A stretch of DNA of 64,000 nucleotides from Pseudomonadota bacterium. Its GTDB lineage: Bacteria > Desulfobacterota > Desulfovibrionia > Desulfovibrionales > Desulfovibrionaceae. The stretch is from positions 1 through 64,000 of the forward strand of contig JAHJLB010000014.1 in assembly GCA_018822105.1 (NCBI GenBank). The letters run 5' to 3'. Under the pieces are notes generated by a model. The model worked only from the letters and a program-made list of their open reading frames with translations, was not told the DNA's origin and ran no database searches. Every line of letters starts with the position of its first letter. Position 1 is the first letter of the stretch. A program made the position numbers and the translations under genes. Below, piece by piece: positions 1-64,000 of this stretch.

Positions 1-27
1 AGTAGGTCGCTGCCAGGACTTTTTTTC

Positions 28-58
28 AAAAGGCCCCGCCGAAAGACGGGGCCTTTTT
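28..58 (+). terminator. Rho-independent terminator of an upstream gene
   Basis: An 11-bp perfect stem (28-38 with 47-57) encloses an 8-nt loop and ends in a T run. It closes a transcription unit that lies left of the window. Confidence 0.8.
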
Positions 59-83
59 GCGTTGGCCGCCAGGAAACTTCGCG

Positions 84-113
84 TTGACGCGGCGCGCAGC
101 CTGGGGGTAGACT
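84..113 (+). promoter_or_regulatory. Possible sigma70 promoter for the first glycan-type operon
   Basis: TTGACG at 84-89 and TAGACT at 108-113 are separated by 18 nt. The site lies between the upstream terminator and the first gene, and it supports the ATG at 188 over the in-frame TTG at 62 as the start. This is a consensus match only. Confidence 0.45.
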
Positions 114-187
114 TCCAGCATGGAAATCCGAGATATGCTTGCCCTTGTGATCTGAGTCATAACCCGAACAAAGCGGCGCTACAGTTT

Positions 188-682
188 ATGCATCCACTTG
201 AAGAACGCTTTCCCGAGGTGCACTTTCATAATCCAGCGCTCACCGAGGTGCAGGAGAATGTCCTCATCGGCCCAGGCACCCGCGTGGGCTCCATGACCTT
301 GATCCATCACGGAGCCGTCATCGGCGCCAACAGCACCATCGGTTCCCATTGCAATATCTGCGACTGCAGTATAGGCGACCGGGTGGCCGTCCAGACTGCC
401 TGCCATATCACCCGCGGCGTGGTCGTCGAAAGCGACGTCTTCATCGGCCCAGGTGTGATGACCCTGAATGACAAGCTCACCGGTGAGGCGATGGCCTATC
501 CGCGCATTTGCAGGGGGGCAAAGGTGGGCGGCGGCAGCGTGATCCTTCCTGGGGTCACCATTGGTGAGAAAGCCGTGGTGGGGGCAGGCAGCGTGGTGAC
601 GCGGGACGTGCCTCCCGGCAAAACTGCGGTAGGCAACCCGGCCAGAGTCATCGCAGGCGCCTCCGCTGGACTGCAACCGTAA
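188..682 (+). CDS. Hexapeptide-repeat acyltransferase (left-handed beta-helix)
   Basis: This 164-residue protein is built almost entirely of [LIV]-G-x4 hexapeptide repeats, for example VLIGPGTRVG, AVIGANSTIG and VFIGPG, and ends with the GNPARVI signature of O- or N-acyltransferases of the WbbJ/NeuD/LpxA type. Such trimeric enzymes transfer acetyl or other acyl groups to sugars. The frame is open back to a TTG at 62, but those extra 42 residues look non-homologous and lie over a probable promoter, so I chose the ATG at 188, although its ribosome-binding site is weak. It is followed after 8 nt by the BKACE gene and then a glycosyltransferase, so acylation of a surface-glycan sugar is likely. 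The substrate cannot be named. Confidence 0.8.
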   Translation: MHPLEERFPEVHFHNPALTEVQENVLIGPGTRVGSMTLIHHGAVIGANSTIGSHCNICDCSIGDRVAVQTACHITRGVVVESDVFIGPGVMTLNDKLTGEAMAYPRICRGAKVGGGSVILPGVTIGEKAVVGAGSVVTRDVPPGKTAVGNPARVIAGASAGLQP

Positions 683-690
683 GGTTTTTC

Positions 691-1539
691 ATGGACAAGC
701 TGATCATTAACCTCGCCCCCACAGGCATGATGGCGAGCAAGGCCTTGAATCCGCACGCCCCTGTCTCCATCCCGGAGATTGTGGAAGATGCCCGGCGATG
801 CGCAGCCCTGGGCGTCAGCATCCTGCATCTGCACGCCCGAGACGAGTCCGGCCAGCCGACCTACAAGAAAGAGGCCTATGCCCGGCTCATCGAACCCATC
901 CGCTCGACTTGCCCCAAGGTCATCATTTGCGTCTCGTTGAGCGGCAGGAATTTTACCGATTTTGCCGAGCGCTCCCAGGTCCTCGACCTGACGGGTGACC
1001 TGAAGCCGGACATGGCCAGCCTGAGCCTGGCCTCCATGAACTTCAGCCAGTCTGCCAGCATGAACAGCCCGGAGATGATCCAGCGCCTTGCCGCGCGCAT
1101 GGCGGAGGTCGGCGTAAAGCCTGAACTGGCGGTTTTTGATTCCGGGATGCTCAATTATGCCAAGTTTCTGGCCGCGCGCGGGTTCATCAACCCGCCGTTC
1201 TATTTCAACTTCATTCTCGGGAACGTGGCCACGGCCCAGGCCCGACCAGCGCAGCTGGGGCTTCTGATGAGCGAACTGCCTCCTGACTCGTATTGGGCCG
1301 GTGGTGGGATCGGCGCTGCCCAGCTGCCCATGAACGTCATGGGGATCCTGTACGGCAATGGCGTGCGTGTGGGCCTGGAGGACACCCTGTGGATCGACAG
1401 GGGGCGGCGGCAGCCAGCCAGCAATGAGGACATGGTGCGCCGCGTGCGCGACCTGGCCGGGATGCTTGGCCGGGACCTGGCCACTCCGTGCGATGTTCGC
1501 CAGGCTCTGGGCCTGCAGCCCTGTGCCCAGGAAGCCTGA
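691..1539 (+). CDS. BKACE-family (DUF849) beta-keto acid cleavage enzyme
   Basis: This 282-residue TIM-barrel protein matches the beta-keto acid cleavage enzyme family, whose founder Kce condenses 3-keto-5-aminohexanoate with acetyl-CoA and releases acetoacetate. The zinc ligands of the family are visible: HLHAR gives His46 and His48, and GLEDT gives Glu230. GGIGAAQ and the RVG before GLEDT are also typical. It lies between an acyltransferase and a glycosyltransferase with spacings of 8 nt, so it is probably co-transcribed with them. That context is unusual for a family best known from lysine and carnitine catabolism. The family call is firm; the substrate is unknown. Confidence 0.85.
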   Translation: MDKLIINLAPTGMMASKALNPHAPVSIPEIVEDARRCAALGVSILHLHARDESGQPTYKKEAYARLIEPIRSTCPKVIICVSLSGRNFTDFAERSQVLDLTGDLKPDMASLSLASMNFSQSASMNSPEMIQRLAARMAEVGVKPELAVFDSGMLNYAKFLAARGFINPPFYFNFILGNVATAQARPAQLGLLMSELPPDSYWAGGGIGAAQLPMNVMGILYGNGVRVGLEDTLWIDRGRRQPASNEDMVRRVRDLAGMLGRDLATPCDVRQALGLQPCAQEA

Positions 1540-1547
1540 GGCCGGAC

Positions 1548-2702
1548 TTGAGAATATTGATCACCAACAACACTCTGGCAGGCAGGGCGGGCTCTGAACT
1601 CTATGTCCGCGACTTGGCCATCGCCCTGATGCGACGGGGCCACAGCCCCGTTGCCTACAGCCAGGTGCTGGGCGAAGTGGCCGAGGAGTTGCGCCAGGCC
1701 ACCATTCCGGTCATCGACGATCTCGCACAACTGAGCTTCACTCCAGACATCATTCACGGTCAGCACCACCTGGAGACCATGACGGCAGTGCTGCATTTTC
1801 CAGGCACCCCAGCGTTGTTCACCTGTCACGGCTGGGCCCCCTGGGAGGAACTGCCGCCGGTATTCCCGTCCATCCTGCGCTATGTCGCAGTGGATGAACT
1901 GTGCCTGGAGCGCCTGCTGACCACGGCAGCCATTGCGGAAGAGAAGACTCTGGTGCTCAGCAATTTTGTGGACCTAGAGCGTTTCCCTTTGCGCGGCCCC
2001 CTGCCGCAGAACCCCAAGTCAGCGCTTATATTCAGCAATTATGCGGGAGATGGCCTCAGGGTTGAGGCAATCCGCGCGGCCTGCGCGCGGGCGGGCATCG
2101 AACGCGTTGACCTTGTCGGCGCTGCCTCGGGCAATGGTGCCTCCAAGCCAGAGGCCATCCTCGGCGCCTATGACGTGGTCTTTGCCAAGGCCAGGTGCGG
2201 CCTTGAGGCCATGGCCTCTGGGTGTTCGCTTGTGGTGGCCGACTTCGCCGGCCTGGGCGGGCTGGTGACCACGGACAACATGGTCCGGATGCGCTGCTTG
2301 AACTTTGGCGTACGGACCATGCAGGCCGGACCGCTGACGGAGGAGGCGGTGCTGCGCGAGTTGCAACGCTACAATGCTGACGACGCGCGCAAGGTCAGCG
2401 AATGGGTGCGTGGCGAAGCCGACATGTCCGCGGCCGTTTCCCGTTGGCTGGACGTGTACGCCGAAGTCCTCGAGGAATGGCGTTCTTTGCAGGATTCTGG
2501 TGCTGCGGACCTGTCCCTGGGGCAATTGCGGGCCGCATCGAACTATGTCCGGTCCCTGGGCCCAGTGCTCAGAAAGCGGCACGAAGTGGACATCAGGGCC
2601 AATGACCTGCGTACTGCGCTTGTCTCATCGGCCTGGAAAGCCATGCTCAGGTACCGGAAGTTCAGGTCCTGGCTCAATCGGCAGGCCAAGGCATTCCAGT
2701 GA
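1548..2702 (+). CDS. GT-B glycosyltransferase (GT4-like)
   Basis: The product of 384 residues begins MRILITNNTLAGRAGSE, the usual first strand and donor loop of GT4 enzymes. A C-terminal nucleotide-sugar site reads ARCGLEAMASGCSLVVADFAG, near residues 225-245 (the E-x7-E/G-P region of the family). The start is a TTG at 1548, placed 7 nt after a GAGG overlapping the stop codon of the previous gene; the longer frame begins inside that gene. It probably acts at the cytoplasmic membrane in glycan assembly with the two genes before it. Donor and acceptor are not predictable. Confidence 0.8.
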   Translation: MRILITNNTLAGRAGSELYVRDLAIALMRRGHSPVAYSQVLGEVAEELRQATIPVIDDLAQLSFTPDIIHGQHHLETMTAVLHFPGTPALFTCHGWAPWEELPPVFPSILRYVAVDELCLERLLTTAAIAEEKTLVLSNFVDLERFPLRGPLPQNPKSALIFSNYAGDGLRVEAIRAACARAGIERVDLVGAASGNGASKPEAILGAYDVVFAKARCGLEAMASGCSLVVADFAGLGGLVTTDNMVRMRCLNFGVRTMQAGPLTEEAVLRELQRYNADDARKVSEWVRGEADMSAAVSRWLDVYAEVLEEWRSLQDSGAADLSLGQLRAASNYVRSLGPVLRKRHEVDIRANDLRTALVSSAWKAMLRYRKFRSWLNRQAKAFQ

Positions 2703-2765
2703 CCTCGCGTGCGTGTCGGCTGTGAACCGCCTGCCCTGATGCATTCAGGCGATAATGGTGGCAGG

Positions 2766-2966
2766 TCAGCTCTTCTTGCAGGTATTCACGCCAATGAATG
2801 TATACAGCGGACATCTGCCCATCAGTCCTGTGGCCAGCGGGACGATGCCGATGAGTCCCCAGAGCCACAACGAGTCATTATCTTTCAGGATGAACACAAA
2901 AGCGAGCAGGACGATTCCAGCAATGATCCTGAGCCACTTATCCAGTCCACCAACATTCATTTCCAT
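2766..2966 (-). CDS. Small YgaP-like membrane protein (DUF2892)
   Basis: A 66-residue protein with two predicted transmembrane segments (about residues 10-27 and 32-50) matches the DUF2892 domain, seen as the membrane anchor of the rhodanese YgaP and as stand-alone proteins. MNVGGLDKWLRIIAG and the C-terminal RCPLYTFIGVNTC are typical. The ATG at 2966 has an AGGGGG about 7 nt upstream; the ATG at 2960 is an alternative. It stands alone, convergent with the glycosyltransferase. The family is linked to sulfur or sulfide metabolism, but no function is established for the stand-alone form. Confidence 0.85.
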   Translation of the reverse strand: MEMNVGGLDKWLRIIAGIVLLAFVFILKDNDSLWLWGLIGIVPLATGLMGRCPLYTFIGVNTCKKS

Positions 2967-3142
2967 GGTTTCCCCCCTTCGTTAGAGGTTGTTTAATACC
3001 ATCATTGGTTACATAGCAGCACCCCGGACTTTTTGTCCAGGGCATTGCTCCTGCCAGTGGGGCTTGAATTCTGTGGAAAAGCCTCATTCTCTGGCTAGGA
3101 CATCTGGCTGCGCCACGGACCTCAAATGTCCGATGGCTGCAC

Positions 3143-3174
3143 AAAAAAAGGCCCGGAGTCAGCTCCGGGCCTTT
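3143..3174 (-). terminator. Rho-independent terminator of the fadL-type gene
   Basis: A perfect 12-bp stem (3147-3158 with 3163-3174) with a TCAG loop is followed on the minus strand by a run of seven T. It lies 23 nt beyond the stop codon of the FadL-like gene. Confidence 0.9.
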
Positions 3175-3196
3175 GCGCTTCCGAGTGGGGCTGGGT

Positions 3197-4426
3197 CTAG
3201 AACATGTAGCCCACAGAAAATCCGGCCATATAGGCGCGGCTTTTGGAAAACTCAGAGGCGCCCATGTTTTCGGTATTCTTGTCGATGCTGCGATGGTTGT
3301 TTTGCAGGTACATGATCGAGACATCATAGGTTAAGGGGCCATTGATGATGCCGAAGCCGGTGCTGTAAATCTTCCGGTCGCTGGAGGGCAGCATGTAGTC
3401 CTCGTAACCTTTGCGCACGGGATCCTGATCCCAGACAAAGCCGGCGCGCAGGGCCAGCCAGTCCGTGGCCATGTATTCTCCGCCCAGCTGGAAGCGCCAC
3501 ACGTTGCGCCAGTCCTTATGCTTGACGATGTCGCCGGAGACCGCAGGGGTCAAGGGCTTCTTCTCATAGCTGTAGACCATTTTCTCGTAGTCCTGCCACT
3601 GGGTGAAGATGGCGTCGGCCTCAAGCTTCCACTTGTTGTCCGGCTTGAAGGCAATGCCGAGGGCATAGGAGGCCGGCAGAGTCAGGCTCAAGGAGATGTC
3701 GCCATTCTGGAAGTTCGCGGTTTCCGAGTTGTAGCGCACATTGCCGTTGTCTACGTGCTTTTGGGACGTGTGGTACGTCAGTCCCGCGCTCCACTGGTCA
3801 TTGTAGACGTAGTGCAGGGCAAGCTGCCCGCCAATGCCGAAGCCGTTGACGTTGATCATCGAGTCGGTTGTGTTGGTGGGACGGCTGCGAAGGTCGCCGG
3901 CGCTGTACATGAGCTCAGGGCCAAAGGCGAAAGAGAGGGAGTCCGTCAGCTTCAAGGCGAGGTTTGGGGCCAGCGAGTAGGTCGTCAGCTCCGCGCGGTA
4001 GACCTTTGACCTTCCCGCCCATTGATATCCGTACTGGGTGCCCACGCCAAAACGCGTGTAGATGCCTACGCCGAGCCAGGCGCGCTCCCCGGCCTGGTGC
4101 ACCAGGAAAACATGGGGCGGCGTGTAGATGTTGGTCTGGGTCGTCGTCTTGGAGTCGCCAGCGGCCCGCACGTCAGCAGTGGGGGCGATGGCCGTGGCGC
4201 CGAGCATGATGCGGGTGCCGGGCAGTTGGGTGATGCCGGCCGGGTTGTAGGCCACGGCTGAGGCGTCGTCGGCCAAAGCGATGGTGGCCCCGCCCATGGC
4301 ATTGGCGCGCGCCCCGTACTCGTACAAGGCGAAGCCGCCTGACAGGGCGGCGCCGGGCAGGCAGAGCAGGCAGAGCAGCGTCAACACGCAGATGGAGAAA
4401 CGGGCTTTGGCTCGGTCGGTGGTCAT
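3197..4426 (-). CDS. OmpP1/FadL/TodX-family outer-membrane transport protein
   Basis: This 409-residue protein has a signal peptide (cleavage near residue 29, after ALS) followed by GGFALYEYGARANAMGGA, the N-terminal hatch motif of FadL-type porins, and NPAG at about residues 61-64. The C-terminus ends in aromatic beta-strands (SVGYMF), as expected for BAM recognition. Members carry long-chain fatty acids or other hydrophobic compounds across the outer membrane. The start at 4426 is chosen because GAGG lies 7 nt before it, while the ATG at 4432 would be only 1 nt away. It has its own terminator. An inverted repeat at 4491-4505 may be an operator. Confidence 0.92.
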   Translation of the reverse strand: MTTDRAKARFSICVLTLLCLLCLPGAALSGGFALYEYGARANAMGGATIALADDASAVAYNPAGITQLPGTRIMLGATAIAPTADVRAAGDSKTTTQTNIYTPPHVFLVHQAGERAWLGVGIYTRFGVGTQYGYQWAGRSKVYRAELTTYSLAPNLALKLTDSLSFAFGPELMYSAGDLRSRPTNTTDSMINVNGFGIGGQLALHYVYNDQWSAGLTYHTSQKHVDNGNVRYNSETANFQNGDISLSLTLPASYALGIAFKPDNKWKLEADAIFTQWQDYEKMVYSYEKKPLTPAVSGDIVKHKDWRNVWRFQLGGEYMATDWLALRAGFVWDQDPVRKGYEDYMLPSSDRKIYSTGFGIINGPLTYDVSIMYLQNNHRSIDKNTENMGASEFSKSRAYMAGFSVGYMF

Positions 4427-4490
4427 GCACATACCTCGTGGTGGTGGAATAAAGCCTGCGTCCGGTCCTGGTTTGAGACGCAGGCGCTGA

Positions 4491-4505
4491 AGCGTTTTAA
4501 ACGCT
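4491..4505. promoter_or_regulatory. Inverted repeat upstream of fadL-type gene (operator candidate)
   Basis: AGCGTTT-T-AAACGCT is a perfect 7-1-7 inverted repeat 65-79 nt upstream of the FadL start codon. Size and position fit a repressor site. No regulator is encoded nearby. Confidence 0.35.
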
Positions 4506-4576
4506 ACCTGCAAGCCGGAAGAAAGTAAATGCCGATTCCAATCATTCCAGCCTTCTTTGGGCTGCGGACAACAAAA

Positions 4577-4598
4577 AAGGGCGCATTGCTGCGCCCTT
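4577..4598 (-). terminator. Terminator of the tRNA-Ser/SRP RNA unit
   Basis: A 9-bp stem (4577-4585 with 4590-4598) with a TTGC loop is followed on the minus strand by a T run. It lies directly after the 3' end of the SRP RNA. Confidence 0.85.
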
Positions 4599-4604
4599 CT
4601 TTCA

Positions 4605-4692
4605 GGGAAACCGGACACCCGGGCTCGGACCGCTACCGCTGCTCCCTTTCGGGCCTGACGGGGTTCACGGCGAACCCGCCGTCCGGCTTCCC
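4605..4692 (-). ncRNA. ffs: Signal recognition particle RNA, small bacterial type (4.5S RNA)
   Basis: On the minus strand the conserved domain IV core GTCAGGCCCGAAAGGGAGCA, followed by GCGG, is present: the GGAA-type tetraloop region and the asymmetric loop that bind Ffh. The ends pair as GGAAGCCGGAC with GTCCGGTTTCC, giving a hairpin of about 88 nt. The RNA joins Ffh to target nascent membrane proteins. It follows tRNA-Ser and precedes a terminator, so the two RNAs are probably transcribed together. The exact ends are estimated from pairing. Confidence 0.92.
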
Positions 4693-4711
4693 CGGGTCAT
4701 CATGAAAAAAA

Positions 4712-4803
4712 TGGCGGAGAGGAGAGGATTTGAACCTCCGGTACCCTTTCGGGTACACACACTTTCCAGGCGTGCTCCTTAGGCCGGTCTCGGACACCTC
4801 TCC
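4712..4803 (-). tRNA. tRNA-Ser (anticodon GGA)
   Basis: The 92-nt molecule has acceptor stem GGAGAGG/CCTCTCC, a long variable arm and an encoded CCA. The anticodon loop carries GGA (CCTGGAAAG). It lies 20 nt before the SRP RNA, a common pairing in bacteria. Confidence 0.95.
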
Positions 4804-4816
4804 GCGAGGACGAAAC

Positions 4817-4844
4817 GATTAATACGAAACCTCTGGCCTGGCAA
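4817..4844 (-). promoter_or_regulatory. Weak promoter candidate for tRNA-Ser
   Basis: On the minus strand TTGCCA (4839-4844) and TTAATC (4817-4822) are 16 nt apart. The start point would fall about 7 nt before the tRNA. The -35 matches well; the -10 is poor. Confidence 0.35.
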
Positions 4845-4864
4845 GCGAAATATGCCCATGGACT

Positions 4865-5779
4865 TCAGGGAAGCTTGATGCCTCCGCGCAGTTCGTCCAG
4901 GCTGCTGCTGCGCGCCTTGAGCATGGCCCTCGGCAGGTCGTCGATGATGCGGAAGGATTGGTCGGGCCTGAGGAAATTGGCCGTGCCCACCTGCACCGCC
5001 TGCGCGCCCAGCAGGATGAACTCCAGGGCGTCCTCGGCGCTCACGATGCCGCCGACGCCGATGACCGGAATGCTCACCTTGCGACAGACCTGGTGCACGC
5101 AGCGCAGGGCCACGGGCTTGATGGCCGGGCCGGACAGGCCGCCCACCACATTGGCCAGGCAGGGCATGCGCGTGCGGATGTCCACCGCCATGCCCAGCAG
5201 GGTGTTGATGAGCGACACGGCGTCCGCGCCGCCCTCCTGGGCCGCCAGGGCGCAGGTGGCGATGTCCGTGACGTTGGGCGAAAGCTTGACGATGACCGGC
5301 TTGCCCTTGGCCCGCTTCTTCACCTCCTCGGTGACCTTGCGGATCTGCGCCGGATCCTGGCCAAAGGCCGCGCCGCCATGACTGACGTTGGGGCAGGAGA
5401 CGTTGACCTCCAGCGCGGCCAGTCCCTCCTCGCCGGCCAGCACGTCGGCCAGTTCGCCGAACTCCGGCACGGAGCTGGCGTACATGTTGGCGATGATGGC
5501 GGTCTCGCGCCAGGGCAGCAGCGGCAGCTTGTCGCGCAGAAACACCTCCACGCCCGGGTTCTGGATGCCGATGGCGTTGAGCATGCCGCAGGGCGTTTCG
5601 GAAACGCGGGGCATGGGGTTGCCCTCGCGCGGCTTGAGCGACAGCCCCTTGACCACGATGCCGCCCAGGCGCTTCAGATCGCCGAAGGAGGAGAACTCCA
5701 GTCCGAAGCCGAAGGTTCCGGAGGCAGTGATGATGGGGTTTTTCAGCACCAGTCCGGCGAATTCCACACGCAGGTCCAT
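4865..5779 (-). CDS. pyrD: Dihydroorotate dehydrogenase B, catalytic subunit
   Basis: The 304-residue FMN protein oxidises dihydroorotate to orotate in pyrimidine synthesis. The class 1B catalytic cysteine lies in NVSCPN (Cys129), and FMN-binding segments TASGTFGFG, SLINTLLGMAV and GVGGIVSAEDALEFI are present. The ATG at 5779 has GGAGG 7 nt upstream; longer in-frame extensions run into pyrK. It follows pyrK by 11 nt, and the two form the usual PyrK-PyrD complex that passes electrons to NAD+ through FAD and an iron-sulfur cluster. Confidence 0.97.
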   Translation of the reverse strand: MDLRVEFAGLVLKNPIITASGTFGFGLEFSSFGDLKRLGGIVVKGLSLKPREGNPMPRVSETPCGMLNAIGIQNPGVEVFLRDKLPLLPWRETAIIANMYASSVPEFGELADVLAGEEGLAALEVNVSCPNVSHGGAAFGQDPAQIRKVTEEVKKRAKGKPVIVKLSPNVTDIATCALAAQEGGADAVSLINTLLGMAVDIRTRMPCLANVVGGLSGPAIKPVALRCVHQVCRKVSIPVIGVGGIVSAEDALEFILLGAQAVQVGTANFLRPDQSFRIIDDLPRAMLKARSSSLDELRGGIKLP

Positions 5780-5790
5780 GCCTTGGCCTC

Positions 5791-6570
5791 CTATATCCGT
5801 ATGTCCGCGACGGGAAACACCGGTCCGTGCGCGCAGACCTGCACATGCCTGTCCTGGCCGTTCTTGCACACGCAGCCCAGGCAGGCGCCGATTCCGCAGG
5901 CCATGGTCTTCTCAAGCGAGATCTCGGCGCGGATGCCCTTCTTGAGCGCGTGGGCCTGCACGGTGCGCAGGAAGGGGGTGGGGCCGCAGGCGAGGGCCAA
6001 ACCGCCGGCGCATTCGTCCATGACAGTCTCGATGCGCCTGATGATGTCGGGAAGGTCGTCCGTTGAGCGCTCCTGGATGGCTTCGGCGCGGACCTTCTGG
6101 CCCATGTCGCTGTAGGGATAGAAATCCAGTGCAGGGCGGTGGGCGAAGAGCAGGCGCAAATACTTCGGCGTGGGATGTCTTTCGATGTAGCCCCGGAAGG
6201 GCGCCAGGCCCATGCCCCCGGCCAAAAGCAGGGTGGGGGTTTCCGGCAGCACGCTGAAGCCGTTGCCCAGGGGCCCCCAGACCACCACCTCGTCATTGGC
6301 CCGCAGCTGGGCCAGACGGCTGGTGCCGCGGCCCACCACCTGGATGAAGAAGGTCACGCTCTCGGCGTCCACCCGTGAAATGGAGAAGGGGCGTCCCCAG
6401 GGCAGCTCCAGGCCCCAGAGCTTGGCCCGCAGCATGGCGAACTGGCCGGGCCGGTAGCTCTCCCAGCCGGGGTTCTCCAGAACCAGCTCCATAAAGTCGC
6501 TGGGCTCGTCCCAGGTGCCCAGGAAGCGGATCTCCCTGATCTTGACTTCACGGCAATTTCTCTCCACCAT
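5791..6570 (-). CDS. pyrK: Dihydroorotate dehydrogenase B, electron-transfer subunit
   Basis: This 259-residue ferredoxin-reductase-type protein has an FAD site (GRPFSIS, about residues 57-63), an NAD-binding GGMGLAP segment, and a C-terminal [2Fe-2S] cysteine cluster in CGIGACLGCVC plus VQVCAHGPVF. It transfers electrons from PyrD to NAD+. The ATG at 6570 has AAGGAAG upstream. It is divergent from the U32 peptidase gene, leaving about 58 nt for both sets of start signals, and heads the pyrK-pyrD operon. Confidence 0.96.
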   Translation of the reverse strand: MVERNCREVKIREIRFLGTWDEPSDFMELVLENPGWESYRPGQFAMLRAKLWGLELPWGRPFSISRVDAESVTFFIQVVGRGTSRLAQLRANDEVVVWGPLGNGFSVLPETPTLLLAGGMGLAPFRGYIERHPTPKYLRLLFAHRPALDFYPYSDMGQKVRAEAIQERSTDDLPDIIRRIETVMDECAGGLALACGPTPFLRTVQAHALKKGIRAEISLEKTMACGIGACLGCVCKNGQDRHVQVCAHGPVFPVADIRI

Positions 6571-6628
6571 CTCGCTTCCTTTGTCCCGCTGGAATGTGCG
6601 GGGCTCCTCTTCACCTTTCGAGGGCTTC

Positions 6629-8629
6629 TTGAACAGCACAGAGATCTTTCGACCTGAAATCATGGCTCCTGCGGGCGACCGCGCGAGCTTTCTGGCCGCC
6701 GTGGCCGCTGGCGCGGATGCCGTGTACCTGGGCCTCAAGCATTTTTCGGCGCGCATGCAGGCGAAAAACTTCGGCCTTGGCGAACTGGCGACCCTGGTGG
6801 GATTCGCCCATGAGCGCGGGGTGCGCGTCTACGTGGCCATGAACGTGCTGCTCAAGCCGGACGACGCCCGGGCCGCCGGCGGTCTCATTGAGCGCCTGGC
6901 GCAGATGGTCCGGCCCGATGCGCTCATAGTGCAGGACCTCGGGCTCATCTCCCTGGCCCGCCAGGCCGGGTTCACAGGGGAGATCCACGTCTCCACCCTG
7001 GCCAACGCCACGCATCCGGCGGCCTTGCGCGTGGCGCAGGCACTCGGCGCCAGCCGCGTGGTGCTCCCGCGCGAGCTGGACCTGGATGAGGTCAAGCTCA
7101 TGGCCGAGGCCTGCCCCGAGGGCCTGGGGCTGGAGCTCTTCGTTCACGGGGCGCTGTGCCACTGCGTGTCCGGCCGCTGCTGGTGGAGCAGCTTCTTCGG
7201 CGGCAAGAGCGGCCTGCGCGGCCGGTGCGTTCAGCCCTGCCGCCGCTTGTACAGGCAAGGCGGCCCCAAAAGCAAGCCCGAACGCCTGTTCTCCTGCCAG
7301 GACCTGTCCCTGGACGTGGTCACCAAGCCGCTGCTCTCCGTGCCGCAGGTGGTTTCCTGGAAGATCGAGGGCCGCAAGAAGGGGCCGCATTACGTCTACT
7401 ATGTGGTCACGGCCTACCGCATGCTCAGGGACAACCCCAGCGATCCAGTGGCGCGCAAGTCGGCCTATTCGCTCATCGAGCAGGCCCTGGGCAGGCCGGG
7501 CACCCACGGTGTGTTTCTGCCGCAGCGCCCCTTCCCGCCTGTGCGTCCCAGCCAGGAGACGGCCTCGGGACTGCTGGCCGGCATGGTGAAAAAGGAGCCG
7601 GGCGGCAAGGCCTATGTGCAGACGCGCATGGCCCTGCTCTCCGGCGACCTCATCCGCCTGGGCTGCGAGGACGACGCCTGGCACCAGACCATCCCCCTGC
7701 GGCGCAGCGTGCCCAAGGGCGGCCGCCTGGACCTCATTCGGCCCCAGGGCGGGCATTTCCCCCCGCCCAAGGCCCCGGTGTTCCTCATCGACCGGCGGGA
7801 GCCGGAGCTCATGCGCATCCTGGCCGGTTTGGAAAAGGAGCTGGCCGCGCGCGCCGAGCCCCTGGAGAAGGAGGCCGCTTCCTTCAGGCCCCGGAGGTTC
7901 ACGCCCGTGGACCGGCCGCCGCGCGTTGACCTGGCTGTGTACCGCTCGCTGCCCCGGGGCGCGGGCAAGGGCCGGGGCGGGGATCTCGGCGTGTGGCTGG
8001 AGCGCGCGGCCCTGCTCGATGTGCCCAGGCCGGTGACTGCCCGGATCTGGTGGTGGCTGCCTCCGGTCATCTGGCCCGGCGAGGAGGAGCGCTACCAGCG
8101 GCTCTTGGCCGAGGCCCGGGAACGCGGGGCCAGGACCTTCGTGCTGAATGCGCCCTGGCAGGCCGGACTGTTCGAGACCCGCGAGGGGCTGCGCCTGGTG
8201 GGCGGGCCCTTCTGCAATCTGGCCAGCGCCGAAACCGCTGCGCAGTTCGCCGGCCTGGGCATGCAGGCCGCCTTTGTGAGCCCGGAGCTCTCCGGCGAGG
8301 AGCTGCTGTCTCTGCCGCGCACCAGCCCCATCCCCTTGGGCATCGTCCTGGGCGGGCTCTGGCCGCTGGGACTCACGCGCATCCTGGCCGAGGAGGTGCA
8401 CCTGGAGGAGCCCATCCTGAGCCCCCGCGGCGAGGTGGCCTGGGTGCGCAAGCACGGGGCCAACCACTGGATCTTCCCCGGCTGGGAGCTGGACCTTTCC
8501 GGCCACCGGCGCGAGCTGGAGCAGGCCGGGTTCGCGCTCTTCGCCACCCTGCGCGAGATGTGGCCGAAGTTCCTTATGGACAGCAACCCGCGCACCAGCG
8601 TGTTCAATTGGGACCAGGGGCTCCTGTAG
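6629..8629 (+). CDS. U32-family peptidase (RlhA/YhbU/YegQ-like)
   Basis: The 666-residue protein starts with the U32 signature PEIMAPAGD and YLGLKHFSARMQAKNF. It carries the family cysteine motif CHCVSGRCWWSS followed by SGLRGRCVQPCR, in which four cysteines are thought to bind an Fe-S cluster in RlhA-type members. Several U32 proteins act in tRNA or rRNA hydroxylation or in ubiquinone hydroxylation rather than as proteases, so the peptidase name is historical. The C-terminal half is the less conserved extension found in long members. I chose the TTG at 6629 (GAGG 5 nt upstream) because the ATG at 6662 would cut the first strand. Confidence 0.88.
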   Translation: MNSTEIFRPEIMAPAGDRASFLAAVAAGADAVYLGLKHFSARMQAKNFGLGELATLVGFAHERGVRVYVAMNVLLKPDDARAAGGLIERLAQMVRPDALIVQDLGLISLARQAGFTGEIHVSTLANATHPAALRVAQALGASRVVLPRELDLDEVKLMAEACPEGLGLELFVHGALCHCVSGRCWWSSFFGGKSGLRGRCVQPCRRLYRQGGPKSKPERLFSCQDLSLDVVTKPLLSVPQVVSWKIEGRKKGPHYVYYVVTAYRMLRDNPSDPVARKSAYSLIEQALGRPGTHGVFLPQRPFPPVRPSQETASGLLAGMVKKEPGGKAYVQTRMALLSGDLIRLGCEDDAWHQTIPLRRSVPKGGRLDLIRPQGGHFPPPKAPVFLIDRREPELMRILAGLEKELAARAEPLEKEAASFRPRRFTPVDRPPRVDLAVYRSLPRGAGKGRGGDLGVWLERAALLDVPRPVTARIWWWLPPVIWPGEEERYQRLLAEARERGARTFVLNAPWQAGLFETREGLRLVGGPFCNLASAETAAQFAGLGMQAAFVSPELSGEELLSLPRTSPIPLGIVLGGLWPLGLTRILAEEVHLEEPILSPRGEVAWVRKHGANHWIFPGWELDLSGHRRELEQAGFALFATLREMWPKFLMDSNPRTSVFNWDQGLL

Positions 8630-8660
8630 GCATGCGGGGCGCTTTTGTTTTGCCAAAGGC

Positions 8661-8704
8661 TTGAAACCTGCTGCTGCGCAATGGTTTACTGGTTTTATTA
8701 AACC
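8661..8704 (+). promoter_or_regulatory. Promoter candidate with inverted repeat before the rhodanese-rubrerythrin gene
   Basis: TTGAAA (8661-8666) and TTTACT (8685-8690) are 18 nt apart. The inverted repeat GGTTT-TATT-AAACC (8691-8704) would cover the start point and could be an operator. The 222-nt gap from 8630 to 8851 shows nothing else. Confidence 0.4.
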
Positions 8705-8851
8705 TTTGCATGAGTATTCTTCGTTGCGGACCCGGGGCGTGCCGCAATGGGGGCTCCTAGGCCTGCGCTTCTTTTCAGGCTGCGGCTTTGCGCCTTGCGC
8801 CCTTGCCCTCAGGCGGGCATATGGGTACAGGATCAATATGGAGACCTGCCC

Positions 8852-9676
8852 ATGAACAGAGTACGCCAAATCCCCGTGTCCGAGGCCCGCGCCTTCATCG
8901 ATTCCTCCCGGCTTGTCTCGCGCACCCTGCTTGATGTGCGCCAGGACTTTGAATACGCCGAGAGCCATATCCCCGGCGCCACGCTCATCCCCCTGCCCGA
9001 ACTGGCGGAGCGCGTCGGCGAGCTCGATCCGGAGCTGCCCGTGCTCGTCTATTGCCGCTCCGGAAAGCGCAGCCTTGCAGGGGCGAATCTACTGGCCGGA
9101 CTGGGTTTTGACCAGGTCATGAGCCTGGACGGCGGCATGGGCGCCTGGAACGGGTCGCAGGCGGCCGGGCCGCTGGACCTGGGCCTTGGACCGCTGCTGG
9201 CCGCCAAGACCCCGCAGGAGGCCCTGGAGCTGGCCTGGGGCATGGAGCTGGCGCTGGAGGAATACTATGCCGCCCTGGCGAACACGGCGGCGGACGTTGC
9301 GGCCGCGGCCCTGTTCCGGCGTCTGGCCGGATTTGAGGAGCGCCACCGGCGCACCCTGTCCGAAATCTGGAAACGCACTGGCGGCGCCGATGTGAGCGCC
9401 TTTGAGGAGCGCGCGCGGGCCTCAAGGGCGCCCGGGGTTCTGGAGGGCGGCATCGGCTCCGGCGATTATCTTGGGCTTTTGCACGACCCAGCCGACGTGG
9501 GCGAGGCGCTGGAGCTGTCCATGGCCGTGGAGGCCCAGGCCCTGGACCTGTACATGCGCAGGGCCAAGGCCGAAGAGGATGCGGACATGCGTCGCACGCT
9601 CATCCTGCTGGCTGAGGAGGAAAAGGCCCATCTCAAGGTGCTGGGCCTATTTGTGGACAGCAGGAAGCGTTTCTAG
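8852..9676 (+). CDS. Rhodanese-rubrerythrin (ferritin-like) fusion protein
   Basis: The 274-residue protein has two domains. Residues 1-110 are a rhodanese with the active loop VYCRSGKRS (Cys68), able to carry a persulfide. Residues about 125-274 are a four-helix ferritin-like domain with metal-binding Glu and His in ELALEEYY, FEERHRR, AVEAQALDLY and EEEKAHL, spaced as in rubrerythrin. No C-terminal rubredoxin CxxC domain is present. The ATG at 8852 has GGAG 8 nt upstream. A role in persulfide handling with peroxide or oxygen defence is inferred. It is convergent with the EamA gene, the two stop codons overlapping by 4 nt. Confidence 0.85.
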   Translation: MNRVRQIPVSEARAFIDSSRLVSRTLLDVRQDFEYAESHIPGATLIPLPELAERVGELDPELPVLVYCRSGKRSLAGANLLAGLGFDQVMSLDGGMGAWNGSQAAGPLDLGLGPLLAAKTPQEALELAWGMELALEEYYAALANTAADVAAAALFRRLAGFEERHRRTLSEIWKRTGGADVSAFEERARASRAPGVLEGGIGSGDYLGLLHDPADVGEALELSMAVEAQALDLYMRRAKAEEDADMRRTLILLAEEEKAHLKVLGLFVDSRKRF

Positions 9677-10560
9677 GCGCCGCGCTTCTGGAGCAGGTTC
9701 CCGCACAGGATGAGGGCCAGGCCGGCAAAGGTCGCTGCCTGGATGCTTTCGCCCAGCACGGCATGGATGAGCAGCAGTGACAGGAAGGGCGAGAGGAAGA
9801 TCAGGTTGCCCATGCGCGCCACGTTGCGCGTCTGGCGCATGGCGTACAGCCAGAGAACGAAGCTCACCCCCATCTCAAACACACCCACATAGGCAGCGGC
9901 CAGAAGCCCTTCCCAGACTGGGGGCGGCATTGCGCTGAACAGGAGCGTGGCCGCCAGCACCATTGGCAAGGCGCAGGCAAAGTTGAGTAGAAGCGCCAGC
10001 ACCGGGTCAGTGGCGCTTTTGGCGCTGCCGATCCAGTACAGGGCCCAGATGAGGGTGCTGCCCAGGGCCAGGCCCACGCCGAGCGGGCTGCCGAAATCCA
10101 GGCTTGTCAGGTTGCCCTGGGTGGAGAGCACCACAACGCCGGCATAGCCCACGCAGATGGCCAGGAGGTCGCGCCTTGCAAGCCGCTGGCCCAGGAGCGG
10201 CACGGACAGGAGCGAAAGGGTGATGGCCCAGGTGTAGTTCAGGGGCTGAGCCACCTGGGCGGGCAGCAGCGAATAGGCCTTGAACAGGACGAGGTAGTAC
10301 AGGAAGGGGTTGAGGGCGCCCAGCAGGCCGCAGTGCAGCAACTCGCGCCGGCTCAGGCTGCGCAGCAGGCGCAGCCGGCCCTGGATGGCCAGGATTAGGG
10401 CCAGGGTGCAGACCGAGACCAGGTCGGCCACTAGCAGGAGCTGGAGGTAGTCCAGGTGGCGCAGGGCGATCTTGAAGGCCGTAGCCACGGTGCTCCAGAT
10501 GAGCACCGCGCCCAAGCCGCAGAGGTAGGCCCGCCTATGCCGGGAGGATTCGCCCGTCAA
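9673..10560 (-). CDS. EamA/DMT-family transporter
   Basis: A 295-residue inner-membrane protein with ten predicted transmembrane helices arranged as two EamA repeats (about residues 12-145 and 155-292). Typical segments are GLGAVLIWSTVATAFKIAL and the PLNYTWAITLSLL helix. Members export or import small metabolites or amino acids; the substrate cannot be told. The start is a TTG with AGGG 7 nt upstream, 9 nt after the stop of the LOG-type gene, so the two are co-transcribed. Confidence 0.88.
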   Translation of the reverse strand: MTGESSRHRRAYLCGLGAVLIWSTVATAFKIALRHLDYLQLLLVADLVSVCTLALILAIQGRLRLLRSLSRRELLHCGLLGALNPFLYYLVLFKAYSLLPAQVAQPLNYTWAITLSLLSVPLLGQRLARRDLLAICVGYAGVVVLSTQGNLTSLDFGSPLGVGLALGSTLIWALYWIGSAKSATDPVLALLLNFACALPMVLAATLLFSAMPPPVWEGLLAAAYVGVFEMGVSFVLWLYAMRQTRNVARMGNLIFLSPFLSLLLIHAVLGESIQAATFAGLALILCGNLLQKRGA

Positions 10561-10569
10561 GAGCCGGCC

Positions 10570-11226
10570 CTAGATGACCACATGGCGGCGGATGTGCTCC
10601 ACGGCCTCCTCGTTTGAGTCGGTGAGCAGGAACAGGTCCATGTCCCTTGGTCCGCAGTAGCCGTCGGCCACCAGCCTGCTCTGGAACCAGTCCACCAGCC
10701 CGCCCCAGAAGTCCTTGCCCAGCAGGACGATGGGAAAGGCCTTGATGCGCTTGGTCTGGATGAGCACAAGGGCCTCGGAAAGCTCGTCCAGGGTGCCGTA
10801 GCCTCCGGGCAGGGCAACGTAGGCCATGGCGTACTTGATGAACATGAGCTTGCGCACGAAGAAATAGCGGAAGTCGCAGCGCACGTTGAGAAAGGGGTTG
10901 TTGCGCTGTTCCAGGGGCAGGTGGATGTGCAGCCCCACGGACTGGCCGCCGGCCTCGTAGCAGCCCTTGTTGCCCGCCTCCATGAGGCCGGGGCCGCCGC
11001 CGGTGATGACCGTGAAGCCCGCATTGGCGAGCTGTGCGGTCAGGTCCATGGTCTTCTCGTACCAGGGCTCACCGGCCTTGACCCGGGCTGAGCCGAACAC
11101 GGAGACGGCTGGGCCGATGTCGTTCAGGGTTTCGAATCCGTCCACGATTTCCGAAAGGATCTTGAACAGACGCCACGACTCCTGCATGGAGAGATCGTCG
11201 ATCAGGTACTGCTTGGAGTTGGGCAT
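10570..11226 (-). CDS. LOG/TIGR00730-family nucleoside-monophosphate phosphoribohydrolase
   Basis: The 218-residue Rossmann protein has the two signatures GGGPGLMEAGNKG and PGGYGTLDE of the LOG family, which releases free bases from nucleoside 5'-monophosphates (cytokinin activation in plants, PpnN-like roles in bacteria). Older annotation calls it lysine decarboxylase, which is wrong. The ATG at 11226 has GAGG 5 nt upstream; an in-frame GTG at 11232 lies inside that site. It heads a two-gene unit with the EamA transporter. Confidence 0.88.
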   Translation of the reverse strand: MPNSKQYLIDDLSMQESWRLFKILSEIVDGFETLNDIGPAVSVFGSARVKAGEPWYEKTMDLTAQLANAGFTVITGGGPGLMEAGNKGCYEAGGQSVGLHIHLPLEQRNNPFLNVRCDFRYFFVRKLMFIKYAMAYVALPGGYGTLDELSEALVLIQTKRIKAFPIVLLGKDFWGGLVDWFQSRLVADGYCGPRDMDLFLLTDSNEEAVEHIRRHVVI

Positions 11227-11412
11227 TTTCACCTCGGGGTTGCGCTTTTAGTGGTTGCGGGCCTGTGGCTTCTTTGGCAAACATGTGCCAGTCCGGGCGA
11301 TTCGCGCCGGACGTGGCTTGTGTACACGGAATCATGCGCAATCGGAAGAGCGGACCGCAGTTGGGTCCCGGAAATCCGAGCGTCAACCCCCCAGATGGGT
11401 AGAGGGCAAGGT

Positions 11413-13110
11413 ATGAAGATCGATTTCCTGGGCGCAGCCCAAGCCGTCACCGGTTCCTGCTACATCCTCGAGACCGGCGGCCACCGCTTTTCCGTCGACT
11501 GCGGCATGCATCAAGGCAACGCCGAAATTGAAAAGCGCAACCTGAACGTGGATGGCTACCGGCCCAGCGAACTGGATTTCATCCTGGTGACCCACGCCCA
11601 CATCGACCATATCGGCCTCTTGCCGCGCGTCGTGTCCGAAGGGTTCAAGGGCAGGATCTACGCCACCCCGCCCACCCGCGACCTCATGCAGATCCTGCTC
11701 CTCGACAGCGCGCACATCCAGGAGATGGAGGCCGAGCAGCACCAGCGCAAGGGCCAGCGCCGCGGCAACAAGACGGCCCAGCCCCCCTACACTTCGGGCG
11801 AGCGCCGGGTCAAGGGCGTGGGCCAGTTCCCGTACACCGCCTCCGAGCGCCGCAGCGCCATGCTCGATCAGCCCCTGTATACCACCGCCGACGCCATGGC
11901 CACCTTCCCGCTCATCCAGACCATCGAGTACAACAAACCCTTTGAGCCGGCGCCGGGCATCCGCGTCACCTACCGCGACGCCGGGCACATCCTGGGCTCG
12001 GCCTTCATCGAGATCGAATACATGGAGGACGGCAAGCCCACCAAGCTCATCTTCTCCGGCGACCTGGGCCGGCCAGGCCAGCTCATTCTGCCGGACCCGA
12101 GCAAGGGCGGCAGCGCGGACTACGTGTTTCTCGAGTCCACCTACGGCGACCGCAACCACAAGAGCGCCGAGACCAGCCGCGAAGAGCTGGCCGCGGCCAT
12201 CGCCTACAGCTACAAGAACGGTGAGAAGGTCATCATCCCGGCCTTTGCCGTGGAGCGCACCCAGCAGATCCTCTACACCCTCTTTCTCTTGAGCGAGGAG
12301 GGCAAGCTGCCCGCGGACATGCCCGTGTACCTGGACAGCCCCCTGGCCATCCAGGCCACGGAGATCTTCCGCAAGCACCCGGACTATTTCGACCAGACGA
12401 CCCAGGCCCTGCTCAAGGCCGGCAAGGACCCCCTGGCCCTGAAGAACCTGCGCTTCAGCCAGACCGCCGAGGAGTCCCGCGCCATCAACAACGAGGCCGG
12501 CTCGGCCGTGGTCATTTCGGCCAGCGGCATGGCCAATGCCGGGCGCATCCGCCACCACCTGCGCCATAACCTCTGGCGCAAGGGCGCGAGCATCGTCTTC
12601 TGCGGCTACCAGGGCGAGGGCACGCCGGGCCGCAAGATCGTCGACGGGGCCAAGAGCATCACCATTTTCGGCGAGGACATCGCCATCGCGGCCAAGATCT
12701 TCACCATCGGCGGATTTTCCGCCCACGCGGGCCAGACCGAAATCCTCCAATGGCTCAAGACCTTTGACGGCAAGGACACCAAGGTCATCCTGATCCACGG
12801 CGAAGTGCGCGCCCTGAACACGCTCAGCATGCTCGTCAAGGACCAGCTGGGCATGGAGGTGCATGTGCCCTCCTATCTGGAGGAGCTGACCCTTGAGCCC
12901 GGCAAGGTCATGGTGCCCGTGGTGGATGTGGACAAGGCCCTGCCGCGCATCGACTGGGACTTCCTCCTGTCCGATTCCCGGGTGCTCTTCGCCGAGTTCC
13001 AGAAGCGCATGGAGCAGGCCAAGGACAAGCCCTGGGTTGCCCAGACCGAAATCCGCGAGCGTTTCCTGGACTTGAACCGCAAGATGGTGGAGATCATCTC
13101 CGAGTTCTAG
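11413..13110 (+). CDS. Metallo-beta-lactamase/beta-CASP RNase-like protein
   Basis: This protein of 565 residues has the MBL motif HAHIDHIG (His61, His63, Asp65, His66), GDLGRPGQ and ESTYGDR of the beta-CASP domain, and a C-terminal RMMBL motif GGFSAHAGQTEIL. These mark the CPSF73/RNase J/YsxB-like two-zinc nuclease fold. Insertions around residues 105-165 (between the MBL strands, rich in Arg and Tyr) make it longer than the usual 450-540 residues. The start at ATG 11413 gives the canonical MKIDFLGAAQ beginning. It is followed by rsmD after 12 nt, so an RNA-processing role fits. Its target is unknown. Confidence 0.88.
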   Translation: MKIDFLGAAQAVTGSCYILETGGHRFSVDCGMHQGNAEIEKRNLNVDGYRPSELDFILVTHAHIDHIGLLPRVVSEGFKGRIYATPPTRDLMQILLLDSAHIQEMEAEQHQRKGQRRGNKTAQPPYTSGERRVKGVGQFPYTASERRSAMLDQPLYTTADAMATFPLIQTIEYNKPFEPAPGIRVTYRDAGHILGSAFIEIEYMEDGKPTKLIFSGDLGRPGQLILPDPSKGGSADYVFLESTYGDRNHKSAETSREELAAAIAYSYKNGEKVIIPAFAVERTQQILYTLFLLSEEGKLPADMPVYLDSPLAIQATEIFRKHPDYFDQTTQALLKAGKDPLALKNLRFSQTAEESRAINNEAGSAVVISASGMANAGRIRHHLRHNLWRKGASIVFCGYQGEGTPGRKIVDGAKSITIFGEDIAIAAKIFTIGGFSAHAGQTEILQWLKTFDGKDTKVILIHGEVRALNTLSMLVKDQLGMEVHVPSYLEELTLEPGKVMVPVVDVDKALPRIDWDFLLSDSRVLFAEFQKRMEQAKDKPWVAQTEIRERFLDLNRKMVEIISEF

Positions 13111-13122
13111 CCGGAAGGACGC

Positions 13123-13722
13123 ATGCGCATCATTGCCGGGACATATGGCGGACGGACCATCCGCACCGTGGAGGGGCCGGGCTATCGTCCGGCCACGGCC
13201 AACGTGCGCCAGGCCGTGTTCTCAATGCTGGAGGCGCGCGGGGTGGACTGGGCCGGGGCGAGGGTGCTGGACCTCTTTGCGGGCAGCGGCAGCCTGGGCC
13301 TGGAGGCCTTGAGCCGTGGCGCGGCCTGCGCCTGGTTTGTGGAGAAGAATCCGCGCGCCGTGGACTGCCTGCGCGCCACCCTGCGCGATCTGGGGGTTCC
13401 GGCTGCGCGCTTCCGGGTGCTGCAGGCCGATCTGTTGAAAACCCTGGCCCGCCCTGCGCAGGCGGCCTTTGACGTGCTGTTCGTCGACCCGCCCTACGGG
13501 CTGGACCTGCTGCCCCCGGCCCTGGACAAGGCCGTGGGCGGCGGCTGGGTGGCCCCCGGAGCCTTTGTGCTGGCCGAGGTCGAGGCCAGGGCCGCATTCG
13601 AGGCCCAGGTTCCCTCCCAACTCATTCCGCAGGCCGACAGGCTCTACGGGCAGACAAGGATACTGCTGTGGCAGAACAAAATCCCAGACTCGCCATCTAC
13701 CCCGGCACCTTCGACCCCCTGA
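13123..13722 (+). CDS. rsmD: 16S rRNA (guanine-966 N2) methyltransferase
   Basis: This protein of 199 residues starts MRIIAGTYGGRTI, as RsmD does, and has the SAM-binding DLFAGSGSLGLEAL and the catalytic VDPPYG for N2-guanine methylation of small-subunit rRNA. It acts on the assembled 30S subunit. The final 18 codons overlap the coaD reading frame by 55 nt, an unusually long same-strand overlap that adds a Pro/Ser-rich tail. It belongs to the unit with the beta-CASP gene, coaD and miaA. Confidence 0.95.
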   Translation: MRIIAGTYGGRTIRTVEGPGYRPATANVRQAVFSMLEARGVDWAGARVLDLFAGSGSLGLEALSRGAACAWFVEKNPRAVDCLRATLRDLGVPAARFRVLQADLLKTLARPAQAAFDVLFVDPPYGLDLLPPALDKAVGGGWVAPGAFVLAEVEARAAFEAQVPSQLIPQADRLYGQTRILLWQNKIPDSPSTPAPSTP

Positions 13723-14174
13723 CCCGGGGGCATATGAGCCTCATCAACCGGGGTCTGAAGATCTTCGAGACCGTCATCGTGGCCGTGGCCAAGAGCACGC
13801 CCAAGAAGACCTGCTTTACCCTGGAGGAGCGGGTGGACATGGCCCGGCAGTCCTTCCCGGCGGAGCCGCGCATCATCGTGGAGCCCTTTGACGGCCTGCT
13901 CATCGATTATGTGCTTCGCCGGGGCGCAGGAGCCATCCTGCGCGGCCTGCGCGCGGTGAGCGACTTCGAGTACGAGTTCCAGATGGCCCTCATGAACCGC
14001 AGGCTCTCCCGCGACGTGCAGACCGTGTTCCTCATGACGGACTACAAGTGGATGTACTTGAGCTCCACCATCGTCAAGGAGGTCGCGCTGCACGGCGGCA
14101 GCGTCAAGGGCCTGGTGCCGGAGCCGGTGCTGGCCATGCTGAGCGACAAGCACAAGGCCCTGGGCAGGGGCTAG
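13668..14174 (+). CDS. coaD: Phosphopantetheine adenylyltransferase
   Basis: The 168-residue enzyme makes dephospho-CoA from 4'-phosphopantetheine and ATP. The nucleotidyltransferase signature is present as GTFDPLTRGHMSL (TRGH at residues 19-22, for T/HxGH), and SSTIVKE corresponds to the ISSTxVRE motif. The GTG at 13668 lies inside rsmD; later starts would remove the first strand, so the overlap is real. It is followed by miaA after 11 nt. Confidence 0.95.
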   Translation: MAEQNPRLAIYPGTFDPLTRGHMSLINRGLKIFETVIVAVAKSTPKKTCFTLEERVDMARQSFPAEPRIIVEPFDGLLIDYVLRRGAGAILRGLRAVSDFEYEFQMALMNRRLSRDVQTVFLMTDYKWMYLSSTIVKEVALHGGSVKGLVPEPVLAMLSDKHKALGRG

Positions 14175-14185
14175 CGGGCCGAAGC

Positions 14186-15112
14186 ATGACCAGCCTGCGC
14201 GCCCTGTGCCTCCTCGGCCCCACCGGGTCCGGCAAGACCGGGGCCGCCCTGGCCCTGGCCCGCGAGCTTCCGGTCACGGTCATCAACTACGACTCCCGGC
14301 AGGTCTACGTTGATTTTCCCATCGTCACGGCCCAGCCGGAGGCCCAGGAACTGGCCCTTTGCCCGCATCGTCTGTACGGCTTTCTGCCCACCCTGGAGGC
14401 CATGAGCGCGGCGCACTTCGCTGAGCTGGCCCGAGCCGAGATCGCCCAGGTCAGGGAGCAGGGACGGCTGCCCGTGCTTGTGGGGGGAACGGGGCTGTAT
14501 CTGCGGGCCCTGGAGCAGGGCCTGGCGGACATTCCGCCCGTGCCGCAGGAGGTGCGCCAGTGGGTGCTTGGGCGCATGGAGCGCGAGGGGCCGCAGGCCC
14601 TGCACGCCGATCTGGCCCAGGCCGATCCGGTGACGGCGGCGCGGCTGCACCCCAACGACACCCAGCGCATCGCCAGGGCCCTGGAGGTCTTTCTGGGCAC
14701 GGGCAGGCCGCTCACGGCCTGGTTCGAGGACCAGAAGCAGGGGCAGACCGGGGTGGAGCTGTGCAAGGTCGGCCTGTCCTATACCCTGGGTGAGCTGGAG
14801 CCCGGCCTGTCCAGGCGCATCGACGACATGCTTTCGCGCGGGGCCGTGGACGAGGTGCGCAGCGCCTGGGCGGCCACCCCGGACCGGGATGCCCCGGGCT
14901 ATTCGGGCATCGGCTGCACGGAGCTTTTGGCCCACCTGCTGGACGGCCTGGACCTGGCCGAGGCCTGCGGCCTCTGGTTCCGCAACACCCGGGCCTACGC
15001 CAAGCGCCAGCTGACCTGGTTCGCCAAGGAGGAGGGCGTGCGCTGGGTGCGGCCCGAAGGCCTGGGCCGCCTGCCGGAACTGGCGCGCACCTGGGATTCC
15101 GGAGCCGCCTGA
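14186..15112 (+). CDS. miaA: tRNA dimethylallyltransferase
   Basis: The 308-residue enzyme adds a dimethylallyl group to N6 of A37 in tRNAs reading UNN codons. The P-loop GPTGSGKT is at residues 11-18, followed by the NYDSRQVY and GGTGLYL motifs and a C-terminal TRAYAKRQLTWF segment. The ATG at 14186 is chosen by alignment; the frame is open further upstream into coaD. It is the last gene of the beta-CASP-rsmD-coaD-miaA unit and is convergent with the alcohol dehydrogenase gene. Confidence 0.95.
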   Translation: MTSLRALCLLGPTGSGKTGAALALARELPVTVINYDSRQVYVDFPIVTAQPEAQELALCPHRLYGFLPTLEAMSAAHFAELARAEIAQVREQGRLPVLVGGTGLYLRALEQGLADIPPVPQEVRQWVLGRMEREGPQALHADLAQADPVTAARLHPNDTQRIARALEVFLGTGRPLTAWFEDQKQGQTGVELCKVGLSYTLGELEPGLSRRIDDMLSRGAVDEVRSAWAATPDRDAPGYSGIGCTELLAHLLDGLDLAEACGLWFRNTRAYAKRQLTWFAKEEGVRWVRPEGLGRLPELARTWDSGAA

Positions 15113-15131
15113 GCCTCCTTGCGTCCCTGCC

Positions 15132-16322
15132 TCAGGGCGCGAACACCCCTTCGAAGATGGCGCGCACGTCGGCCTCGCCCATGGGCACCGGCGTGTTCAG
15201 GAACTGGCGCGACCCCCTGAGCTCAAGGGCCGCCGCCACATACTGCGGCACAGCCTCGGCGCTGAAGCCCAACTCCTCTGGCCGCAGATCGGCCAGGCCC
15301 ACGGCCTCCAGCAGCGCCTCCAGGGCGTTCAGGAAGGGGTGCCCCTCCTCGTCCTCGTCTCCGCCCAGGCCGAAGCCCATGGCCACCGCCAGGTTGAGCA
15401 GGCGGTCGCTGGTCTCCTCATGGCCGCGGGCCAGCTGGATGAGACGCGCGAAATACGGCCGGCAGAGCAGCACCAGGCCGGCGCCATGCTCGGTGTTGTG
15501 GTTGGAGCCGCTGAAGGAATACTCCAGGGCGTGCTGGGAGATGGGCGAGGACAGGGACAGGCACATGCCCGCAGCCGTGCTGGCCCAGGCCAGGGCCGTG
15601 CGGGCGTTTATGTCCGAGCCGTCGTCCACGGCCGCAGGCAAAAAGCGCGTCACCAAGTGCGCGGCCTCCAGGCAGAGCATGTCGCTCATGGGCTGCCGGG
15701 CCGTGGACAGAAAGCATTCCGCGGCGTGGAAGAAGGCGTCCATGCCGGTGATGGCCGTGAGGCGCTGCGGCACCGAGCAGGTCAGTTCCGGGTCGATGAC
15801 GGCCAGGGCAGGGTAGAAGGCCGGATGCACGAAGCCGCGCTTGCCGGGCGCGCCGCAGAGCACGGCCACGGCGTTGCCCTCGGTGCCGGTGCCGGCCGTG
15901 GTGGGGATGGCCACCACGGGCAGGCCCTGTGCCCCCTCGTATTTTTGTCCGGTCATGTTCTCCCAGAAGGGGCCGTTATTGGCCGCGGCCAGGGCGATGC
16001 ACTTGGCCGAGTCGATGACGCTGCCCCCGCCGAGGCCCACGATGAAGTCCACGCCGAGCTCCCTGGCCCGCGCAGCGGCGGCGTCCACGTCCTCGGTCCT
16101 GGGGTTGGCGCGCACGCCGTCGAAGACCACGCTTTTGACCCCGCGCGCGGTCAGCAGGCCCTGCACGCGCCCCAGGTAGCCCTGGCGCAGGATGTTGCCG
16201 CTGGCGCCGATGACGAGCATGGCCTGCTTGCCCTGGGGCAGATGCGGGGTGGTTTCCAGTTCCGAGAGCCTGCCGGGGCCGAATACGAGGGTCGTGGGCA
16301 GGCGGAAGGTGAACGAAAGCAT
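15132..16322 (-). CDS. Iron-containing alcohol dehydrogenase
   Basis: This 396-residue group III dehydrogenase has the NAD(P) site GLGGGSVIDSAKCIA and IPTTAGTGTEG, and the metal-binding residues in TGMDAFFHAAE and SQHALEYSFSGSNHNTEHGAG. Such enzymes interconvert short alcohols or diols and aldehydes and are abundant in sulfate reducers. The ATG at 16322 gives a normal N-terminus. It begins 10 nt after the dsbD stop on the same strand, so the two may be co-transcribed. The substrate cannot be fixed from sequence. Confidence 0.92.
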   Translation of the reverse strand: MLSFTFRLPTTLVFGPGRLSELETTPHLPQGKQAMLVIGASGNILRQGYLGRVQGLLTARGVKSVVFDGVRANPRTEDVDAAAARARELGVDFIVGLGGGSVIDSAKCIALAAANNGPFWENMTGQKYEGAQGLPVVAIPTTAGTGTEGNAVAVLCGAPGKRGFVHPAFYPALAVIDPELTCSVPQRLTAITGMDAFFHAAECFLSTARQPMSDMLCLEAAHLVTRFLPAAVDDGSDINARTALAWASTAAGMCLSLSSPISQHALEYSFSGSNHNTEHGAGLVLLCRPYFARLIQLARGHEETSDRLLNLAVAMGFGLGGDEDEEGHPFLNALEALLEAVGLADLRPEELGFSAEAVPQYVAAALELRGSRQFLNTPVPMGEADVRAIFEGVFAP

Positions 16323-16331
16323 GAGCTGCTC

Positions 16332-18182
16332 CTAGGGGCGCGCGGCCAGGGCCACGGCTTCTTCAAGTTGCTGGGGGGTGAACAGGTCGCGCAGGATGAG
16401 CGGCTCCTGCGGGCTGTTCTTGGGGAACAAGGCCAACAGGGGGATGCTCTTGCTGCCCAGGGCCGTAAGCAGGGCTTCGGCCTCGGGGTTGCGTTCGGTC
16501 AGGTCCGCCTTGAGGAGGCGGATTGAGTACCGGGCCTGCAGCTCCGCCATGCGGCCAGGGGTCAGCACGGTCTGCTCCAGCACCTTGCAGGTGGGGCACC
16601 AGTCCGCCGTGAAGTCCACCAGCACCAGCTCCTTGCCGAGCATGGACGTGAGCGTCTGCGTGGAATAATGTTCCCATTGCGTCTTGGCCCTGGGCTGGGC
16701 GATCCAGAAGGCGCAGCCGGCAACGAGGAGCAGGGCGAGGAGCTTGAGCGCCCAGGAGCGCCTAGTGTCGAAGCCGGTGCCGGAGACGCCCCAGATCCAG
16801 CAGGAGGCCGCCGTGACCAGCAACAGTATCAGGGCGGACACGAGCATGGACTCGGGCAGGATGTTCAGCAGGTAGATGCAGGTGCCCATGAGGAACAGGG
16901 CCACCAGGCGCTCCACATGGACGGTCCAGGGGCCGGGCTTGGGGAAGAAGCGCGCCAGGGAAGGATACAGGCTGAGCACAAGGTACGGCGAGGCCATGCC
17001 CAGGCCCACGCTCAGGAGCACTATGGTGACGATGAAGGGCGGTTGCAGAAGCGCCCAGCCCAGCACACCGCCCAAAAACGGCCCGCTGCACGGCGTCGCC
17101 AGAAGCGTGGTCAGCATGCCCGTGAAGAGCGACTGGAGCTTGGGGTGGGTGGTCATCTGGTCGAATTTCAGGTCGATGACCGGCAGGGTGAAGACCCCGA
17201 GCAGGCTCAGGCTCAGGGCGAAGACGACGACGGTGAGGGCCAGCACCACGCCGGGCTGCTGAAAGATCTGTCCCCAGGCCAGGTTCGTGGCCCCGAAGAG
17301 CACGCCGAGGAACAGGAAGTAGAGCATTGCGCCCAGGGCCAGGAGCAGGAAATGCTCGCGGATCTTGGCATCGCGCCTGGCGGCGTTGTCTCCCTGTCCG
17401 CCTGCAAGAAAGGAGGACAGCTTGATGCTGATGACCGGCAGGGCGCAGGGCATGAAGTTCAGCACAAAGCCGGCCAGGAGGCCCAGGAGCACGGCCTTGG
17501 CCAGGCCGCTGACCTCGAGGCTGGGCTGCAGGAAGCGCGGCCTGAGCCCCTGCCAAGGTCCAGAGCCGGCCGGGGCGGGCGCAGCGGCTGGCATGACGCG
17601 CTGCCCCGGGGCCTTGGTCCGGGAGTCCAGGCTGGCGAGGAAGGTCGGCCACCAGGGCTGTCTGCCGGCATCGGGCAGGACGGCCTTGGCCCTGATGCCG
17701 AACTGCAGATCGATGCTCGTGGGCAGGCATTTGTCCTTGGTGCACAGAAGCAGTTCCAGCGTGGCGCGGATGGTCTGCGGCTGGTCGTCCAAAGCTGGCA
17801 GGGGCAGAAAGATGGGCGTGCGGCCGGAGTAGACGTTCACCGTGATGCTTGGATCAAAAGCGTCCTTTTTGGGAGCGCCCGGCGGGTAGTGGGCCGTGAG
17901 CCGGGCAGCGCCATCGCCCAGGCTGGCCGTTAGGCGCGTGGGCTTGCCGAATCCGCCGGGATCCTGGGCGTAGGTGTACCAGCCGGAGTCGGGCTCGATG
18001 AACAGCACGGCCATGCGCTCGGCGGCCTGACCGGACTGCGCGCGCGCCTCCTGGCCGAGGCTGAAGGCTTCCCATCGTGTTGACATGGGGTAGTCGCCGT
18101 GCCGCTGCTGCGCCTGCGCTGGGCTGGCGCACAAGGCCAGGAGAAGCAGGAGTCCCATGAGGGAATGGAAGAAATTTCGCAT
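16332..18182 (-). CDS. dsbD: Thiol:disulfide interchange protein, DsbD family
   Basis: The 616-residue protein has a signal peptide (residues 1-24), an N-terminal periplasmic DsbD-alpha domain with CTKDKC, a central membrane domain of about eight helices with conserved Cys in FMPCALP and ATPCSGPFLGG, and a C-terminal thioredoxin domain with DWCPTC. All three cysteine pairs needed to move electrons from cytoplasmic thioredoxin to periplasmic thiol proteins are intact. Cytochrome c maturation and disulfide repair are the usual clients. Confidence 0.94.
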   Translation of the reverse strand: MRNFFHSLMGLLLLLALCASPAQAQQRHGDYPMSTRWEAFSLGQEARAQSGQAAERMAVLFIEPDSGWYTYAQDPGGFGKPTRLTASLGDGAARLTAHYPPGAPKKDAFDPSITVNVYSGRTPIFLPLPALDDQPQTIRATLELLLCTKDKCLPTSIDLQFGIRAKAVLPDAGRQPWWPTFLASLDSRTKAPGQRVMPAAAPAPAGSGPWQGLRPRFLQPSLEVSGLAKAVLLGLLAGFVLNFMPCALPVISIKLSSFLAGGQGDNAARRDAKIREHFLLLALGAMLYFLFLGVLFGATNLAWGQIFQQPGVVLALTVVVFALSLSLLGVFTLPVIDLKFDQMTTHPKLQSLFTGMLTTLLATPCSGPFLGGVLGWALLQPPFIVTIVLLSVGLGMASPYLVLSLYPSLARFFPKPGPWTVHVERLVALFLMGTCIYLLNILPESMLVSALILLLVTAASCWIWGVSGTGFDTRRSWALKLLALLLVAGCAFWIAQPRAKTQWEHYSTQTLTSMLGKELVLVDFTADWCPTCKVLEQTVLTPGRMAELQARYSIRLLKADLTERNPEAEALLTALGSKSIPLLALFPKNSPQEPLILRDLFTPQQLEEAVALAARP

Positions 18183-18209
18183 CTTTTTCCCAGGTTCAGG
18201 AATTTCGTG

Positions 18210-18238
18210 TTGACAAAGGATGCCCCGCCGTTTAAACG
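18210..18238 (+). promoter_or_regulatory. Promoter for tRNA-Lys
   Basis: A perfect TTGACA at 18210-18215 is followed after 15-17 nt by an A/T block (TTTAAAC, 18231-18237) that can act as the -10. The tRNA begins about 32 nt further on. The dsbD start codon is divergent. Confidence 0.55.
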
Positions 18239-18269
18239 CTTCTTCGCCGCAACGAAACGCGGCGCACGT

Positions 18270-18345
18270 GGGTCACTAGCTCAATTGGTAGAGCAGCGGA
18301 CTCTTAATCCGGAGGTTCAAGGTTCGATTCCTTGGTGACCCACCA
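18270..18345 (+). tRNA. tRNA-Lys (anticodon CUU)
   Basis: A 76-nt cloverleaf with acceptor stem GGGTCAC/GTGACCC, encoded CCA and anticodon CTT at 18303-18305. The top pair of the anticodon stem appears to be G-G, a small oddity. A terminator follows at 18361. Confidence 0.95.
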
Positions 18346-18360
18346 CGTTAGACCCGAAGA

Positions 18361-18388
18361 GCCGTTTCCGCAAGGAAGCGGCTTTTTT
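18361..18388 (+). terminator. Rho-independent terminator after tRNA-Lys
   Basis: A 9-bp stem (18361-18369 with 18374-18382, one G-T pair) with a GCAA tetraloop is followed by six T. Confidence 0.9.
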
Positions 18389-18544
18389 CTTGGCCTCGGA
18401 TCTGACCTGGCTTGCGCCGCGGCCGGCGCCCGTGTTGTCCTGTCCCTGCGCTGCTGTGCATTCCATCATCGCGGAGTTGTGCGCAATTCATCCAGGGCTG
18501 TCAAGAAATGTGCGCTATGCCGGGCTTTGGCCACAGCTTTGGGC

Positions 18545-18573
18545 TTGGCAGAATCCCTGGCGCAGGGTAGATT
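18545..18573 (+). promoter_or_regulatory. Promoter of the DUF47-pit operon
   Basis: TTGGCA (18545-18550) and TAGATT (18568-18573) are separated by 17 nt, about 77 nt before the start codon. No convincing tandem Pho box was seen. Confidence 0.55.
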
Positions 18574-18649
18574 CAGGAAACGGATTAGCGCACTGCGCGA
18601 ATTGAGCCGCAGGGCCGGAATATCGCTTCAGTTGCCAAAAGGAGAGCCC

Positions 18650-19279
18650 ATGGGCTTCAGCTTTTTCCCCAAGGAAATCCAGTTTTTCGACCTGTTCGCT
18701 GCGCAGTACGCCAAGCTTTCCGAGGCCGTGACCGTGCTGAACAGCATCTTCCAGGAATTCTCGGACTGCGAGAACAAGTGCAAGTCCATCAACATCCTTG
18801 AGGAGGAGGGCAACGGCGTGGCGCGCAACATCGCCAAGCAGCTCTCCCTGACCTTCATCACGCCCATTGACCGCGAGGACATCCACGACATCAATATCGC
18901 CCAGGAAGACCTCCTGAACCTCGTCAAGGCCATCTCCACGCGCATCGGCCTGTATGACTTCACGGTGATGAAGTTCCCTTCCAAGAGGCTGGTGAAGAAC
19001 CTCGCGCTCATGGTGGAGGAGGTCGGCCGCATGCTCGACCGCCTGCGCGAGCGCAAGCCGGTTGAGGCCAACTCCAAGAAGGTCAAGTCCCTCAAGTACG
19101 AATGCGAGATGATTTTGCTGGTGGCCCTGGGCGAGGTTTACGACCTCAAGGTCCAGGGGTTTGAGACGGTGATGGAGATCATCAAATGGACGCACATCTA
19201 TGACCGCATCGAGCAGGCCGTGAATCAGGCGGAGCGCCTTGCGGACATCATCGAAGGCGTGGTGCTGAAAAATGCCTGA
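18650..19279 (+). CDS. DUF47 family PhoU-like protein, partner of PiT transporter
   Basis: The 209-residue helical protein belongs to the DUF47 (PF01865) family, related to PhoU. FPKEIQFFDLF near the start, the conserved ITPIDREDIHDI stretch (about residues 75-86) and a final helical bundle are visible. These proteins are almost always paired with a PiT phosphate transporter and are thought to control it. The ATG at 18650 has AGGAGA just upstream. Its last 8 nt overlap the start of pit, which argues for translational coupling. Confidence 0.93.
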   Translation: MGFSFFPKEIQFFDLFAAQYAKLSEAVTVLNSIFQEFSDCENKCKSINILEEEGNGVARNIAKQLSLTFITPIDREDIHDINIAQEDLLNLVKAISTRIGLYDFTVMKFPSKRLVKNLALMVEEVGRMLDRLRERKPVEANSKKVKSLKYECEMILLVALGEVYDLKVQGFETVMEIIKWTHIYDRIEQAVNQAERLADIIEGVVLKNA

Positions 19280-20282
19280 TGTCCCCCTGCTGCTTGTGGC
19301 CATCGTGGCCGTGGCCCTGTTCTTCGACTACACCAACGGGGCCCACGACAGCGCCAACGCCATAGCCACCATCGTCTCCACAAAGGTGCTTTCGCCCAAG
19401 GTCGCCGTGGTCATGGCCGCAGTGCTCAACTTCGCGGGCGCGTTCATGGGCGACCAGGTGGCCAAGACCATCAGCAGCGGCATCGTCAACGCCGACATGG
19501 TTTCGGGCAGCCAGGCCCTTGTGCTGGCCGCGCTCTGCGGGGCCATATTCTGGAACCTGTTGACCTGGTACCTGGGCCTGCCCTCGTCCTCGTCCCATGC
19601 CCTCATTGGCGGACTCATGGGCGCCGCCGTGAGCTACAGCGGCTTCGACGCCTTGAACTACCTGTCCATCCTGAAAAAGGTCGTGCTGCCCCTGGTGCTT
19701 TCGCCCATGGCCGGCTTCTTCGGCGGGTATCTGATCATGATCCTGCTCACCTGGTCCGTCCGGAAGTACAAGCCGCGCAAGGTCAACAGCCTGTTCCGCA
19801 AGCTGCAGATCGTGTCCTCGGCCTTCATGGCCACCAGCCACGGCCAGAACGACGCCCAGAAGACCATGGGCATCATCACCCTGGCCCTGTTTATCTTCCA
19901 TGTGATTCCCGGAACCGAGATACCCCTCTGGGTGAAAATCTGCTGCGCCTTGGCCATGGGCCTGGGCACGGCCACGGGCGGCTGGAAGATCGTCAAGACC
20001 ATGGGCCACAAGATCTTCAAGCTGGAACCCATCCACGGTTGCGCCGCCGAGACCGCCGCGGCCATTGTCATCACCGGGGCCAGCCACTTCGGCGCGCCCA
20101 TCAGCACCACGCATGTCATCTCCACCTCCGTGCTTGGCGTCGGCTCCAGCAAGCGGTTTTCCGCAGTGCGCTGGGGCGTGGCCGGGAGCATGGTCGTGGC
20201 CTGGGTCATCACCATCCCCGCCTCGGCCCTGGTGGCGTCGCTGTCCTTCTATGTGCTCAAGTTTGTCGGCGTGATCCATTAG
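19272..20282 (+). CDS. pit: Inorganic phosphate transporter, PiT family
   Basis: The 336-residue membrane protein shows the duplicated PiT signature: TNGAHDSANAIATIVST in the N-terminal half and FGAPISTTHVISTSVLGVG in the C-terminal half. ATSHGQNDAQKTMGII holds the second GxND-type motif. It imports phosphate with a cation. It is co-transcribed with its DUF47 partner by an 8-nt overlap. No terminator with a T run follows. Confidence 0.94.
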   Translation: MPDVPLLLVAIVAVALFFDYTNGAHDSANAIATIVSTKVLSPKVAVVMAAVLNFAGAFMGDQVAKTISSGIVNADMVSGSQALVLAALCGAIFWNLLTWYLGLPSSSSHALIGGLMGAAVSYSGFDALNYLSILKKVVLPLVLSPMAGFFGGYLIMILLTWSVRKYKPRKVNSLFRKLQIVSSAFMATSHGQNDAQKTMGIITLALFIFHVIPGTEIPLWVKICCALAMGLGTATGGWKIVKTMGHKIFKLEPIHGCAAETAAAIVITGASHFGAPISTTHVISTSVLGVGSSKRFSAVRWGVAGSMVVAWVITIPASALVASLSFYVLKFVGVIH

Positions 20283-20324
20283 CCGCAAATCGACTGCATC
20301 CGCTCTTCAGCATCTATAATCGGA

Positions 20325-20339
20325 ATCAGCAATGCTGAT
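20325..20339. repeat. Short inverted repeat between pit and the methyltransferase
   Basis: ATCAGCA-A-TGCTGAT is a perfect 7-1-7 inverted repeat. It lacks a T run, so it is more likely a protein site than a terminator. It lies 26-49 nt upstream of the promoter of the following gene. Confidence 0.3.
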
Positions 20340-20350
20340 GCCGAGATATG

Positions 20351-20379
20351 TTGTTGCGTACGCAAGGCTGTGCTACAAT
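20351..20379 (+). promoter_or_regulatory. Extended -10 promoter with overlapping 12-bp palindrome
   Basis: TACAAT at 20374-20379 is preceded by TGC (extended -10), with TTGTTG 17 nt upstream as a weak -35. The perfect palindrome TTGCGTACGCAA (20354-20365) overlaps the -35 and spacer, a typical repressor position. It drives the UGA-containing methyltransferase gene. Confidence 0.55.
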
Positions 20380-20411
20380 TCGATCCACGTGCATTGAGCG
20401 GAGTGGAGCGT

Positions 20412-21167
20412 ATGGATACCAGCCATTTTGACAATTTGCGACCAGGCATAGAGGAACAGCTGCGCGAGCGTTTCCGCCAGGCTGCGGAGAGTCCGCGCGG
20501 ACTCTTTTCCTATCCCACGGGGCAGGAGGGGCTGCGGGGCTTGGGCTATTGCGCGCAGGACCTCGTCGCCCTGCCGGATTTCGTCCAGGAGTGTTATTGC
20601 GGCGTGGGCAACCCCTTCGCCGCAGGGGCTCCTGAGCCTGGCTCCCGGGTCCTCGACGTGGGCTGCGGCGCCGGCATCGATGCCCTTGTGGCGGCTGGCC
20701 GTGTCGGTCCTACGGGGAGGGTTGCGGGGCTTGAGTTCTCTTTTGAGATGTGCGCGCGCGCCCAGGCCAATGCCGCTGCCGCGGGCGCGGCCAACGTCTC
20801 CTTCCAGCAGGGCGGAGCCGAGCGTCTGCCTTTTGCCGACGGCAGCTTTGACCTGCTCCTGTCCAATGGCGTCTACAACCTCGTGCCTCGAAAACGGCAG
20901 GCCCTGGCCGAGGCCTTGCGTGTGCTGAAGCCCGGCGGCCGCCTCCAGGTGGCGGACCAGATCCTGGAAGGCGACATCCCGCTTGCTGCGCACCAGGTCG
21001 AGCCAGGGGCCTGGGCCAGGTGACGTGACGGCGCTGTTCCGGGAAAGGTTTTCCTGGAGATGCTCGATTCCGCAGGTTTTTCCGAGACCCGCCTGCTGCA
21101 TCGCACGGGCTACAAGAGTTCGCCCGAAACCGTCGGCGCCGTGTTTTTTGCGCGCAAAGCCGGCTAA
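20412..21167 (+). CDS. ArsM-like SAM methyltransferase with in-frame UGA, probable selenoprotein
   Basis: Read through a TGA at 21021-21023, this gene encodes 251 residues. Residues 1-75 match the ArsM N-terminal region (CYCGVGNPFA), 79-90 are the SAM-binding VLDVGCGAGIDA, and SNGVYNLVP at 151-159 matches the SNCVINLVP motif of human AS3MT. The UGA is codon 204, in GAWAR-U-RDGAV. From it to the conserved GF is 20 residues, exactly as from the arsenic-binding Cys of AS3MT (GECLGGAL). The same frame continues 47 sense codons to TAA. A SECIS-like hairpin follows the UGA. I infer selenocysteine insertion; a nonsense mutation is the alternative, giving a 203-residue fragment without the C-terminal part. 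The ATG at 20412 has GGAG upstream. The substrate may be a metalloid, but this is not shown. Confidence 0.8.
21021..21057 (+). other. UGA codon plus candidate bacterial SECIS element
   Basis: After UGA (21021-21023) the sequence folds into an 8-bp stem, CCGGGAAA (21039-21046) with TTTCCTGG (21050-21057), capped by GGU (21047-21049). The first loop G is 24 nt past the UGA. Bacterial SECIS elements recognised by SelB need an apical loop beginning with G, usually GGU, about 16-37 nt from UGA; E. coli fdhF has its GGU at about +19. Folding was done by hand. Confidence 0.65.
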
Positions 21168-21197
21168 GTCGTTCAACGTTTTCTTTTAACACTCGGG

Positions 21198-21226
21198 TTG
21201 ACAAGCGCAGTACAGGGGAACACTAT
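21198..21226 (+). promoter_or_regulatory. Promoter for the STAS-domain gene
   Basis: A perfect TTGACA (21198-21203) is followed after 17 nt by CACTAT (21221-21226). This gives the downstream gene its own start, separate from the methyltransferase. Confidence 0.5.
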
Positions 21227-21311
21227 GCAATGATTGGCAAGAGGCATGGCGTGCATAATTGGCAAAGCGCCTTGGCGGAAGTTTGCCAGGGTATGCCGGA
21301 GGAGGTGGCCC

Positions 21312-21773
21312 ATGACCAGGGACAAAGGCGCAGCGTCTGTTGAACCGGCGCAAGGCGCTGGGCGGGACAATCCCGCAGCAGGGCCTCGGGTGACTGGAGT
21401 CCTTGGGGCTGAACCCTCGAGCATGGATGCGCAGCCTACCTTCAACAAGGCCTTTGGAGAGATCGTCCTCAAGGTGGAGGATGGCTCGGGCCGTATCTCA
21501 CTTCCCAAGCAAATGGACCTGAGCGCCTTGACCGGCCTGCGCGAGGCCTTGCTCGCGGCCATGGCGAGCTGCGCGAGCATCGTGCTTGACTGGGGCGCGG
21601 TGGAGCGCTGCGACCTGTTCTTTTTCCAGATGCTGTGTCTTGCCCAGCTTTCCTGCCAGGCCAGGGGCATCGCCTTCAGCGTTGATGGGGCCCTGGACGC
21701 GGACCTGCGCACGGCGGCCACGGCCATGGGCTTTGGTTGCGGCATCCCGGAATGCCTGTTCCGCGCGGCCTGA
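21312..21773 (+). CDS. STAS-domain protein (anti-sigma antagonist-like)
   Basis: This 153-residue protein has a low-complexity N-terminal third (residues 1-45) and a STAS domain from about residue 50: ISLPKQMDLSALTGLREALLAAM, then SIVLDWGAVERCDLFFFQMLCLAQ. The position of the phosphorylatable Ser in SpoIIAA-type proteins (D-[ST]-[SA]-G) reads ERCDLFF, so it does not keep the classic motif. The chemotaxis-associated STAS group often looks like this. The ATG at 21312 has GGAGGAGGTGG just upstream. It stands alone after the selenoprotein candidate. Partner unknown. Confidence 0.72.
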   Translation: MTRDKGAASVEPAQGAGRDNPAAGPRVTGVLGAEPSSMDAQPTFNKAFGEIVLKVEDGSGRISLPKQMDLSALTGLREALLAAMASCASIVLDWGAVERCDLFFFQMLCLAQLSCQARGIAFSVDGALDADLRTAATAMGFGCGIPECLFRAA

Positions 21774-21933
21774 CCGGAGTCTTGCAAGGCATTGCAGGCT
21801 TCGGCCCGGCGAGGAGTCCATGGCGCATCGGTTGCGGCCGGAGGTGGAGCGGGACATGTCTTGATTCTTCCCCCAACCCGTGCGCTTGGCGCGTGGACGA
21901 CAGCGCAATCGCGCCAATATTCCCACCAAGAAG

Positions 21934-21969
21934 AAGGCCCTGCATCGGTGTTGACCGGTGCGGGGCCTT
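21934..21969. terminator. Hairpin between STAS gene and tRNA-Thr, probably a bidirectional terminator
   Basis: A 15-bp stem with two G-T pairs (21934-21948 with 21955-21969) has a 6-nt loop. The plus-strand tail is GTCTTTTCT and the minus-strand tail CTTGG, so it serves the STAS gene better than the tRNA. Confidence 0.7.
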
Positions 21970-21977
21970 GTCTTTTC

Positions 21978-22053
21978 TGGAGCCAGCGAGGAGAGTCGAA
22001 CTCCTGACCTGCTGATTACGAATCAGCTGCTCTGCCATCTGAGCTACGCTGGC
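21978..22053 (-). tRNA. tRNA-Thr (anticodon CGU)
   Basis: A 76-nt cloverleaf on the minus strand with acceptor stem GCCAGCG/CGCTGGC, encoded CCA and anticodon CGT (complement of 22018-22020). Confidence 0.95.
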
Positions 22054-22066
22054 ATGGTCGGCTTGG

Positions 22067-22096
22067 TTGATATCCGAGGGGCGTCTCGCGGGTCAA
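22067..22096 (-). promoter_or_regulatory. Promoter for tRNA-Thr
   Basis: On the minus strand TTGACC (22091-22096) and TATCAA (22067-22072) are 18 nt apart, ending 13 nt before the tRNA. It lies just beyond the moeA stop codon. Confidence 0.5.
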
Positions 22097-22108
22097 GGAG
22101 TTTATGCG

Positions 22109-23353
22109 TCATTCGAGCCGGAGGCCGCGTCTGTGCTCCCAGATGGGGATCATGGGCAGGAGCTCGTCCGGTTCCTCCAGCGCGGACACGATGAGCAGCC
22201 CTTGGGCATCGATCATGTCCCTCCTGGTTTCGCGGCTGCGGTCCAGGAGAGGCTGGGCGTGCAGCTCCGCCCCCACGGCTGCGATGGTGCAGGGCACCAG
22301 TTTTTCCCAGCCTAGGCGGGCCAGGGGGGGCATGGTCAGCGGTCGGGCCAGAATAGGGCCTGGGGAGGGCAGGGTGCGACCGCGCAGCCAGCAGACCACC
22401 GGAAGCACCATGGCGTGCATCAGGGCGAAGACGGCCCAGGGCGTGCCCGGCAGAGCGAGGAGGATGGTGCGCCCGCGCACTGCGGCGAAAAGGCTCTTGC
22501 CCGGGGTGAGGGCCACGCCGTTGAACAGGGGCGTGAACCCGGCCAGGGCGGCGGCCTTGACGATGTAGTCGCGGTGCCCCGGCCCGGTGCCTCCCGTGGT
22601 GATGATGCAGTCATACTCAAGTCCCGAGATCAGGCGCTCGGCGATACGCCCGAGGTCATTGGCGCAGACCTCGCTGTCGACCGCGTTTAGGCCGCGCAAT
22701 CGCAGCAGGCCGGCCGTAAGAAGCAGGTTGTCCGCAGGCATGCGCCCGCCCGCGCCCTCGTCTTTCAGGGCCTCCAACTCGTTTCCCAGGGCCATGACCA
22801 AGGCTCTGGGCGGCTGGTAGGCCTCGGCCTGCATGACTCCGGAAACCGCAAGGGCAGCCAGCACGGCCGGAGTGAGGTCCTCGCCGCGCCGGGCAATGCG
22901 CGTGCCGGCCTTGAGGTCGCATCCGGCCGGCCGCACGTGCTCGCCAGAACGGCATGCCTGCGTCAGAACCACCTTGCCGTCCTGCGCCTGAGTGTCTTCC
23001 AGGGCCACAGCGCAGTCAGCGCCGGCAGGCAGCTGGCCGCCTGTGAGGATCACGGCGGCCCGCCCGGAGGGCAACGCCGCCGGGGTGCCGCTGCTGGGCC
23101 GTATCTCTCCGGCCATGTCCAGGAGCACCGGGGCGTCCTCGGTGGCGCCAAGGGTGGTCTGGCTGTCCAGGGCGTAGCCGTCCACCGAGGACCTGGGCAT
23201 GGCCGGACTGGCGTGGGCCGCGAACAGGTCCTGGGCGCAGACCAGGCCCAGGGCCTCGGTGACGTGCACCGTCCGCAGGCGCGGGGGATGCTCGCGCACA
23301 TGGTGGCGGATGTGCTCCAGGGCCAGGTCGCGGGAAATGCGCTGGTAGCTCAC
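22109..23353 (-). CDS. moeA: Molybdopterin molybdenumtransferase
   Basis: The 414-residue enzyme inserts molybdate (or tungstate) into adenylated molybdopterin. Motifs of the family are present: SSVDGYAL near residue 56, GQLPAGADCAV, the TTGGTGPGHRDY catalytic loop and ALPGTPWAVF. The C-terminal domain IV is complete. Its start codon overlaps the stop of mobA by 4 nt (ATGA), so both are translated together. Molybdenum or tungsten formate dehydrogenases are expected users in this kind of organism. Confidence 0.94.
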   Translation of the reverse strand: MSYQRISRDLALEHIRHHVREHPPRLRTVHVTEALGLVCAQDLFAAHASPAMPRSSVDGYALDSQTTLGATEDAPVLLDMAGEIRPSSGTPAALPSGRAAVILTGGQLPAGADCAVALEDTQAQDGKVVLTQACRSGEHVRPAGCDLKAGTRIARRGEDLTPAVLAALAVSGVMQAEAYQPPRALVMALGNELEALKDEGAGGRMPADNLLLTAGLLRLRGLNAVDSEVCANDLGRIAERLISGLEYDCIITTGGTGPGHRDYIVKAAALAGFTPLFNGVALTPGKSLFAAVRGRTILLALPGTPWAVFALMHAMVLPVVCWLRGRTLPSPGPILARPLTMPPLARLGWEKLVPCTIAAVGAELHAQPLLDRSRETRRDMIDAQGLLIVSALEEPDELLPMIPIWEHRRGLRLE

Positions 23354-24009
23354 AAGCCCTCCTGGGCGCTGAGGCCCTGGGCGGCCTGCCGGAGCAGGGA
23401 CAGATCCTCCGGGGTGTTGGCGTTGCGGAAGGAGACTAGATCAGGGTCTGCCTTGAGCAACGTCTCCACTGGCAGGGGAGAGACCCGCACCTTGTCGAAG
23501 AAGCGTATGATCTTGTAGTCTTCGCGCTGGAGCTGGGCCTCGATATGCGGCAGGCAGCGCCGGGAATACAGGGCGCAGAGCGGCTCGAAGTAGCCGTCGG
23601 GCTTCAGGGGCAGCACCACGTCGTCCTCCGGCCGCAGATGCCCCAGCAGGGCGTCCAGCAGTTGCGGGCGCAGCAGCGGCGTGTCGCAGGCGGTTATGAA
23701 GACGTGCTCCATGCAGGCGCTGGCCAGGGCCGTATGGATCCCGGTGAGGGAGCTGCGGGCCGGACTGGCGTCGAGCACAAGGCGCCAGGGGGCGCCTGGC
23801 TGCAGGGGCGCAAACGGGGCCGGCTCCTTGGCCACCAGCAGCAGCTCGGCAAAGCGTCCAGAAAGGGTGCCCACAAGGGTCTCCAGAATGGTCTGGCCGT
23901 CCACTTCAAGCAGGGCCTTCACCGCGCCGCCCATGCGCTTGGCCGCCCCTCCAACAAGTATGGCGGCGCTGCAAGAGGGAGCTGATCGGATTGGTTGAGC
24001 GCTGTGCAT
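23350..24009 (-). CDS. mobA: Molybdenum cofactor guanylyltransferase
   Basis: The 219-residue enzyme links GMP to molybdenum cofactor. The nucleotide-binding motif is AAILVGGAAKRMGG, followed by KALLEVDG, TACDTPLLRP for metal binding and a typical DGYFEPLCALYSR segment. The start is uncertain. The ATG at 24009 fits the family length but has no ribosome-binding site, and a promoter (24016-24044) would place the mRNA 5' end at about this ATG. A GTG at 24081 is an alternative. It overlaps moeA by 4 nt. Confidence 0.9.
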   Translation of the reverse strand: MHSAQPIRSAPSCSAAILVGGAAKRMGGAVKALLEVDGQTILETLVGTLSGRFAELLLVAKEPAPFAPLQPGAPWRLVLDASPARSSLTGIHTALASACMEHVFITACDTPLLRPQLLDALLGHLRPEDDVVLPLKPDGYFEPLCALYSRRCLPHIEAQLQREDYKIIRFFDKVRVSPLPVETLLKADPDLVSFRNANTPEDLSLLRQAAQGLSAQEGL

Positions 24010-24015
24010 TTCAAA

Positions 24016-24044
24016 TGTATATGGCCTAAATCGAGTCTGGGCAA
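24016..24044 (-). promoter_or_regulatory. Promoter for mobA-moeA
   Basis: On the minus strand TTGCCC (24039-24044) and TATACA (24016-24021) are 17 nt apart. The expected start point falls at or next to the ATG at 24009, which would make a leaderless mRNA. Confidence 0.45.
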
Positions 24045-24173
24045 CCGGGATTGCAGGAATTGTAAGGGAAAGATGCTCCACAGGAAGCGTAAGGCCCTTG
24101 AGGGACCGGCAGAGACTGTGTATGCAAAGGCACAGCCAACCTGCTCAGCACATCCCGACCAGGGGAGATCCAT

Positions 24174-26276
24174 TTGGACCAGCGCTCCCTGCACGCATTC
24201 TTCGCTCCGCGCACCGTGGCCATCGTCGGGGCTTCGGCCACGCCTGGCAAAATCGGCCACAGCGTCCTTGTGAACATGCAGGCCGCAGGGTTCAAGGGCC
24301 GGCTCTATCCTGTCAACCCAAAGGGCGGCGTCATCGAGGGCCTGGACGTTGTGCGCGGGGTCTCCGAGCTGCCCGGGGGCATTGATCTGGCCGTTCTTGC
24401 CGTGCCGCGCGACCAGGTGCTTCCCGTTCTGGAGGAGCTTGCCCTCAAGGGGCTCAAGTCGGCAATCGTCATCACCGCGGGCTTCCGCGAAGTCGGACGC
24501 GAGGGACATGACCTGGAGCAGAGGATGGCCAGGCTGGCCCGCGCCCACGGCATAGCCCTGCTCGGCCCCAACTGCCTGGGCATGATGAACACCGCTCACG
24601 GGCTCAACGCCTCCTTTTCCTCCGCCCAGCCCCTGGCGGGCGACCTGGCCTTCTGCTCCCAATCGGGTGCGCTGTGCATCGCCATTCTGGACTGGGCCAG
24701 GGGCGAGAACATCGGCTTCTCCAAATTCGTGAGCCTGGGCAACAAGGCCGTTTTGGACGAGACGCAAATCCTCCGCTACCTGGGCGCGGATCCGGCCTCC
24801 AAGGTCATCCTGGGCTACATCGAAAACGTGGAGGACGGCCAGGAGTTCATGCGCGCGGCCAGGCAGGTCTGCCGCAGCAAGCCCGTGATCATGCTCAAGG
24901 CCGGCTCCACCGCCGCCGGAGCCAAGGCCGCAAGCTCGCACACCGGGGCCATCGCCGGGTCGGACAAGGCCTATGAGACCGCTTTCCGCCAGTCCGGCAT
25001 CGTGCGCGCCAAGGACGTGGAGTCCTTGTTTTGTCTGGCCGAGGCCTTCGCCAACCTGCCGCTGCCCAAGGGCCCCAACGTGGCCATCGTGACCAATTCC
25101 GGCGGACCGGGCATCCTCGCGGCCGACGCCTGCGAGAAGACCCGCCTGCACATGGCCCGGCTCTCGCCGGAGACCGTCCAGCGCCTCCAGGCCCTGCTGC
25201 CGTCCTACGCCTCCGTGTACAACCCCGTGGACATCATCGGCGACGCCAACGCCGAGCGCTACCGCAAGGCCCTGGACATCGTGCTGGACGACCCGCTGGT
25301 CCACGCGGTGCTCCTGGTCCTGACGCCCACAGCCACAGTGGAGATCGAGGCCACGGCAACGGCCGTGGCGCACCTGGCCCGGCGCTCGGAAAAGCCCGTG
25401 GTGGCCTGCCTCATGGGCCGCACCCATGTCCAGGAGGGCCGGCGCATCCTGCGCGCAGCGGGCCTGCCGTGCTACGCCTTCCCGGAGCCGGCCATGCGCA
25501 GCATCGAGGCCATGTACACCTATGCCTTGTGGCGGCAGAAGCCCGTTTCGCTGTACGAGTCCCCGCAGCGCGACGCCGGGGCTGCGGCCCGGGTCATCGA
25601 TGAGGCGCTGCAGCGCGGCCAGAGCGAGATCGTGGAGTTTCAGGGCCGGGATGTCCTTGCTGCCTACAACCTGACAACGCCCAAAACCGTCCTGGCGCGC
25701 AGCAGCGACGAGGCCGTGCAGGCCGCCCGGGACATGCAAGGTCCGGTGGCCCTGAAGATCGCCTCGCCGCAGATATCCCACAAGACCGACGTGCGCGGGG
25801 TGGCGCTGAACCTCTTGGGCGAGGGCGCGGTGCGCCAGGCCTTTTGGGACGTGACCAGCCGCACCCAGCGTTTGCGCCCGGACGCCTATATCGCGGGCTG
25901 TCTGGTGCAGGAGATGGCCCCGCAGGGGTCCCAGGAGGTCATCGTGGGCTTCAAGCGCGACGAGCAGTTCGGGCCGCTGCTCATGTTCGGCCTGGGCGGA
26001 ATACACGTCGAAATACTGAAAGATGTGGCTTTCCACCTGAACCCCTTGAGTCGCGACGATGCTTTTGGCATGATGCGGGCAATACGCTCGTACATGCTGC
26101 TCAAGGGCGTGCGCGGAACGCCCGGCGTGAACCTGGGCGCCCTGGCCGAGGTGCTGCTGGCCTTGTCCGCCCTGGCCCAGGACTTTCCGCAGGTGTACGA
26201 GGCGGAATTCAACCCGGTTTTAGTGAACCATGAACGGGCGCTGGTCGCGGACATGCGCATGACCCTGCGCGCGTAA
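24174..26276 (+). CDS. ADP-forming acyl-CoA (acetate-CoA ligase-type) synthetase, fused alpha-beta
   Basis: The 700-residue protein joins the CoA-binding and succinyl-CoA-synthetase-like alpha domains (residues 1-460) to an ATP-grasp beta domain (about 480-700). VAIVGASATPGKIGHSVL is the CoA-binding start, SSHTGAIAGSDKAYETAF carries the phosphohistidine His, and ALKIASPQISHKTDVRGV is the ATP-grasp motif. NDP-forming enzymes interconvert acyl-CoA and acid with ATP synthesis. The start is a TTG at 24174 with GGGGAGA upstream. It is followed after 25 nt by a DRTGG protein, suggesting a joint role in acetate or acyl-CoA metabolism. Confidence 0.9.
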   Translation: MDQRSLHAFFAPRTVAIVGASATPGKIGHSVLVNMQAAGFKGRLYPVNPKGGVIEGLDVVRGVSELPGGIDLAVLAVPRDQVLPVLEELALKGLKSAIVITAGFREVGREGHDLEQRMARLARAHGIALLGPNCLGMMNTAHGLNASFSSAQPLAGDLAFCSQSGALCIAILDWARGENIGFSKFVSLGNKAVLDETQILRYLGADPASKVILGYIENVEDGQEFMRAARQVCRSKPVIMLKAGSTAAGAKAASSHTGAIAGSDKAYETAFRQSGIVRAKDVESLFCLAEAFANLPLPKGPNVAIVTNSGGPGILAADACEKTRLHMARLSPETVQRLQALLPSYASVYNPVDIIGDANAERYRKALDIVLDDPLVHAVLLVLTPTATVEIEATATAVAHLARRSEKPVVACLMGRTHVQEGRRILRAAGLPCYAFPEPAMRSIEAMYTYALWRQKPVSLYESPQRDAGAAARVIDEALQRGQSEIVEFQGRDVLAAYNLTTPKTVLARSSDEAVQAARDMQGPVALKIASPQISHKTDVRGVALNLLGEGAVRQAFWDVTSRTQRLRPDAYIAGCLVQEMAPQGSQEVIVGFKRDEQFGPLLMFGLGGIHVEILKDVAFHLNPLSRDDAFGMMRAIRSYMLLKGVRGTPGVNLGALAEVLLALSALAQDFPQVYEAEFNPVLVNHERALVADMRMTLRA

Positions 26277-26301
26277 GCCTGTGGCAGATGAGGAGGAGAT
26301 G

Positions 26302-27366
26302 ATGGTCGGAGTGTATATCGGTTCCACTTCCGGGTATTCCGGGAAGAACCTCATTTCCATGTCCCTTGGCTTGCGCTTCAAGAAGGATGGGCTGCGCGTG
26401 GGCTACATGAAGCCCGTGGGCGCAGTGCCGCGCAAGGAAAACGGCCAGCCCGGCGACGAGGACGCCTTCTTCCTCCAGGAGGTACTGGGCCTGCGCCAGG
26501 ACCCCTCCCTGGTCACGCCAGTGGTGGTCAACCGCGAGTTCACCGTGCGCGCCTTCAGTTCGGACATCGGCGATCTCATGCCCGGCATTGTCTCGGCCTA
26601 CGCGGAACTGTCGCGCGACAAGGACGTCATGATCGTCGCCGGGTCGGGAAATTTGCTTGGCTCCGGCACCTATTGCGGGCTGGACGGCATCAACGTATCC
26701 CGGGCCCTGGGGGTCAAGGTCGTGCTCATCGACCGCTACCAGAACGAGCTGCGCTACGACTACGTGCTGCGCTGCAAAGAGGTCCTGGGCGACGATCTGG
26801 CCGGGGTCATCCTGAACGACGTGCCGGAACATTACCGGTCCGAGGTGGACGACCTCATCGCGCCCTTCTTCCGGCGCAAGGGCGTCGACGTGCTGGGCGT
26901 CATCGCCTCCGACCCCATCATGAGCGCCATCAAGGTCAGCGACCTGGCCGAGCGCCTGGGCGGGAAGATCATCTCCGCGCACCACAAGGCCGACCGCGTG
27001 GTGGAGAACTTCCTCATCGGCACCATGCAGGTGGAGAACTTTCTCACGCACTTCATGCGCCACAAGAACTCGGCCATCATCGTCGGCGGGGATCGCTCCG
27101 ACGTGCAACTGGTGGCGCTCGAGGGCAGCTGCCCCTGCCTCATCCTCACGGGCAACCTGTACCCCAACGAGATCATCCTGACCCGCTCCGAGGTGCTCCA
27201 GACGCCCATCATCATGGTGCGCGAGGACACCTTCAGCGTGGCCAAGAAGATGGAGACCATCCTCTCGCGGCACAAGCTGCGCGACATGATCAAGGTCAAC
27301 CACGGGGTGCAGCTGGTGGGCGCGGCCCTGGACTTCGAGCTCTTGAAGGGCAAGCTGGGGCTGTGA
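26302..27366 (+). CDS. BioD-like P-loop plus DRTGG-domain protein (phosphotransacetylase N-terminal-like)
   Basis: The 354-residue protein has an N-terminal dethiobiotin-synthetase-like domain (YIGSTSGYSGKN at the P-loop position, residues 5-16) and a DRTGG domain at about residues 210-320. It matches the regulatory N-terminal part of long phosphate acetyltransferases but lacks the catalytic PTA domain. The ATG at 26302 lies 5 nt after AGGAGG; an upstream GTG at 26281 is unlikely since that site would fall inside the gene. It is co-transcribed with the acyl-CoA synthetase, so it may sense or control acetyl-CoA flux. Confidence 0.85.
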   Translation: MVGVYIGSTSGYSGKNLISMSLGLRFKKDGLRVGYMKPVGAVPRKENGQPGDEDAFFLQEVLGLRQDPSLVTPVVVNREFTVRAFSSDIGDLMPGIVSAYAELSRDKDVMIVAGSGNLLGSGTYCGLDGINVSRALGVKVVLIDRYQNELRYDYVLRCKEVLGDDLAGVILNDVPEHYRSEVDDLIAPFFRRKGVDVLGVIASDPIMSAIKVSDLAERLGGKIISAHHKADRVVENFLIGTMQVENFLTHFMRHKNSAIIVGGDRSDVQLVALEGSCPCLILTGNLYPNEIILTRSEVLQTPIIMVREDTFSVAKKMETILSRHKLRDMIKVNHGVQLVGAALDFELLKGKLGL

Positions 27367-27388
27367 GCCGGAGGCTTTGCCGAACGCG

Positions 27389-27419
27389 AAAGGCCGGGGA
27401 ACCCCGGCCTTTTCTTTTG
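27389..27419 (+). terminator. Rho-independent terminator of the acyl-CoA synthetase operon
   Basis: The stem AAAGGCCGGG (27389-27398) with CCCGGCCTTT (27403-27412) has a GAAC loop and a TTTCTTTT tail. Confidence 0.88.
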
Positions 27420-27432
27420 GTTCGCGCTGGGA

Positions 27433-27852
27433 CTACTTGCCCCGACGGATGTTGTACACCGCCCGGCCCACTGCCACATGCTTGTCCGGGGCGCCGTCGC
27501 TCCAGATAACCACGTGGGCGTTGCCCACGCGGTTGCCCAGCAGGCGCACCGTGGCCTCGGCGTAGAGGTCGCGGTCCGGTGCCGGGCGCAGGTAGTCCAC
27601 GCCCAGGTCGATGGTGGCGATGCGGTCCTCCAGGCGGCAGCAGGTCCACACGGCGAACCCCCCGCACACGTCCACCAGGCTGGAGATGACCCCGCCGTGC
27701 AGGGCGGGCCTGCGCGCATCCCCCAGGAGATCGGGCCGGTAGGGCACGCGCAGGCGGACATGGCCCTCGCGCAGTTCACAGACCTTGATGCCCAACACCT
27801 CGTTGAAGGGGATGCCGCGCTCGATGAGATCCGTCAGCTTGCCGAAATCCAT
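27433..27852 (-). CDS. PaaI-family hotdog thioesterase
   Basis: The 139-residue hotdog-fold protein has the family motif ALHGGVISSLVDVCGGFA, including the conserved HGG and catalytic-region Asp, and TIDLGVDYLRPA on the next strand. Members hydrolyse acyl-CoA, often aromatic or short-chain. The ATG at 27852 has GAGGAG upstream. It is downstream of ribF on the same strand (104 nt between). Its natural acyl-CoA is not predictable. Confidence 0.88.
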   Translation of the reverse strand: MDFGKLTDLIERGIPFNEVLGIKVCELREGHVRLRVPYRPDLLGDARRPALHGGVISSLVDVCGGFAVWTCCRLEDRIATIDLGVDYLRPAPDRDLYAEATVRLLGNRVGNAHVVIWSDGAPDKHVAVGRAVYNIRRGK

Positions 27853-27956
27853 TGCAGCTCCTCGCAGGGGGGACAGAGCGGGTGTTGGTCAGGGAGCCGG
27901 CCGGGGCGCTCCGCGCGCTCCGGGTGAGCGTCGCAGGGCGGCGTCCGGAACGGAGG

Positions 27957-28931
27957 CTAGTCGACCTCGTCCCTGTTCTGCGGCCCCAGGCGCATCTGGG
28001 CATCAGCGCTGGCCAGGATGATGCGGCCCAGCTGCACGTCCTCCCCGATGCGCTGCTTGAGGGCGTCCACGCTCTCGAACCTGCGTTCGGAGCGCAGTCG
28101 CTGCACGAATTGCACACCCAGGGTCTGGCCGTAGATGGCGCGGTTGAAGTCCATGATATGCACTTCCAGGCTCAGCCCGGTGTCGCCGAAGGTCGGGTTG
28201 TCGCCGACATTGGCCACTGCGGGCAGGGCCTTGCCGTCCAGCATGGCCCAGACGGCATAGACGCCGGGCTTGGGCAAAAGCACGCCCTCGTGGGTCAGAT
28301 TGGCCGTGGGGAAGCCCAGCAAGGACGCGCCGCGCTTCATGCCGTCCACCACCGTGCCTTGGACCTCGAAGAAACGGCCCAGCAGCGGACGGGCGTCCCA
28401 GACATTGCCGGATTGCACCAGGTCGCGGATGCGCGTGGAGCTGACCACGGCGCCGCCCACGATGACCGGGTCCAGGCGCTGCACGCCGAAGCCATGCTCC
28501 CGGCCAAGCCCGGTCAGCAGCTCGAAATTGCCCTTGCGGCCCTTGCCCATGGCGTAGTCGTAGCCGATGACCAGTTCGCGCAGGTTCAAGCCCTCCACAA
28601 GGTAGCGGCGCACGAACTCCTCGGGCTCCTGGGCGGCCATCTGGCGGGTGAACTCCAGCACGAGCGCGACGTTGGGGCCCTGCCCCTCGATGAAGGCCAG
28701 GCGCTGGCTGGTGGTGGTGAGAAAGGGCGGCGCCTTCTGGCCCATGAGCACGGTCATGGGGTGCGGGTCAAAGGTCACGACCACGCTGACCAGGTCGTGC
28801 TTGCGGGCCTTGGCGCAGGTCAGGGCCAGCAGGCGCTGGTGCCCCAGGTGCACCCCGTCGAAATTGCCTATGGTGACGCAGGAGGCCGCGATGGTGTCGC
28901 GGAGCTCGTGGATGTTGCGGACAACGATCAT
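27957..28931 (-). CDS. ribF: Bifunctional riboflavin kinase/FAD synthetase
   Basis: The 324-residue enzyme makes FMN and then FAD. The N-terminal adenylyltransferase has TIGNFDGVHLGHQ, TFDPHP and SSTRIRDLVQSGNV. The C-terminal riboflavin kinase has GFPTANL, GVYAVWA, NPTFG and LEVHIMDF. Both halves look intact. It lies 60 nt downstream of the M48 protease gene on the same strand. Confidence 0.96.
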   Translation of the reverse strand: MIVVRNIHELRDTIAASCVTIGNFDGVHLGHQRLLALTCAKARKHDLVSVVVTFDPHPMTVLMGQKAPPFLTTTSQRLAFIEGQGPNVALVLEFTRQMAAQEPEEFVRRYLVEGLNLRELVIGYDYAMGKGRKGNFELLTGLGREHGFGVQRLDPVIVGGAVVSSTRIRDLVQSGNVWDARPLLGRFFEVQGTVVDGMKRGASLLGFPTANLTHEGVLLPKPGVYAVWAMLDGKALPAVANVGDNPTFGDTGLSLEVHIMDFNRAIYGQTLGVQFVQRLRSERRFESVDALKQRIGEDVQLGRIILASADAQMRLGPQNRDEVD

Positions 28932-28991
28932 GGTCTCAGATCTTCCTTCATGAGTGCCAGGTGCTGTGGAGGGAGGGGAGACAGCCGGGCC

Positions 28992-30446
28992 TCAGGGCCC
29001 GCGCTTCTCCACTGGCACGGCGTTCTCGAATCGATCGCGGATGGTTTTCTCCAATGCCGCCAGCTGCTTCTTCTGGTCCTCGTTGCCGACGAGGGTTTTG
29101 ACGCGGGCCAGATGGAAGTCCGTCTTCTTTTTGTCCCTGCTGTACAGGGCGGCATAGGTGAGCTGCAGATGCGCCGCAAAGAGGTCGCCGGACTCCCCAT
29201 AGATGCGGCCCAGGTGCTGGCGCACCTCCGCGTCCTCAGGCACCTCCCGGGCGACGCGCTCCATGGTGCTGATGGCGCCCTTGTAGTCCTTGCGTTCGGC
29301 CATGAGTCGGGCGGTGAAGAACATGGACATGGCGTCGCGCGGGTTCAGGGTGGCCGCCTTTTGCAGGTACGGACCAGCCTTGGCGAACTCTCCGTGATTG
29401 AAGTAGAATATTCCCGCCTCGCGCAGGACCAGGGGGTCGTCCGGGCCGCAGGCCAGGGCAGCCTCAAAGGACTGCTCGGCCAAAGCCATGCGCTTGAGCC
29501 GGTCCAGGGCGATGCCCTTGCCCGCATTGTCCAGGCAGATCCATTCGTTCTTGGGCCTGCTGTCGTAATAGGCCAGGGCGGTATCTGCGCCGCTCATGCG
29601 CGCCCTGACAATGGTCTGTATTCTCAGGAACTTCTCGCGGTTGAACTCCCGCGCCACGGTGGCCGCCGGCATGCGCCGGATGCGGTCGCGCAGGTAGCCG
29701 ATGCGCTCATCCAGCCCCGGGTGGGTCATGAGGTAGGACGGGACATTGTCGCCGGACATGAACCAGCGGCGCTTGTTCATGATCTCGAAGGTCCTGGGCA
29801 TGGCGTCCGGGTTGTAGCCGGACTTGGTCAGGTAGTTTATGCCCACCTGATCGGCTTCGCGTTCGTTTTCGCGAGTGTACATGAGAAAGGCCGATTGCGC
29901 CCCGGCCATTGAGCCCGTGGCGAGGGCCTGGCCAAGGGCGCTGCTGGTGTGCCCGCCGCCTGCGCCCAGCAGCGCCCCTGCCAGGACGCCAGCGATGGAG
30001 GCGATGGAGACGAAGCGCATCTGGTCGATGCGCTTGGCCACGTGGCGCTCCGTGACATGGCCGAGTTCGTGGCTGATGACCGCGGCCAGCTCGTCCTCAT
30101 TGTCCACGTTCAGGATCAGGCCTGTGAAGATGTAGATGTAGCCGCCGGGAATGGCGAAGGCGTTCATGGAGCCGTGAGCCACCACGGCGCTGCGGATGGG
30201 AAAGGGCTGCGGAGGCAGCGCCGCGGCGACGCGGTCCACAACCTCCTTGACGTAGGCCACCACCTCGGGGTCGTCCACAAAGGGCATCTGCGCGCGGATG
30301 GCGTGGTCAAACTTCTTGCCCATCTCAATCTCGTCGCCCACGGTCATGGAGCCGAACAGGGCCCAGGCCCGGCACGGGGCCAGGACAAGGAGCAGGGCGG
30401 CCATGAGGCTTGCGGCGAGGGGCATGCGCCTGAAGGGAGTCAGCAT
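28992..30446 (-). CDS. Periplasmic M48 metalloprotease with TPR repeats (BepA/YfgC-like)
   Basis: The 484-residue protein has a signal peptide (cleavage near residue 29, after AWA), an M48 domain with HELGH at residues 126-130 and the third zinc ligand in ENEREAD, and C-terminal TPR repeats from about residue 325. BepA-type proteases check outer-membrane protein and LptD assembly. The ATG at 30446 has AGGA 7 nt upstream. It starts 128 nt after rho, beyond the rho terminator. Confidence 0.93.
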   Translation of the reverse strand: MLTPFRRMPLAASLMAALLLVLAPCRAWALFGSMTVGDEIEMGKKFDHAIRAQMPFVDDPEVVAYVKEVVDRVAAALPPQPFPIRSAVVAHGSMNAFAIPGGYIYIFTGLILNVDNEDELAAVISHELGHVTERHVAKRIDQMRFVSIASIAGVLAGALLGAGGGHTSSALGQALATGSMAGAQSAFLMYTRENEREADQVGINYLTKSGYNPDAMPRTFEIMNKRRWFMSGDNVPSYLMTHPGLDERIGYLRDRIRRMPAATVAREFNREKFLRIQTIVRARMSGADTALAYYDSRPKNEWICLDNAGKGIALDRLKRMALAEQSFEAALACGPDDPLVLREAGIFYFNHGEFAKAGPYLQKAATLNPRDAMSMFFTARLMAERKDYKGAISTMERVAREVPEDAEVRQHLGRIYGESGDLFAAHLQLTYAALYSRDKKKTDFHLARVKTLVGNEDQKKQLAALEKTIRDRFENAVPVEKRGP

Positions 30447-30510
30447 GTGGCGTTCCTGGGTTGCAAAGGACTCTGCGGCCATAGATGTCTTTTGAAAGCT
30501 ATCACCTTTC

Positions 30511-30549
30511 GCAAAAAGAAAAAAGGATGCCCGCAGGGGGCATCCTTTT
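30511..30549 (-). terminator. Rho-independent terminator after rho
   Basis: A 12-bp stem (30521-30532 with 30538-30549) is followed on the minus strand by TTTTTCTTTTTGC-type sequence. It lies 24 nt beyond the rho stop codon. Confidence 0.92.
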
Positions 30550-30573
30550 CGGGAAACGGCAAGAAAGGGCCGT

Positions 30574-31914
30574 CTACTTGTTCATAATGTTCAGGAATTC
30601 GTTGTTGTTCTTGGTCTTGCGCATCTTGTCCAGGAGGAACTCCATGCTGTCGGTGGAATTCATGGGCGAGATGACCTTGCGCAGGATCCAGACGCGGTTC
30701 AGCACTTCCTCGTCGAGGAGCAGTTCTTCCTTGCGGGTTCCGGAGCGGGTGATGTCTATGGCCGGGAACACGCGCTTCTCGGAAAGGTGCCGGTCCAGGT
30801 AGATCTCCATGTTGCCGGTGCCCTTGAATTCCTCGAAGATGACCTCGTCCATGCGCGATCCGGTGTCGATGAGCGCCGTGGCGATGATGGTCAGGCTGCC
30901 GCCGGACTCGATGTTGCGCGCAGCGCCGAAGAAGCGCTTGGGGCGTTGCATGGCGTTGGCGTCCAGGCCGCCGGAGAGCACCCGGCCGGAGGAGGGCGTC
31001 ACGGCGTTGTAGGCGCGGCCCAGGCGGGTGATGGAGTCGAGCAGGATGACCACGTCGCGCTTGCGCTCCACCAGGCGCTTGGCCTTCTCCAGCACCATTT
31101 CGGTCACCTGCACGTGGCGGGTGGGGGGCTCGTCAAAGGTGGAGCTGATGACCTCGGCGCGCACGGTGCGCTCCATGTCCGTCACTTCCTCGGGCCGCTC
31201 GTCGATGAGCAGGACGATGAGGTAGACCTCTGGGTGGTTGGCGTTGATGGAGTTGGCGATGGTCTGGAGCATCATGGTCTTGCCGGTGCGCGGCGGGGCC
31301 ACGATGAGCCCGCGCTGCCCGCGCCCGATGGGGGAGAGCAGGTCGATGACGCGCGAGCCGTAGTTCTGCGAGCCGTTCTCCATGCTGAAGCGCTTGTCCG
31401 GATACAGCGGCGTCAGATTGTCGAAGAGCACAAGATGCTTGCTGGCCTCGGGCGGCTCGAAGCCGATCTCGCTGACCTTGAGCAGGGCGAAATAGCGTTC
31501 GCCCTCCTTGGGCGGGCGGATCTGCCCGGAGATGATGTCGCCTTTGCGCAGGCCGAAGCGCCGGATTTGCGAGGGCGAGATGTAGATGTCATCCGGCCCC
31601 GGCATGTAGGAGTAGAGCGGGGAGCGCAGGAATCCGAAGCCGTCGGGCAGGATTTCCAGCACGCCTTCTCCGAAGATCTGGCCGTTCTGAGAGGCGCACT
31701 CCTGCAGGAGGGCGAAAATAAGTTCCTGCTTGCGCAGATTGCTCGGATTTTCGACCTTGAAGTTGTTTGCCAGCTCCATGAGCTCAGGCATGCTCTTCTG
31801 CTTCAGGTCGGTGAGGTTGAGCTTGTTCTCCGAGGTGGGAGTGTACTCATCCTCGACGTAATCCGGGACAGGGGTATTCTTGGGCTGGCGGTTCTGGTGT
31901 TTTTCGCGGGGCAT
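30574..31914 (-). CDS. rho: Transcription termination factor Rho
   Basis: The 446-residue hexameric RNA helicase has the N-terminal RNA-binding OB fold ([23 protein letters not shown]), Walker A APPRTGKT, the Q loop ([21 protein letters not shown]) and the R loop. A short charged extension of about 30 residues precedes the helical region. The ATG at 31914 is clear. A 272-nt leader with a promoter candidate and a small hairpin lies upstream, which would suit the autoregulation known for rho in other bacteria. Confidence 0.98.
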
Positions 31915-32122
31915 TAGAAAGCCTCACGCTCCGTAGGATAAAAAGGTTGGAATGCGAGAACCCTCACGGCGAGGGTGTTCTTCAAGGGGAACAGGGGGCT
32001 TATGTAAGATCATCCGTTTCAAGGAGTTGCATGCTGTGCAGGACAAGAAAGCTCGAAGCATATTCCGAATCGTATCTGGGAGCGACGGGTTTTCCGGGTG
32101 GGAATTGACCTGCTGCGGATGA

Positions 32123-32151
32123 GAAATATGCCACGCGAATGCGTTAGACAA
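32123..32151 (-). promoter_or_regulatory. Promoter candidate for rho
   Basis: On the minus strand TTGTCT (32146-32151) and TATTTC (32123-32128) are 17 nt apart, leaving an untranslated leader of about 200 nt before rho. Confidence 0.35.
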
Positions 32152-32187
32152 GCGCCTAACCCAAAGGCCGCAGGTTGACAAGGGGGA

Positions 32188-32715
32188 TCACTTGGCTTTT
32201 TGCAACTTTTCCTGTTGTTTCAAAATGACGTCCGCGAACATCTCGTTGATGTCCAGCTTGACGTCGGCCTGCTCCCGGCCAAGGGCAAAGGCCAGCTCCA
32301 TGGACACCAGGGTCATGGCCTGCTCCAGCAGGCGGCGCTCGCCAAAGGAAAGCTCCTTGTCCATGCCGATGAGGAAGAGCTCCTTGAGCACGTAGGCCAC
32401 GTCCGCCAGATCCGTGCTCTTGAGCTTTTCGGAATATTCGCGGTAGCGGCGGTTCCAGTTCTGACCGGTGTAGCCAGTGAAGTCCGAACGGTTCTTCAGG
32501 GACTCGAACACTTCCTGGCCGTTGCGCAGGCTGCATACATGGCGCAGGCCCACATTGGTGGCGTTCTTTACGGGAACCATGAGGGTGACTGCATTGCTCA
32601 AGATGCGGACGATGTAATAGTTCGCCCGAGTCCCGCTGATTTCCTGGGTCTCGATGCGCTCAATTCGTCCCACACCCTGTGCGGGGTAAACCACCAACTC
32701 ATTGATTTCAAACAC
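32188..32715 (-). CDS. CarD/CdnL-family transcription regulator
   Basis: The 175-residue protein starts FEINELVVYPAQGVGRIERIE, the CarD RNA-polymerase-binding Tudor-like domain, and ends with a helical DNA-binding domain (WNRRYREYSEKLKSTDLADVAYVL). CdnL-type proteins stabilise the open complex at promoters such as those of rRNA. The GTG at 32715 has AGGAG 5 nt upstream. It is the last gene of the ispE-tRNA-Gln-prs-rplY-pth series, 48 nt after pth. Confidence 0.94.
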   Translation of the reverse strand: MFEINELVVYPAQGVGRIERIETQEISGTRANYYIVRILSNAVTLMVPVKNATNVGLRHVCSLRNGQEVFESLKNRSDFTGYTGQNWNRRYREYSEKLKSTDLADVAYVLKELFLIGMDKELSFGERRLLEQAMTLVSMELAFALGREQADVKLDINEMFADVILKQQEKLQKAK

Positions 32716-32763
32716 TGAAACTCCTTCCAGGCCAGGGGGATACTCTTCGGGTGAATTGATATA

Positions 32764-33423
32764 CTACCCCAATGCTCCGGAAGTGTCCATCGCTACATCA
32801 CTGCCTGCAGCATTGGGAAGGCGGAAGGCGTTGAGATACTGGGTGGCCTCGGCAAAACCGCGCCGGAGCAGAAGGGTGAGGCCCTTGTGCGCCGCAGCGC
32901 ACACGGAGCTGACCGCGTCCAGCTCTTCAGAAGCGAAGGGTTCCAGCACCCAGCGCGAAACGGCCGAGGAAAACTCCGGCCTGCCGATGCCCAGGCGAAG
33001 CCTCAGGAAATCTTCACTGCCCAGGTGCTCCACGATGGACTCGATGCCCCGATGGCCGTTGGCCCCGCCGCCACGCTTGAGCTTCAAGCGGCCCACGGGC
33101 AGATCCAACTCGTCGTGGACCACCACCACATCCGCACGCTCCACCCCGTGCCGGCCGCAGATGCGCGCCACGGCACGTCCGGAAAGGTTCATGAAGGTCA
33201 TGGGCTTGGCCAGAAGACAGCTCGCGCCGCCCAGGGTCATGCTCCAGAGCAGGTAGTCGCCCTCGGCCTGAAGGGTCTCCAGGCGCATGCTCTTGCGTTC
33301 GCGCGCGGCCAGAAGCAACTCGTCAAGGACCATGAACCCCACGTTGTGGCGGGTGGCGGCATATTCCGGACCGGGGTTGCCCAGGCCGACGATGAGGAAG
33401 GAGGTGCGCATTGGGGCATCCAT
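32764..33423 (-). CDS. pth: Peptidyl-tRNA hydrolase
   Basis: The 219-residue enzyme releases peptides from dropped-off peptidyl-tRNA. GLGNPGPEYAATRHNVGF holds the catalytic His, and MTFMNLSG, VHDELDLP and GGGANGHRGIESI are standard. A tail of about 20 residues extends past the usual end. The start may be 33423 or the ATG at 33411; neither has a good ribosome-binding site. The pairing with rplY upstream is conserved in many bacteria. Confidence 0.96.
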   Translation of the reverse strand: MDAPMRTSFLIVGLGNPGPEYAATRHNVGFMVLDELLLAARERKSMRLETLQAEGDYLLWSMTLGGASCLLAKPMTFMNLSGRAVARICGRHGVERADVVVVHDELDLPVGRLKLKRGGGANGHRGIESIVEHLGSEDFLRLRLGIGRPEFSSAVSRWVLEPFASEELDAVSSVCAAAHKGLTLLLRRGFAEATQYLNAFRLPNAAGSDVAMDTSGALG

Positions 33424-33466
33424 TTGGCCGCTGCGCCTGGCAGGGGCAGATGCGGTAAAGCAATAC

Positions 33467-33491
33467 GCGGGGGGAGCCGGACTCCCCCCGC
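33467..33491 (-). terminator. GC hairpin between rplY and pth (attenuator candidate)
   Basis: A perfect 10-bp stem, GCGGGGGGAG (33467-33476) with CTCCCCCCGC (33482-33491), has a CCGGA loop. The minus-strand tail GTATTGCTTT is poor in T, so partial termination or an mRNA processing or stability role is possible. Confidence 0.45.
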
Positions 33492-33543
33492 AATCAGCTC
33501 CGGCCCTGGGCCGGAAGAGCGTTCGCCTGAAAAGAGGCCTAAG

Positions 33544-34146
33544 CTATTTCGCGCCCTCAGCGGCCTTGGGGTCCACTTCGGCTTCCTGGTTCACAACGCC
33601 GACCACGGCGAAGTTGTCGTCGTACACCGCGCGTACGCCAGCGGGAAGGACCACTTCGCTGATGTGCAGGTTCACGCCGATCTCCAGCTCCGTGACGTCG
33701 ATGACGATCTTCTCAGGGACGTCCAGGGGCTTGCAGATGACTTCCAGGCTTTCGCGGAAGACCTCGAGCAGGCCGCCCAGGATGATGCCTTTGGCCTTGC
33801 CTTCAACGACAACGCGCACATCGACCTTGATCTCGCGGTCCAGGTCCACGCCGTAGAAGTCCACGTGGATGGGGGTGGACTTGATGGGGTCGTACTGCAT
33901 GCTCCAGATCAGGGAGGGCAGGGACTCGGCCTTGCCGTCCTGCTCCATCTGCAGGTGGAACACGCGGGAGCTGCCGAGCTTGCGGTGCAGCTTGGTCAGC
34001 GGCAGCATCTCCACCAGCACGGGGATGTTGGTGCCCTGCTGGTTGTAGTAGACGCCGGGCACCAGGTTCTTGGTGCGCAGGCGGCGGCAGGGGCATTTGC
34101 CTTTCTCGGCGCGCGAACGCACGCTCAACGTCATCAATTCAGCCAT
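33544..34146 (-). CDS. rplY: 50S ribosomal protein L25/general stress protein Ctc
   Basis: The 200-residue protein has the L25 5S-rRNA-binding domain (residues 1-95) and the TL5/CTC C-terminal domain (about 100-190), as in long Ctc forms. The usual GKGxxRRLR start is seen as EKGKCPCRRLRTKNLVPGVYY. Two cysteines there (CPC) are uncommon. The ATG at 34146 has AAAGGAG upstream. It lies 60 nt downstream of prs. Confidence 0.96.
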   Translation of the reverse strand: MAELMTLSVRSRAEKGKCPCRRLRTKNLVPGVYYNQQGTNIPVLVEMLPLTKLHRKLGSSRVFHLQMEQDGKAESLPSLIWSMQYDPIKSTPIHVDFYGVDLDREIKVDVRVVVEGKAKGIILGGLLEVFRESLEVICKPLDVPEKIVIDVTELEIGVNLHISEVVLPAGVRAVYDDNFAVVGVVNQEAEVDPKAAEGAK

Positions 34147-34206
34147 TTCCTCAACTCCTTTCTAAAAACGGGTCGCCGGTGGGCCGCCCGAAAATGCGTT
34201 CAAGGG

Positions 34207-35151
34207 TTAAACGAAAAGAACGCTCACCGAGGCCTCGCCGTGAACATTGACGATGGCCCGGGCCAAGAGTTCCGCAACAGAGAGCACCTTGATCTTCTTG
34301 CAGGTCTTCTTGCGCGCATCCAACGGGATGGTGTCCGTCACAAGTATCTGCGAAAACAAAGACTTGTCCAGACGCTCAATGGCCGGGCCAGAGAGCACCG
34401 CGTGCGTGGTGCAGGCCAGGATCTCTTTCGCGCCGTTGTCAGCCAGCACCTGGCCGGCGGCGCACATGGTCCCGGCCGTGTCCACCATGTCGTCCAGGAC
34501 GATGGCCGTCTTGCCGCGGACGTTTCCGATGAGATGCATGGCCTTGGCCTGGTTGGGCGCGTCGCGGCGCTTGTCCACGATGGCCAGACCGGCGTCCAGG
34601 CGCTTGGCGTAGGCGCGGGCGCGTTCCACTCCGCCGGCGTCTGGAGAGACGACGACGATATCCCCTTCCAGCTTGCGCAGATAGTCGAGGAATACCGGTG
34701 CGGCAAAGAGATTGTCAACAGGGCAGTTGAAAAAACCCTGGATCTGCCCGGCGTGCAGGTCGATGGTCATCATGCGGTGCATGCCGGCCACGGTGAGAAA
34801 GTCGGCCACGAGCTTGGCGCTGATGGGCACGCGGGGCAGCACCTTGCGGTCCTGCCGGGCATAGCCGTAGTAGGGCACCACGGCGGTTATGCGCCTGGCG
34901 CTGGCGCGCTTGAGCGCGTCGATCATCAGGCAGAGCTCCATGAGGTGGAAATTCACCGGCGAGCAGGTGGGCTGGACTACGAAGACGTCGTCGCCGCGCA
35001 CGTTGTCGTCGATCTCGATGCGGATCTCGCCGTCGCTGAACTGTTCGCGCAATACCGGGGTCAAACGGCAGCCGATGTGGGTGCAGATGGATTCGGCCAG
35101 CTCGACGTTGGCTGAGCCGCTGATGATCTTCAGGTCGCTGTTTCCAGACAT
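34207..35151 (-). CDS. prs: Ribose-phosphate pyrophosphokinase
   Basis: The 314-residue enzyme makes PRPP from ribose 5-phosphate and [16 protein letters not shown], the DGEIRIEI flexible loop start, [10 protein letters not shown] and the PRPP loop [12 protein letters not shown] are present. The ATG at 35151 gives the normal N-terminus; upstream sequence is tRNA-Gln. The ribosome-binding site is weak. It is transcribed through from ispE and tRNA-Gln. Confidence 0.97.
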
Positions 35152-35171
35152 GTTCTCTACCTTGTGAGCGG

Positions 35172-35246
35172 TGGCTGGGGTGGAAGGATTCGAACCCTCG
35201 AATAACGGGACCAAAACCCGTCGCCTTACCACTTGGCCACACCCCA
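35172..35246 (-). tRNA. tRNA-Gln (anticodon UUG)
   Basis: A 75-nt cloverleaf with acceptor stem TGGGGTG/CACCCCA, encoded CCA and anticodon TTG. Its first 21 nt overlap the last codons and the stop of ispE on the same strand, and prs starts 20 nt after its 3' end, so it must be cut out of an ispE-prs transcript. Confidence 0.95.
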
Positions 35247-36122
35247 TTTTCTTAGGGCCTCAAGATGCACGGACAAGCCATTGGACTGAAACTCGTCTGC
35301 GGCTTTACGCGCCAGGCTGCACTCCCGGAACAGTCCGGCCAGTCCAGCCCCGCTTCCGCTCATAAAGGCAGATGCAGCTCCCATCCGCAGCAGGCGCTCC
35401 TTGAGAATCCGGAGGTCCGGATGCGCTGGAAAGACTACAGCCTCAAAATCGTTCTGCACCATGAGGGGCGAAAGGGAGACACGTCTCTTATGCGTCGAGG
35501 TCCCGGTTGTCAAGCACCTGGCGGAGACATTGGCGGCAGGCCGGGGCGCGGCGAACTCGTCCCAGGCGGCAAAGGCCCAGGCCGTGGAAACGTGCACCTC
35601 CGGCAGGACCAGCAGCAGCGTGAAGGCCGAGAGGTCCAGGGCCACGGGCTCGAGGTCGTCGCCGATGCCTTGGGCCCAGGCCGGGCCATCCTGGAGGAAG
35701 AAGGGCACATCAGCGCCAATGTCCGACGCGAGGCTGACGAGTTCCGGCTGCCCGAGGGCGCGTTGCCCGGCCCTGGACTGCAGCCAGCGCAGCATGGCCG
35801 CCGCATCGGAGCTGCCTCCGCCCAGGCCAGCCCCCGTGGGAATGCGCTTTGTCAGAACGACGGAGAGGTCGGGGGCGAACCCCGTGGCCTGGCCATATGC
35901 CTTCCAGGCCCGGAAGACGAGGTTTCTTTCCGGAGGGGTGCCGGGCAGCTCCGGCTGCACAAGGCAGCCTCCTCCAGCCGCGCCCGGGCAGATCTCCAGG
36001 GTGTCCGCCAAGCCGGCCACGGGCACAAACAGGCTGGCAAGGTCATGATACCCGTTCAACCGGCGCCCATTTATGGACAGGGAGAGGTTGACCTTGGCCG
36101 GAGCGGTGAGGCGATCCGTCAT
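35226..36122 (-). CDS. ispE: 4-diphosphocytidyl-2-C-methyl-D-erythritol kinase
   Basis: The 298-residue GHMP kinase phosphorylates CDP-ME in the MEP isoprenoid pathway. It starts with [11 protein letters not shown], has the ATP-binding [14 protein letters not shown] and a C-terminal [12 protein letters not shown]. The stop codon TAA at 35228-35226 lies within tRNA-Gln, so the last six codons (RKWGVAKW region) are tRNA sequence. The gene follows the degP terminator. Confidence 0.95.
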
Positions 36123-36133
36123 GGGTTCCTTTC

Positions 36134-36161
36134 AAAAGGAGGGGAGCCGAAGCTCCCCTCC
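36134..36161 (-). terminator. Rho-independent terminator of degP
   Basis: A 10-bp stem (36138-36147 with 36152-36161) with a CGAA tetraloop is followed by TTTT on the minus strand. It lies between degP and ispE. Confidence 0.85.
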
Positions 36162-36171
36162 CTGGTAGGCG

Positions 36172-37602
36172 CTAATTCTTGACCAGGGAAACGGCCCGGA
36201 ACAGGTTCTTGCCCTTGCGGTTGAGCAGGAGCATCACCAGGCCCTTCTGTTTCGCGTCGCCAAGAAGCACGGAGCGCAGCTGCTCAACGCTGTTCACCGG
36301 GTGCTGGTTGGCCTCCAGAAGCACATCGCCGGGCTGGATGTCAACAAGGGAGGCCGGGCTTCCCGGCTGCACCTCCATGATGAGCAGCCCTTGCGGCTTG
36401 GGCAGGCCGAGGGCTTGAGCCTCCTCGCCGCCCTCCACCGGGCGCAGGCCGAGGCCCAGCTCGCTGGCCGGGGCGCGGCGCTTGAGGCCCTGCTGTTCCT
36501 GCTCGGCCACAAAATTGGGCTTGCGTTCGCCCAGGACCACGGTGAGGTCCTTGGTGTGGTTCTGGCGCCATACGGTGAGCTGGACCCTGTCGCCGGGACG
36601 CAGCGAGGCGATGCGCTGGAGCAGGACGCCGGGATTGTCCACGGGCTGGCCCGCCACCTTGATGATGACGTCGCCGGTCTTGAGCCCGCCCTTGTCCGCC
36701 GGATCGCCGGGAATGACCTGGGCCACGAGCACGCCCTTGACCTCTTTCAGGCCGACGCCGCGCGCGGTGTTCTCATCCAGCTCCTGCATGGTGATGCCGA
36801 GCCAGCCGCGCTGGATCTTCTTGCCGGTCTTGAGCTGCTGGATGATCTTGTCGGCCATGCTGGAGGGCGTGGCGAAGCCGATGCCCTGGCCGTTGGGCAC
36901 TATGGCGGTGTTGATGCCCACCACCTTGCCGTCCATGTCGATGAGCGGGCCGCCGCTGTTGCCGGGGTTGATGCTGGCGTCGGTCTGCAGGAAGCTGTCA
37001 AAGGCGCCGGCGCCGATGTGCCGGCCCTTTGCGCTGATGATGCCTGCGGTGACCGTGTGGCCCAGGCCGAAGGGGTTGCCGATGGCCAGAACCCACTCGC
37101 CCACCCTTGTGGCGTCGGAATTGGCGAACTCCAGCACGGGCAGGCCGCCGCCGGCCTCGATCTTGAGCAGGGCCAGGTCTGTCTCCTGGTCCCGGCCGAT
37201 GACCTTGGCGTCATAAGGCTTCTCGCGGCTCAGGAGCTTGACCTTGATCTCGTCGGCCTCGGCCACAACGTGGTTGTTGGTGACGATGTAGCCGTCGGCG
37301 CTGATGATGAACCCGGAGCCCAGGGAGGAAAGCTTGCGCGGCTGGGCCTCCTGCTGGCCGAAATAGCGGTCGAACTGGTCGAAGAACTCACGGAAGGGAT
37401 GATTCTTTGGGGCGTTTCGGAAGAATTCCTGCATCTGCATGCCCCCGCCGCCGGCGACATTTTTCGTGGTGCTGATGTTGACCACCGCCTTGCCGGCGCG
37501 CTCGGCCAGGTCGGTGAAGTCAGGCAGCCCGGCCTTGGCCAGGGCGAGGTTCGGCAGAATGAGCAGGGTGAGCAGGGTGGACAGGGCCAGAAACCGTTTC
37601 AT
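36172..37602 (-). CDS. degP: DegP/HtrA-family periplasmic serine protease
   Basis: The 476-residue protein has a signal peptide (cleavage near residue 22), a trypsin-like domain with catalytic His111 (NNHVV), Asp142 (ETDLALL) and Ser216 (GNSGGP), and two PDZ domains (about residues 265-365 and 385-470). It degrades or refolds damaged envelope proteins. The ATG at 37602 has GGAGG 7 nt upstream. A near-consensus promoter lies 50-77 nt upstream, and the gene has its own terminator. Confidence 0.96.
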   Translation of the reverse strand: MKRFLALSTLLTLLILPNLALAKAGLPDFTDLAERAGKAVVNISTTKNVAGGGGMQMQEFFRNAPKNHPFREFFDQFDRYFGQQEAQPRKLSSLGSGFIISADGYIVTNNHVVAEADEIKVKLLSREKPYDAKVIGRDQETDLALLKIEAGGGLPVLEFANSDATRVGEWVLAIGNPFGLGHTVTAGIISAKGRHIGAGAFDSFLQTDASINPGNSGGPLIDMDGKVVGINTAIVPNGQGIGFATPSSMADKIIQQLKTGKKIQRGWLGITMQELDENTARGVGLKEVKGVLVAQVIPGDPADKGGLKTGDVIIKVAGQPVDNPGVLLQRIASLRPGDRVQLTVWRQNHTKDLTVVLGERKPNFVAEQEQQGLKRRAPASELGLGLRPVEGGEEAQALGLPKPQGLLIMEVQPGSPASLVDIQPGDVLLEANQHPVNSVEQLRSVLLGDAKQKGLVMLLLNRKGKNLFRAVSLVKN

Positions 37603-37651
37603 GCGGATACCTCCATTTGCCGCCGCCTTGAACAGCGGCGTCATGGCCGGA

Positions 37652-37679
37652 ATTATAGGGCCGAATCCGTCTTTGTAAA
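37652..37679 (-). promoter_or_regulatory. Strong sigma70 promoter for degP
   Basis: On the minus strand TTTACA (37674-37679) and a perfect TATAAT (37652-37657) are 16 nt apart. This is the best promoter match in the window. Confidence 0.75.
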
Positions 37680-37714
37680 GCTCGGCCCGAATTTCCCCTC
37701 CCGGCATATTCATC

Positions 37715-37743
37715 TTGAAGGCCAAGTCGGATTTGTGTACGAA
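37715..37743 (+). promoter_or_regulatory. Promoter for tRNA-Arg
   Basis: TTGAAG (37715-37720) and TACGAA (37738-37743) are 17 nt apart, 30 nt before the tRNA. It is divergent from the degP promoter. Confidence 0.5.
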
Positions 37744-37772
37744 CACCTTTCCAGAAGCAGACGTCTTGAACT

Positions 37773-37849
37773 GCCCTCGTAGCTCAGTCGGATAGAGCAC
37801 AGGATTCCTAATCCTGGTGCCACAGGTTCGATTCCTGTCGAGGGCACCA
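37773..37849 (+). tRNA. tRNA-Arg (anticodon CCU)
   Basis: A 77-nt cloverleaf with acceptor stem GCCCTCG/CGAGGGC, encoded CCA and anticodon CCT in the loop TTCCTAA. It stands alone with its own promoter. Confidence 0.95.
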
Positions 37850-37906
37850 AACGACCGATCGGCTGCTGTGCGAAAATAGCCCAGAAGCGCTGGAATTTCA
37901 ACAAGA

Positions 37907-37940
37907 AGCCCCGGATGTCACGTCCGGGGCTGTCTTGTTT
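37907..37940. terminator. Terminator between tRNA-Arg and the TPR gene, probably bidirectional
   Basis: A 9-bp stem (37907-37915 with 37923-37931) has tails GTCTTGTTT on the plus strand and TTCTTGTTG on the minus strand, suiting both tRNA-Arg and the convergent TPR gene. Confidence 0.7.
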
Positions 37941-38092
37941 CAAGCCTTGGCGCGCACACTGCGGGAGGGACGCCGATGCTTTCCCGCTGGTTCGTCTCCC
38001 GGACTGATCCGAACGGATTTGACGCAAAAACCGATACTCTGAGTTGCGCTGGTCCCGGTACGGCCAGTGTTCCCAACCCTCCAGGCGCAGGC

Positions 38093-38596
38093 CTAGAACG
38101 TTGGCACCTTGACAGTAGGGTCCAGATGCCGGGCGCGCTGGGCGTCGGCCTTTGCCTGGCCGATGTTGCCCAGGGCCTTGTGCGCAAAGGCGCGGTTGCC
38201 GAGAGCCGCTGCGAAGTCCGGCTCAAGGCCGAGCGCCCTGTCGCAATCCGCGACGGCACGCTGGTGCTGGCCCAGGGCCCTGTAGGCCACGCTTCGGAGG
38301 TAGTAATTGTCGGCGTCCTCGGGCTTGAGCTTGATGCCCTGGTTGATGTCATCCACGGCACGCTGGTGCTGGCCGAGATGCATGTAGGCCACGGCCCGCT
38401 GCTTGAACGTAGTGGCCTTGTCGTTCCAGCTCAAGCGTCCGGTGTCCAGGCAGCGGGTGAACAATTCCACCTGGGCCTGCGGGCTGCGGACGTCCATGGC
38501 CTCCCTGCACTCCTTCGGCAGGTTTTGGGCCAGGGATGGCGTGCTGGCGGCGAATGTCAAATAGCAGAGCGTGACGGCGACGTTGCGGATGTGCAT
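38093..38596 (-). CDS. Secreted TPR-repeat protein
   Basis: The 167-residue protein has a signal peptide (cleavage near residue 23, after SLA) and two or three TPR motifs, two of them nearly identical around MHLGQHQRAVDDINQGIKLKP and RALGQHQRAVADCDRALGLEP. The repeated LGQHQRAV suggests recent duplication. It probably mediates protein-protein contact in the periplasm. The ATG at 38596 has GGAGGG 7 nt upstream. No partner is identifiable. Confidence 0.82.
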   Translation of the reverse strand: MHIRNVAVTLCYLTFAASTPSLAQNLPKECREAMDVRSPQAQVELFTRCLDTGRLSWNDKATTFKQRAVAYMHLGQHQRAVDDINQGIKLKPEDADNYYLRSVAYRALGQHQRAVADCDRALGLEPDFAAALGNRAFAHKALGNIGQAKADAQRARHLDPTVKVPTF

Positions 38597-38779
38597 GGGA
38601 TAACCCTCCGCGGTTGGCGTGTTCCGGCATCATTCTGTTGGTTCTGTACCATCCTCCGGAACGCCGAGGCAAGGGGCAGGGAAAATTATGCATAGCCGGG
38701 CTGTTTGCAAAAGAAACGCGCAGGCACACCCGCAGCTCCCCCGCTGCTGCCCTGCGGGCGAGGATTGCCAGGGGGCAGG

Positions 38780-39868
38780 CTAGCTGAGAAGCGCCTGGCG
38801 CTGCTCCTCGTCGTCTGCGTATTCCAGCGCTATTGTCCTGAACTCCTCCTGCAGCAGCAGGAAGGCGTCGGCGACCTCCGGGTCGAAATGTGTCCCGCGG
38901 CCTTTGGAAATTTCCTGCACAGCTTCAGAGTGCATCCTTGGAGCCTTGTATTTGCGCTTGCTGACCAGGGCGTCATAGACGTCCGCCACGGCCATGATGC
39001 GCCCGGAGTGGGGAATGTCTGTTCCCTTGAATCCGGAAGGGTAGCCGCTGCCATCCCATTTGGCGTGGTGCGTATGGGCGATCTCCGCAGCCTTCCGCAG
39101 AAAGGTATTGCCTTGCAGCCGCCTGCCGATCTTGTTCAAAAGGTCAAAGCCATATTCCACATGCTTCTTCATCGCAGCAAACTCTTCCTGGTCGAGCTTC
39201 CCCGGCTTGAAGAGAATGCGGTCTTCGATCTTGACCTTGCCGATATCATGCAGGGAGGCCGCGCTGTAGAGCAGATCGATTTCGGTAGGGGAAAATCGCC
39301 AGTTGGCAGGATCCTTCAGGCTCAGATGCTCTGCAAGAAGACGCACATAGTTCTGGGTGCGGCGGATGTGCCACCCGGTCTCCAGGTCCCGGGACTCCGT
39401 GAGGTCGGCCAGGGCCTCGACGATGACCGTGCGCATGCTTTCCAACTCGTCTGTGCGCGCCTGCACAGTATCGCAGAGATTGTCACGGTGGTGCTTCAAC
39501 TCCAAATGGTTGCGGACGCGCGCCTTTACCAGGGCAGGGCGGATCGGCTTGGTGATGTAGTCCACGGCGCCGAGGTTCAGTCCTTGCTCCTCGTCGTACT
39601 CCTCGTCCATGACGGTGACGAAGATCACGGGTATGTCGCGGGTGGCCTCGTCGGACTTGAGCCGCCGGCAGACCTCGTGGCCGCTCATGGGCTCCATCAT
39701 GATATCCAGAAGCACGAGATCCGGCTTTTTGGCGCCGCCGTGCAGGAAATTTAAGGCGTCCTCACCGCTCTTGGCCGTGTGGATGGCATAGTCGTGGCGC
39801 AGCAGATCGTTCAGCTGGCGCAGGTTCGCGGCGCTGTCGTCGACGATGAGCAGCACGGGCTTGGGCAT
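38780..39868 (-). CDS. Response regulator with HD-GYP cyclic-di-GMP phosphodiesterase domain
   Basis: The 362-residue protein has an N-terminal receiver (phospho-acceptor Asp55, conserved Lys in YITKPIRP) and, after a coiled-coil linker, an HD-GYP domain with HDIGKVKIEDRILFKPG, HHAKWDGSGYP and DVYDAL. Such proteins break down cyclic di-GMP under control of a kinase. The ATG at 39868 has GGAGG upstream. It starts 4 nt after the REC-HPt gene, so the two form a phosphorelay-like pair. No kinase is nearby. Confidence 0.92.
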   Translation of the reverse strand: MPKPVLLIVDDSAANLRQLNDLLRHDYAIHTAKSGEDALNFLHGGAKKPDLVLLDIMMEPMSGHEVCRRLKSDEATRDIPVIFVTVMDEEYDEEQGLNLGAVDYITKPIRPALVKARVRNHLELKHHRDNLCDTVQARTDELESMRTVIVEALADLTESRDLETGWHIRRTQNYVRLLAEHLSLKDPANWRFSPTEIDLLYSAASLHDIGKVKIEDRILFKPGKLDQEEFAAMKKHVEYGFDLLNKIGRRLQGNTFLRKAAEIAHTHHAKWDGSGYPSGFKGTDIPHSGRIMAVADVYDALVSKRKYKAPRMHSEAVQEISKGRGTHFDPEVADAFLLLQEEFRTIALEYADDEEQRQALLS

Positions 39869-39872
39869 TGCT

Positions 39873-40961
39873 TCACACCTCCAGGGGCGGGTCAAGGCTG
39901 GCGGCCAACTCGCGCAGGGCCAGCCGCGCGGCCCGGTAATCAAACGTGAAAAGGGCCTTGGAGACCTTGCCCAGCGCCTCGGCGGCGTGGCCCTTGAGCT
40001 CCTGGCGCACCTTTTCCAGGGCCGCTTCCGCCTCGGTGCAGCATTGGTCCATGTGCTCCGCGGCCTCGGCCATGGCCTTGACCAGGGCCGGCGGGTCGAT
40101 GACCCCCTTCGGCGACGCAGGGGCGGCGGCGTCCGTGTTCAGGTCAAGGCCCTCAAGCCCGGCCAGCATCTCCTGATGCAAGGCTTCCGTCAGGACAAGG
40201 GACTCGTTGATGCGCTCCGAATCATTGGCCTTGATGGCAGCGTACAGCTTCCTCGAAGCGGCGTACAAATCCGTGGCCTGGATGGTCGCGGCGCTGCCAA
40301 CGTAATTGTGCGCCCAATGCCTTGCGTGTTCATGATCACCTTGTGATAATGCTGAGCGTATGTTTGCGAAAGTGTTTTGCGAACCTTCCAGGAATACATG
40401 AAGCAGTCGTTTTAATATATCTTCCCGAGAACGCTGCCGCGCCTTGTCCATGTCGATGCCTGGCAGGGTGTCTGGAATGGTGCGCACAACGGTGTCCGGT
40501 TCTGGCTGCACCGTGGGCGTAACATCGAGAGCCGATTTCCCGTTTGCGGGGATCCATTTTGCGAGCATGTGGATCATGCTTTCTACTTCAAGCGGTTTTG
40601 CTAGATAATCTGAAAAACCGCTGCTAAGAATTCTTTCCTGGTCACCGTACATGGCATATGCCGTCAAGGCGATGACTGGCGTCGTTTCGGTGCGCTTGTT
40701 GTCACGCAAGCGCCTGACTGTCTCAATGCCATCCAGCCCTGGCATCTGTATATCCATGAATATGCAATTGTAATCCTTTTTTTCAACCATATCCAAGGCT
40801 TCAAATCCATCCCTTGCAACGTCTATCAATAGGCCGAGATGCCTACGGCACCAGGTAATATAGACTTGTCGTGCAATGTGTTCATCGTCCACGAAGAGGA
40901 CGGATGCTCCCTTGAGTCGGGCCTTGAGCTGCTCGATATCTTCCTGCCCTGTTGTGCCCAC
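39873..40961 (-). CDS. Receiver-HPt phosphorelay protein
   Basis: The 362-residue protein has a receiver domain at about residues 18-138 (VLFVDDEH, phospho-acceptor Asp70, Lys122 in AKP) and an HPt domain at about 175-260 with probable His218 in WAHNYVGSA. The last 80 residues are helical without a recognised domain. It has no kinase domain, so it must receive phosphate from a histidine kinase elsewhere and may pass it to the HD-GYP regulator encoded 4 nt downstream. The start is a GTG at 40961 with GAGG 9 nt upstream. Confidence 0.85.
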   Translation of the reverse strand: MGTTGQEDIEQLKARLKGASVLFVDDEHIARQVYITWCRRHLGLLIDVARDGFEALDMVEKKDYNCIFMDIQMPGLDGIETVRRLRDNKRTETTPVIALTAYAMYGDQERILSSGFSDYLAKPLEVESMIHMLAKWIPANGKSALDVTPTVQPEPDTVVRTIPDTLPGIDMDKARQRSREDILKRLLHVFLEGSQNTFANIRSALSQGDHEHARHWAHNYVGSAATIQATDLYAASRKLYAAIKANDSERINESLVLTEALHQEMLAGLEGLDLNTDAAAPASPKGVIDPPALVKAMAEAAEHMDQCCTEAEAALEKVRQELKGHAAEALGKVSKALFTFDYRAARLALRELAASLDPPLEV

Positions 40962-41125
40962 GTGCGCATACCTCGAATTTTTATGAGATAATGCACCATA
41001 TCGGTTGTGGCGTCCAGCCGAAATTCAGGTTCTGGAGGCTGGGCAGGGGCGGGCGGTGCTCCTGCGCTGCGGCGCGGAGCCCCGCCTTTGGCGGCGCTTT
41101 CGCGCGCCGATGGCCCTGCCAGGCC

Positions 41126-41154
41126 TTGACCGCAATCTCCCCCTGGCCTAGCTT
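41126..41154 (+). promoter_or_regulatory. Promoter candidate for umuDC
   Basis: TTGACC (41126-41131) and TAGCTT (41149-41154) are 17 nt apart. The expected start point is at or next to the umuD ATG at 41162. No clear LexA box was recognised. The 200 nt from 40962 to 41161 hold nothing else that I can support. Confidence 0.35.
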
Positions 41155-41161
41155 GCCAGGC

Positions 41162-41620
41162 ATGAACATGCGCACCAACGGCCTGGAAATCCTCGGCCCC
41201 GCCGACCCCGAGCTCTGCCGGCACCTGCGGCTTCCGTTGTTTCTGGCCGGGGTGCAGGCGGGCTTTCCCTCCCCGGCCGACGACTTCATCGACAAGCGCC
41301 TGGACCTGAACGAGCACCTCATCCAGCACCCGGCGGCCACCTTCTTCGTGCGCGCCGTGGGCGAGTCCATGCTTGGCGCGGGCATCCACGACGGTGACCT
41401 GCTCATCGTGGACCGCGCGGTGGAGCCCCAGGCCGGAAGGATCGTCATCGCCTCGGTGAACGGCGACCTCACGGTGAAGCGCCTGGAGGGCAGGGGCGGG
41501 CGGCTGCTGCTGGTTCCGGCCAACCCCGACTATCCGTCCATGGACGTGACCGAGGCCCTGGCCAGCGGCGAGGGCTTCGAGGTCTGGGGCGTGGTCACCT
41601 GCGTCATCCACAAGCTCTAG
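41162..41620 (+). CDS. umuD: UmuD-type S24 autopeptidase (DNA polymerase V subunit)
   Basis: The 152-residue protein has the self-cleavage site in VQA-GFPSPADD (about residues 28-38), then RLDLNEHLIQHPAATFFVRA, catalytic Ser in VGESMLG and Lys in DLTVKRL. After RecA-stimulated cleavage, UmuD' joins UmuC for error-prone repair. The ATG at 41162 has no good ribosome-binding site. The umuC gene follows after 9 nt. SOS control is expected from the family. Confidence 0.95.
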   Translation: MNMRTNGLEILGPADPELCRHLRLPLFLAGVQAGFPSPADDFIDKRLDLNEHLIQHPAATFFVRAVGESMLGAGIHDGDLLIVDRAVEPQAGRIVIASVNGDLTVKRLEGRGGRLLLVPANPDYPSMDVTEALASGEGFEVWGVVTCVIHKL

Positions 41621-41629
41621 GGTCAGGCA

Positions 41630-42904
41630 ATGCCGCTCTTCGCCCTGGTGGACTGCAACAACTTCTACGCCTCCTGCGAGCGCCTGTTTCGCCCGGAGCT
41701 CACGGGGCGGCCCGTGGTGGTGCTGTCCAACAACGACGGCTGCGTCATCGCCCGCTCGGCCGAGGCCAAGGCCCTGGGCATCCCCATGGGCGCCCCGGCC
41801 TTCCAGTGGGAGCGGCGCTTCCGCGCCTCCGGCGTGGCCGTGTTCTCGAGCAACTTCGCCCTGTACGGTGACCTTTCGGCGCGCATCATGACGATTCTGG
41901 AGGATATGGCCCCGGGGGTGGAGGTCTATTCCATCGATGAGGCCTTCCTGGACCTGTCCGGCGTGGCCGACCTCGAAGCCCTCTGCCGCGCGATGCGCGA
42001 GCGCGTGCTGCGCTGGGTGGGCATCCCGGTGTCCATCGGCCTGGCAAGCACCAAGACCCTGGCCAAGCTGGCCAACCGCGTGGCCAAGAAGCAGCCGCGG
42101 CACGGCGGGGTGTTCGCCCTGGAGGGCGCGCAGTCCGTGGAGGCTGTGCTTGGGGCCACGGAGGTGGGCGATGTATGGGGCATCGGCCCCCGGCACGCCA
42201 GGCGGCTTTGGGCGCGCGGGGCGCGCACGGCCCTGGACTTCGCCAGGCTGCCGCGCGCCTGGGTGCGCCGCGAGATGAGCGTGGTGGGCCTGTGCACCCA
42301 GCTTGAGCTGTCCGGCGTCTCCTGCCTGTCGCTGGAGCGCGCCCCGGCTGCCCGCAAGTCCCTGCTCTGTTCGCGGAGTTTCGGCCGGCTCGTGTCCGAA
42401 CGCGGGCACCTGCGCGAGGCCGTGGCCAGCTATGCCGTGCGCGTGGCCGAGAAGCTGCGGCGCGAGGGGGCCGAGGCGGCCACGGTGCAGGTCTTCATCG
42501 CCACGCCCCGGCACCGCGAGAACCTGCCGCAGCACAGCGCCACGGCCACCATCGCCTTGCGCACGCCCACGGCGCACACCCCGGAGATCATCCGGGCGGC
42601 CCTGCGCGCCCTGGACCAATGCTTCCGCTCCGGCTACGAGTACCAGAAGGCCGGGGTGATGCTCCTGGGCCTGGCTCCGGCCTGCGCGCGGCAGATCTCC
42701 CTGCTGGACCAGGACCCCGGGGAGCGCCGTCGCCAGCAGGCCCTCATGGGCGCCCTGGACGCCGCGAACCGGCGCTTCGGCAACGGCGCCCTGCGCTACG
42801 CCATCACCACGGCCCCGGACCGGCCCTGGCACATGCGCCAGCTGCGCCGCTCGCCGCGCTACACCACCAATTGGGGCGAACTGCCGCGCGTCGGCGCGGA
42901 GTGA
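41630..42904 (+). CDS. umuC: UmuC-type Y-family DNA polymerase V
   Basis: The 424-residue polymerase has FALVDCNNFYASCERLF with the first catalytic Asp, the steric-gate-region VVLSNNDGCVIARS, and SIDEAFLDL with the other acidic residues. GLASTKTLAKLAN and a C-terminal little-finger and UmuC extension complete it. It copies past DNA damage in complex with UmuD'. It is directly downstream of umuD. Confidence 0.96.
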   Translation: MPLFALVDCNNFYASCERLFRPELTGRPVVVLSNNDGCVIARSAEAKALGIPMGAPAFQWERRFRASGVAVFSSNFALYGDLSARIMTILEDMAPGVEVYSIDEAFLDLSGVADLEALCRAMRERVLRWVGIPVSIGLASTKTLAKLANRVAKKQPRHGGVFALEGAQSVEAVLGATEVGDVWGIGPRHARRLWARGARTALDFARLPRAWVRREMSVVGLCTQLELSGVSCLSLERAPAARKSLLCSRSFGRLVSERGHLREAVASYAVRVAEKLRREGAEAATVQVFIATPRHRENLPQHSATATIALRTPTAHTPEIIRAALRALDQCFRSGYEYQKAGVMLLGLAPACARQISLLDQDPGERRRQQALMGALDAANRRFGNGALRYAITTAPDRPWHMRQLRRSPRYTTNWGELPRVGAE

Positions 42905-42926
42905 CCGCCGCGCAAGGAGGAGCTCC

Positions 42927-44306
42927 ATGTTCTTCAAGCAGACGCAGACGCCCGGACTGGGCTGTTTTTCGTACATCCTGGGCTGCCCGGCCGCAGGGGT
43001 CATGGCCGTGGTGGACCCCAGGCGCGACATCGGCGAGTATCTGGACTTCGCCGCCAGTGAGGGCATGCGCCTGACGCACATCTTCGAGACCCACGTGCAC
43101 GCGGACCACGTGAGCGGGGCCCAGGAGCTGCGCGCCATGACCGGGGCCGGCATCTACATCCACGAGAGCGCGGGCGCGGGCTATGATCACGTGGCGATCA
43201 CGGCGGGCGACGTGTTCACCCTCGGCGCGGCCAGGATCGAGGTCCTGCACACCCCCGGCCACACGCCGAACTCCGTGTCCCTGCTGGTTTCCGACCTCGT
43301 GCGCTCGGACAGGCCGCAGATGGTGCTCACCGGCGACCTGCTCTTTGTGGGCGACGTGGGCCGTCCGGATCTTCCCGGCGAGCTGATCCTGGACGAGCAG
43401 GTGCGCAACCTGCACCACAGCCTGCATGTGGTCCTGGGCGGCCTGCCGGACTCGCTGGAGGTGTATCCGGCCCACGGCCAGGGCTCCCTGTGCGGCCGGG
43501 GCATGAGCTCCAAGAACATGAGCACCCTGGGCTACGAGCGCCTGGCCAACCCCATGCTCCAGCACAAGAGCCTGGAGTCGTTCAAGGCAGCGCTGCTCTC
43601 GGCCCTGCCGGTGCGTCCGCGCAGCTTCAGCGCCATCATCGCCATGAACCTGGAGGGCGCGCCGCTGCTGGGGCGTTGTCCCGCGGAGCAGATGCTGCCG
43701 CCGGAGGGCTTTGCGGCGCTCATGGAGCAGGGGGCCGTGGTCATCGACACCCGCGACGCGGCGTCCTTTGGCGGGGCGCACATCCCCGGCAGCCTGAACA
43801 TCGGCTTTGAACGCCAGATGGCCAACTGGGTGGGCATGGCCGTGCCCCCAGGCTCCGAGATCCTGCTGGTGGTGGAGGGCCGCGAGCGCTTTGAGGCCAT
43901 GCGCACGGAGCTGCAGCGCATCGGCTACGACGCGATCCTGGGCTGGCTGTCCGGGGGTCTGTCGTCCTGGATCTTGAGCGGGCGGGCCGTGGCCTCCCTG
44001 GCCCAGGTCAGCGTGCATGAACTGCGGCAGGCCCTGGACAGCCCCGCCGCCACCCTCATCGACGTGCGCACCCCGGCGGAGTGGCAGGCCGGGCACATCG
44101 CCCAGGCCGTGCACAGGCCTTTGGCCGAGATCATCGAACGGGGCGTGGATTTTTGCCTGGAAGGACCGGTGAGCGTGGTCTGCGGCTCGGGCTACCGCTC
44201 GAACATCGTGGGCAGCCTGCTCAAGGCCGGAGGCTGCGTCCAAGTCAGGTCCGTGGCCGGCGGCATGCTGGCCTGGACGCGGTCCGGGTATCCGGTGGTG
44301 GCATAA
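42927..44306 (+). CDS. MBL-fold persulfide dioxygenase-like protein with two rhodanese domains
   Basis: The 459-residue protein has an N-terminal ETHE1-like domain (THVHADH, residues 55-61; GDLLFVGDVGRPD) that binds a mononuclear iron in known members, then two rhodanese domains (about 260-355 and 360-455). The first lacks the active Cys (LLVVEGRERF), the second keeps VVCGSGYRS. Such fusions oxidise glutathione persulfide or related sulfane sulfur. The ATG at 42927 has AGGAGGAG upstream. A hairpin follows the stop codon. Confidence 0.9.
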   Translation: MFFKQTQTPGLGCFSYILGCPAAGVMAVVDPRRDIGEYLDFAASEGMRLTHIFETHVHADHVSGAQELRAMTGAGIYIHESAGAGYDHVAITAGDVFTLGAARIEVLHTPGHTPNSVSLLVSDLVRSDRPQMVLTGDLLFVGDVGRPDLPGELILDEQVRNLHHSLHVVLGGLPDSLEVYPAHGQGSLCGRGMSSKNMSTLGYERLANPMLQHKSLESFKAALLSALPVRPRSFSAIIAMNLEGAPLLGRCPAEQMLPPEGFAALMEQGAVVIDTRDAASFGGAHIPGSLNIGFERQMANWVGMAVPPGSEILLVVEGRERFEAMRTELQRIGYDAILGWLSGGLSSWILSGRAVASLAQVSVHELRQALDSPAATLIDVRTPAEWQAGHIAQAVHRPLAEIIERGVDFCLEGPVSVVCGSGYRSNIVGSLLKAGGCVQVRSVAGGMLAWTRSGYPVVA

Positions 44307-44310
44307 GGCA

Positions 44311-44346
44311 GACGGGCGGACCGGCATTCGCCCCGTCCCGCCCGTC
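44311..44346. terminator. Hairpin between the convergent MBL-rhodanese and ridA genes
   Basis: A 9-bp perfect stem (44311-44319 with 44338-44346) has an 18-nt loop that can fold further. There is no T run, so terminator function is uncertain. Confidence 0.4.
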
Positions 44347-44376
44347 ATGTAGCGGCGTGTGCCTGGAGCCCTGCTG

Positions 44377-44769
44377 CTACAGGACGGCCACGGCCTCGAT
44401 TTCGACCATGAAGGCCGCGTCCACGAGCTTCACCACCTCCACGATGGTGGTGGCCGGGCGGATCTCGCCGAAGACCTCGCCATGGGCCTTGGCGATGGCG
44501 TCGAACTGGGCTGCGTCGGTGACGAAGATGCGCGTGCGCACAACGTCCTTCATGCCCGCGCCGGCCTGGGCCAGGGCGCCTTCGATGATCTGCAGGGCGC
44601 GCCTGGCCTGGCCGTACATGTCCGGGGCCACGGAGCCGTCCGCCTCCACGCCGCAGGTGCCGGAAACATAGATGGTGTTCCCGGCCACCACGGCGCGGGA
44701 GTAGCCCAGAAGCGGCTCCCACTTGGAGCCGGAGGTGATGAGCCGTTTGGGTGTCGAATTCGTGGGCAT
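44377..44769 (-). CDS. RidA-family enamine/imine deaminase
   Basis: The 130-residue trimeric protein has the RidA features YSRAVVAGNTIYVSGTCG, DVVRTRIFVTD and RPATTIVEV, with the Arg and Glu of the active site. RidA proteins hydrolyse reactive 2-aminoacrylate and similar imines from PLP enzymes. The sequence differs enough from archetypal RidA that a Rid4-7-type subfamily is possible. The ATG at 44769 has AGGAG upstream. It is monocistronic and divergent from lolA. Confidence 0.9.
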   Translation of the reverse strand: MPTNSTPKRLITSGSKWEPLLGYSRAVVAGNTIYVSGTCGVEADGSVAPDMYGQARRALQIIEGALAQAGAGMKDVVRTRIFVTDAAQFDAIAKAHGEVFGEIRPATTIVEVVKLVDAAFMVEIEAVAVL

Positions 44770-44923
44770 GGGAGGTCTCCTTTTGCGGTGCGATTGGCGT
44801 TCTGCGGCCCCTGCGCAAGGGCCTGGGCGCAGTGGCCCGGTTTTGCCAGACTTCGCCCGGCAAAGGAAGCGCAAAATATTCGGTTTGGTGGGCAAGGGCC
44901 CAGGGCCGCTTGCGTGGGCTCCA

Positions 44924-44952
44924 TTGCCTTTCAGGGTGTCTTCCCATACTCT
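44924..44952 (+). promoter_or_regulatory. Promoter candidate for lolA
   Basis: TTGCCT (44924-44929) and TACTCT (44947-44952) are 17 nt apart, 45 nt before the start codon. Confidence 0.35.
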
Positions 44953-44996
44953 CGGCGCGGGCATCAGCCCGGAATCACCTCAGCTTGGAGCAATAC

Positions 44997-45638
44997 ATGC
45001 GCCTGCGCACACCGATACTTGTCCTGGCCCTTGTCCTGGCCCTTCCCCTTGCCGCCCGGGCGAACGCCCTGACCGACAACATCCAGAAGCGTTATGAATC
45101 CATGCAGCAGTTCCAGGCCGATTTCCAGCAGGAGCTGACCAACGCCGCCAGCGGCAGCGTGGAGAAGCGCAGCGGGAAGATCTGGTTCAAGCAGCCCTCC
45201 CTGGTGCGCTGGGATACCCTGAAGCCGGAGAAGGAAACCCTTGTGGTTGGTCGGAATCTGGTCTGGAACTATTTCGAGGCCGACAAGATCGCCATGAAAT
45301 ACCGGGCAAACCAGGTCTTCAACTCCAAGACCATGATCCGCTTTTTGTCCGGCAAGGCGAACCTCAAGGAAGACTTCAAGGTTGTGGAGCAGGGCAATGA
45401 GGACGGCTTCATCAAGGTCCGGCTGATCCCCAAGGAGCCGGAGCCGACCATGGTCATGGCCTACATCTGGGTGGACCCGAAGACGCACATGCTGGGCCGG
45501 GTGCTCATTGTGGACTTCTTCGGCAACGGCAATCAGGTCACCCTCCTGGGACTGACCACGGACAAGCGGGCCGACGCCAGGCTCTTCGAATTCACCCCGC
45601 CCCCTGGCGTCCAGGTGCGCGACAACACCAAGCAGTAG
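44997..45638 (+). CDS. lolA: Outer-membrane lipoprotein carrier protein LolA
   Basis: The 213-residue periplasmic carrier moves lipoproteins from LolCDE to the outer membrane. A signal peptide ends near residue 22 (ARA-NA), followed by a LolA domain: YESMQQFQADFQQ, GKIWFKQPSLVRWD and YIWVDPKTHMLGRVLI. The ATG at 44997 has GGAG 6 nt upstream. It converges with rluB. Monocistronic by position. Confidence 0.93.
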   Translation: MRLRTPILVLALVLALPLAARANALTDNIQKRYESMQQFQADFQQELTNAASGSVEKRSGKIWFKQPSLVRWDTLKPEKETLVVGRNLVWNYFEADKIAMKYRANQVFNSKTMIRFLSGKANLKEDFKVVEQGNEDGFIKVRLIPKEPEPTMVMAYIWVDPKTHMLGRVLIVDFFGNGNQVTLLGLTTDKRADARLFEFTPPPGVQVRDNTKQ

Positions 45639-45647
45639 CTCCGGCCG

Positions 45648-46424
45648 TTATTCCGGGGGCAGGCCCACGTCCTGGCGCAGGCGCCGCACCTCCTGGGCCG
45701 TCAAGATCCGCGCCTCGCCGGGCTTGAGGCTGCCCAGCTCCAGGAACCCCTGGCGCACGCGCGTGAGCCGGAGCACGGTGCGGCCCATGTCGCGGCACAT
45801 GCGCCGGATCTGGCGGTTCAGGCCCTGCACCAGGGTCATCTCCATCCAGGCCTCCCGCTGGTCCTGCCGCAAGAGGCGGACCTCCACGGGGGCCAGGACC
45901 TCGCCCTCGGCCAGGGTCATGCCCGAGCGCATGACCTCCAGCCAGGCCTCGTCCACATGTCCGCGCACCAGCACATGATAGACCTTGGGCAGATGCCAGC
46001 GCGGAGAGATGAGCCGGTTCATGAGGCTGCCATCGGTGGTCAGCAGCAGCAAGCCCTCGGAGAAGTAGTCCAGCCGTCCCACGTGCAGGAGCCGCAGCTC
46101 TCTCAACTCCTTCGGGAGAATGTCGAAAACCGTTGTGCGGCCTTGCGGATCCCGTGTCGTGGTCACGACCTGCACCGGCTTGTGCAGGAGCACGGTCACA
46201 TGGCGGTTTGGGGCGCCGGCAGGAAGGCGCGGGCGCACCGGAGCGCCGTCGACGAGCACGATGTCGTCCACGGGGTTCACCCGGACCCCCGGCTCCGTCA
46301 CGCGGACGCCGTTGAGCTCCACCCTTCCTTGCAGAATGAGCTCGTCCGCCCCCCTGCGCGAGGCCACGCCGCACTCGGAAAGATACTTGTTGATGCGTAT
46401 GGTGTTCGTTTTGTCGTTGGTCAT
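45648..46424 (-). CDS. 23S rRNA pseudouridine synthase, RluB/RsuA family
   Basis: The 258-residue enzyme has an S4 RNA-binding domain (IRINKYLSECGVASRRGAD, residues 9-55) and the catalytic motif VGRLDYFSEGLLLLT with the active Asp. LNRQIRRMC is the conserved C-terminal motif. RluB modifies 23S U2605, RluE U2457 and RsuA 16S U516; RluB is the best guess by the S4 domain and length. The ATG at 46424 has only a weak ribosome-binding site. Confidence 0.9.
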   Translation of the reverse strand: MTNDKTNTIRINKYLSECGVASRRGADELILQGRVELNGVRVTEPGVRVNPVDDIVLVDGAPVRPRLPAGAPNRHVTVLLHKPVQVVTTTRDPQGRTTVFDILPKELRELRLLHVGRLDYFSEGLLLLTTDGSLMNRLISPRWHLPKVYHVLVRGHVDEAWLEVMRSGMTLAEGEVLAPVEVRLLRQDQREAWMEMTLVQGLNRQIRRMCRDMGRTVLRLTRVRQGFLELGSLKPGEARILTAQEVRRLRQDVGLPPE

Positions 46425-46738
46425 GTTTTCCAGCTGGTTAATTACTCTAGAGTTTATTGAGTGAATCTCTAATTACCGATTTTATTATGTTCTGTGCTTC
46501 AGAGGCGGAAGGGGCGGTCCCGAACCGTGGCTCTGGCCGGTTGTCCTTGCCAGCCTTGGCCGCAGCCGGTACAAGGCTCCGCAGCGGCGTTGAGCACGTC
46601 ACCTGCTGAGAAGTTTTGCCGCTGCGCCGTCTGATGCATGCTACTTCTTTGGGCGGCCTCTCAGCAAGGGCTGTCTGGAGACGGCATCGCTTGCCCGCAA
46701 ATGTAGACACGCGTCAACCGCAGACCAATGGATGCCCA
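46425..46738. other. 314-nt intergenic region between rluB and the DUF374 acyltransferase
   Basis: The left part (46430-46500) is the most AT-rich stretch nearby and probably holds the rluB promoter; it includes the palindrome ACTCTAGAGT (46444-46453). The remainder is GC-rich with no promoter or RNA structure I can defend. A minus-strand frame at 46447-46710 has no recognisable similarity and is not called. Confidence 0.5.
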
Positions 46739-47386
46739 ATGCGCTTCAATCCCGTCCGCATCGCTCCCGTCGTCACCTTCCTGTACCGCTTGTGGGTGCG
46801 CAGTATTCGTTTCCGCAATGTGGAAGGCTTCGAGAGGCTGCTTGAAAGCCTGGATGCCGGCCGGCCGGTCATGCTGGCCATCTGGCACGAGGAGCTCTTC
46901 GCCCTCACCGGCTATGGCCTGTCCGTGCTGCCAGGGCGGTACGCCACGGTGGTCAGCGACAGCCGCGACGGCGAGCTCATCGCCCAGGTGCTCCTGCGCA
47001 TCGGCTTCCTCACGGCGCGGGGGTCCAGCACCCGCGGGGGGCTGAAGGCCTTGAAGCAGCTGCGTCAGCACATGGAGGCCGGGCGCGTGGGCGTCATCAC
47101 CGTGGACGGGCCGCGCGGGCCGCGGCAGAAGGTCAAGGACGGGGCCGTGTACCTGGCCCAGCGCAGCGGCGCGCAGCTTTTCCCCGTGCGCTCGAGGCTT
47201 TCGTCCAAGCATGTTTTTCAGCGTTCCTGGGACCATTTCCAGCTGCCCATGCCGTTCTGCACCTGCGAGGTGCATCTGGGGCAACCTATGGAGTTTGCCC
47301 CGGGCAAGATGACGGCCGAGGAACTGGCCCAGGGCAGCCGGCTTTTGGAACAGGCCCTGCGCGACACCTTGCCGCACGGGGACTGA
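46739..47386 (+). CDS. DUF374 lysophospholipid acyltransferase-like protein
   Basis: The 215-residue protein matches DUF374 (PF04028), related to LPLAT acyltransferases. The motifs are LAIWHEELF for the HxxxD/E region, VSDSRDGELIAQ, RGSSTRGGLKAL and TVDGPRGPRQKVKDGAVYLA. Such proteins are associated with lipid A or Kdo-lipid metabolism, but the reaction is not firmly known. The ATG at 46739 gives the family N-terminus; its ribosome-binding site is weak. It converges with gcvT. Confidence 0.85.
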   Translation: MRFNPVRIAPVVTFLYRLWVRSIRFRNVEGFERLLESLDAGRPVMLAIWHEELFALTGYGLSVLPGRYATVVSDSRDGELIAQVLLRIGFLTARGSSTRGGLKALKQLRQHMEAGRVGVITVDGPRGPRQKVKDGAVYLAQRSGAQLFPVRSRLSSKHVFQRSWDHFQLPMPFCTCEVHLGQPMEFAPGKMTAEELAQGSRLLEQALRDTLPHGD

Positions 47387-47435
47387 ACCGCAACGCCTGG
47401 AGCGGGCAGGGCGGCGGCCCCAGGCGCATATCCGC

Positions 47436-48521
47436 TCAGCTGATTTTCGCCCGCGCCGTGCCCTTGGTGTAGAAGGGCAGGCTGGCGCGCTTGGCCTCCA
47501 GATCGCCGCGCTGGGTGCGCACAACAAAGGCGTCCTGCCCGGCCGCGTCAGCCCGGACATAGGCCAGGGCAACGCAATACCCCAGGGACGGCGCGAAAGA
47601 CCCGCTGGTGACCACGCCCACCTTTGCGCCATCCGCCAGGTGCACCGGGTCATGATGCCGCGCGCTGCGCCGCCCGGGAATCTCCAGGGCGATGAGCCGC
47701 TCGCGCACATCGGCCAGGGCGGACTGCCCGATGAAGGGGGTGGGCTTGCCCAGCAGCGGCCCGAACCCTGCCTCCACCGGAGTGTGGCTGGTGTCGAGGT
47801 CCTGCCCGTAGAGGGGATAGCCCAGCTCCAGGCGCAAAGTGTCGCGCGCGCCCAGGCCCACGGGCTTGACGAGGGGATGCGCGGCAAGGGCTTCCCACAT
47901 GGGCAGGGCCATGCTGGCGTCAAGGTACAGCTCGTAGCCGAGTTCGCCGGTATAGCCCGTGCGGCTCACCAGCAGGGGCTCGCTGCGCCATATGGTGCGG
48001 ATGAAGTTGAAGTAGCCGGGAGACGGGAGGTCCGGGCCTAGGACGGCGCTGACCACCTCGCGCGACTTCGGGCCCTGCACGTCGATCTTGGCCGTCTTGG
48101 CGGAGATGTTGGTCAGCACTGGCCCTGCGGGCAGATGCTCGGACAGCCAGGCGAAGTCTCCGGCCTCGCAGGCGCCGTTGACCACGAGCATGTAGCTGTC
48201 CGCATCCAGGCAGTAGATGATGAGGTCGTCCTGCACGCCTCCGGACGCATTGAGCAGGAAGCCGTAGCGGCATTTGCCGGGGCTCAGGGTGTCCAGGTTC
48301 TGGGTCACCAAAGCGCCCAGGGCCTCCTGTGCGCCCGGCCCCGCAAGAGTAAATTCGCCCATGTGGCAGATGTCGAAGATGCCCGCGGCCTGGCGGGTGT
48401 GGTTGTGTTCGGCAATGATGCCCTCGTACTGGATGGGCATGTCGAAGCCGGCGAAGGCCGCCATCTTCGCCTTTTTGCCGCGGTGCCAGGCGGTCAGGGG
48501 CGTGATCTTGAGGCTCTCCAC
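47436..48521 (-). CDS. gcvT: Glycine cleavage system T protein (aminomethyltransferase)
   Basis: The 361-residue folate-dependent enzyme releases ammonia from the aminomethyl-lipoyl H protein and forms methylene-THF. It shows FDICHMGEFTLAGPGA, SRTGYTGELGYELYL, ARDTLRLELGYPLYG and a C-terminal GYCVALAYV. I chose the GTG at 48521, which has AAGGAGG 5 nt upstream; an ATG overlapping it is out of frame. The other gcv genes are not in the window. No glycine riboswitch was recognised in the leader. Confidence 0.93.
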   Translation of the reverse strand: MESLKITPLTAWHRGKKAKMAAFAGFDMPIQYEGIIAEHNHTRQAAGIFDICHMGEFTLAGPGAQEALGALVTQNLDTLSPGKCRYGFLLNASGGVQDDLIIYCLDADSYMLVVNGACEAGDFAWLSEHLPAGPVLTNISAKTAKIDVQGPKSREVVSAVLGPDLPSPGYFNFIRTIWRSEPLLVSRTGYTGELGYELYLDASMALPMWEALAAHPLVKPVGLGARDTLRLELGYPLYGQDLDTSHTPVEAGFGPLLGKPTPFIGQSALADVRERLIALEIPGRRSARHHDPVHLADGAKVGVVTSGSFAPSLGYCVALAYVRADAAGQDAFVVRTQRGDLEAKRASLPFYTKGTARAKIS

Positions 48522-48558
48522 ATGGTCCTCCTTGTCTCTCGATGTGCGCAAGGCTGGC

Positions 48559-48587
48559 AGTATGCCACAATCCTCGAAGGTGCTCAA
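48559..48587 (-). promoter_or_regulatory. Promoter for gcvT
   Basis: On the minus strand TTGAGC (48582-48587) and CATACT (48559-48564) are 17 nt apart, about 38 nt before the GTG start. Confidence 0.5.
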
Positions 48588-48627
48588 CAGCTCTTTGTCC
48601 CCCGGATTCTTCCATATCCTACTCATG

Positions 48628-48656
48628 TTGACGGTTACGGGTATTTTATTTATTAC
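48628..48656 (+). promoter_or_regulatory. Promoter for the DUF6485-mreB-like-IMPase operon
   Basis: TTGACG (48628-48633) and TATTAC (48651-48656) are 17 nt apart in an AT-rich stretch, 36 nt before the start codon. Confidence 0.6.
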
Positions 48657-48691
48657 TTTTTTTCCGACAACAATTCTTCCCGGGGGATTCC

Positions 48692-48904
48692 ATGCGCAAA
48701 CTGGACCAGTGCCCACGCGTCAAGATCAATGCCCAGTATTGCGTGTGCACCTACCCCAACTGCAGCAGGCGCGGACTGTGCTGCGAATGCCTGCATTACC
48801 ACCGGCAGCGCAACGAGCTGCCTGCCTGCTACTTCACTGCGGAAGAGGAAAAGACCTACAACCGCAGCATCGAATTTTTCATCCAACGCAGAACCGGAAA
48901 GTAG
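48692..48904 (+). CDS. Small cysteine-rich DUF6485 family protein
   Basis: The 70-residue protein has eight Cys (residues 7, 17, 19, 24, 30, 31, 33 and 46) in CVCTYPNCSRRGLCCECLHYH, followed by a helical tail. The pattern CxCTYxxCxxxGxCCECLxYH matches the DUF6485 family common in Desulfovibrio and related anaerobes, and metal binding (zinc or Fe-S) is likely from the Cys count. The ATG at 48692 has GGGGGA upstream. It lies 9 nt before the MreB-like gene. Function unknown. Confidence 0.85.
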   Translation: MRKLDQCPRVKINAQYCVCTYPNCSRRGLCCECLHYHRQRNELPACYFTAEEEKTYNRSIEFFIQRRTGK

Positions 48905-48913
48905 GCGGCCAGG

Positions 48914-49945
48914 GTGTCTCTGCATCTGCGCAACCCCTTCAACCTGCTGCGCAGACACGCCATAGCCCTCGACGCCGGCTCTGGCCGAACCCTCATCACC
49001 ACCCCCCTGGCCGAGATCCTTCTCGACGAGCCCACGGTCATCGCCATTGAGCAGGGGTCAGGCAACGTCATCGCCACGGGGACCGAAGCCAAAAGCTATC
49101 TCGGCAAGGCCCCGGAGCGCATCCAGGTCATCCGCCCCATTCAGGCGGGGGTCATCGTGGACTTTGACTCAGTCAAGGCCCTGATGCGCCATTTCTTCAA
49201 GACCATTGCGCCCGACGACGGAACCAGGCTTCATGTCTCAGCCGTGGTCAGCCAGGGGCTCTCCGCCCTGGAGACCCAGACCTTCCGCAATTGCCTCAAG
49301 CAGGCCGGGGCCTCGCGCGTGGACCTGATCAATGCCCCCCTGGCCGCGGCCATCGGTTCCGGGCTGGACATCCGCCAGCCCAAGGGGCGCCTGCTGCTGG
49401 GCATCGGCGCCGGGCTGGCCGAGGCCGCAGTGCTCTATCTGTCCGATGTGGTGCAGTTCGAGGCCGGCCGCTGCGGAGCGGAGCTGTTTCACGAGCATGT
49501 CGCCCATCATCTGGCGGCACGCTATCAGGTGGCCATCGGCGAGAACATGGCCGAGCAGGCCACGGTGCAGCTGGCCTGGGCTGACCGCCCCGAAGAGAAG
49601 AGGAGCATGACCCTCACCGGCAAGTATGCCGCCACCGGCACGCCCTGTGCCCTGGAGCTCACGGACGACGACCTGGAGGGCGCACTGGACTCTTCTCTTG
49701 ATGCCCTGGAGGCTTTGGTGCGCTCGGTCATGGACAAGACCCCGGCGGCCCTTGTGGCCGATATCGCGGACACGGGGCTCATCCTCCACGGTGGCGGAGC
49801 GCAGGTCTACGGCCTGGAGCAGGCCTTGGGGCAGAGGCTGGGCCTGCGCACCCGCGTCGTGCCCGAACCTGCGATGGCCGCGGTGCGCGGTGCCGCCGCG
49901 ACCCTGCGCCCGGACCTGGACTACAAGCAGTTCCTGGTGCGCTGA
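48914..49945 (+). CDS. Divergent MreB/actin-like protein, probably catalytically inactive
   Basis: The 343-residue protein aligns over its whole length with MreB: LDAGSGRTLI for phosphate-1, ILLDEPTVIAIE, RPIQAGVIVDFDSVKALMRHF, AAIGSGL and a C-terminal LILHGGGAQVYGLEQAL. Key ATPase elements differ. The usual DIGGGTTE phosphate-2 loop reads LGIGAGLAE (residues 162-170), and the Glu-containing IEEP reads INAP (139-142). ATP hydrolysis is therefore doubtful. The start is a GTG at 48914. It overlaps the IMPase gene (TGATG). A cell-shape or scaffold role is only inferred. Confidence 0.8.
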   Translation: MSLHLRNPFNLLRRHAIALDAGSGRTLITTPLAEILLDEPTVIAIEQGSGNVIATGTEAKSYLGKAPERIQVIRPIQAGVIVDFDSVKALMRHFFKTIAPDDGTRLHVSAVVSQGLSALETQTFRNCLKQAGASRVDLINAPLAAAIGSGLDIRQPKGRLLLGIGAGLAEAAVLYLSDVVQFEAGRCGAELFHEHVAHHLAARYQVAIGENMAEQATVQLAWADRPEEKRSMTLTGKYAATGTPCALELTDDDLEGALDSSLDALEALVRSVMDKTPAALVADIADTGLILHGGGAQVYGLEQALGQRLGLRTRVVPEPAMAAVRGAAATLRPDLDYKQFLVR

Positions 49946-50763
49946 TGCAGGATCTTTCCGCTGACAGACTTGCTGTGCTTCTGGCCCGGGCGACCCAGTC
50001 CGTGCTGGAGGCCGGGGCAATCATCCGCGAGCATGACCGCCTGCCCCGGCGCATCCGCCACAAGGCCAGCCCAAAGGATCTGGTCACCGAGACGGATGTG
50101 GCGGTGGAGCGCCTTCTCGTTGACCGCTTGGGCGTGGTGCTGCCCGAGGCCAGCTTTCTCGGCGAGGAGGGCAGCGCCGGACAGGGGCTGGAGGGACTCG
50201 CCTGGGTGGTTGACCCGGTGGACGGCACGACGAATTTCGCCCACGGGGTGCCCTTTGTGGCGACCTCCGTCGCCTTGTGCCTGGATGGCGCGCCGCTGTT
50301 GGGCATCGTGAACCTGCCCCTGCTGGGCGAGGTCTTCACCGCAGGGCTGGGGCTGGGGGCCTGGTGCAACGGCGAGCCCATCCGCGTCTCCGACACCGCG
50401 ACCCTGCTGGAGTCCCTTGTGGCCACGGGCTTTCCCTACCGCATCGAGGAGCACCAGGACGTGATCCTGCGCCAGCTGGCCCTGGCCATGCCCGCGACCC
50501 AAGGGGTCCGCCGCGCCGGGGCGGCCGCCCTGGACCTGGCCTATGTGGCCTGCGGGCGCTATGACGGTTTTTTTGAATTCGCCCTGAATCCCTGGGACAC
50601 CGCCGCCGGGGTTCTGCTGGTGCAGGAGGCCGGCGGGCAGGTGGGCCGCATCGCCCAGGCCGGCCCGTACCATCTGGGCGCCCCGGACATCCTGGCCTGC
50701 AACGCGCAGCTTGAGCCCGCCCTGCGCGCCCTGCTTACAGAGGCCTGCGCGCCAGCGTCGTGA
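49945..50763 (+). CDS. Inositol monophosphatase-family phosphatase
   Basis: The 272-residue enzyme has the metal-binding motifs LVTETDVAVE, GEEGS, WVVDPVDGTTNFAHG and the C-terminal NPWDTAAGVLLVQEAGG. All acidic ligands are kept, so it should be an active magnesium-dependent phosphatase; substrates in bacteria include inositol phosphate, other sugar phosphates and PAP. Its ATG overlaps the stop of the MreB-like gene, so the two are translationally coupled. The 3' end overlaps the convergent Nudix gene by 29 nt. Confidence 0.92.
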   Translation: MQDLSADRLAVLLARATQSVLEAGAIIREHDRLPRRIRHKASPKDLVTETDVAVERLLVDRLGVVLPEASFLGEEGSAGQGLEGLAWVVDPVDGTTNFAHGVPFVATSVALCLDGAPLLGIVNLPLLGEVFTAGLGLGAWCNGEPIRVSDTATLLESLVATGFPYRIEEHQDVILRQLALAMPATQGVRRAGAAALDLAYVACGRYDGFFEFALNPWDTAAGVLLVQEAGGQVGRIAQAGPYHLGAPDILACNAQLEPALRALLTEACAPAS

Positions 50764-51292
50764 GGCGGATTGCTTTCGCCAGCATGAGAAAGCGTGCGGA
50801 GACCAGGTCGCTGAAGTCCTTGAGCAGGCATCCCAACTCTTCCGAACTGAAATAGTAGCTGCTGGATTCGTCCTGCTGGCTGTGCTGCGCGCTGCCCTCA
50901 GGCCGGATCAGCGTGAACACGTGCAGGAATTCATTGGCATTCTCCAGCCCGGGCGGAAGGATCTGCACCAGGCGCATGCGCTCGGCATGGATTCCCAGCG
51001 AGGCGTTGAGGGTGCGCGTGGCGGCGTCCTGCAGGGACTCGCCGCTGAAGACCGGGCTGTGTACCGGGAGATCCCAGCGTTCCGGCCCTAGGCCCCGGAG
51101 GCCTGGACGCTTGCAGAGGAGGAGCCGTCCGGCATCGTCGTAGAGCAGGATCACGACGCTGCGATGCAGGAGCTGCTGGCGGTACACCTCGGAAATCGGC
51201 ATAGCCGCCAGGATCTGGCAGCGCCTGTCCATGACCTCCACGAGCCGGCTGTCCTCGTCGCTGGAAGTGCTTGTTGGCGGCATGAATTTCAT
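50735..51292 (-). CDS. Nudix-fold protein with degenerate Nudix box
   Basis: The 185-residue protein has the Nudix fold: RSVVILLYDDAGRLLLCKRP then WDLPVHSPVFSGESLQDAATR. The box at residues 84-101 reads GESLQDAATRTLNASLGI where active enzymes have RE-x-x-EE; the catalytic and metal-binding Glu are replaced by Thr, Ala and Ser. It may be a non-catalytic or isomerase-like member. The start is uncertain (ATG 51292, GTG 51298 or ATG 51283), with no clear ribosome-binding site. It overlaps the 3' end of the IMPase gene by 29 nt. Confidence 0.78.
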   Translation of the reverse strand: MKFMPPTSTSSDEDSRLVEVMDRRCQILAAMPISEVYRQQLLHRSVVILLYDDAGRLLLCKRPGLRGLGPERWDLPVHSPVFSGESLQDAATRTLNASLGIHAERMRLVQILPPGLENANEFLHVFTLIRPEGSAQHSQQDESSSYYFSSEELGCLLKDFSDLVSARFLMLAKAIRLTTLARRPL

Positions 51293-51370
51293 ATACACTC
51301 GAAATGGTTGCAGAAGGAGTCTGGCGTAGATGCTGCGTCACGTAAGCGAGAATAGCATGACAGGGTGCGG

Positions 51371-51865
51371 ATGCAAGACCAATCTGTAGTGTCCCTCGGC
51401 GTGGCCGACATTGGCGGGGTCTTGGATCTGGAGCGCATGTGCTTCCGGACCCGCTGGACGCGCGAGCAGTTTCTCCTGGGGTTGGAGCGCAAGGCCTTCC
51501 GCATCCTGGGCATGTACGAGCGCGGTGTGCTCATCGCCTATGCCGCGTTCTCGGTCATCGCCCAGGAGATGGAGCTCATGAACATCGCCGTGCATCCCTT
51601 CCATCGCCGCAAGGGCCTGGGAAGCCGTCTGCTGGCCGAGCTGCTGCGCGTGTGCCAGGACCTCGGCGTGGCCGAAGGCTTTCTCGAGGTCCGCAGATCC
51701 AATGCCGGAGCCATTGACCTTTATCAAAAATTCGGCTTTATTCAGGTAGGAACCCGGAAAGACTATTATCCGGACAATCATGAAGATGCGCTGCTCTTCC
51801 GCCTGGATTTCCAGTGCCGGGAGTGCGTTCGTCCTGGCACGTCACCTTCCGGCAAGGAGGCCTGA
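51371..51865 (+). CDS. rimI: Ribosomal-protein-alanine N-acetyltransferase-like GNAT
   Basis: The 164-residue GNAT has the acetyl-CoA-binding motif VHPFHRRKGLGSRLLAELL (R/Q-x-x-G-x-G), LEVRRSNAGAIDLYQKFGF and RKDYYPDNHEDALLF, all typical of RimI. RimI acetylates the N-terminus of ribosomal protein bS18. I use the ATG at 51371; a GTG at 51365 is possible. It is followed by pgk after 2 nt, and the pgk ribosome-binding site lies within it. Confidence 0.9.
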   Translation: MQDQSVVSLGVADIGGVLDLERMCFRTRWTREQFLLGLERKAFRILGMYERGVLIAYAAFSVIAQEMELMNIAVHPFHRRKGLGSRLLAELLRVCQDLGVAEGFLEVRRSNAGAIDLYQKFGFIQVGTRKDYYPDNHEDALLFRLDFQCRECVRPGTSPSGKEA

Positions 51866-51867
51866 GC

Positions 51868-53060
51868 ATGCGATCCCTCGACCAACTGGACATCAAAGGC
51901 AAGAAATTGCTCATCCGTGTGGATTTCAACGTCCCTCTCGACGGGACCGTCATCAAGGACGACATCCGCATCCGCGCCAGCCTGCCCAGCCTGCGCCATG
52001 CCCTGGACAAGGGCGCGGCGCTCATCCTCTGCGCGCACGCGGGCAACCCCAAGGGCCAGGTCGTCCCGGAGCTGTCCCTTGGGCCCATGGCCCAGCGCTT
52101 GAGCGAACTCCTGGGAGTGCCCGTGCACATGGCCCCGGACTGCGTCGGTCCGGAGGTCGAGAATTTGGCGGCTCAGCTCAGGCCCGGCCAGGTGCTGATG
52201 CTGGAGAACCTGCGCTATCACGCCGAGGAGCAGGGCAAGACCCCTGAGGCGCGCGGCGACTTCGGCAAGCGGCTGGCCGCCCTGGCCGACGTCTACGTCA
52301 ACGACGCCTTTGGGGTGGCCCACCGGCCCAACGCCTCGGTGGTGGACGTGCCCAGGCATTCCAAATTGTGCTGCGCGGGCTTTCTGCTGCGCAAGGAATG
52401 GGACTACCTGAACACGGCCATGACCAACCCCAAGCGCCCGTATGTGGCCGTGTCCGGGGGGGCCAAGGTCTCCACCAAGCTCGGCATCATCCAGCACCTC
52501 CTGCCCATTGTGGACCATCTGGTCATCGGCGGGGCCATGGCCAACACCTTCCTCCTGGCCCAGGGCTACAATGTCGGCAGCTCCCTCGTTGAGGCCAACA
52601 TGGTGGACACGGCCAAGGTCATTCTGGACCAGGCCAGCCGCATGGGCGCGAAGCTGCACCTGCCCGTTGACTTCATCTGGGGCACGGACCCCAAGCAGAC
52701 CATGCCCTCCGGCACATGCGACGCGCACAACGTTCCCGAGGGCGCCATGCTCCTGGACATCGGCCCCAAGAGCCTGCTGGCCTTTGGCGATCTGCTGCGC
52801 ACGGCCAAGACCGTGGTCTGGAACGGCCCCATGGGCCTGTTCGAGAACCCGGCCTTCGCCAAGGGATCCCTGGGCCTGTGCAAGCTCATCGCCAACCTGA
52901 ACGCCCTGACCATCGTGGGCGGGGGCGACACCGACTCTCTGGTCCATGAGGCGCACCAGGACAGCAAGATGAGCTTTATTTCCACCGGTGGCGGCTCTTT
53001 CCTCGAATTCCTTGAAGGCAAAGAGCTTCCAGCATTTACCGCCCTCAAGGAGTGTGGCGC

Positions 53061-53064
<4 letters not shown>
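51868..53064 (+). CDS. pgk: Phosphoglycerate kinase
   Basis: The 398-residue glycolytic enzyme has RVDFNVPLDGTVIKDDIRI, the substrate Arg in ENLRYHAEEQGK, VAVSGGAKVSTKLG and the nucleotide-binding STGGGSFLEFLEGK. The 3-phosphoglycerate His in the HAGNPKG segment (normally SHxGRPKG) is kept, with Asn replacing Arg. The ATG at 51868 has AAGGAGG upstream. Its stop overlaps the tpiA ATG by 4 nt. Confidence 0.96.
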
Positions 53065-53816
<752 letters not shown>

Positions 53817-53847
53817 GGATCTGAATGGTTTGATTGAGGAGACAGCT

Positions 53848-54216
53848 TTGCAAACCCTGGTTTTGACCATACACATACTGGCTTGTGTCTTTCTTATATT
53901 GTTCGTGCTCTTGCAGTCCGGGCAGGAAGGCATGGGGGTCATCTTCGGCGGCGGCAGCGGCTCGGTTTTCGGCAGCACTGGAGCAGGCGGCCTGCTGGTG
54001 CGCGTAACGGGTGTGCTGGCAGCGATTTTTCTTGTGACTTCACTAGCATATAATGTCTTGACAAAGCCTAGTGCCCTGAGCGACACTTCCCTGATGCAGA
54101 CGGGTGCTGCTGGCATGCAGGCCCCTGCTCCCGCAAGCCTCCCCGCCCCCGGCGGAGTTAGCTTTGAGGAAAAGACCCTGCCCATACCGGCTCCGGCCGC
54201 TGGAGAGAAGAAATAA
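53848..54216 (+). CDS. secG: Protein-export membrane protein SecG
   Basis: The 122-residue protein has two transmembrane helices (about residues 2-21 and 46-66) around the conserved LLQSGQEGMGVIFGGGSGSVFGSTGAGG loop. It assists SecYE and SecA in protein export. A Pro/Ala-rich cytoplasmic tail of about 45 residues follows. I chose the TTG at 53848, which has GAGGAG 6 nt upstream, over the TTG at 53830. The tpiA-secG-tRNA-Leu order is common. Confidence 0.94.
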   Translation: MQTLVLTIHILACVFLILFVLLQSGQEGMGVIFGGGSGSVFGSTGAGGLLVRVTGVLAAIFLVTSLAYNVLTKPSALSDTSLMQTGAAGMQAPAPASLPAPGGVSFEEKTLPIPAPAAGEKK

Positions 54217-54223
54217 CCCCTGT

Positions 54224-54310
54224 GCCGAGGTGGTGGAACTGGTAGACACGCTACTTTGAGGGGGTAGTGAGAGAAATCTCATGGGGGTTCGAGTCCCCCC
54301 CTCGGCACCA
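54224..54310 (+). tRNA. tRNA-Leu (anticodon GAG)
   Basis: An 87-nt molecule with acceptor stem GCCGAGG/CCTCGGC, long variable arm, encoded CCA and anticodon GAG in the loop TTGAGGG. It follows secG by 7 nt and marks the left border of the glycan cluster. Confidence 0.95.
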
Positions 54311-54320
54311 AAAGAAATCA

Positions 54321-54356
54321 AAAAGGAGATTGGCCGCAAGCTGATCTCCTTTTTTC
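54321..54356 (+). terminator. Rho-independent terminator of the rimI-pgk-tpiA-secG-tRNA-Leu unit
   Basis: A 10-bp stem (54321-54330 with 54344-54353) is followed by a T run. It separates the housekeeping genes from the glycan cluster. Confidence 0.88.
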
Positions 54357-54388
54357 TTCCGCGAGCGAAGAGCTTGGAGGACAAGGTC

Positions 54389-56486
<2,098 letters not shown>

Positions 56487-56492
56487 ACGAGC

Positions 56493-57776
56493 ATGCCCGG
56501 CTTCAGCGATGTGACAGCCTACATCCTGGCGGGCGGGTTCGGCACCCGTCTGCGCCAGGTTGTTGAGGACCGCCCCAAGGCCTTGGCCGAGATTCTGGGG
56601 CGTCCGTACATCTTCCACCTGCTGGACACGCTGGCCCGCGCCGGCCTGAAGCGGGTTGTGCTCTGCACCGGGCACATGGCCGGACAACTGGAGCAGGCCG
56701 TTGGCCCAACCTACCGGGGCATGGACATCCTCTATTCCCGCGAGGACGAGCCCCTCGGCACTGGCGGGGCCCTGCGCCTCGGCCTGGAGCGACATCCCGC
56801 GCACCTGGCCCTGGTCATGAACGGCGACTCCCTCACCGATGCGAACCTGGGAGGCTTCCTGTCCTTTTTCCGGCGTCGCGACGCCCAGGCCGCGTTGTTG
56901 CTCGTGCCCATGCCGGACACGGCGCGTTACGGCCGCGTGGAGCGGGACGCCGAGGGTCGGGTGACCCTGTTCGCCGAAAAAGGGCAGGGCGGACCAGGTC
57001 TCATCAGCGCCGGCATCTATCTGTTGCGGGCCGAGGCGGTAGCGTCCTTGTCGCCTGGGCAGGCCGCGTCCATTGAGCAGGACGTGTTTCCAGCCCTGGC
57101 CGCTTCCGGCGTTCTGGCCGGGTTTGCAACGCAGGCCCGCTTCCTGGACATCGGCACCCCGGAATCCTACGCGGCTGCGGGCCGTTTTCTCACAGGGGAG
57201 CAGGCTGGAGCCAGGGCCGTGTTTCTGGACCGCGACGGCACGGTCATCGCGGAACGCCACTACCTGTCCGACCCCGCAGGCGTGGAGCTTCTGCCAGGCG
57301 CGGCCGCCGGTCTGCGCCGCATGCGCCAGCTGGGCCTGCGGCTGGTCCTGGTGAGCAACCAGTCCGGCGTTGGCCGCGGATATTTCGACCAGACAGCAGT
57401 GGAGCGGGTGCATGGCCGGCTCTTGGAGCTGCTGGAGGCCCAGGGCGTCACCCTGGACGGCATCTACGTCTGTCCGCACGCGCCTGACGATGCCTGCGCC
57501 TGCCGCAAACCCCTGCCCGGGCTCATCCAACGCGGCTCACGCGACCTCGGCATTGATCTGGCGCGGAGCTTCGTCATCGGTGACAAGCCTTGCGATGTGG
57601 ACCTTGGTCTGGTAGTGAACGCGACCACGTTCCTCGTCACCACGGGGCACGGCGCCGGGTTTGTCGCACAGTGCGGAAACCGGGCGCATCATGTCGTGGG
57701 CAGCCTGGAAGAGGCCGCCCGATTGATGGAAACAATCCTTCTGGCCCAAAGCCCAGGCGGTGTGGAGAGCGCATGA
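56493..57776 (+). CDS. Fused heptose-1-phosphate guanylyltransferase and heptose-bisphosphate phosphatase
   Basis: The 427-residue protein joins two enzymes. Residues 1-235 are a sugar nucleotidyltransferase with LAGGFGTRL (12-20), RPKALAEI and GDSLTDAN, most like HddC. Residues 240-420 are a HAD-IIIA phosphatase with FLDRDGTV (nucleophile Asp246, Asp248), SNQSGVGRG, the GmhB zinc cysteines in CPHAPDDACACRKP and GDKPCDVDLG. Together with HddA this gives the last three steps to GDP-D-glycero-alpha-D-manno-heptose. It is 6 nt after the SDR gene and overlaps hddA by 4 nt. Confidence 0.87.
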   Translation: MPGFSDVTAYILAGGFGTRLRQVVEDRPKALAEILGRPYIFHLLDTLARAGLKRVVLCTGHMAGQLEQAVGPTYRGMDILYSREDEPLGTGGALRLGLERHPAHLALVMNGDSLTDANLGGFLSFFRRRDAQAALLLVPMPDTARYGRVERDAEGRVTLFAEKGQGGPGLISAGIYLLRAEAVASLSPGQAASIEQDVFPALAASGVLAGFATQARFLDIGTPESYAAAGRFLTGEQAGARAVFLDRDGTVIAERHYLSDPAGVELLPGAAAGLRRMRQLGLRLVLVSNQSGVGRGYFDQTAVERVHGRLLELLEAQGVTLDGIYVCPHAPDDACACRKPLPGLIQRGSRDLGIDLARSFVIGDKPCDVDLGLVVNATTFLVTTGHGAGFVAQCGNRAHHVVGSLEEAARLMETILLAQSPGGVESA

Positions 57777-58837
57777 TCATCAGCAGGACTCCTTTCCGGG
57801 TTTCCTTTTTTGGCGGCGGCACGGACTATCCCGGCTGGTACCGCGAGCATGGCGGGCAGGTGCTCTCCACTGCCATCGACAAGCACTGCTACATCACCCT
57901 GCGTTACCTGCCGCCCTTCTTCGAGCACCGCATCCGCGCCGTGTATTCCAAGATCGAGCAGTGCCAGACCATCGACGAGATCAAGCACCCGGCCATACGC
58001 GAAACCCTGCGCTTCATGAATTTCGACCGCAACCTGGAGATCCACCACGACGGCGACCTGCCCGCGCGCAGCGGCATGGGCTCCAGCTCCTCCTTCACTG
58101 TGGGCCTGCTGCACGCCCTGTATGCCCTGTGCGGACAGATGCCGAGCAAGGAGCAGCTGGCCCGGGAGAGCATCCACATCGAGCAGGGGCTGATCAAGGA
58201 GACCGTGGGCTCGCAGGACCAGTGCGCCGCAGCCTATGGCGGGTTCAACAACATCATTTTCCACAAGGATGGCGAGATCGAGGTCCGTCCGCTGACCCTG
58301 GCCGCGTCCCGGCTGGCCGAGCTCTCCGACCACCTCATGCTTTTCTACACCGGCATCATGCGCACGGCCTCGGACGTGGCCGACACCTATGTGGAGAATC
58401 TGGGCGCCAAGGAAACCCTGCTGCGGCAGATGCATGACATGGTGGACGACGGCATCAAGCTGGTGCAGAGCAACCGCTGCGTCTGCGGCTTTGGCGACCT
58501 GCTGCACCAGGCCTGGGAGGCCAAGCGCTCCCTGAGTGTCACCATCTCCAACGGGGTGGTGGACGAATACTACAGCCGCGCCCGCGACAACGGGGCCATC
58601 GGCGGCAAGCTCATCGGCGCCGGCGGCGGCGGGTTCCTGCTGCTCTTCGTGCCGCCTTCGGCCCAGAACCGGGTGCGCGAATCCTTGAGCGAACTGCTGC
58701 ACGTGCCCTTTGAATTCACGCGCAGCGGAAGCCAGATCATCTTCTACGAGCCTTCGCGCCAGGATTTCAGCCAGTATGAGCGGGACCGCACCTCCCGTGA
58801 GATCAAGGCCTTCCGCGAACTCGGCAAGCGCTGCTAG
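57773..58837 (+). CDS. hddA: D-glycero-alpha-D-manno-heptose 7-phosphate kinase (HddA-like GHMP kinase)
   Basis: The 354-residue GHMP kinase begins MIISRTPFRVSFFGGGTDYPGWY, the HddA-type start, and has ATP-binding LPARSGMGSSSSFTVG and C-terminal GGKLIGAGGGGFLL. It makes heptose 1,7-bisphosphate, the substrate of the fused phosphatase encoded just upstream. The ATG at 57773 overlaps the previous stop (ATGA). A sedoheptulose-7-phosphate isomerase (GmhA) is not in the window. Confidence 0.92.
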   Translation: MIISRTPFRVSFFGGGTDYPGWYREHGGQVLSTAIDKHCYITLRYLPPFFEHRIRAVYSKIEQCQTIDEIKHPAIRETLRFMNFDRNLEIHHDGDLPARSGMGSSSSFTVGLLHALYALCGQMPSKEQLARESIHIEQGLIKETVGSQDQCAAAYGGFNNIIFHKDGEIEVRPLTLAASRLAELSDHLMLFYTGIMRTASDVADTYVENLGAKETLLRQMHDMVDDGIKLVQSNRCVCGFGDLLHQAWEAKRSLSVTISNGVVDEYYSRARDNGAIGGKLIGAGGGGFLLLFVPPSAQNRVRESLSELLHVPFEFTRSGSQIIFYEPSRQDFSQYERDRTSREIKAFRELGKRC

Positions 58838-58851
58838 GCCGGCGACGGGGC

Positions 58852-60330
58852 ATGGACTTGGGCACGCAACTCGACATCATCCTGGTCAAGCCGGGCAGCC
58901 AGAAGCAGATCTACGGCGACCTGAGCGCGTTTGCCCTCACGGGCATAGAGCAGCCCCTCTGGTCCGCGCTGCTGGCTGCGCAGCTGCGCGGCCAGGGCTA
59001 CTCGGTCCGGCTGCTCGACGCCGAGGCCGAACAGCTCTCCTACGCCGACACGGCCCGGGTCATGGCCGAGGCCAAGGCCCGGCTGTCCTGCGTGGTGGTC
59101 TCCGGCACCAATCCTTCCGCCTCCACCATGAACATGCTCGGGGCCGAACATATCCTCGCCGCCTTTGCGGAGCTCTCGCCCGAGGCGCCGACCCTGATCA
59201 TGGGGCTGCATCCATCGGCCCTGCCGCAGCGCACCCTGGCCGAGTCCGGGGCCCGCTTCGTCTGCAAGGGCGAGGGTTTTTACACCCTGCCTGCACTCAT
59301 CGACGCCCTCAAGGCCGGGGCCGTGGATTTTCCCATCCCTGGCCTCTTGTACATGGACCAGGGCAGGGTGGTGGACAATGCCGCCGCGCCCATGTTCAAG
59401 GATCTGGACGCGCTGCCCATGCCGGCCTGGGATCTGCTGCCCATGGAGCGCTACCGCGCCCATAACTGGCACTGCTTCGGCCACATCACCGAACGCCAGC
59501 CCTACGCCGTCATCTACACCAGCCTGGGCTGCCCGTATTCCTGCAGCTTCTGCTGCATCAACACCCTCTATGGCCAGCGCGGCATCCGCTACCGCAGCCT
59601 GGAAAGCGTGGTGGCCGAAATCGACCTGCTGGTGGAGCGCTGGGGCATCCGCAACATCAAGATCCTGGACGAGATGTTCGCCCTGGACGAGAAGCGCGTG
59701 GTGCGCTTGTGCGAGATGCTCATCGCGCGCGGCCATGACCTGAACATCTGGGCCTACGCCCGTGTGAACACCGTCACAGAGCCTATGCTGGCCAAGATGC
59801 GCGCCGCAGGCATACGCTGGCTGGCCTACGGCTTCGAGTCCGCCAGCGAGCGCGTGCTCAAGGACGTGTCCAAGGGCTACCACATGGACCAGGTGGCCCA
59901 GGTTGTGGACTGGACGCGCAAGCACGGCATCCATATCTGCGCCAACTACATCTTCGGCCTGCCCGAGGACGACTTTGATTCCATGAACCAGACCCTGGCC
60001 TTCATGATCGAGATGAACGCCGAATGGGCGAACATCTATTCCACCATGGCCTATCCCGGGTCCAGGCTCTATGCGGAGGCCGTGCAGGCCAAGCTGCCGC
60101 TGCCGGAGTCCTGGGTCGGATTTTCGCAGTATTCGGCGGACTGCCTGCCCCTGCCGACCAAATACCTGAGCGGCGGCCAGGTGCTGGCCTTCCGCGACTA
60201 TGCCTTTGAGGCCTATTTCCGCAATCCGCGCTATCTGGACATGCTCGCCCGCACCTTTGGACGGGAGACGTCGGACCACATCCTGGCCATGTCCGCGCAT
60301 AGACTGCGCCGCAATTTCGCCACCTACTAG
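58852..60330 (+). CDS. B12-binding-type radical SAM enzyme
   Basis: The 492-residue protein has an N-terminal Rossmann domain of the cobalamin-binding class (residues 1-160; no DxHxxG motif) and a radical SAM domain with CPYSCSFC (Cys227, 231, 234) that binds the [4Fe-4S] cluster. Family members methylate unreactive carbon or phosphorus or rearrange rings. No function is known for this branch. Its place between hddA and an RmlC-type epimerase suggests a sugar or lipid-linked substrate. It starts 14 nt after hddA. Confidence 0.88.
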   Translation: MDLGTQLDIILVKPGSQKQIYGDLSAFALTGIEQPLWSALLAAQLRGQGYSVRLLDAEAEQLSYADTARVMAEAKARLSCVVVSGTNPSASTMNMLGAEHILAAFAELSPEAPTLIMGLHPSALPQRTLAESGARFVCKGEGFYTLPALIDALKAGAVDFPIPGLLYMDQGRVVDNAAAPMFKDLDALPMPAWDLLPMERYRAHNWHCFGHITERQPYAVIYTSLGCPYSCSFCCINTLYGQRGIRYRSLESVVAEIDLLVERWGIRNIKILDEMFALDEKRVVRLCEMLIARGHDLNIWAYARVNTVTEPMLAKMRAAGIRWLAYGFESASERVLKDVSKGYHMDQVAQVVDWTRKHGIHICANYIFGLPEDDFDSMNQTLAFMIEMNAEWANIYSTMAYPGSRLYAEAVQAKLPLPESWVGFSQYSADCLPLPTKYLSGGQVLAFRDYAFEAYFRNPRYLDMLARTFGRETSDHILAMSAHRLRRNFATY

Positions 60331-60346
60331 AACGCACGAGGAAACC

Positions 60347-60862
60347 ATGCAACTGCGCGTTGAGAAGACAAAGCTTGAAGGCGTACTGCTCATCAAGCCG
60401 GACACCTTCGAGGACTTCCGGGGCGAGTATGTCGAACTCTACAACCGCGAACTCTACCAGAAGGCCGGCATCGACGTGGAGTTCGTCCAGGACGACATCT
60501 CCGTGTCGCACAAGAACGTGCTGCGCGGTTTCCACGGCGACCTCAAGACCACCAAGATGATTTCCTGCCTCCTGGGCCGCTTCTACATGGTCGTCGCCAA
60601 CTGCGACAAGGACTCCAAGGAGTTCGGCAAGTGGCAGGCCTTCACCCTGACGGAGAAGAACCGCTTCCAGGTGCTTGTGCCGCCCAAGCACGGCCTGGGC
60701 CATCTGGCGCTGACGGACCGCATCATCTTCCACTACAAGCAGAGCACCTACTATGATCCGGCCTCGCAGTTCACCTATTGCTGGAACGATCCGGCCCTGA
60801 ACATCTGGTGGCCGGTGAAAAACCCCATTCTGTCCCAGCGCGACGAGCAGGGGCATTGGTGA
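60347..60862 (+). CDS. RmlC-type sugar 3,5-epimerase (cupin)
   Basis: The 171-residue cupin matches dTDP-4-dehydrorhamnose 3,5-epimerase: FRGEYVELYN, FVQDDISVSHKNVLRGFHGD with the catalytic His, and PPKHGLGHLAL. Similar C3/C5 epimerases act on GDP-4-keto-6-deoxyheptose in Campylobacter (DdahB type). With HddA and HddC in the cluster a heptose substrate is more likely than dTDP-rhamnose, since no rmlA, rmlB or rmlD is present here. The ATG at 60347 has GAGG upstream. Confidence 0.87.
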   Translation: MQLRVEKTKLEGVLLIKPDTFEDFRGEYVELYNRELYQKAGIDVEFVQDDISVSHKNVLRGFHGDLKTTKMISCLLGRFYMVVANCDKDSKEFGKWQAFTLTEKNRFQVLVPPKHGLGHLALTDRIIFHYKQSTYYDPASQFTYCWNDPALNIWWPVKNPILSQRDEQGHW

Positions 60863-60870
60863 GGCCAGGC

Positions 60871-61701
60871 ATGGACACTGTGACCATGAAGGATAAGTCG
60901 CGCTGGGTGTGGCGCGAAACCCTCAAGATACATAGATTCTGCCCGGAGTCGCGCATCGCCTCTTCGCTGTCCTGCGTGGAGATCCTGGTGGCCCTGTATT
61001 ATGGCGGGGTCTTGCGTTTCGACCCGAAGGAGCCCTTCCACGAGGAGCGTGATCGCTTGATCATCAGCAAGGGCCACGGCTCCATTTCCTATTATCCCAT
61101 CCTGGCCGACCTCGGCTTCATCGACATGCGCGAACTTGACGCCCCGGGCACCCTCGGCAACAAGCTCAAGGCCATCCCGGACACCCTCATCGAGGGCTAC
61201 GAGACCATCAACGGCTCCCTGGGCCACGGCATAGGCGTGGGCATCGGCATGGCCCTGGGCCTCAAGGCCAAGGGTTCCCAGCGCAAGGTCTTCGTCCTGG
61301 TGGGCGATGGCGAGCTGAACGAGGGCTCCATGTGGGAGGCCATCATGCTGGCCGGGCACCACAAATTGGACAACCTCTGCGTCATTGTGGACAAGAACAA
61401 CCTGTGCATGCTGGACTATTGCCGCAACATCGTCGACCTGGAGCCCATTGAAGCGAAGTTCCAGGCCTTTGGCTGGGACGGGGTGACCGTGGACGGGCAT
61501 GACGAGGTGGCTGTGGTGGAGGCCCTAAACGCCTTCAAGGCCCGCAAGTCCGGGGACAAGAGCCTGGTGGTCGTGGCGCACACGGTGAAGGGCAGGGGGG
61601 TTGCCTCCCTGGAGGCCGACAGCCTGTGCCACATCAAGAGCCTCAAGCCAGATGCCGTGGACGCCCTCTTGAAGGACGCTGCCGGCGGGGAGGACGCCTG
61701 A
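60871..61701 (+). CDS. Transketolase, N-terminal (ThDP-binding) subunit
   Basis: The 276-residue protein covers the pyrophosphate-binding domain: KGHGSISYYPILADLG, the ThDP motif GDGELNEG (GDG at 145-147) ending in NN (176-177), and HTVKGRG. It needs the C-terminal subunit encoded immediately downstream. It transfers two-carbon ketol groups between sugars. A second start at ATG 60886 is possible. It overlaps its partner by 1 nt. Confidence 0.92.
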   Translation: MDTVTMKDKSRWVWRETLKIHRFCPESRIASSLSCVEILVALYYGGVLRFDPKEPFHEERDRLIISKGHGSISYYPILADLGFIDMRELDAPGTLGNKLKAIPDTLIEGYETINGSLGHGIGVGIGMALGLKAKGSQRKVFVLVGDGELNEGSMWEAIMLAGHHKLDNLCVIVDKNNLCMLDYCRNIVDLEPIEAKFQAFGWDGVTVDGHDEVAVVEALNAFKARKSGDKSLVVVAHTVKGRGVASLEADSLCHIKSLKPDAVDALLKDAAGGEDA

Positions 61702-62645
61702 TGGCCATCCCGACCAACATCATGCGCGAGGCCATGATCCTGCGCCTGCGCGAGCGCATGGCTGATGACCGCCGCATCTATTTCGTGTCCGCGGACTTCG
61801 GAGCCCAGTCCCTGGACGGCCTGCGGGAGGACTTCCCGGACCGCTTCATCAACGTGGGCATTGCCGAGCAGAACTGCATCAACATCTGCACCGGCCTGGC
61901 CCTGGAGGGTTTTAGCGTCTTCGCCTACGGCATAGCCCCATTCATCTCCATGCGGCCCTACGAGCAGATCCGCATCAACCTGTCCCTCCTGTCGCAGACC
62001 AGGCCGCTCAATGTGAACATCCTGAGCGTCGGCGCCGGCGTCAGCTACGACGTCTCTGGCCCAACGCACCACTGCCTGGAGGACATCTCGGTGATGCGCA
62101 CCCTGCCGCACATGCGCGTGTTCTCGCCCTGCGACGCCTCCAGCGCGCGGCAGTTCGTGGACTACGCCCTGGACACCATGGGGCCGAAGTACATCCGCCT
62201 GGACGGCAAGGCCCTGCCGGACATCTACGCCGACCGCCAGGCCGACTTCCGTCAGGGCTTCAGTGTGCTGCGCCAGGGGACCGATGTCTGCCTCGTGGCC
62301 ACCGGGGTCATGACGCACACTGCCCTCACCGTGGCCAAGGCGCTGGAGGGCAAGATGTCCTGCGGGGTCATCGACGCGTTCCTGCTCGATGCAGTGGACG
62401 AGGCGGCCCTGGCGGGCTGCCTGGGGCCCTATGCCCGGGTCGCCACGCTGGAGGAGGCTTTCATTGGCTGCGGCGGTCTGGACAGCTTGGTCTCCTGTGT
62501 CCTGGAGCGGCAGAATCTGTCGGCCAGGCACACACGATTTGGCTTCCAGCGCGGCTTCAATTTTGATAATGGTGGGCGCCTGCACCTGCACAAGTGCGTC
62601 GGGATCGACCCGGAATCGCTGGTCAGCACCCTTTCCCAATACTAA
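61701..62645 (+). CDS. Transketolase, C-terminal (pyrimidine-binding) subunit
   Basis: The 314-residue protein holds the pyrimidine-binding domain with the catalytic Glu56 in NVGIAEQN and the C-terminal regulatory domain. SADFGAQSL, ISMRPYEQIRINL and GPTHHCLEDISVMRTLP are typical of split transketolases and DXS-like enzymes. With the N-terminal subunit it forms an alpha2-beta2-type enzyme. In this cluster it may supply sedoheptulose 7-phosphate or act on an activated sugar. Confidence 0.92.
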   Translation: MAIPTNIMREAMILRLRERMADDRRIYFVSADFGAQSLDGLREDFPDRFINVGIAEQNCINICTGLALEGFSVFAYGIAPFISMRPYEQIRINLSLLSQTRPLNVNILSVGAGVSYDVSGPTHHCLEDISVMRTLPHMRVFSPCDASSARQFVDYALDTMGPKYIRLDGKALPDIYADRQADFRQGFSVLRQGTDVCLVATGVMTHTALTVAKALEGKMSCGVIDAFLLDAVDEAALAGCLGPYARVATLEEAFIGCGGLDSLVSCVLERQNLSARHTRFGFQRGFNFDNGGRLHLHKCVGIDPESLVSTLSQY

Positions 62646-62661
62646 CTGCCGGATGGTCTGA

Positions 62662-63369
62662 ATGAAAGTTACGTTGTTGATGCCCGTCTTGAATGAACGG
62701 GAGAGCATGGAAGTCATTATGCCCCAGATCGACAGAAGCTGGGTGCATCAGATCCTCATCGCCGATGGCGGCTCCACGGATGGCACCGTGGAATACTGCA
62801 AGGAGCACGGCTACGAGCATTTCGTGCAGAAGGTCCCCGGAATCCGCCAGGCCTACAATGAAGCCCTGCCGCTGATCACAGGCGATGCCATCATCACCTT
62901 CAGCCCGGACGGCAACTGCATTCCCAAAGACATTCCGCCCCTGATCAAGATGTTCGAGGACGGCAAGTACGACATGGTCATCGCCTCCCGCTATTTCGAC
63001 GGAGCCAAGAGCGAAGACGACGACATCATCACCACCTTCGGCAACTGGATCTTCACCACGACATGCAACGTGCTCTTCGGGTACAAGTACACCGACTGCA
63101 TGGTCATCTACCGCATCTACTGGAAGCAGATGATCTACGACCTGGAGCTGGACCAGGACAAGTGGTACAGCACCTTCGAGAAGCTCTACTGCACGCGTCT
63201 GAGCTGGGAGCCCATGCTTTCCGCCCGTGCGGCCAAGCGCAAGCTCAAGATCGGCGAGATGCTGGGCTTTGAGCCTGCGCGCATCGCGGGCGTGCGCAAG
63301 CTGCAGATCATCCGCTGGGGTCTTGGCTACTACAGCCAGTTCATCCGTGACTGGCTGTTCTGGAAGTAG
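62662..63369 (+). CDS. GT2 glycosyltransferase (DPM1-like)
   Basis: The 235-residue GT-A enzyme starts MKVTLLMPVLNERESM and has ADGGSTDGT and SPDGN at the DxD position (about residues 75-80), like polyprenyl-phosphate sugar synthases. It lacks the C-terminal membrane helices of ArnC-type members. It could make a polyprenyl-phosphate sugar for the GT-C enzyme encoded next. The ATG at 62662 has a weak ribosome-binding site and follows transketolase by 16 nt. Confidence 0.88.
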   Translation: MKVTLLMPVLNERESMEVIMPQIDRSWVHQILIADGGSTDGTVEYCKEHGYEHFVQKVPGIRQAYNEALPLITGDAIITFSPDGNCIPKDIPPLIKMFEDGKYDMVIASRYFDGAKSEDDDIITTFGNWIFTTTCNVLFGYKYTDCMVIYRIYWKQMIYDLELDQDKWYSTFEKLYCTRLSWEPMLSARAAKRKLKIGEMLGFEPARIAGVRKLQIIRWGLGYYSQFIRDWLFWK

Positions 63370-63433
63370 CCGCCGCGGTTGGCTGCGTTCGCCGGTTGAG
63401 CACCGCCCAAGGATTGGCCCTATCGACCTTTTC

Positions 63434-63460
63434 GGCGTTCCGCAACTGGGTGGGAACGCC
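63434..63460. repeat. Inverted repeat between the GT2 and GT-C genes
   Basis: GGCGTTCC (63434-63441) and GGAACGCC (63453-63460) form an 8-bp stem with an 11-nt loop. There is no T run, so it is not a clear terminator. The 156-nt gap otherwise shows nothing. Confidence 0.35.
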
Positions 63461-63525
63461 ATTTACCGTCAGATTCGGGGGGGAGCGCACCTCGCGAATA
63501 CTGACGTGTGACGTATCGAGGCCCG

Positions 63526-64000
63526 ATGCTGCACTGCACTGACAACGCACCGCCTGCAGGGCCTGCGCATGACCTTGACTGGTCCAAGACGCTGCTCTTG
63601 CTGTGCATCCTTCTGGCTGGCGGGGCTTATGCTCGCTTTGCAGGGCTGTCTCTGGTCGGTCTGTCCACGGGCGACGACTTCCTCTATTGGAAATGGGCCT
63701 TCGACTGGTACAACGGCGACTTTACCATCTACGGGCTCTTCAGGATCGCCAACCCCCTCATCGGGGCCTTGGGCATCAAAATCTTCGGCGTAAACGACTA
63801 CGCCCTGCATTTCACCAATGCCAGCTTCGGCCTGCTCAACATCGTCCTGGTCTTTCTCTTCGCCAGTCAGGTCTCTGGTTCGCGTACCCAGGCTCTGTGC
63901 GCGGCCTTTGTTCAGGCGTTGTCCCGGAGGGTTGTGGAGATCGATCGTTTCGAGACCCCGCACACCTATTCCGAGACGTTCATCCTGCTCACGGCCATTC
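63526..64000 (+). CDS. GT-C (GT39/ArnT-like) membrane glycosyltransferase, 5' part
   Basis: The frame from ATG 63526 stays open to the window edge (158 complete codons). It has a first membrane helix at about residues 22-40, then an STGDDFLYWKWAFDW periplasmic loop with the acidic pair typical of GT-C enzymes, and further hydrophobic helices (GLLNIVLVFLFAS). GT-C enzymes move a sugar from a polyprenyl-phosphate donor outside the membrane, which would fit the GT2 gene just upstream. GAGG lies 4-5 nt before the ATG. The C-terminal part lies beyond the window. Confidence 0.75.
   Translation, partial: MLHCTDNAPPAGPAHDLDWSKTLLLLCILLAGGAYARFAGLSLVGLSTGDDFLYWKWAFDWYNGDFTIYGLFRIANPLIGALGIKIFGVNDYALHFTNASFGLLNIVLVFLFASQVSGSRTQALCAAFVQALSRRVVEIDRFETPHTYSETFILLTAI

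Follow-up and report, generated by a model that had tools for sequence, protein, structure and literature searches.

The window (the whole stretch of 64,000 nucleotides analysed here) carries a gene for an ArsM-like methyltransferase whose in-frame UGA at codon 204 is predicted to encode selenocysteine (Sec); we put the probability of this reading at about 0.96. As the initial annotation had described, a lone TGA at codon 204 is followed by 47 sense codons: translation ran from the ATG at 20412 through 203 sense codons to the TGA, and on through the remaining codons to a TAA. The positions of the gene and its parts are collected in Table 1. Pfam placed methyltransferase domains, PF13847 and PF08241 among them, at about residues 70–190. 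The best NCBIfam models were NF041537 (287.9 bits, cut-off 510), NF041536 (271, cut-off 575) and NF047649 (253.5, cut-off 460), followed by NF008823 (176.1, cut-off 263), so that all four scored below cut-off. Judged from its sequence, the product is very probably both a selenoprotein and a SAM-dependent methyltransferase. An AlphaFold2 model of the protein alone was set aside (mean pLDDT 33.6).

Table 1 Features of the methyltransferase gene (positions in the window)
Feature	Position	Strand	Remarks
ArsM-like methyltransferase, full frame	20412..21167	+	251 residues including Sec204; TAA at 21165-21167
Candidate ribosome-binding site GGAG	20400..20403	+	likely; assigned by position only
Cys63 codon, CGVGNP motif	20598..20600	+	candidate second ligand; Cys in 40/46 SNG-type rows
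Val65, column of the first As-ligand Cys (GCG) of ArsM	20604..20606	+	alignments
Gly153 (SNG), column of the second As-ligand Cys (SNC)	20868..20870	+	alignments
UGA, predicted Sec204, column of the third As-ligand Cys	21021..21023	+	translation, homologues, structure-profile alignment
bSECIS-type hairpin	21037..21059	+	10-bp stem; GGU apical loop from the 24th base after UGA

By counting residues, the initial annotation had assigned the UGA to the column of an arsenic-ligand Cys, and a profile built from the window protein and 18 close homologues led to the same column when it was aligned to solved structures. Residue 204 aligned with the Cys of the GECLGGA motif in 4fr0, 4kw7 and 8xt7, which we take to be CmArsM and human AS3MT; the match spanned just the first 195–254 residues of these chains. 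The Cys of the GCG, SNC and GEC columns are presumably the three As(III) ligands of ArsM, GEC being the third. These arsenic methyltransferases are nevertheless distant from the window protein, in which Val and Gly occupy the two columns where they have their other Cys. The subfamily to which the window protein belongs departs from ArsM at exactly these two ligand columns, a point missed by the initial annotation; the alignments gave GVG in place of GCG and SNG in place of SNC.

TGA was found at column 204 in all 19 sequences when the window gene was compared with its 18 nearest homologues, which together come from 19 different genomes. For a wider sample, 395 genomes of the phylum were searched, of which 161 had a match at E ≤ 1e-40, and 148 non-duplicate rows from among the matches listed were combined with 30 loci that include the window gene. 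The examination of homologues for Cys or Sec at this column, proposed in the initial annotation, showed U (predicted Sec) in 62 of these 178 sequences, the window gene included, and Cys in 115; one had a gap there. The alignment covered 171 of the 178, and the remaining seven, which had not passed the motif filter among 120 fetched stretches, were read by eye and were all SNC with Cys. The homologues run past the codon instead of all ending before it, and where a match listed contained a stop, it was one TGA; neither TAA nor TAG occurred. Outside the phylum, 60 plasmid records had a match and four were opened. In Ilyobacter polytropus (Fusobacteriota), plasmid pILYOP01 carries a relative (L222:3986-4720) with UGA in frame at column 204 and SNS in place of SNG; the Haladaptatus and Chelatococcus plasmids have SNG with Cys at column 204, and the Natrinema plasmid encodes an ordinary ArsM with SNC and Cys. 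The Ilyobacter gene adjoins IS3-type transposase genes. Phage records searched for the methyltransferase gave no match.

A SECIS hairpin with G in its apical loop lies just past the UGA of the window gene. At the DNA level, we compared 45 Sec loci with 13 Cys loci, asking for a loop of 3–5 bases that starts at base 20–27 counted from the U of UGA. Perfectly paired stems of 6 bp or more were found in 44 of the 45 Sec loci (L038 being the Sec locus without one) against one of the 13 Cys loci, where the stems measured 8 bp in one locus and 5 bp in five and were missing in seven. When G was also demanded within the first two bases of the loop, 35 Sec loci and none of the Cys loci had a stem that surpassed 2000 synonymous recodings at p ≤ 0.05 (window p = 0.0015); ten Sec loci, L038 among them, failed at this level. 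Covariation was measured in 30 distinct sequences in the window's register, in which 90.3% of cells pair and five of ten pairs have changed on both sides. None of 500 shuffles, which ignore relatedness, reached the observed score, and slid registers scored worse than that of the window. One of the five covariation measures, that of further pair types, was no better than the shuffles (240/500). Dinucleotide shuffling of the window hairpin alone gave a modest z of −1.78, with 12 of 200 shuffles as good. Codon choice was recorded as well: among 28 SNG-type loci with Gly at U+7, 27 use the codon GGA, which makes up 70 of the 616 Gly codons upstream in those genes.

Purifying selection acts on the codons past the UGA. 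Over codons +14 to +46, comparison of the window gene with its five best-scoring relatives gave dN of 0.15–0.23 and dS of 1.02–1.82, and five more distant pairs gave dN of 0.24–0.64 with dS of at least 1.45 or saturated. Low dN relative to dS indicates that the stretch is coding.

The source genome (3.17 Mb, 63 contigs, 99.98% complete) contains the complete machinery for Sec, for which the initial annotation had advised a search: selB (373.7 bits), tRNA-Sec (81.9), selA (581.5) and selD (323.7) all exceeded their cut-offs. Both the selB and the tRNA-Sec family also match below cut-off in all 14 control genomes, and for this reason only matches above cut-off were counted. ARAGORN likewise reported a tRNA-SeC with anticodon tca. 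The same program took another tRNA-Sec match, which at 49 bits lay just above the gathering score of 47, for a tRNA-Trp. Among the 19 genomes with the UGA gene, selA was detected in 15, the four without it being all at most 85% complete, and in 12 of the 12 that are at least 90% complete, although the selA match of G001 contains a TAG. Within the genus, the UGA gene was present in 10 of 15 genomes. The gene for selenophosphate synthetase SelD in the source genome (contig 10, L018:1459 onward) has an in-frame TGA of its own, in the motif AAGUAAKV, and is itself predicted to encode a selenoprotein. The source genome also has dsrA (597.4 bits), which fits a sulfate or sulfite reducer.

These lines of evidence, namely the conserved UGA, the hairpin, selection and the sel genes, strongly support the proposal of the initial annotation that Sec replaces the ligand Cys, and they bear on three other explanations of the codon. 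If the UGA were an ordinary stop, the product would be a methyltransferase of 203 residues and the remainder an untranslated remnant. The Pfam methyltransferase match, which ends near residue 190, would suit this explanation, as would the RefSeq record of the Ilyobacter relative, which ends at the UGA. However, the frame and purifying selection go on past the codon, the hairpin is in place behind it, and the only stop in the matches listed is that single TGA; we regard an ordinary stop as highly improbable. Reading of the UGA as Trp, or unspecific read-through without SelB, is in keeping with some residue being clearly encoded there, but the rows without U have Cys or the one gap and never Trp, and the Sec machinery and hairpin are present; this, too, is highly improbable. 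Both explanations were rejected. A sequencing error or a recent pseudogene, in which a Cys (TGC) or Trp (TGG) codon became TGA, has in its favour that TGC and TGA differ by one base, and nothing else. This explanation is already refuted by the homologues, since 19 genomes and a Fusobacteriota plasmid share TGA at column 204, and its probability is close to nil.

Within the sampled phylum, the SNG motif and Sec go together. All 46 rows with Gly at column 153 have U at column 204, and the 132 rows with Cys at column 153 have Cys (115), U (16) or a gap (1) there. The link does not hold everywhere, because the Haladaptatus and Chelatococcus plasmids combine SNG with Cys; these Cys forms are natural counterparts of the Sec form. 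In a quick tree of 100 sequences (the 46 SNG-U rows, the 16 SNC-U rows and 38 sampled others), the SNG rows made up one side of a branch with SH-aLRT support of 99, and the SNC-U rows one side of a separate branch with support of 83, and at least two changes between Sec and Cys are required on this tree. Cys63, which sits two residues before the first arsenic-ligand column, is retained in 40 of the 46 SNG-type rows. L035 has Val there, L040 gave no data, and L073, L075, L076 and L077, which belong to another branch, have Ala or Val.

Several other related genes were encountered during the survey. A second Sec-ArsM group (L042, L043, L050 and 13 more loci) keeps the GCG and SNC Cys and has UGA at the third column alone. 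The ArsM-like protein of L199 has the usual Cys at the column, and its gene has an in-frame TGA near the N-terminus (ESCUPSK), possibly another Sec site. Two separate matches to the Sec methyltransferase, each in two pieces, occur on contigs 35 and 65 of G051 (L100 and L099, respectively), and the contig 65 copy, with its pieces in different frames, may be frameshifted. A scan of the genome contigs gave one distant methyltransferase.

Three families of double selenoproteins modelled in NCBIfam, NF041537 (ArsM/AhpD), NF041536 (ArsM/DUF2284) and NF047649 (methyltransferase/UXPK-star), share with the window protein the methyltransferase domain with GVGNP, SNG and UxxG. Three members of the clade exceed the fusion cut-offs (L057, 600.5 of 510; L054, 586.1 of 575; L068, 500.4 of 460) and lie inside the SNG branch of the tree. 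The window protein differs from them in having no second Sec domain or tail, its frame being closed by the TAA at 21165, and in scoring below the cut-offs. With ArsM (NF008823/PRK11873, including the Sec form) it has in common the SAM-methyltransferase domain and the third arsenic-ligand position. It differs in its score of 176.1 bits against 263, in having Val65 and Gly153 in place of two ligand Cys, and in Cys63, placed two residues before the first of these. PMC2398784 (2008) reported Sec in an arsenite methyltransferase in 8 marine sequences, Table 1 of PMC13188914 contains Sec-ArsM (UxxG) and the article cites Fomenko 2007, and the same source credits the double-selenoprotein fusions to Haft and Tolstoy 2025. 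The description "new selenoprotein" in the initial annotation was therefore too strong, given these two reports and the three fusions in NCBIfam; such enzymes have been described before, so the window gene is a solid new example and not a new phenomenon. For the stand-alone GVGNP/SNG form, we recognised no description among the papers listed by a literature search whose coverage did not extend to Haft and Tolstoy 2025, which makes this weak evidence of novelty. What the window gene adds is that the predicted Sec-bearing ArsM-like domain also occurs alone, beyond the double-selenoprotein fusions, and that the remaining two arsenic ligands have been lost across its clade. The gene offers a small, testable enzyme with which to explore the contribution of selenium to metalloid methylation. 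The Ilyobacter relative, stored in RefSeq as a protein of 191 residues that ends at the UGA and looks truncated (WP_013388987.1), illustrates that genes of this type can be concealed by annotation.

In the mechanism that we propose, SelB and Sec-tRNA(Sec) would decode UGA204, aided by the hairpin at 21037–21059, and yield the 251-residue enzyme. The product would be a stand-alone, single-Sec, SAM-dependent methyltransferase with the GVGNP and SNG motifs, in which the selenolate of Sec204, probably together with Cys63, would hold a soft, thiophilic substrate beside the methyl group of SAM, and redox partners would then restore the selenolate. The likeliest substrate would be trivalent arsenic, already methylated arsenic or a similar metalloid, and we give a metalloid substrate held by Sec204, perhaps with Cys63, about an even chance. 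Since Cys63 is kept in most SNG rows, a putative Cys63/Sec204 pair is an attractive idea. The initial annotation had called the column arsenic-binding: its placing of Sec at a ligand column stood, but arsenic binding itself can only be inferred, because two of the three ligand Cys are absent (Val65 and Gly153). For the same reason, and because there is no ars gene among the neighbours examined, arsenic should be read as a presumed substrate. Nor is the Sec enzyme the sole candidate arsenic methylase, because a separate ArsM-like protein with all three Cys is encoded on contig 25 of the source genome (L173).

The same three observations, replacement of the GCG and SNC Cys, neighbours without ars genes and a separate three-Cys ArsM, would also suit a Sec enzyme that methylates something other than a metalloid, such as a selenol, a thiol, hydrogen selenide or sulfide, or another organic acceptor. 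Against this stand arsenite methyltransferases with fewer Cys. PMC8649762 describes arsenite methylation with one Cys by TtArsM of Thermus, and a two-Cys ArsM has been reported, according to its title in reference lists. Fewer Cys therefore do not exclude arsenic, and the three-Cys criterion for ArsM is less than absolute. TtArsM is a precedent for single-thiol arsenic methylation; unlike the window protein, it is described there as a Cys enzyme, and as distant from other arsenite methyltransferases. The fusions that carry the same domain also argue against a non-metalloid substrate, as the DUF2284, AhpD or UXPK partners in the same clade suggest metal or redox chemistry. We consider a non-metalloid substrate possible, with the odds somewhat against it. 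Concerning the subfamily as a whole, we tentatively suggest that GVGNP/SNG enzymes may have given up the trithiolate arsenite site and may use a Cys63/Sec204 pair, or Sec204 alone, for a different soft substrate, which could be methylated arsenic, selenium, tellurium, mercury or a selenol. If true, this would be a selenium-dependent methyltransferase with a chemistry of its own, which occurs both by itself and as the catalytic part of fusion selenoproteins.

No operon partner emerges from the gene context. Genes for a DUF47 protein and a PiT phosphate transporter lie directly upstream (window 18332–20282). PiT was upstream in all nine genus loci, where its match ends 138–218 bases before the methyltransferase match, and DUF47 in eight of the nine, the contig of the ninth ending too early. 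Neither gene was matched in the compared loci from outside the genus, where the neighbours are different ones; for nine neighbours in five out-of-genus loci, the Pfam matches were limited to FdhD, DUF1638 and an SNF2 helicase. No ars genes were found among the neighbours examined. Downstream in the window is a STAS gene (21234–21773), which in five genus relatives was matched about 3.7–3.9 kb past the start of the methyltransferase gene. In one of these five, L086, genes for SpoIIE-type, HATPase/STAS and Hpt/STAS proteins lie within that interval, and the window locus may have lost genes between the methyltransferase and STAS genes.
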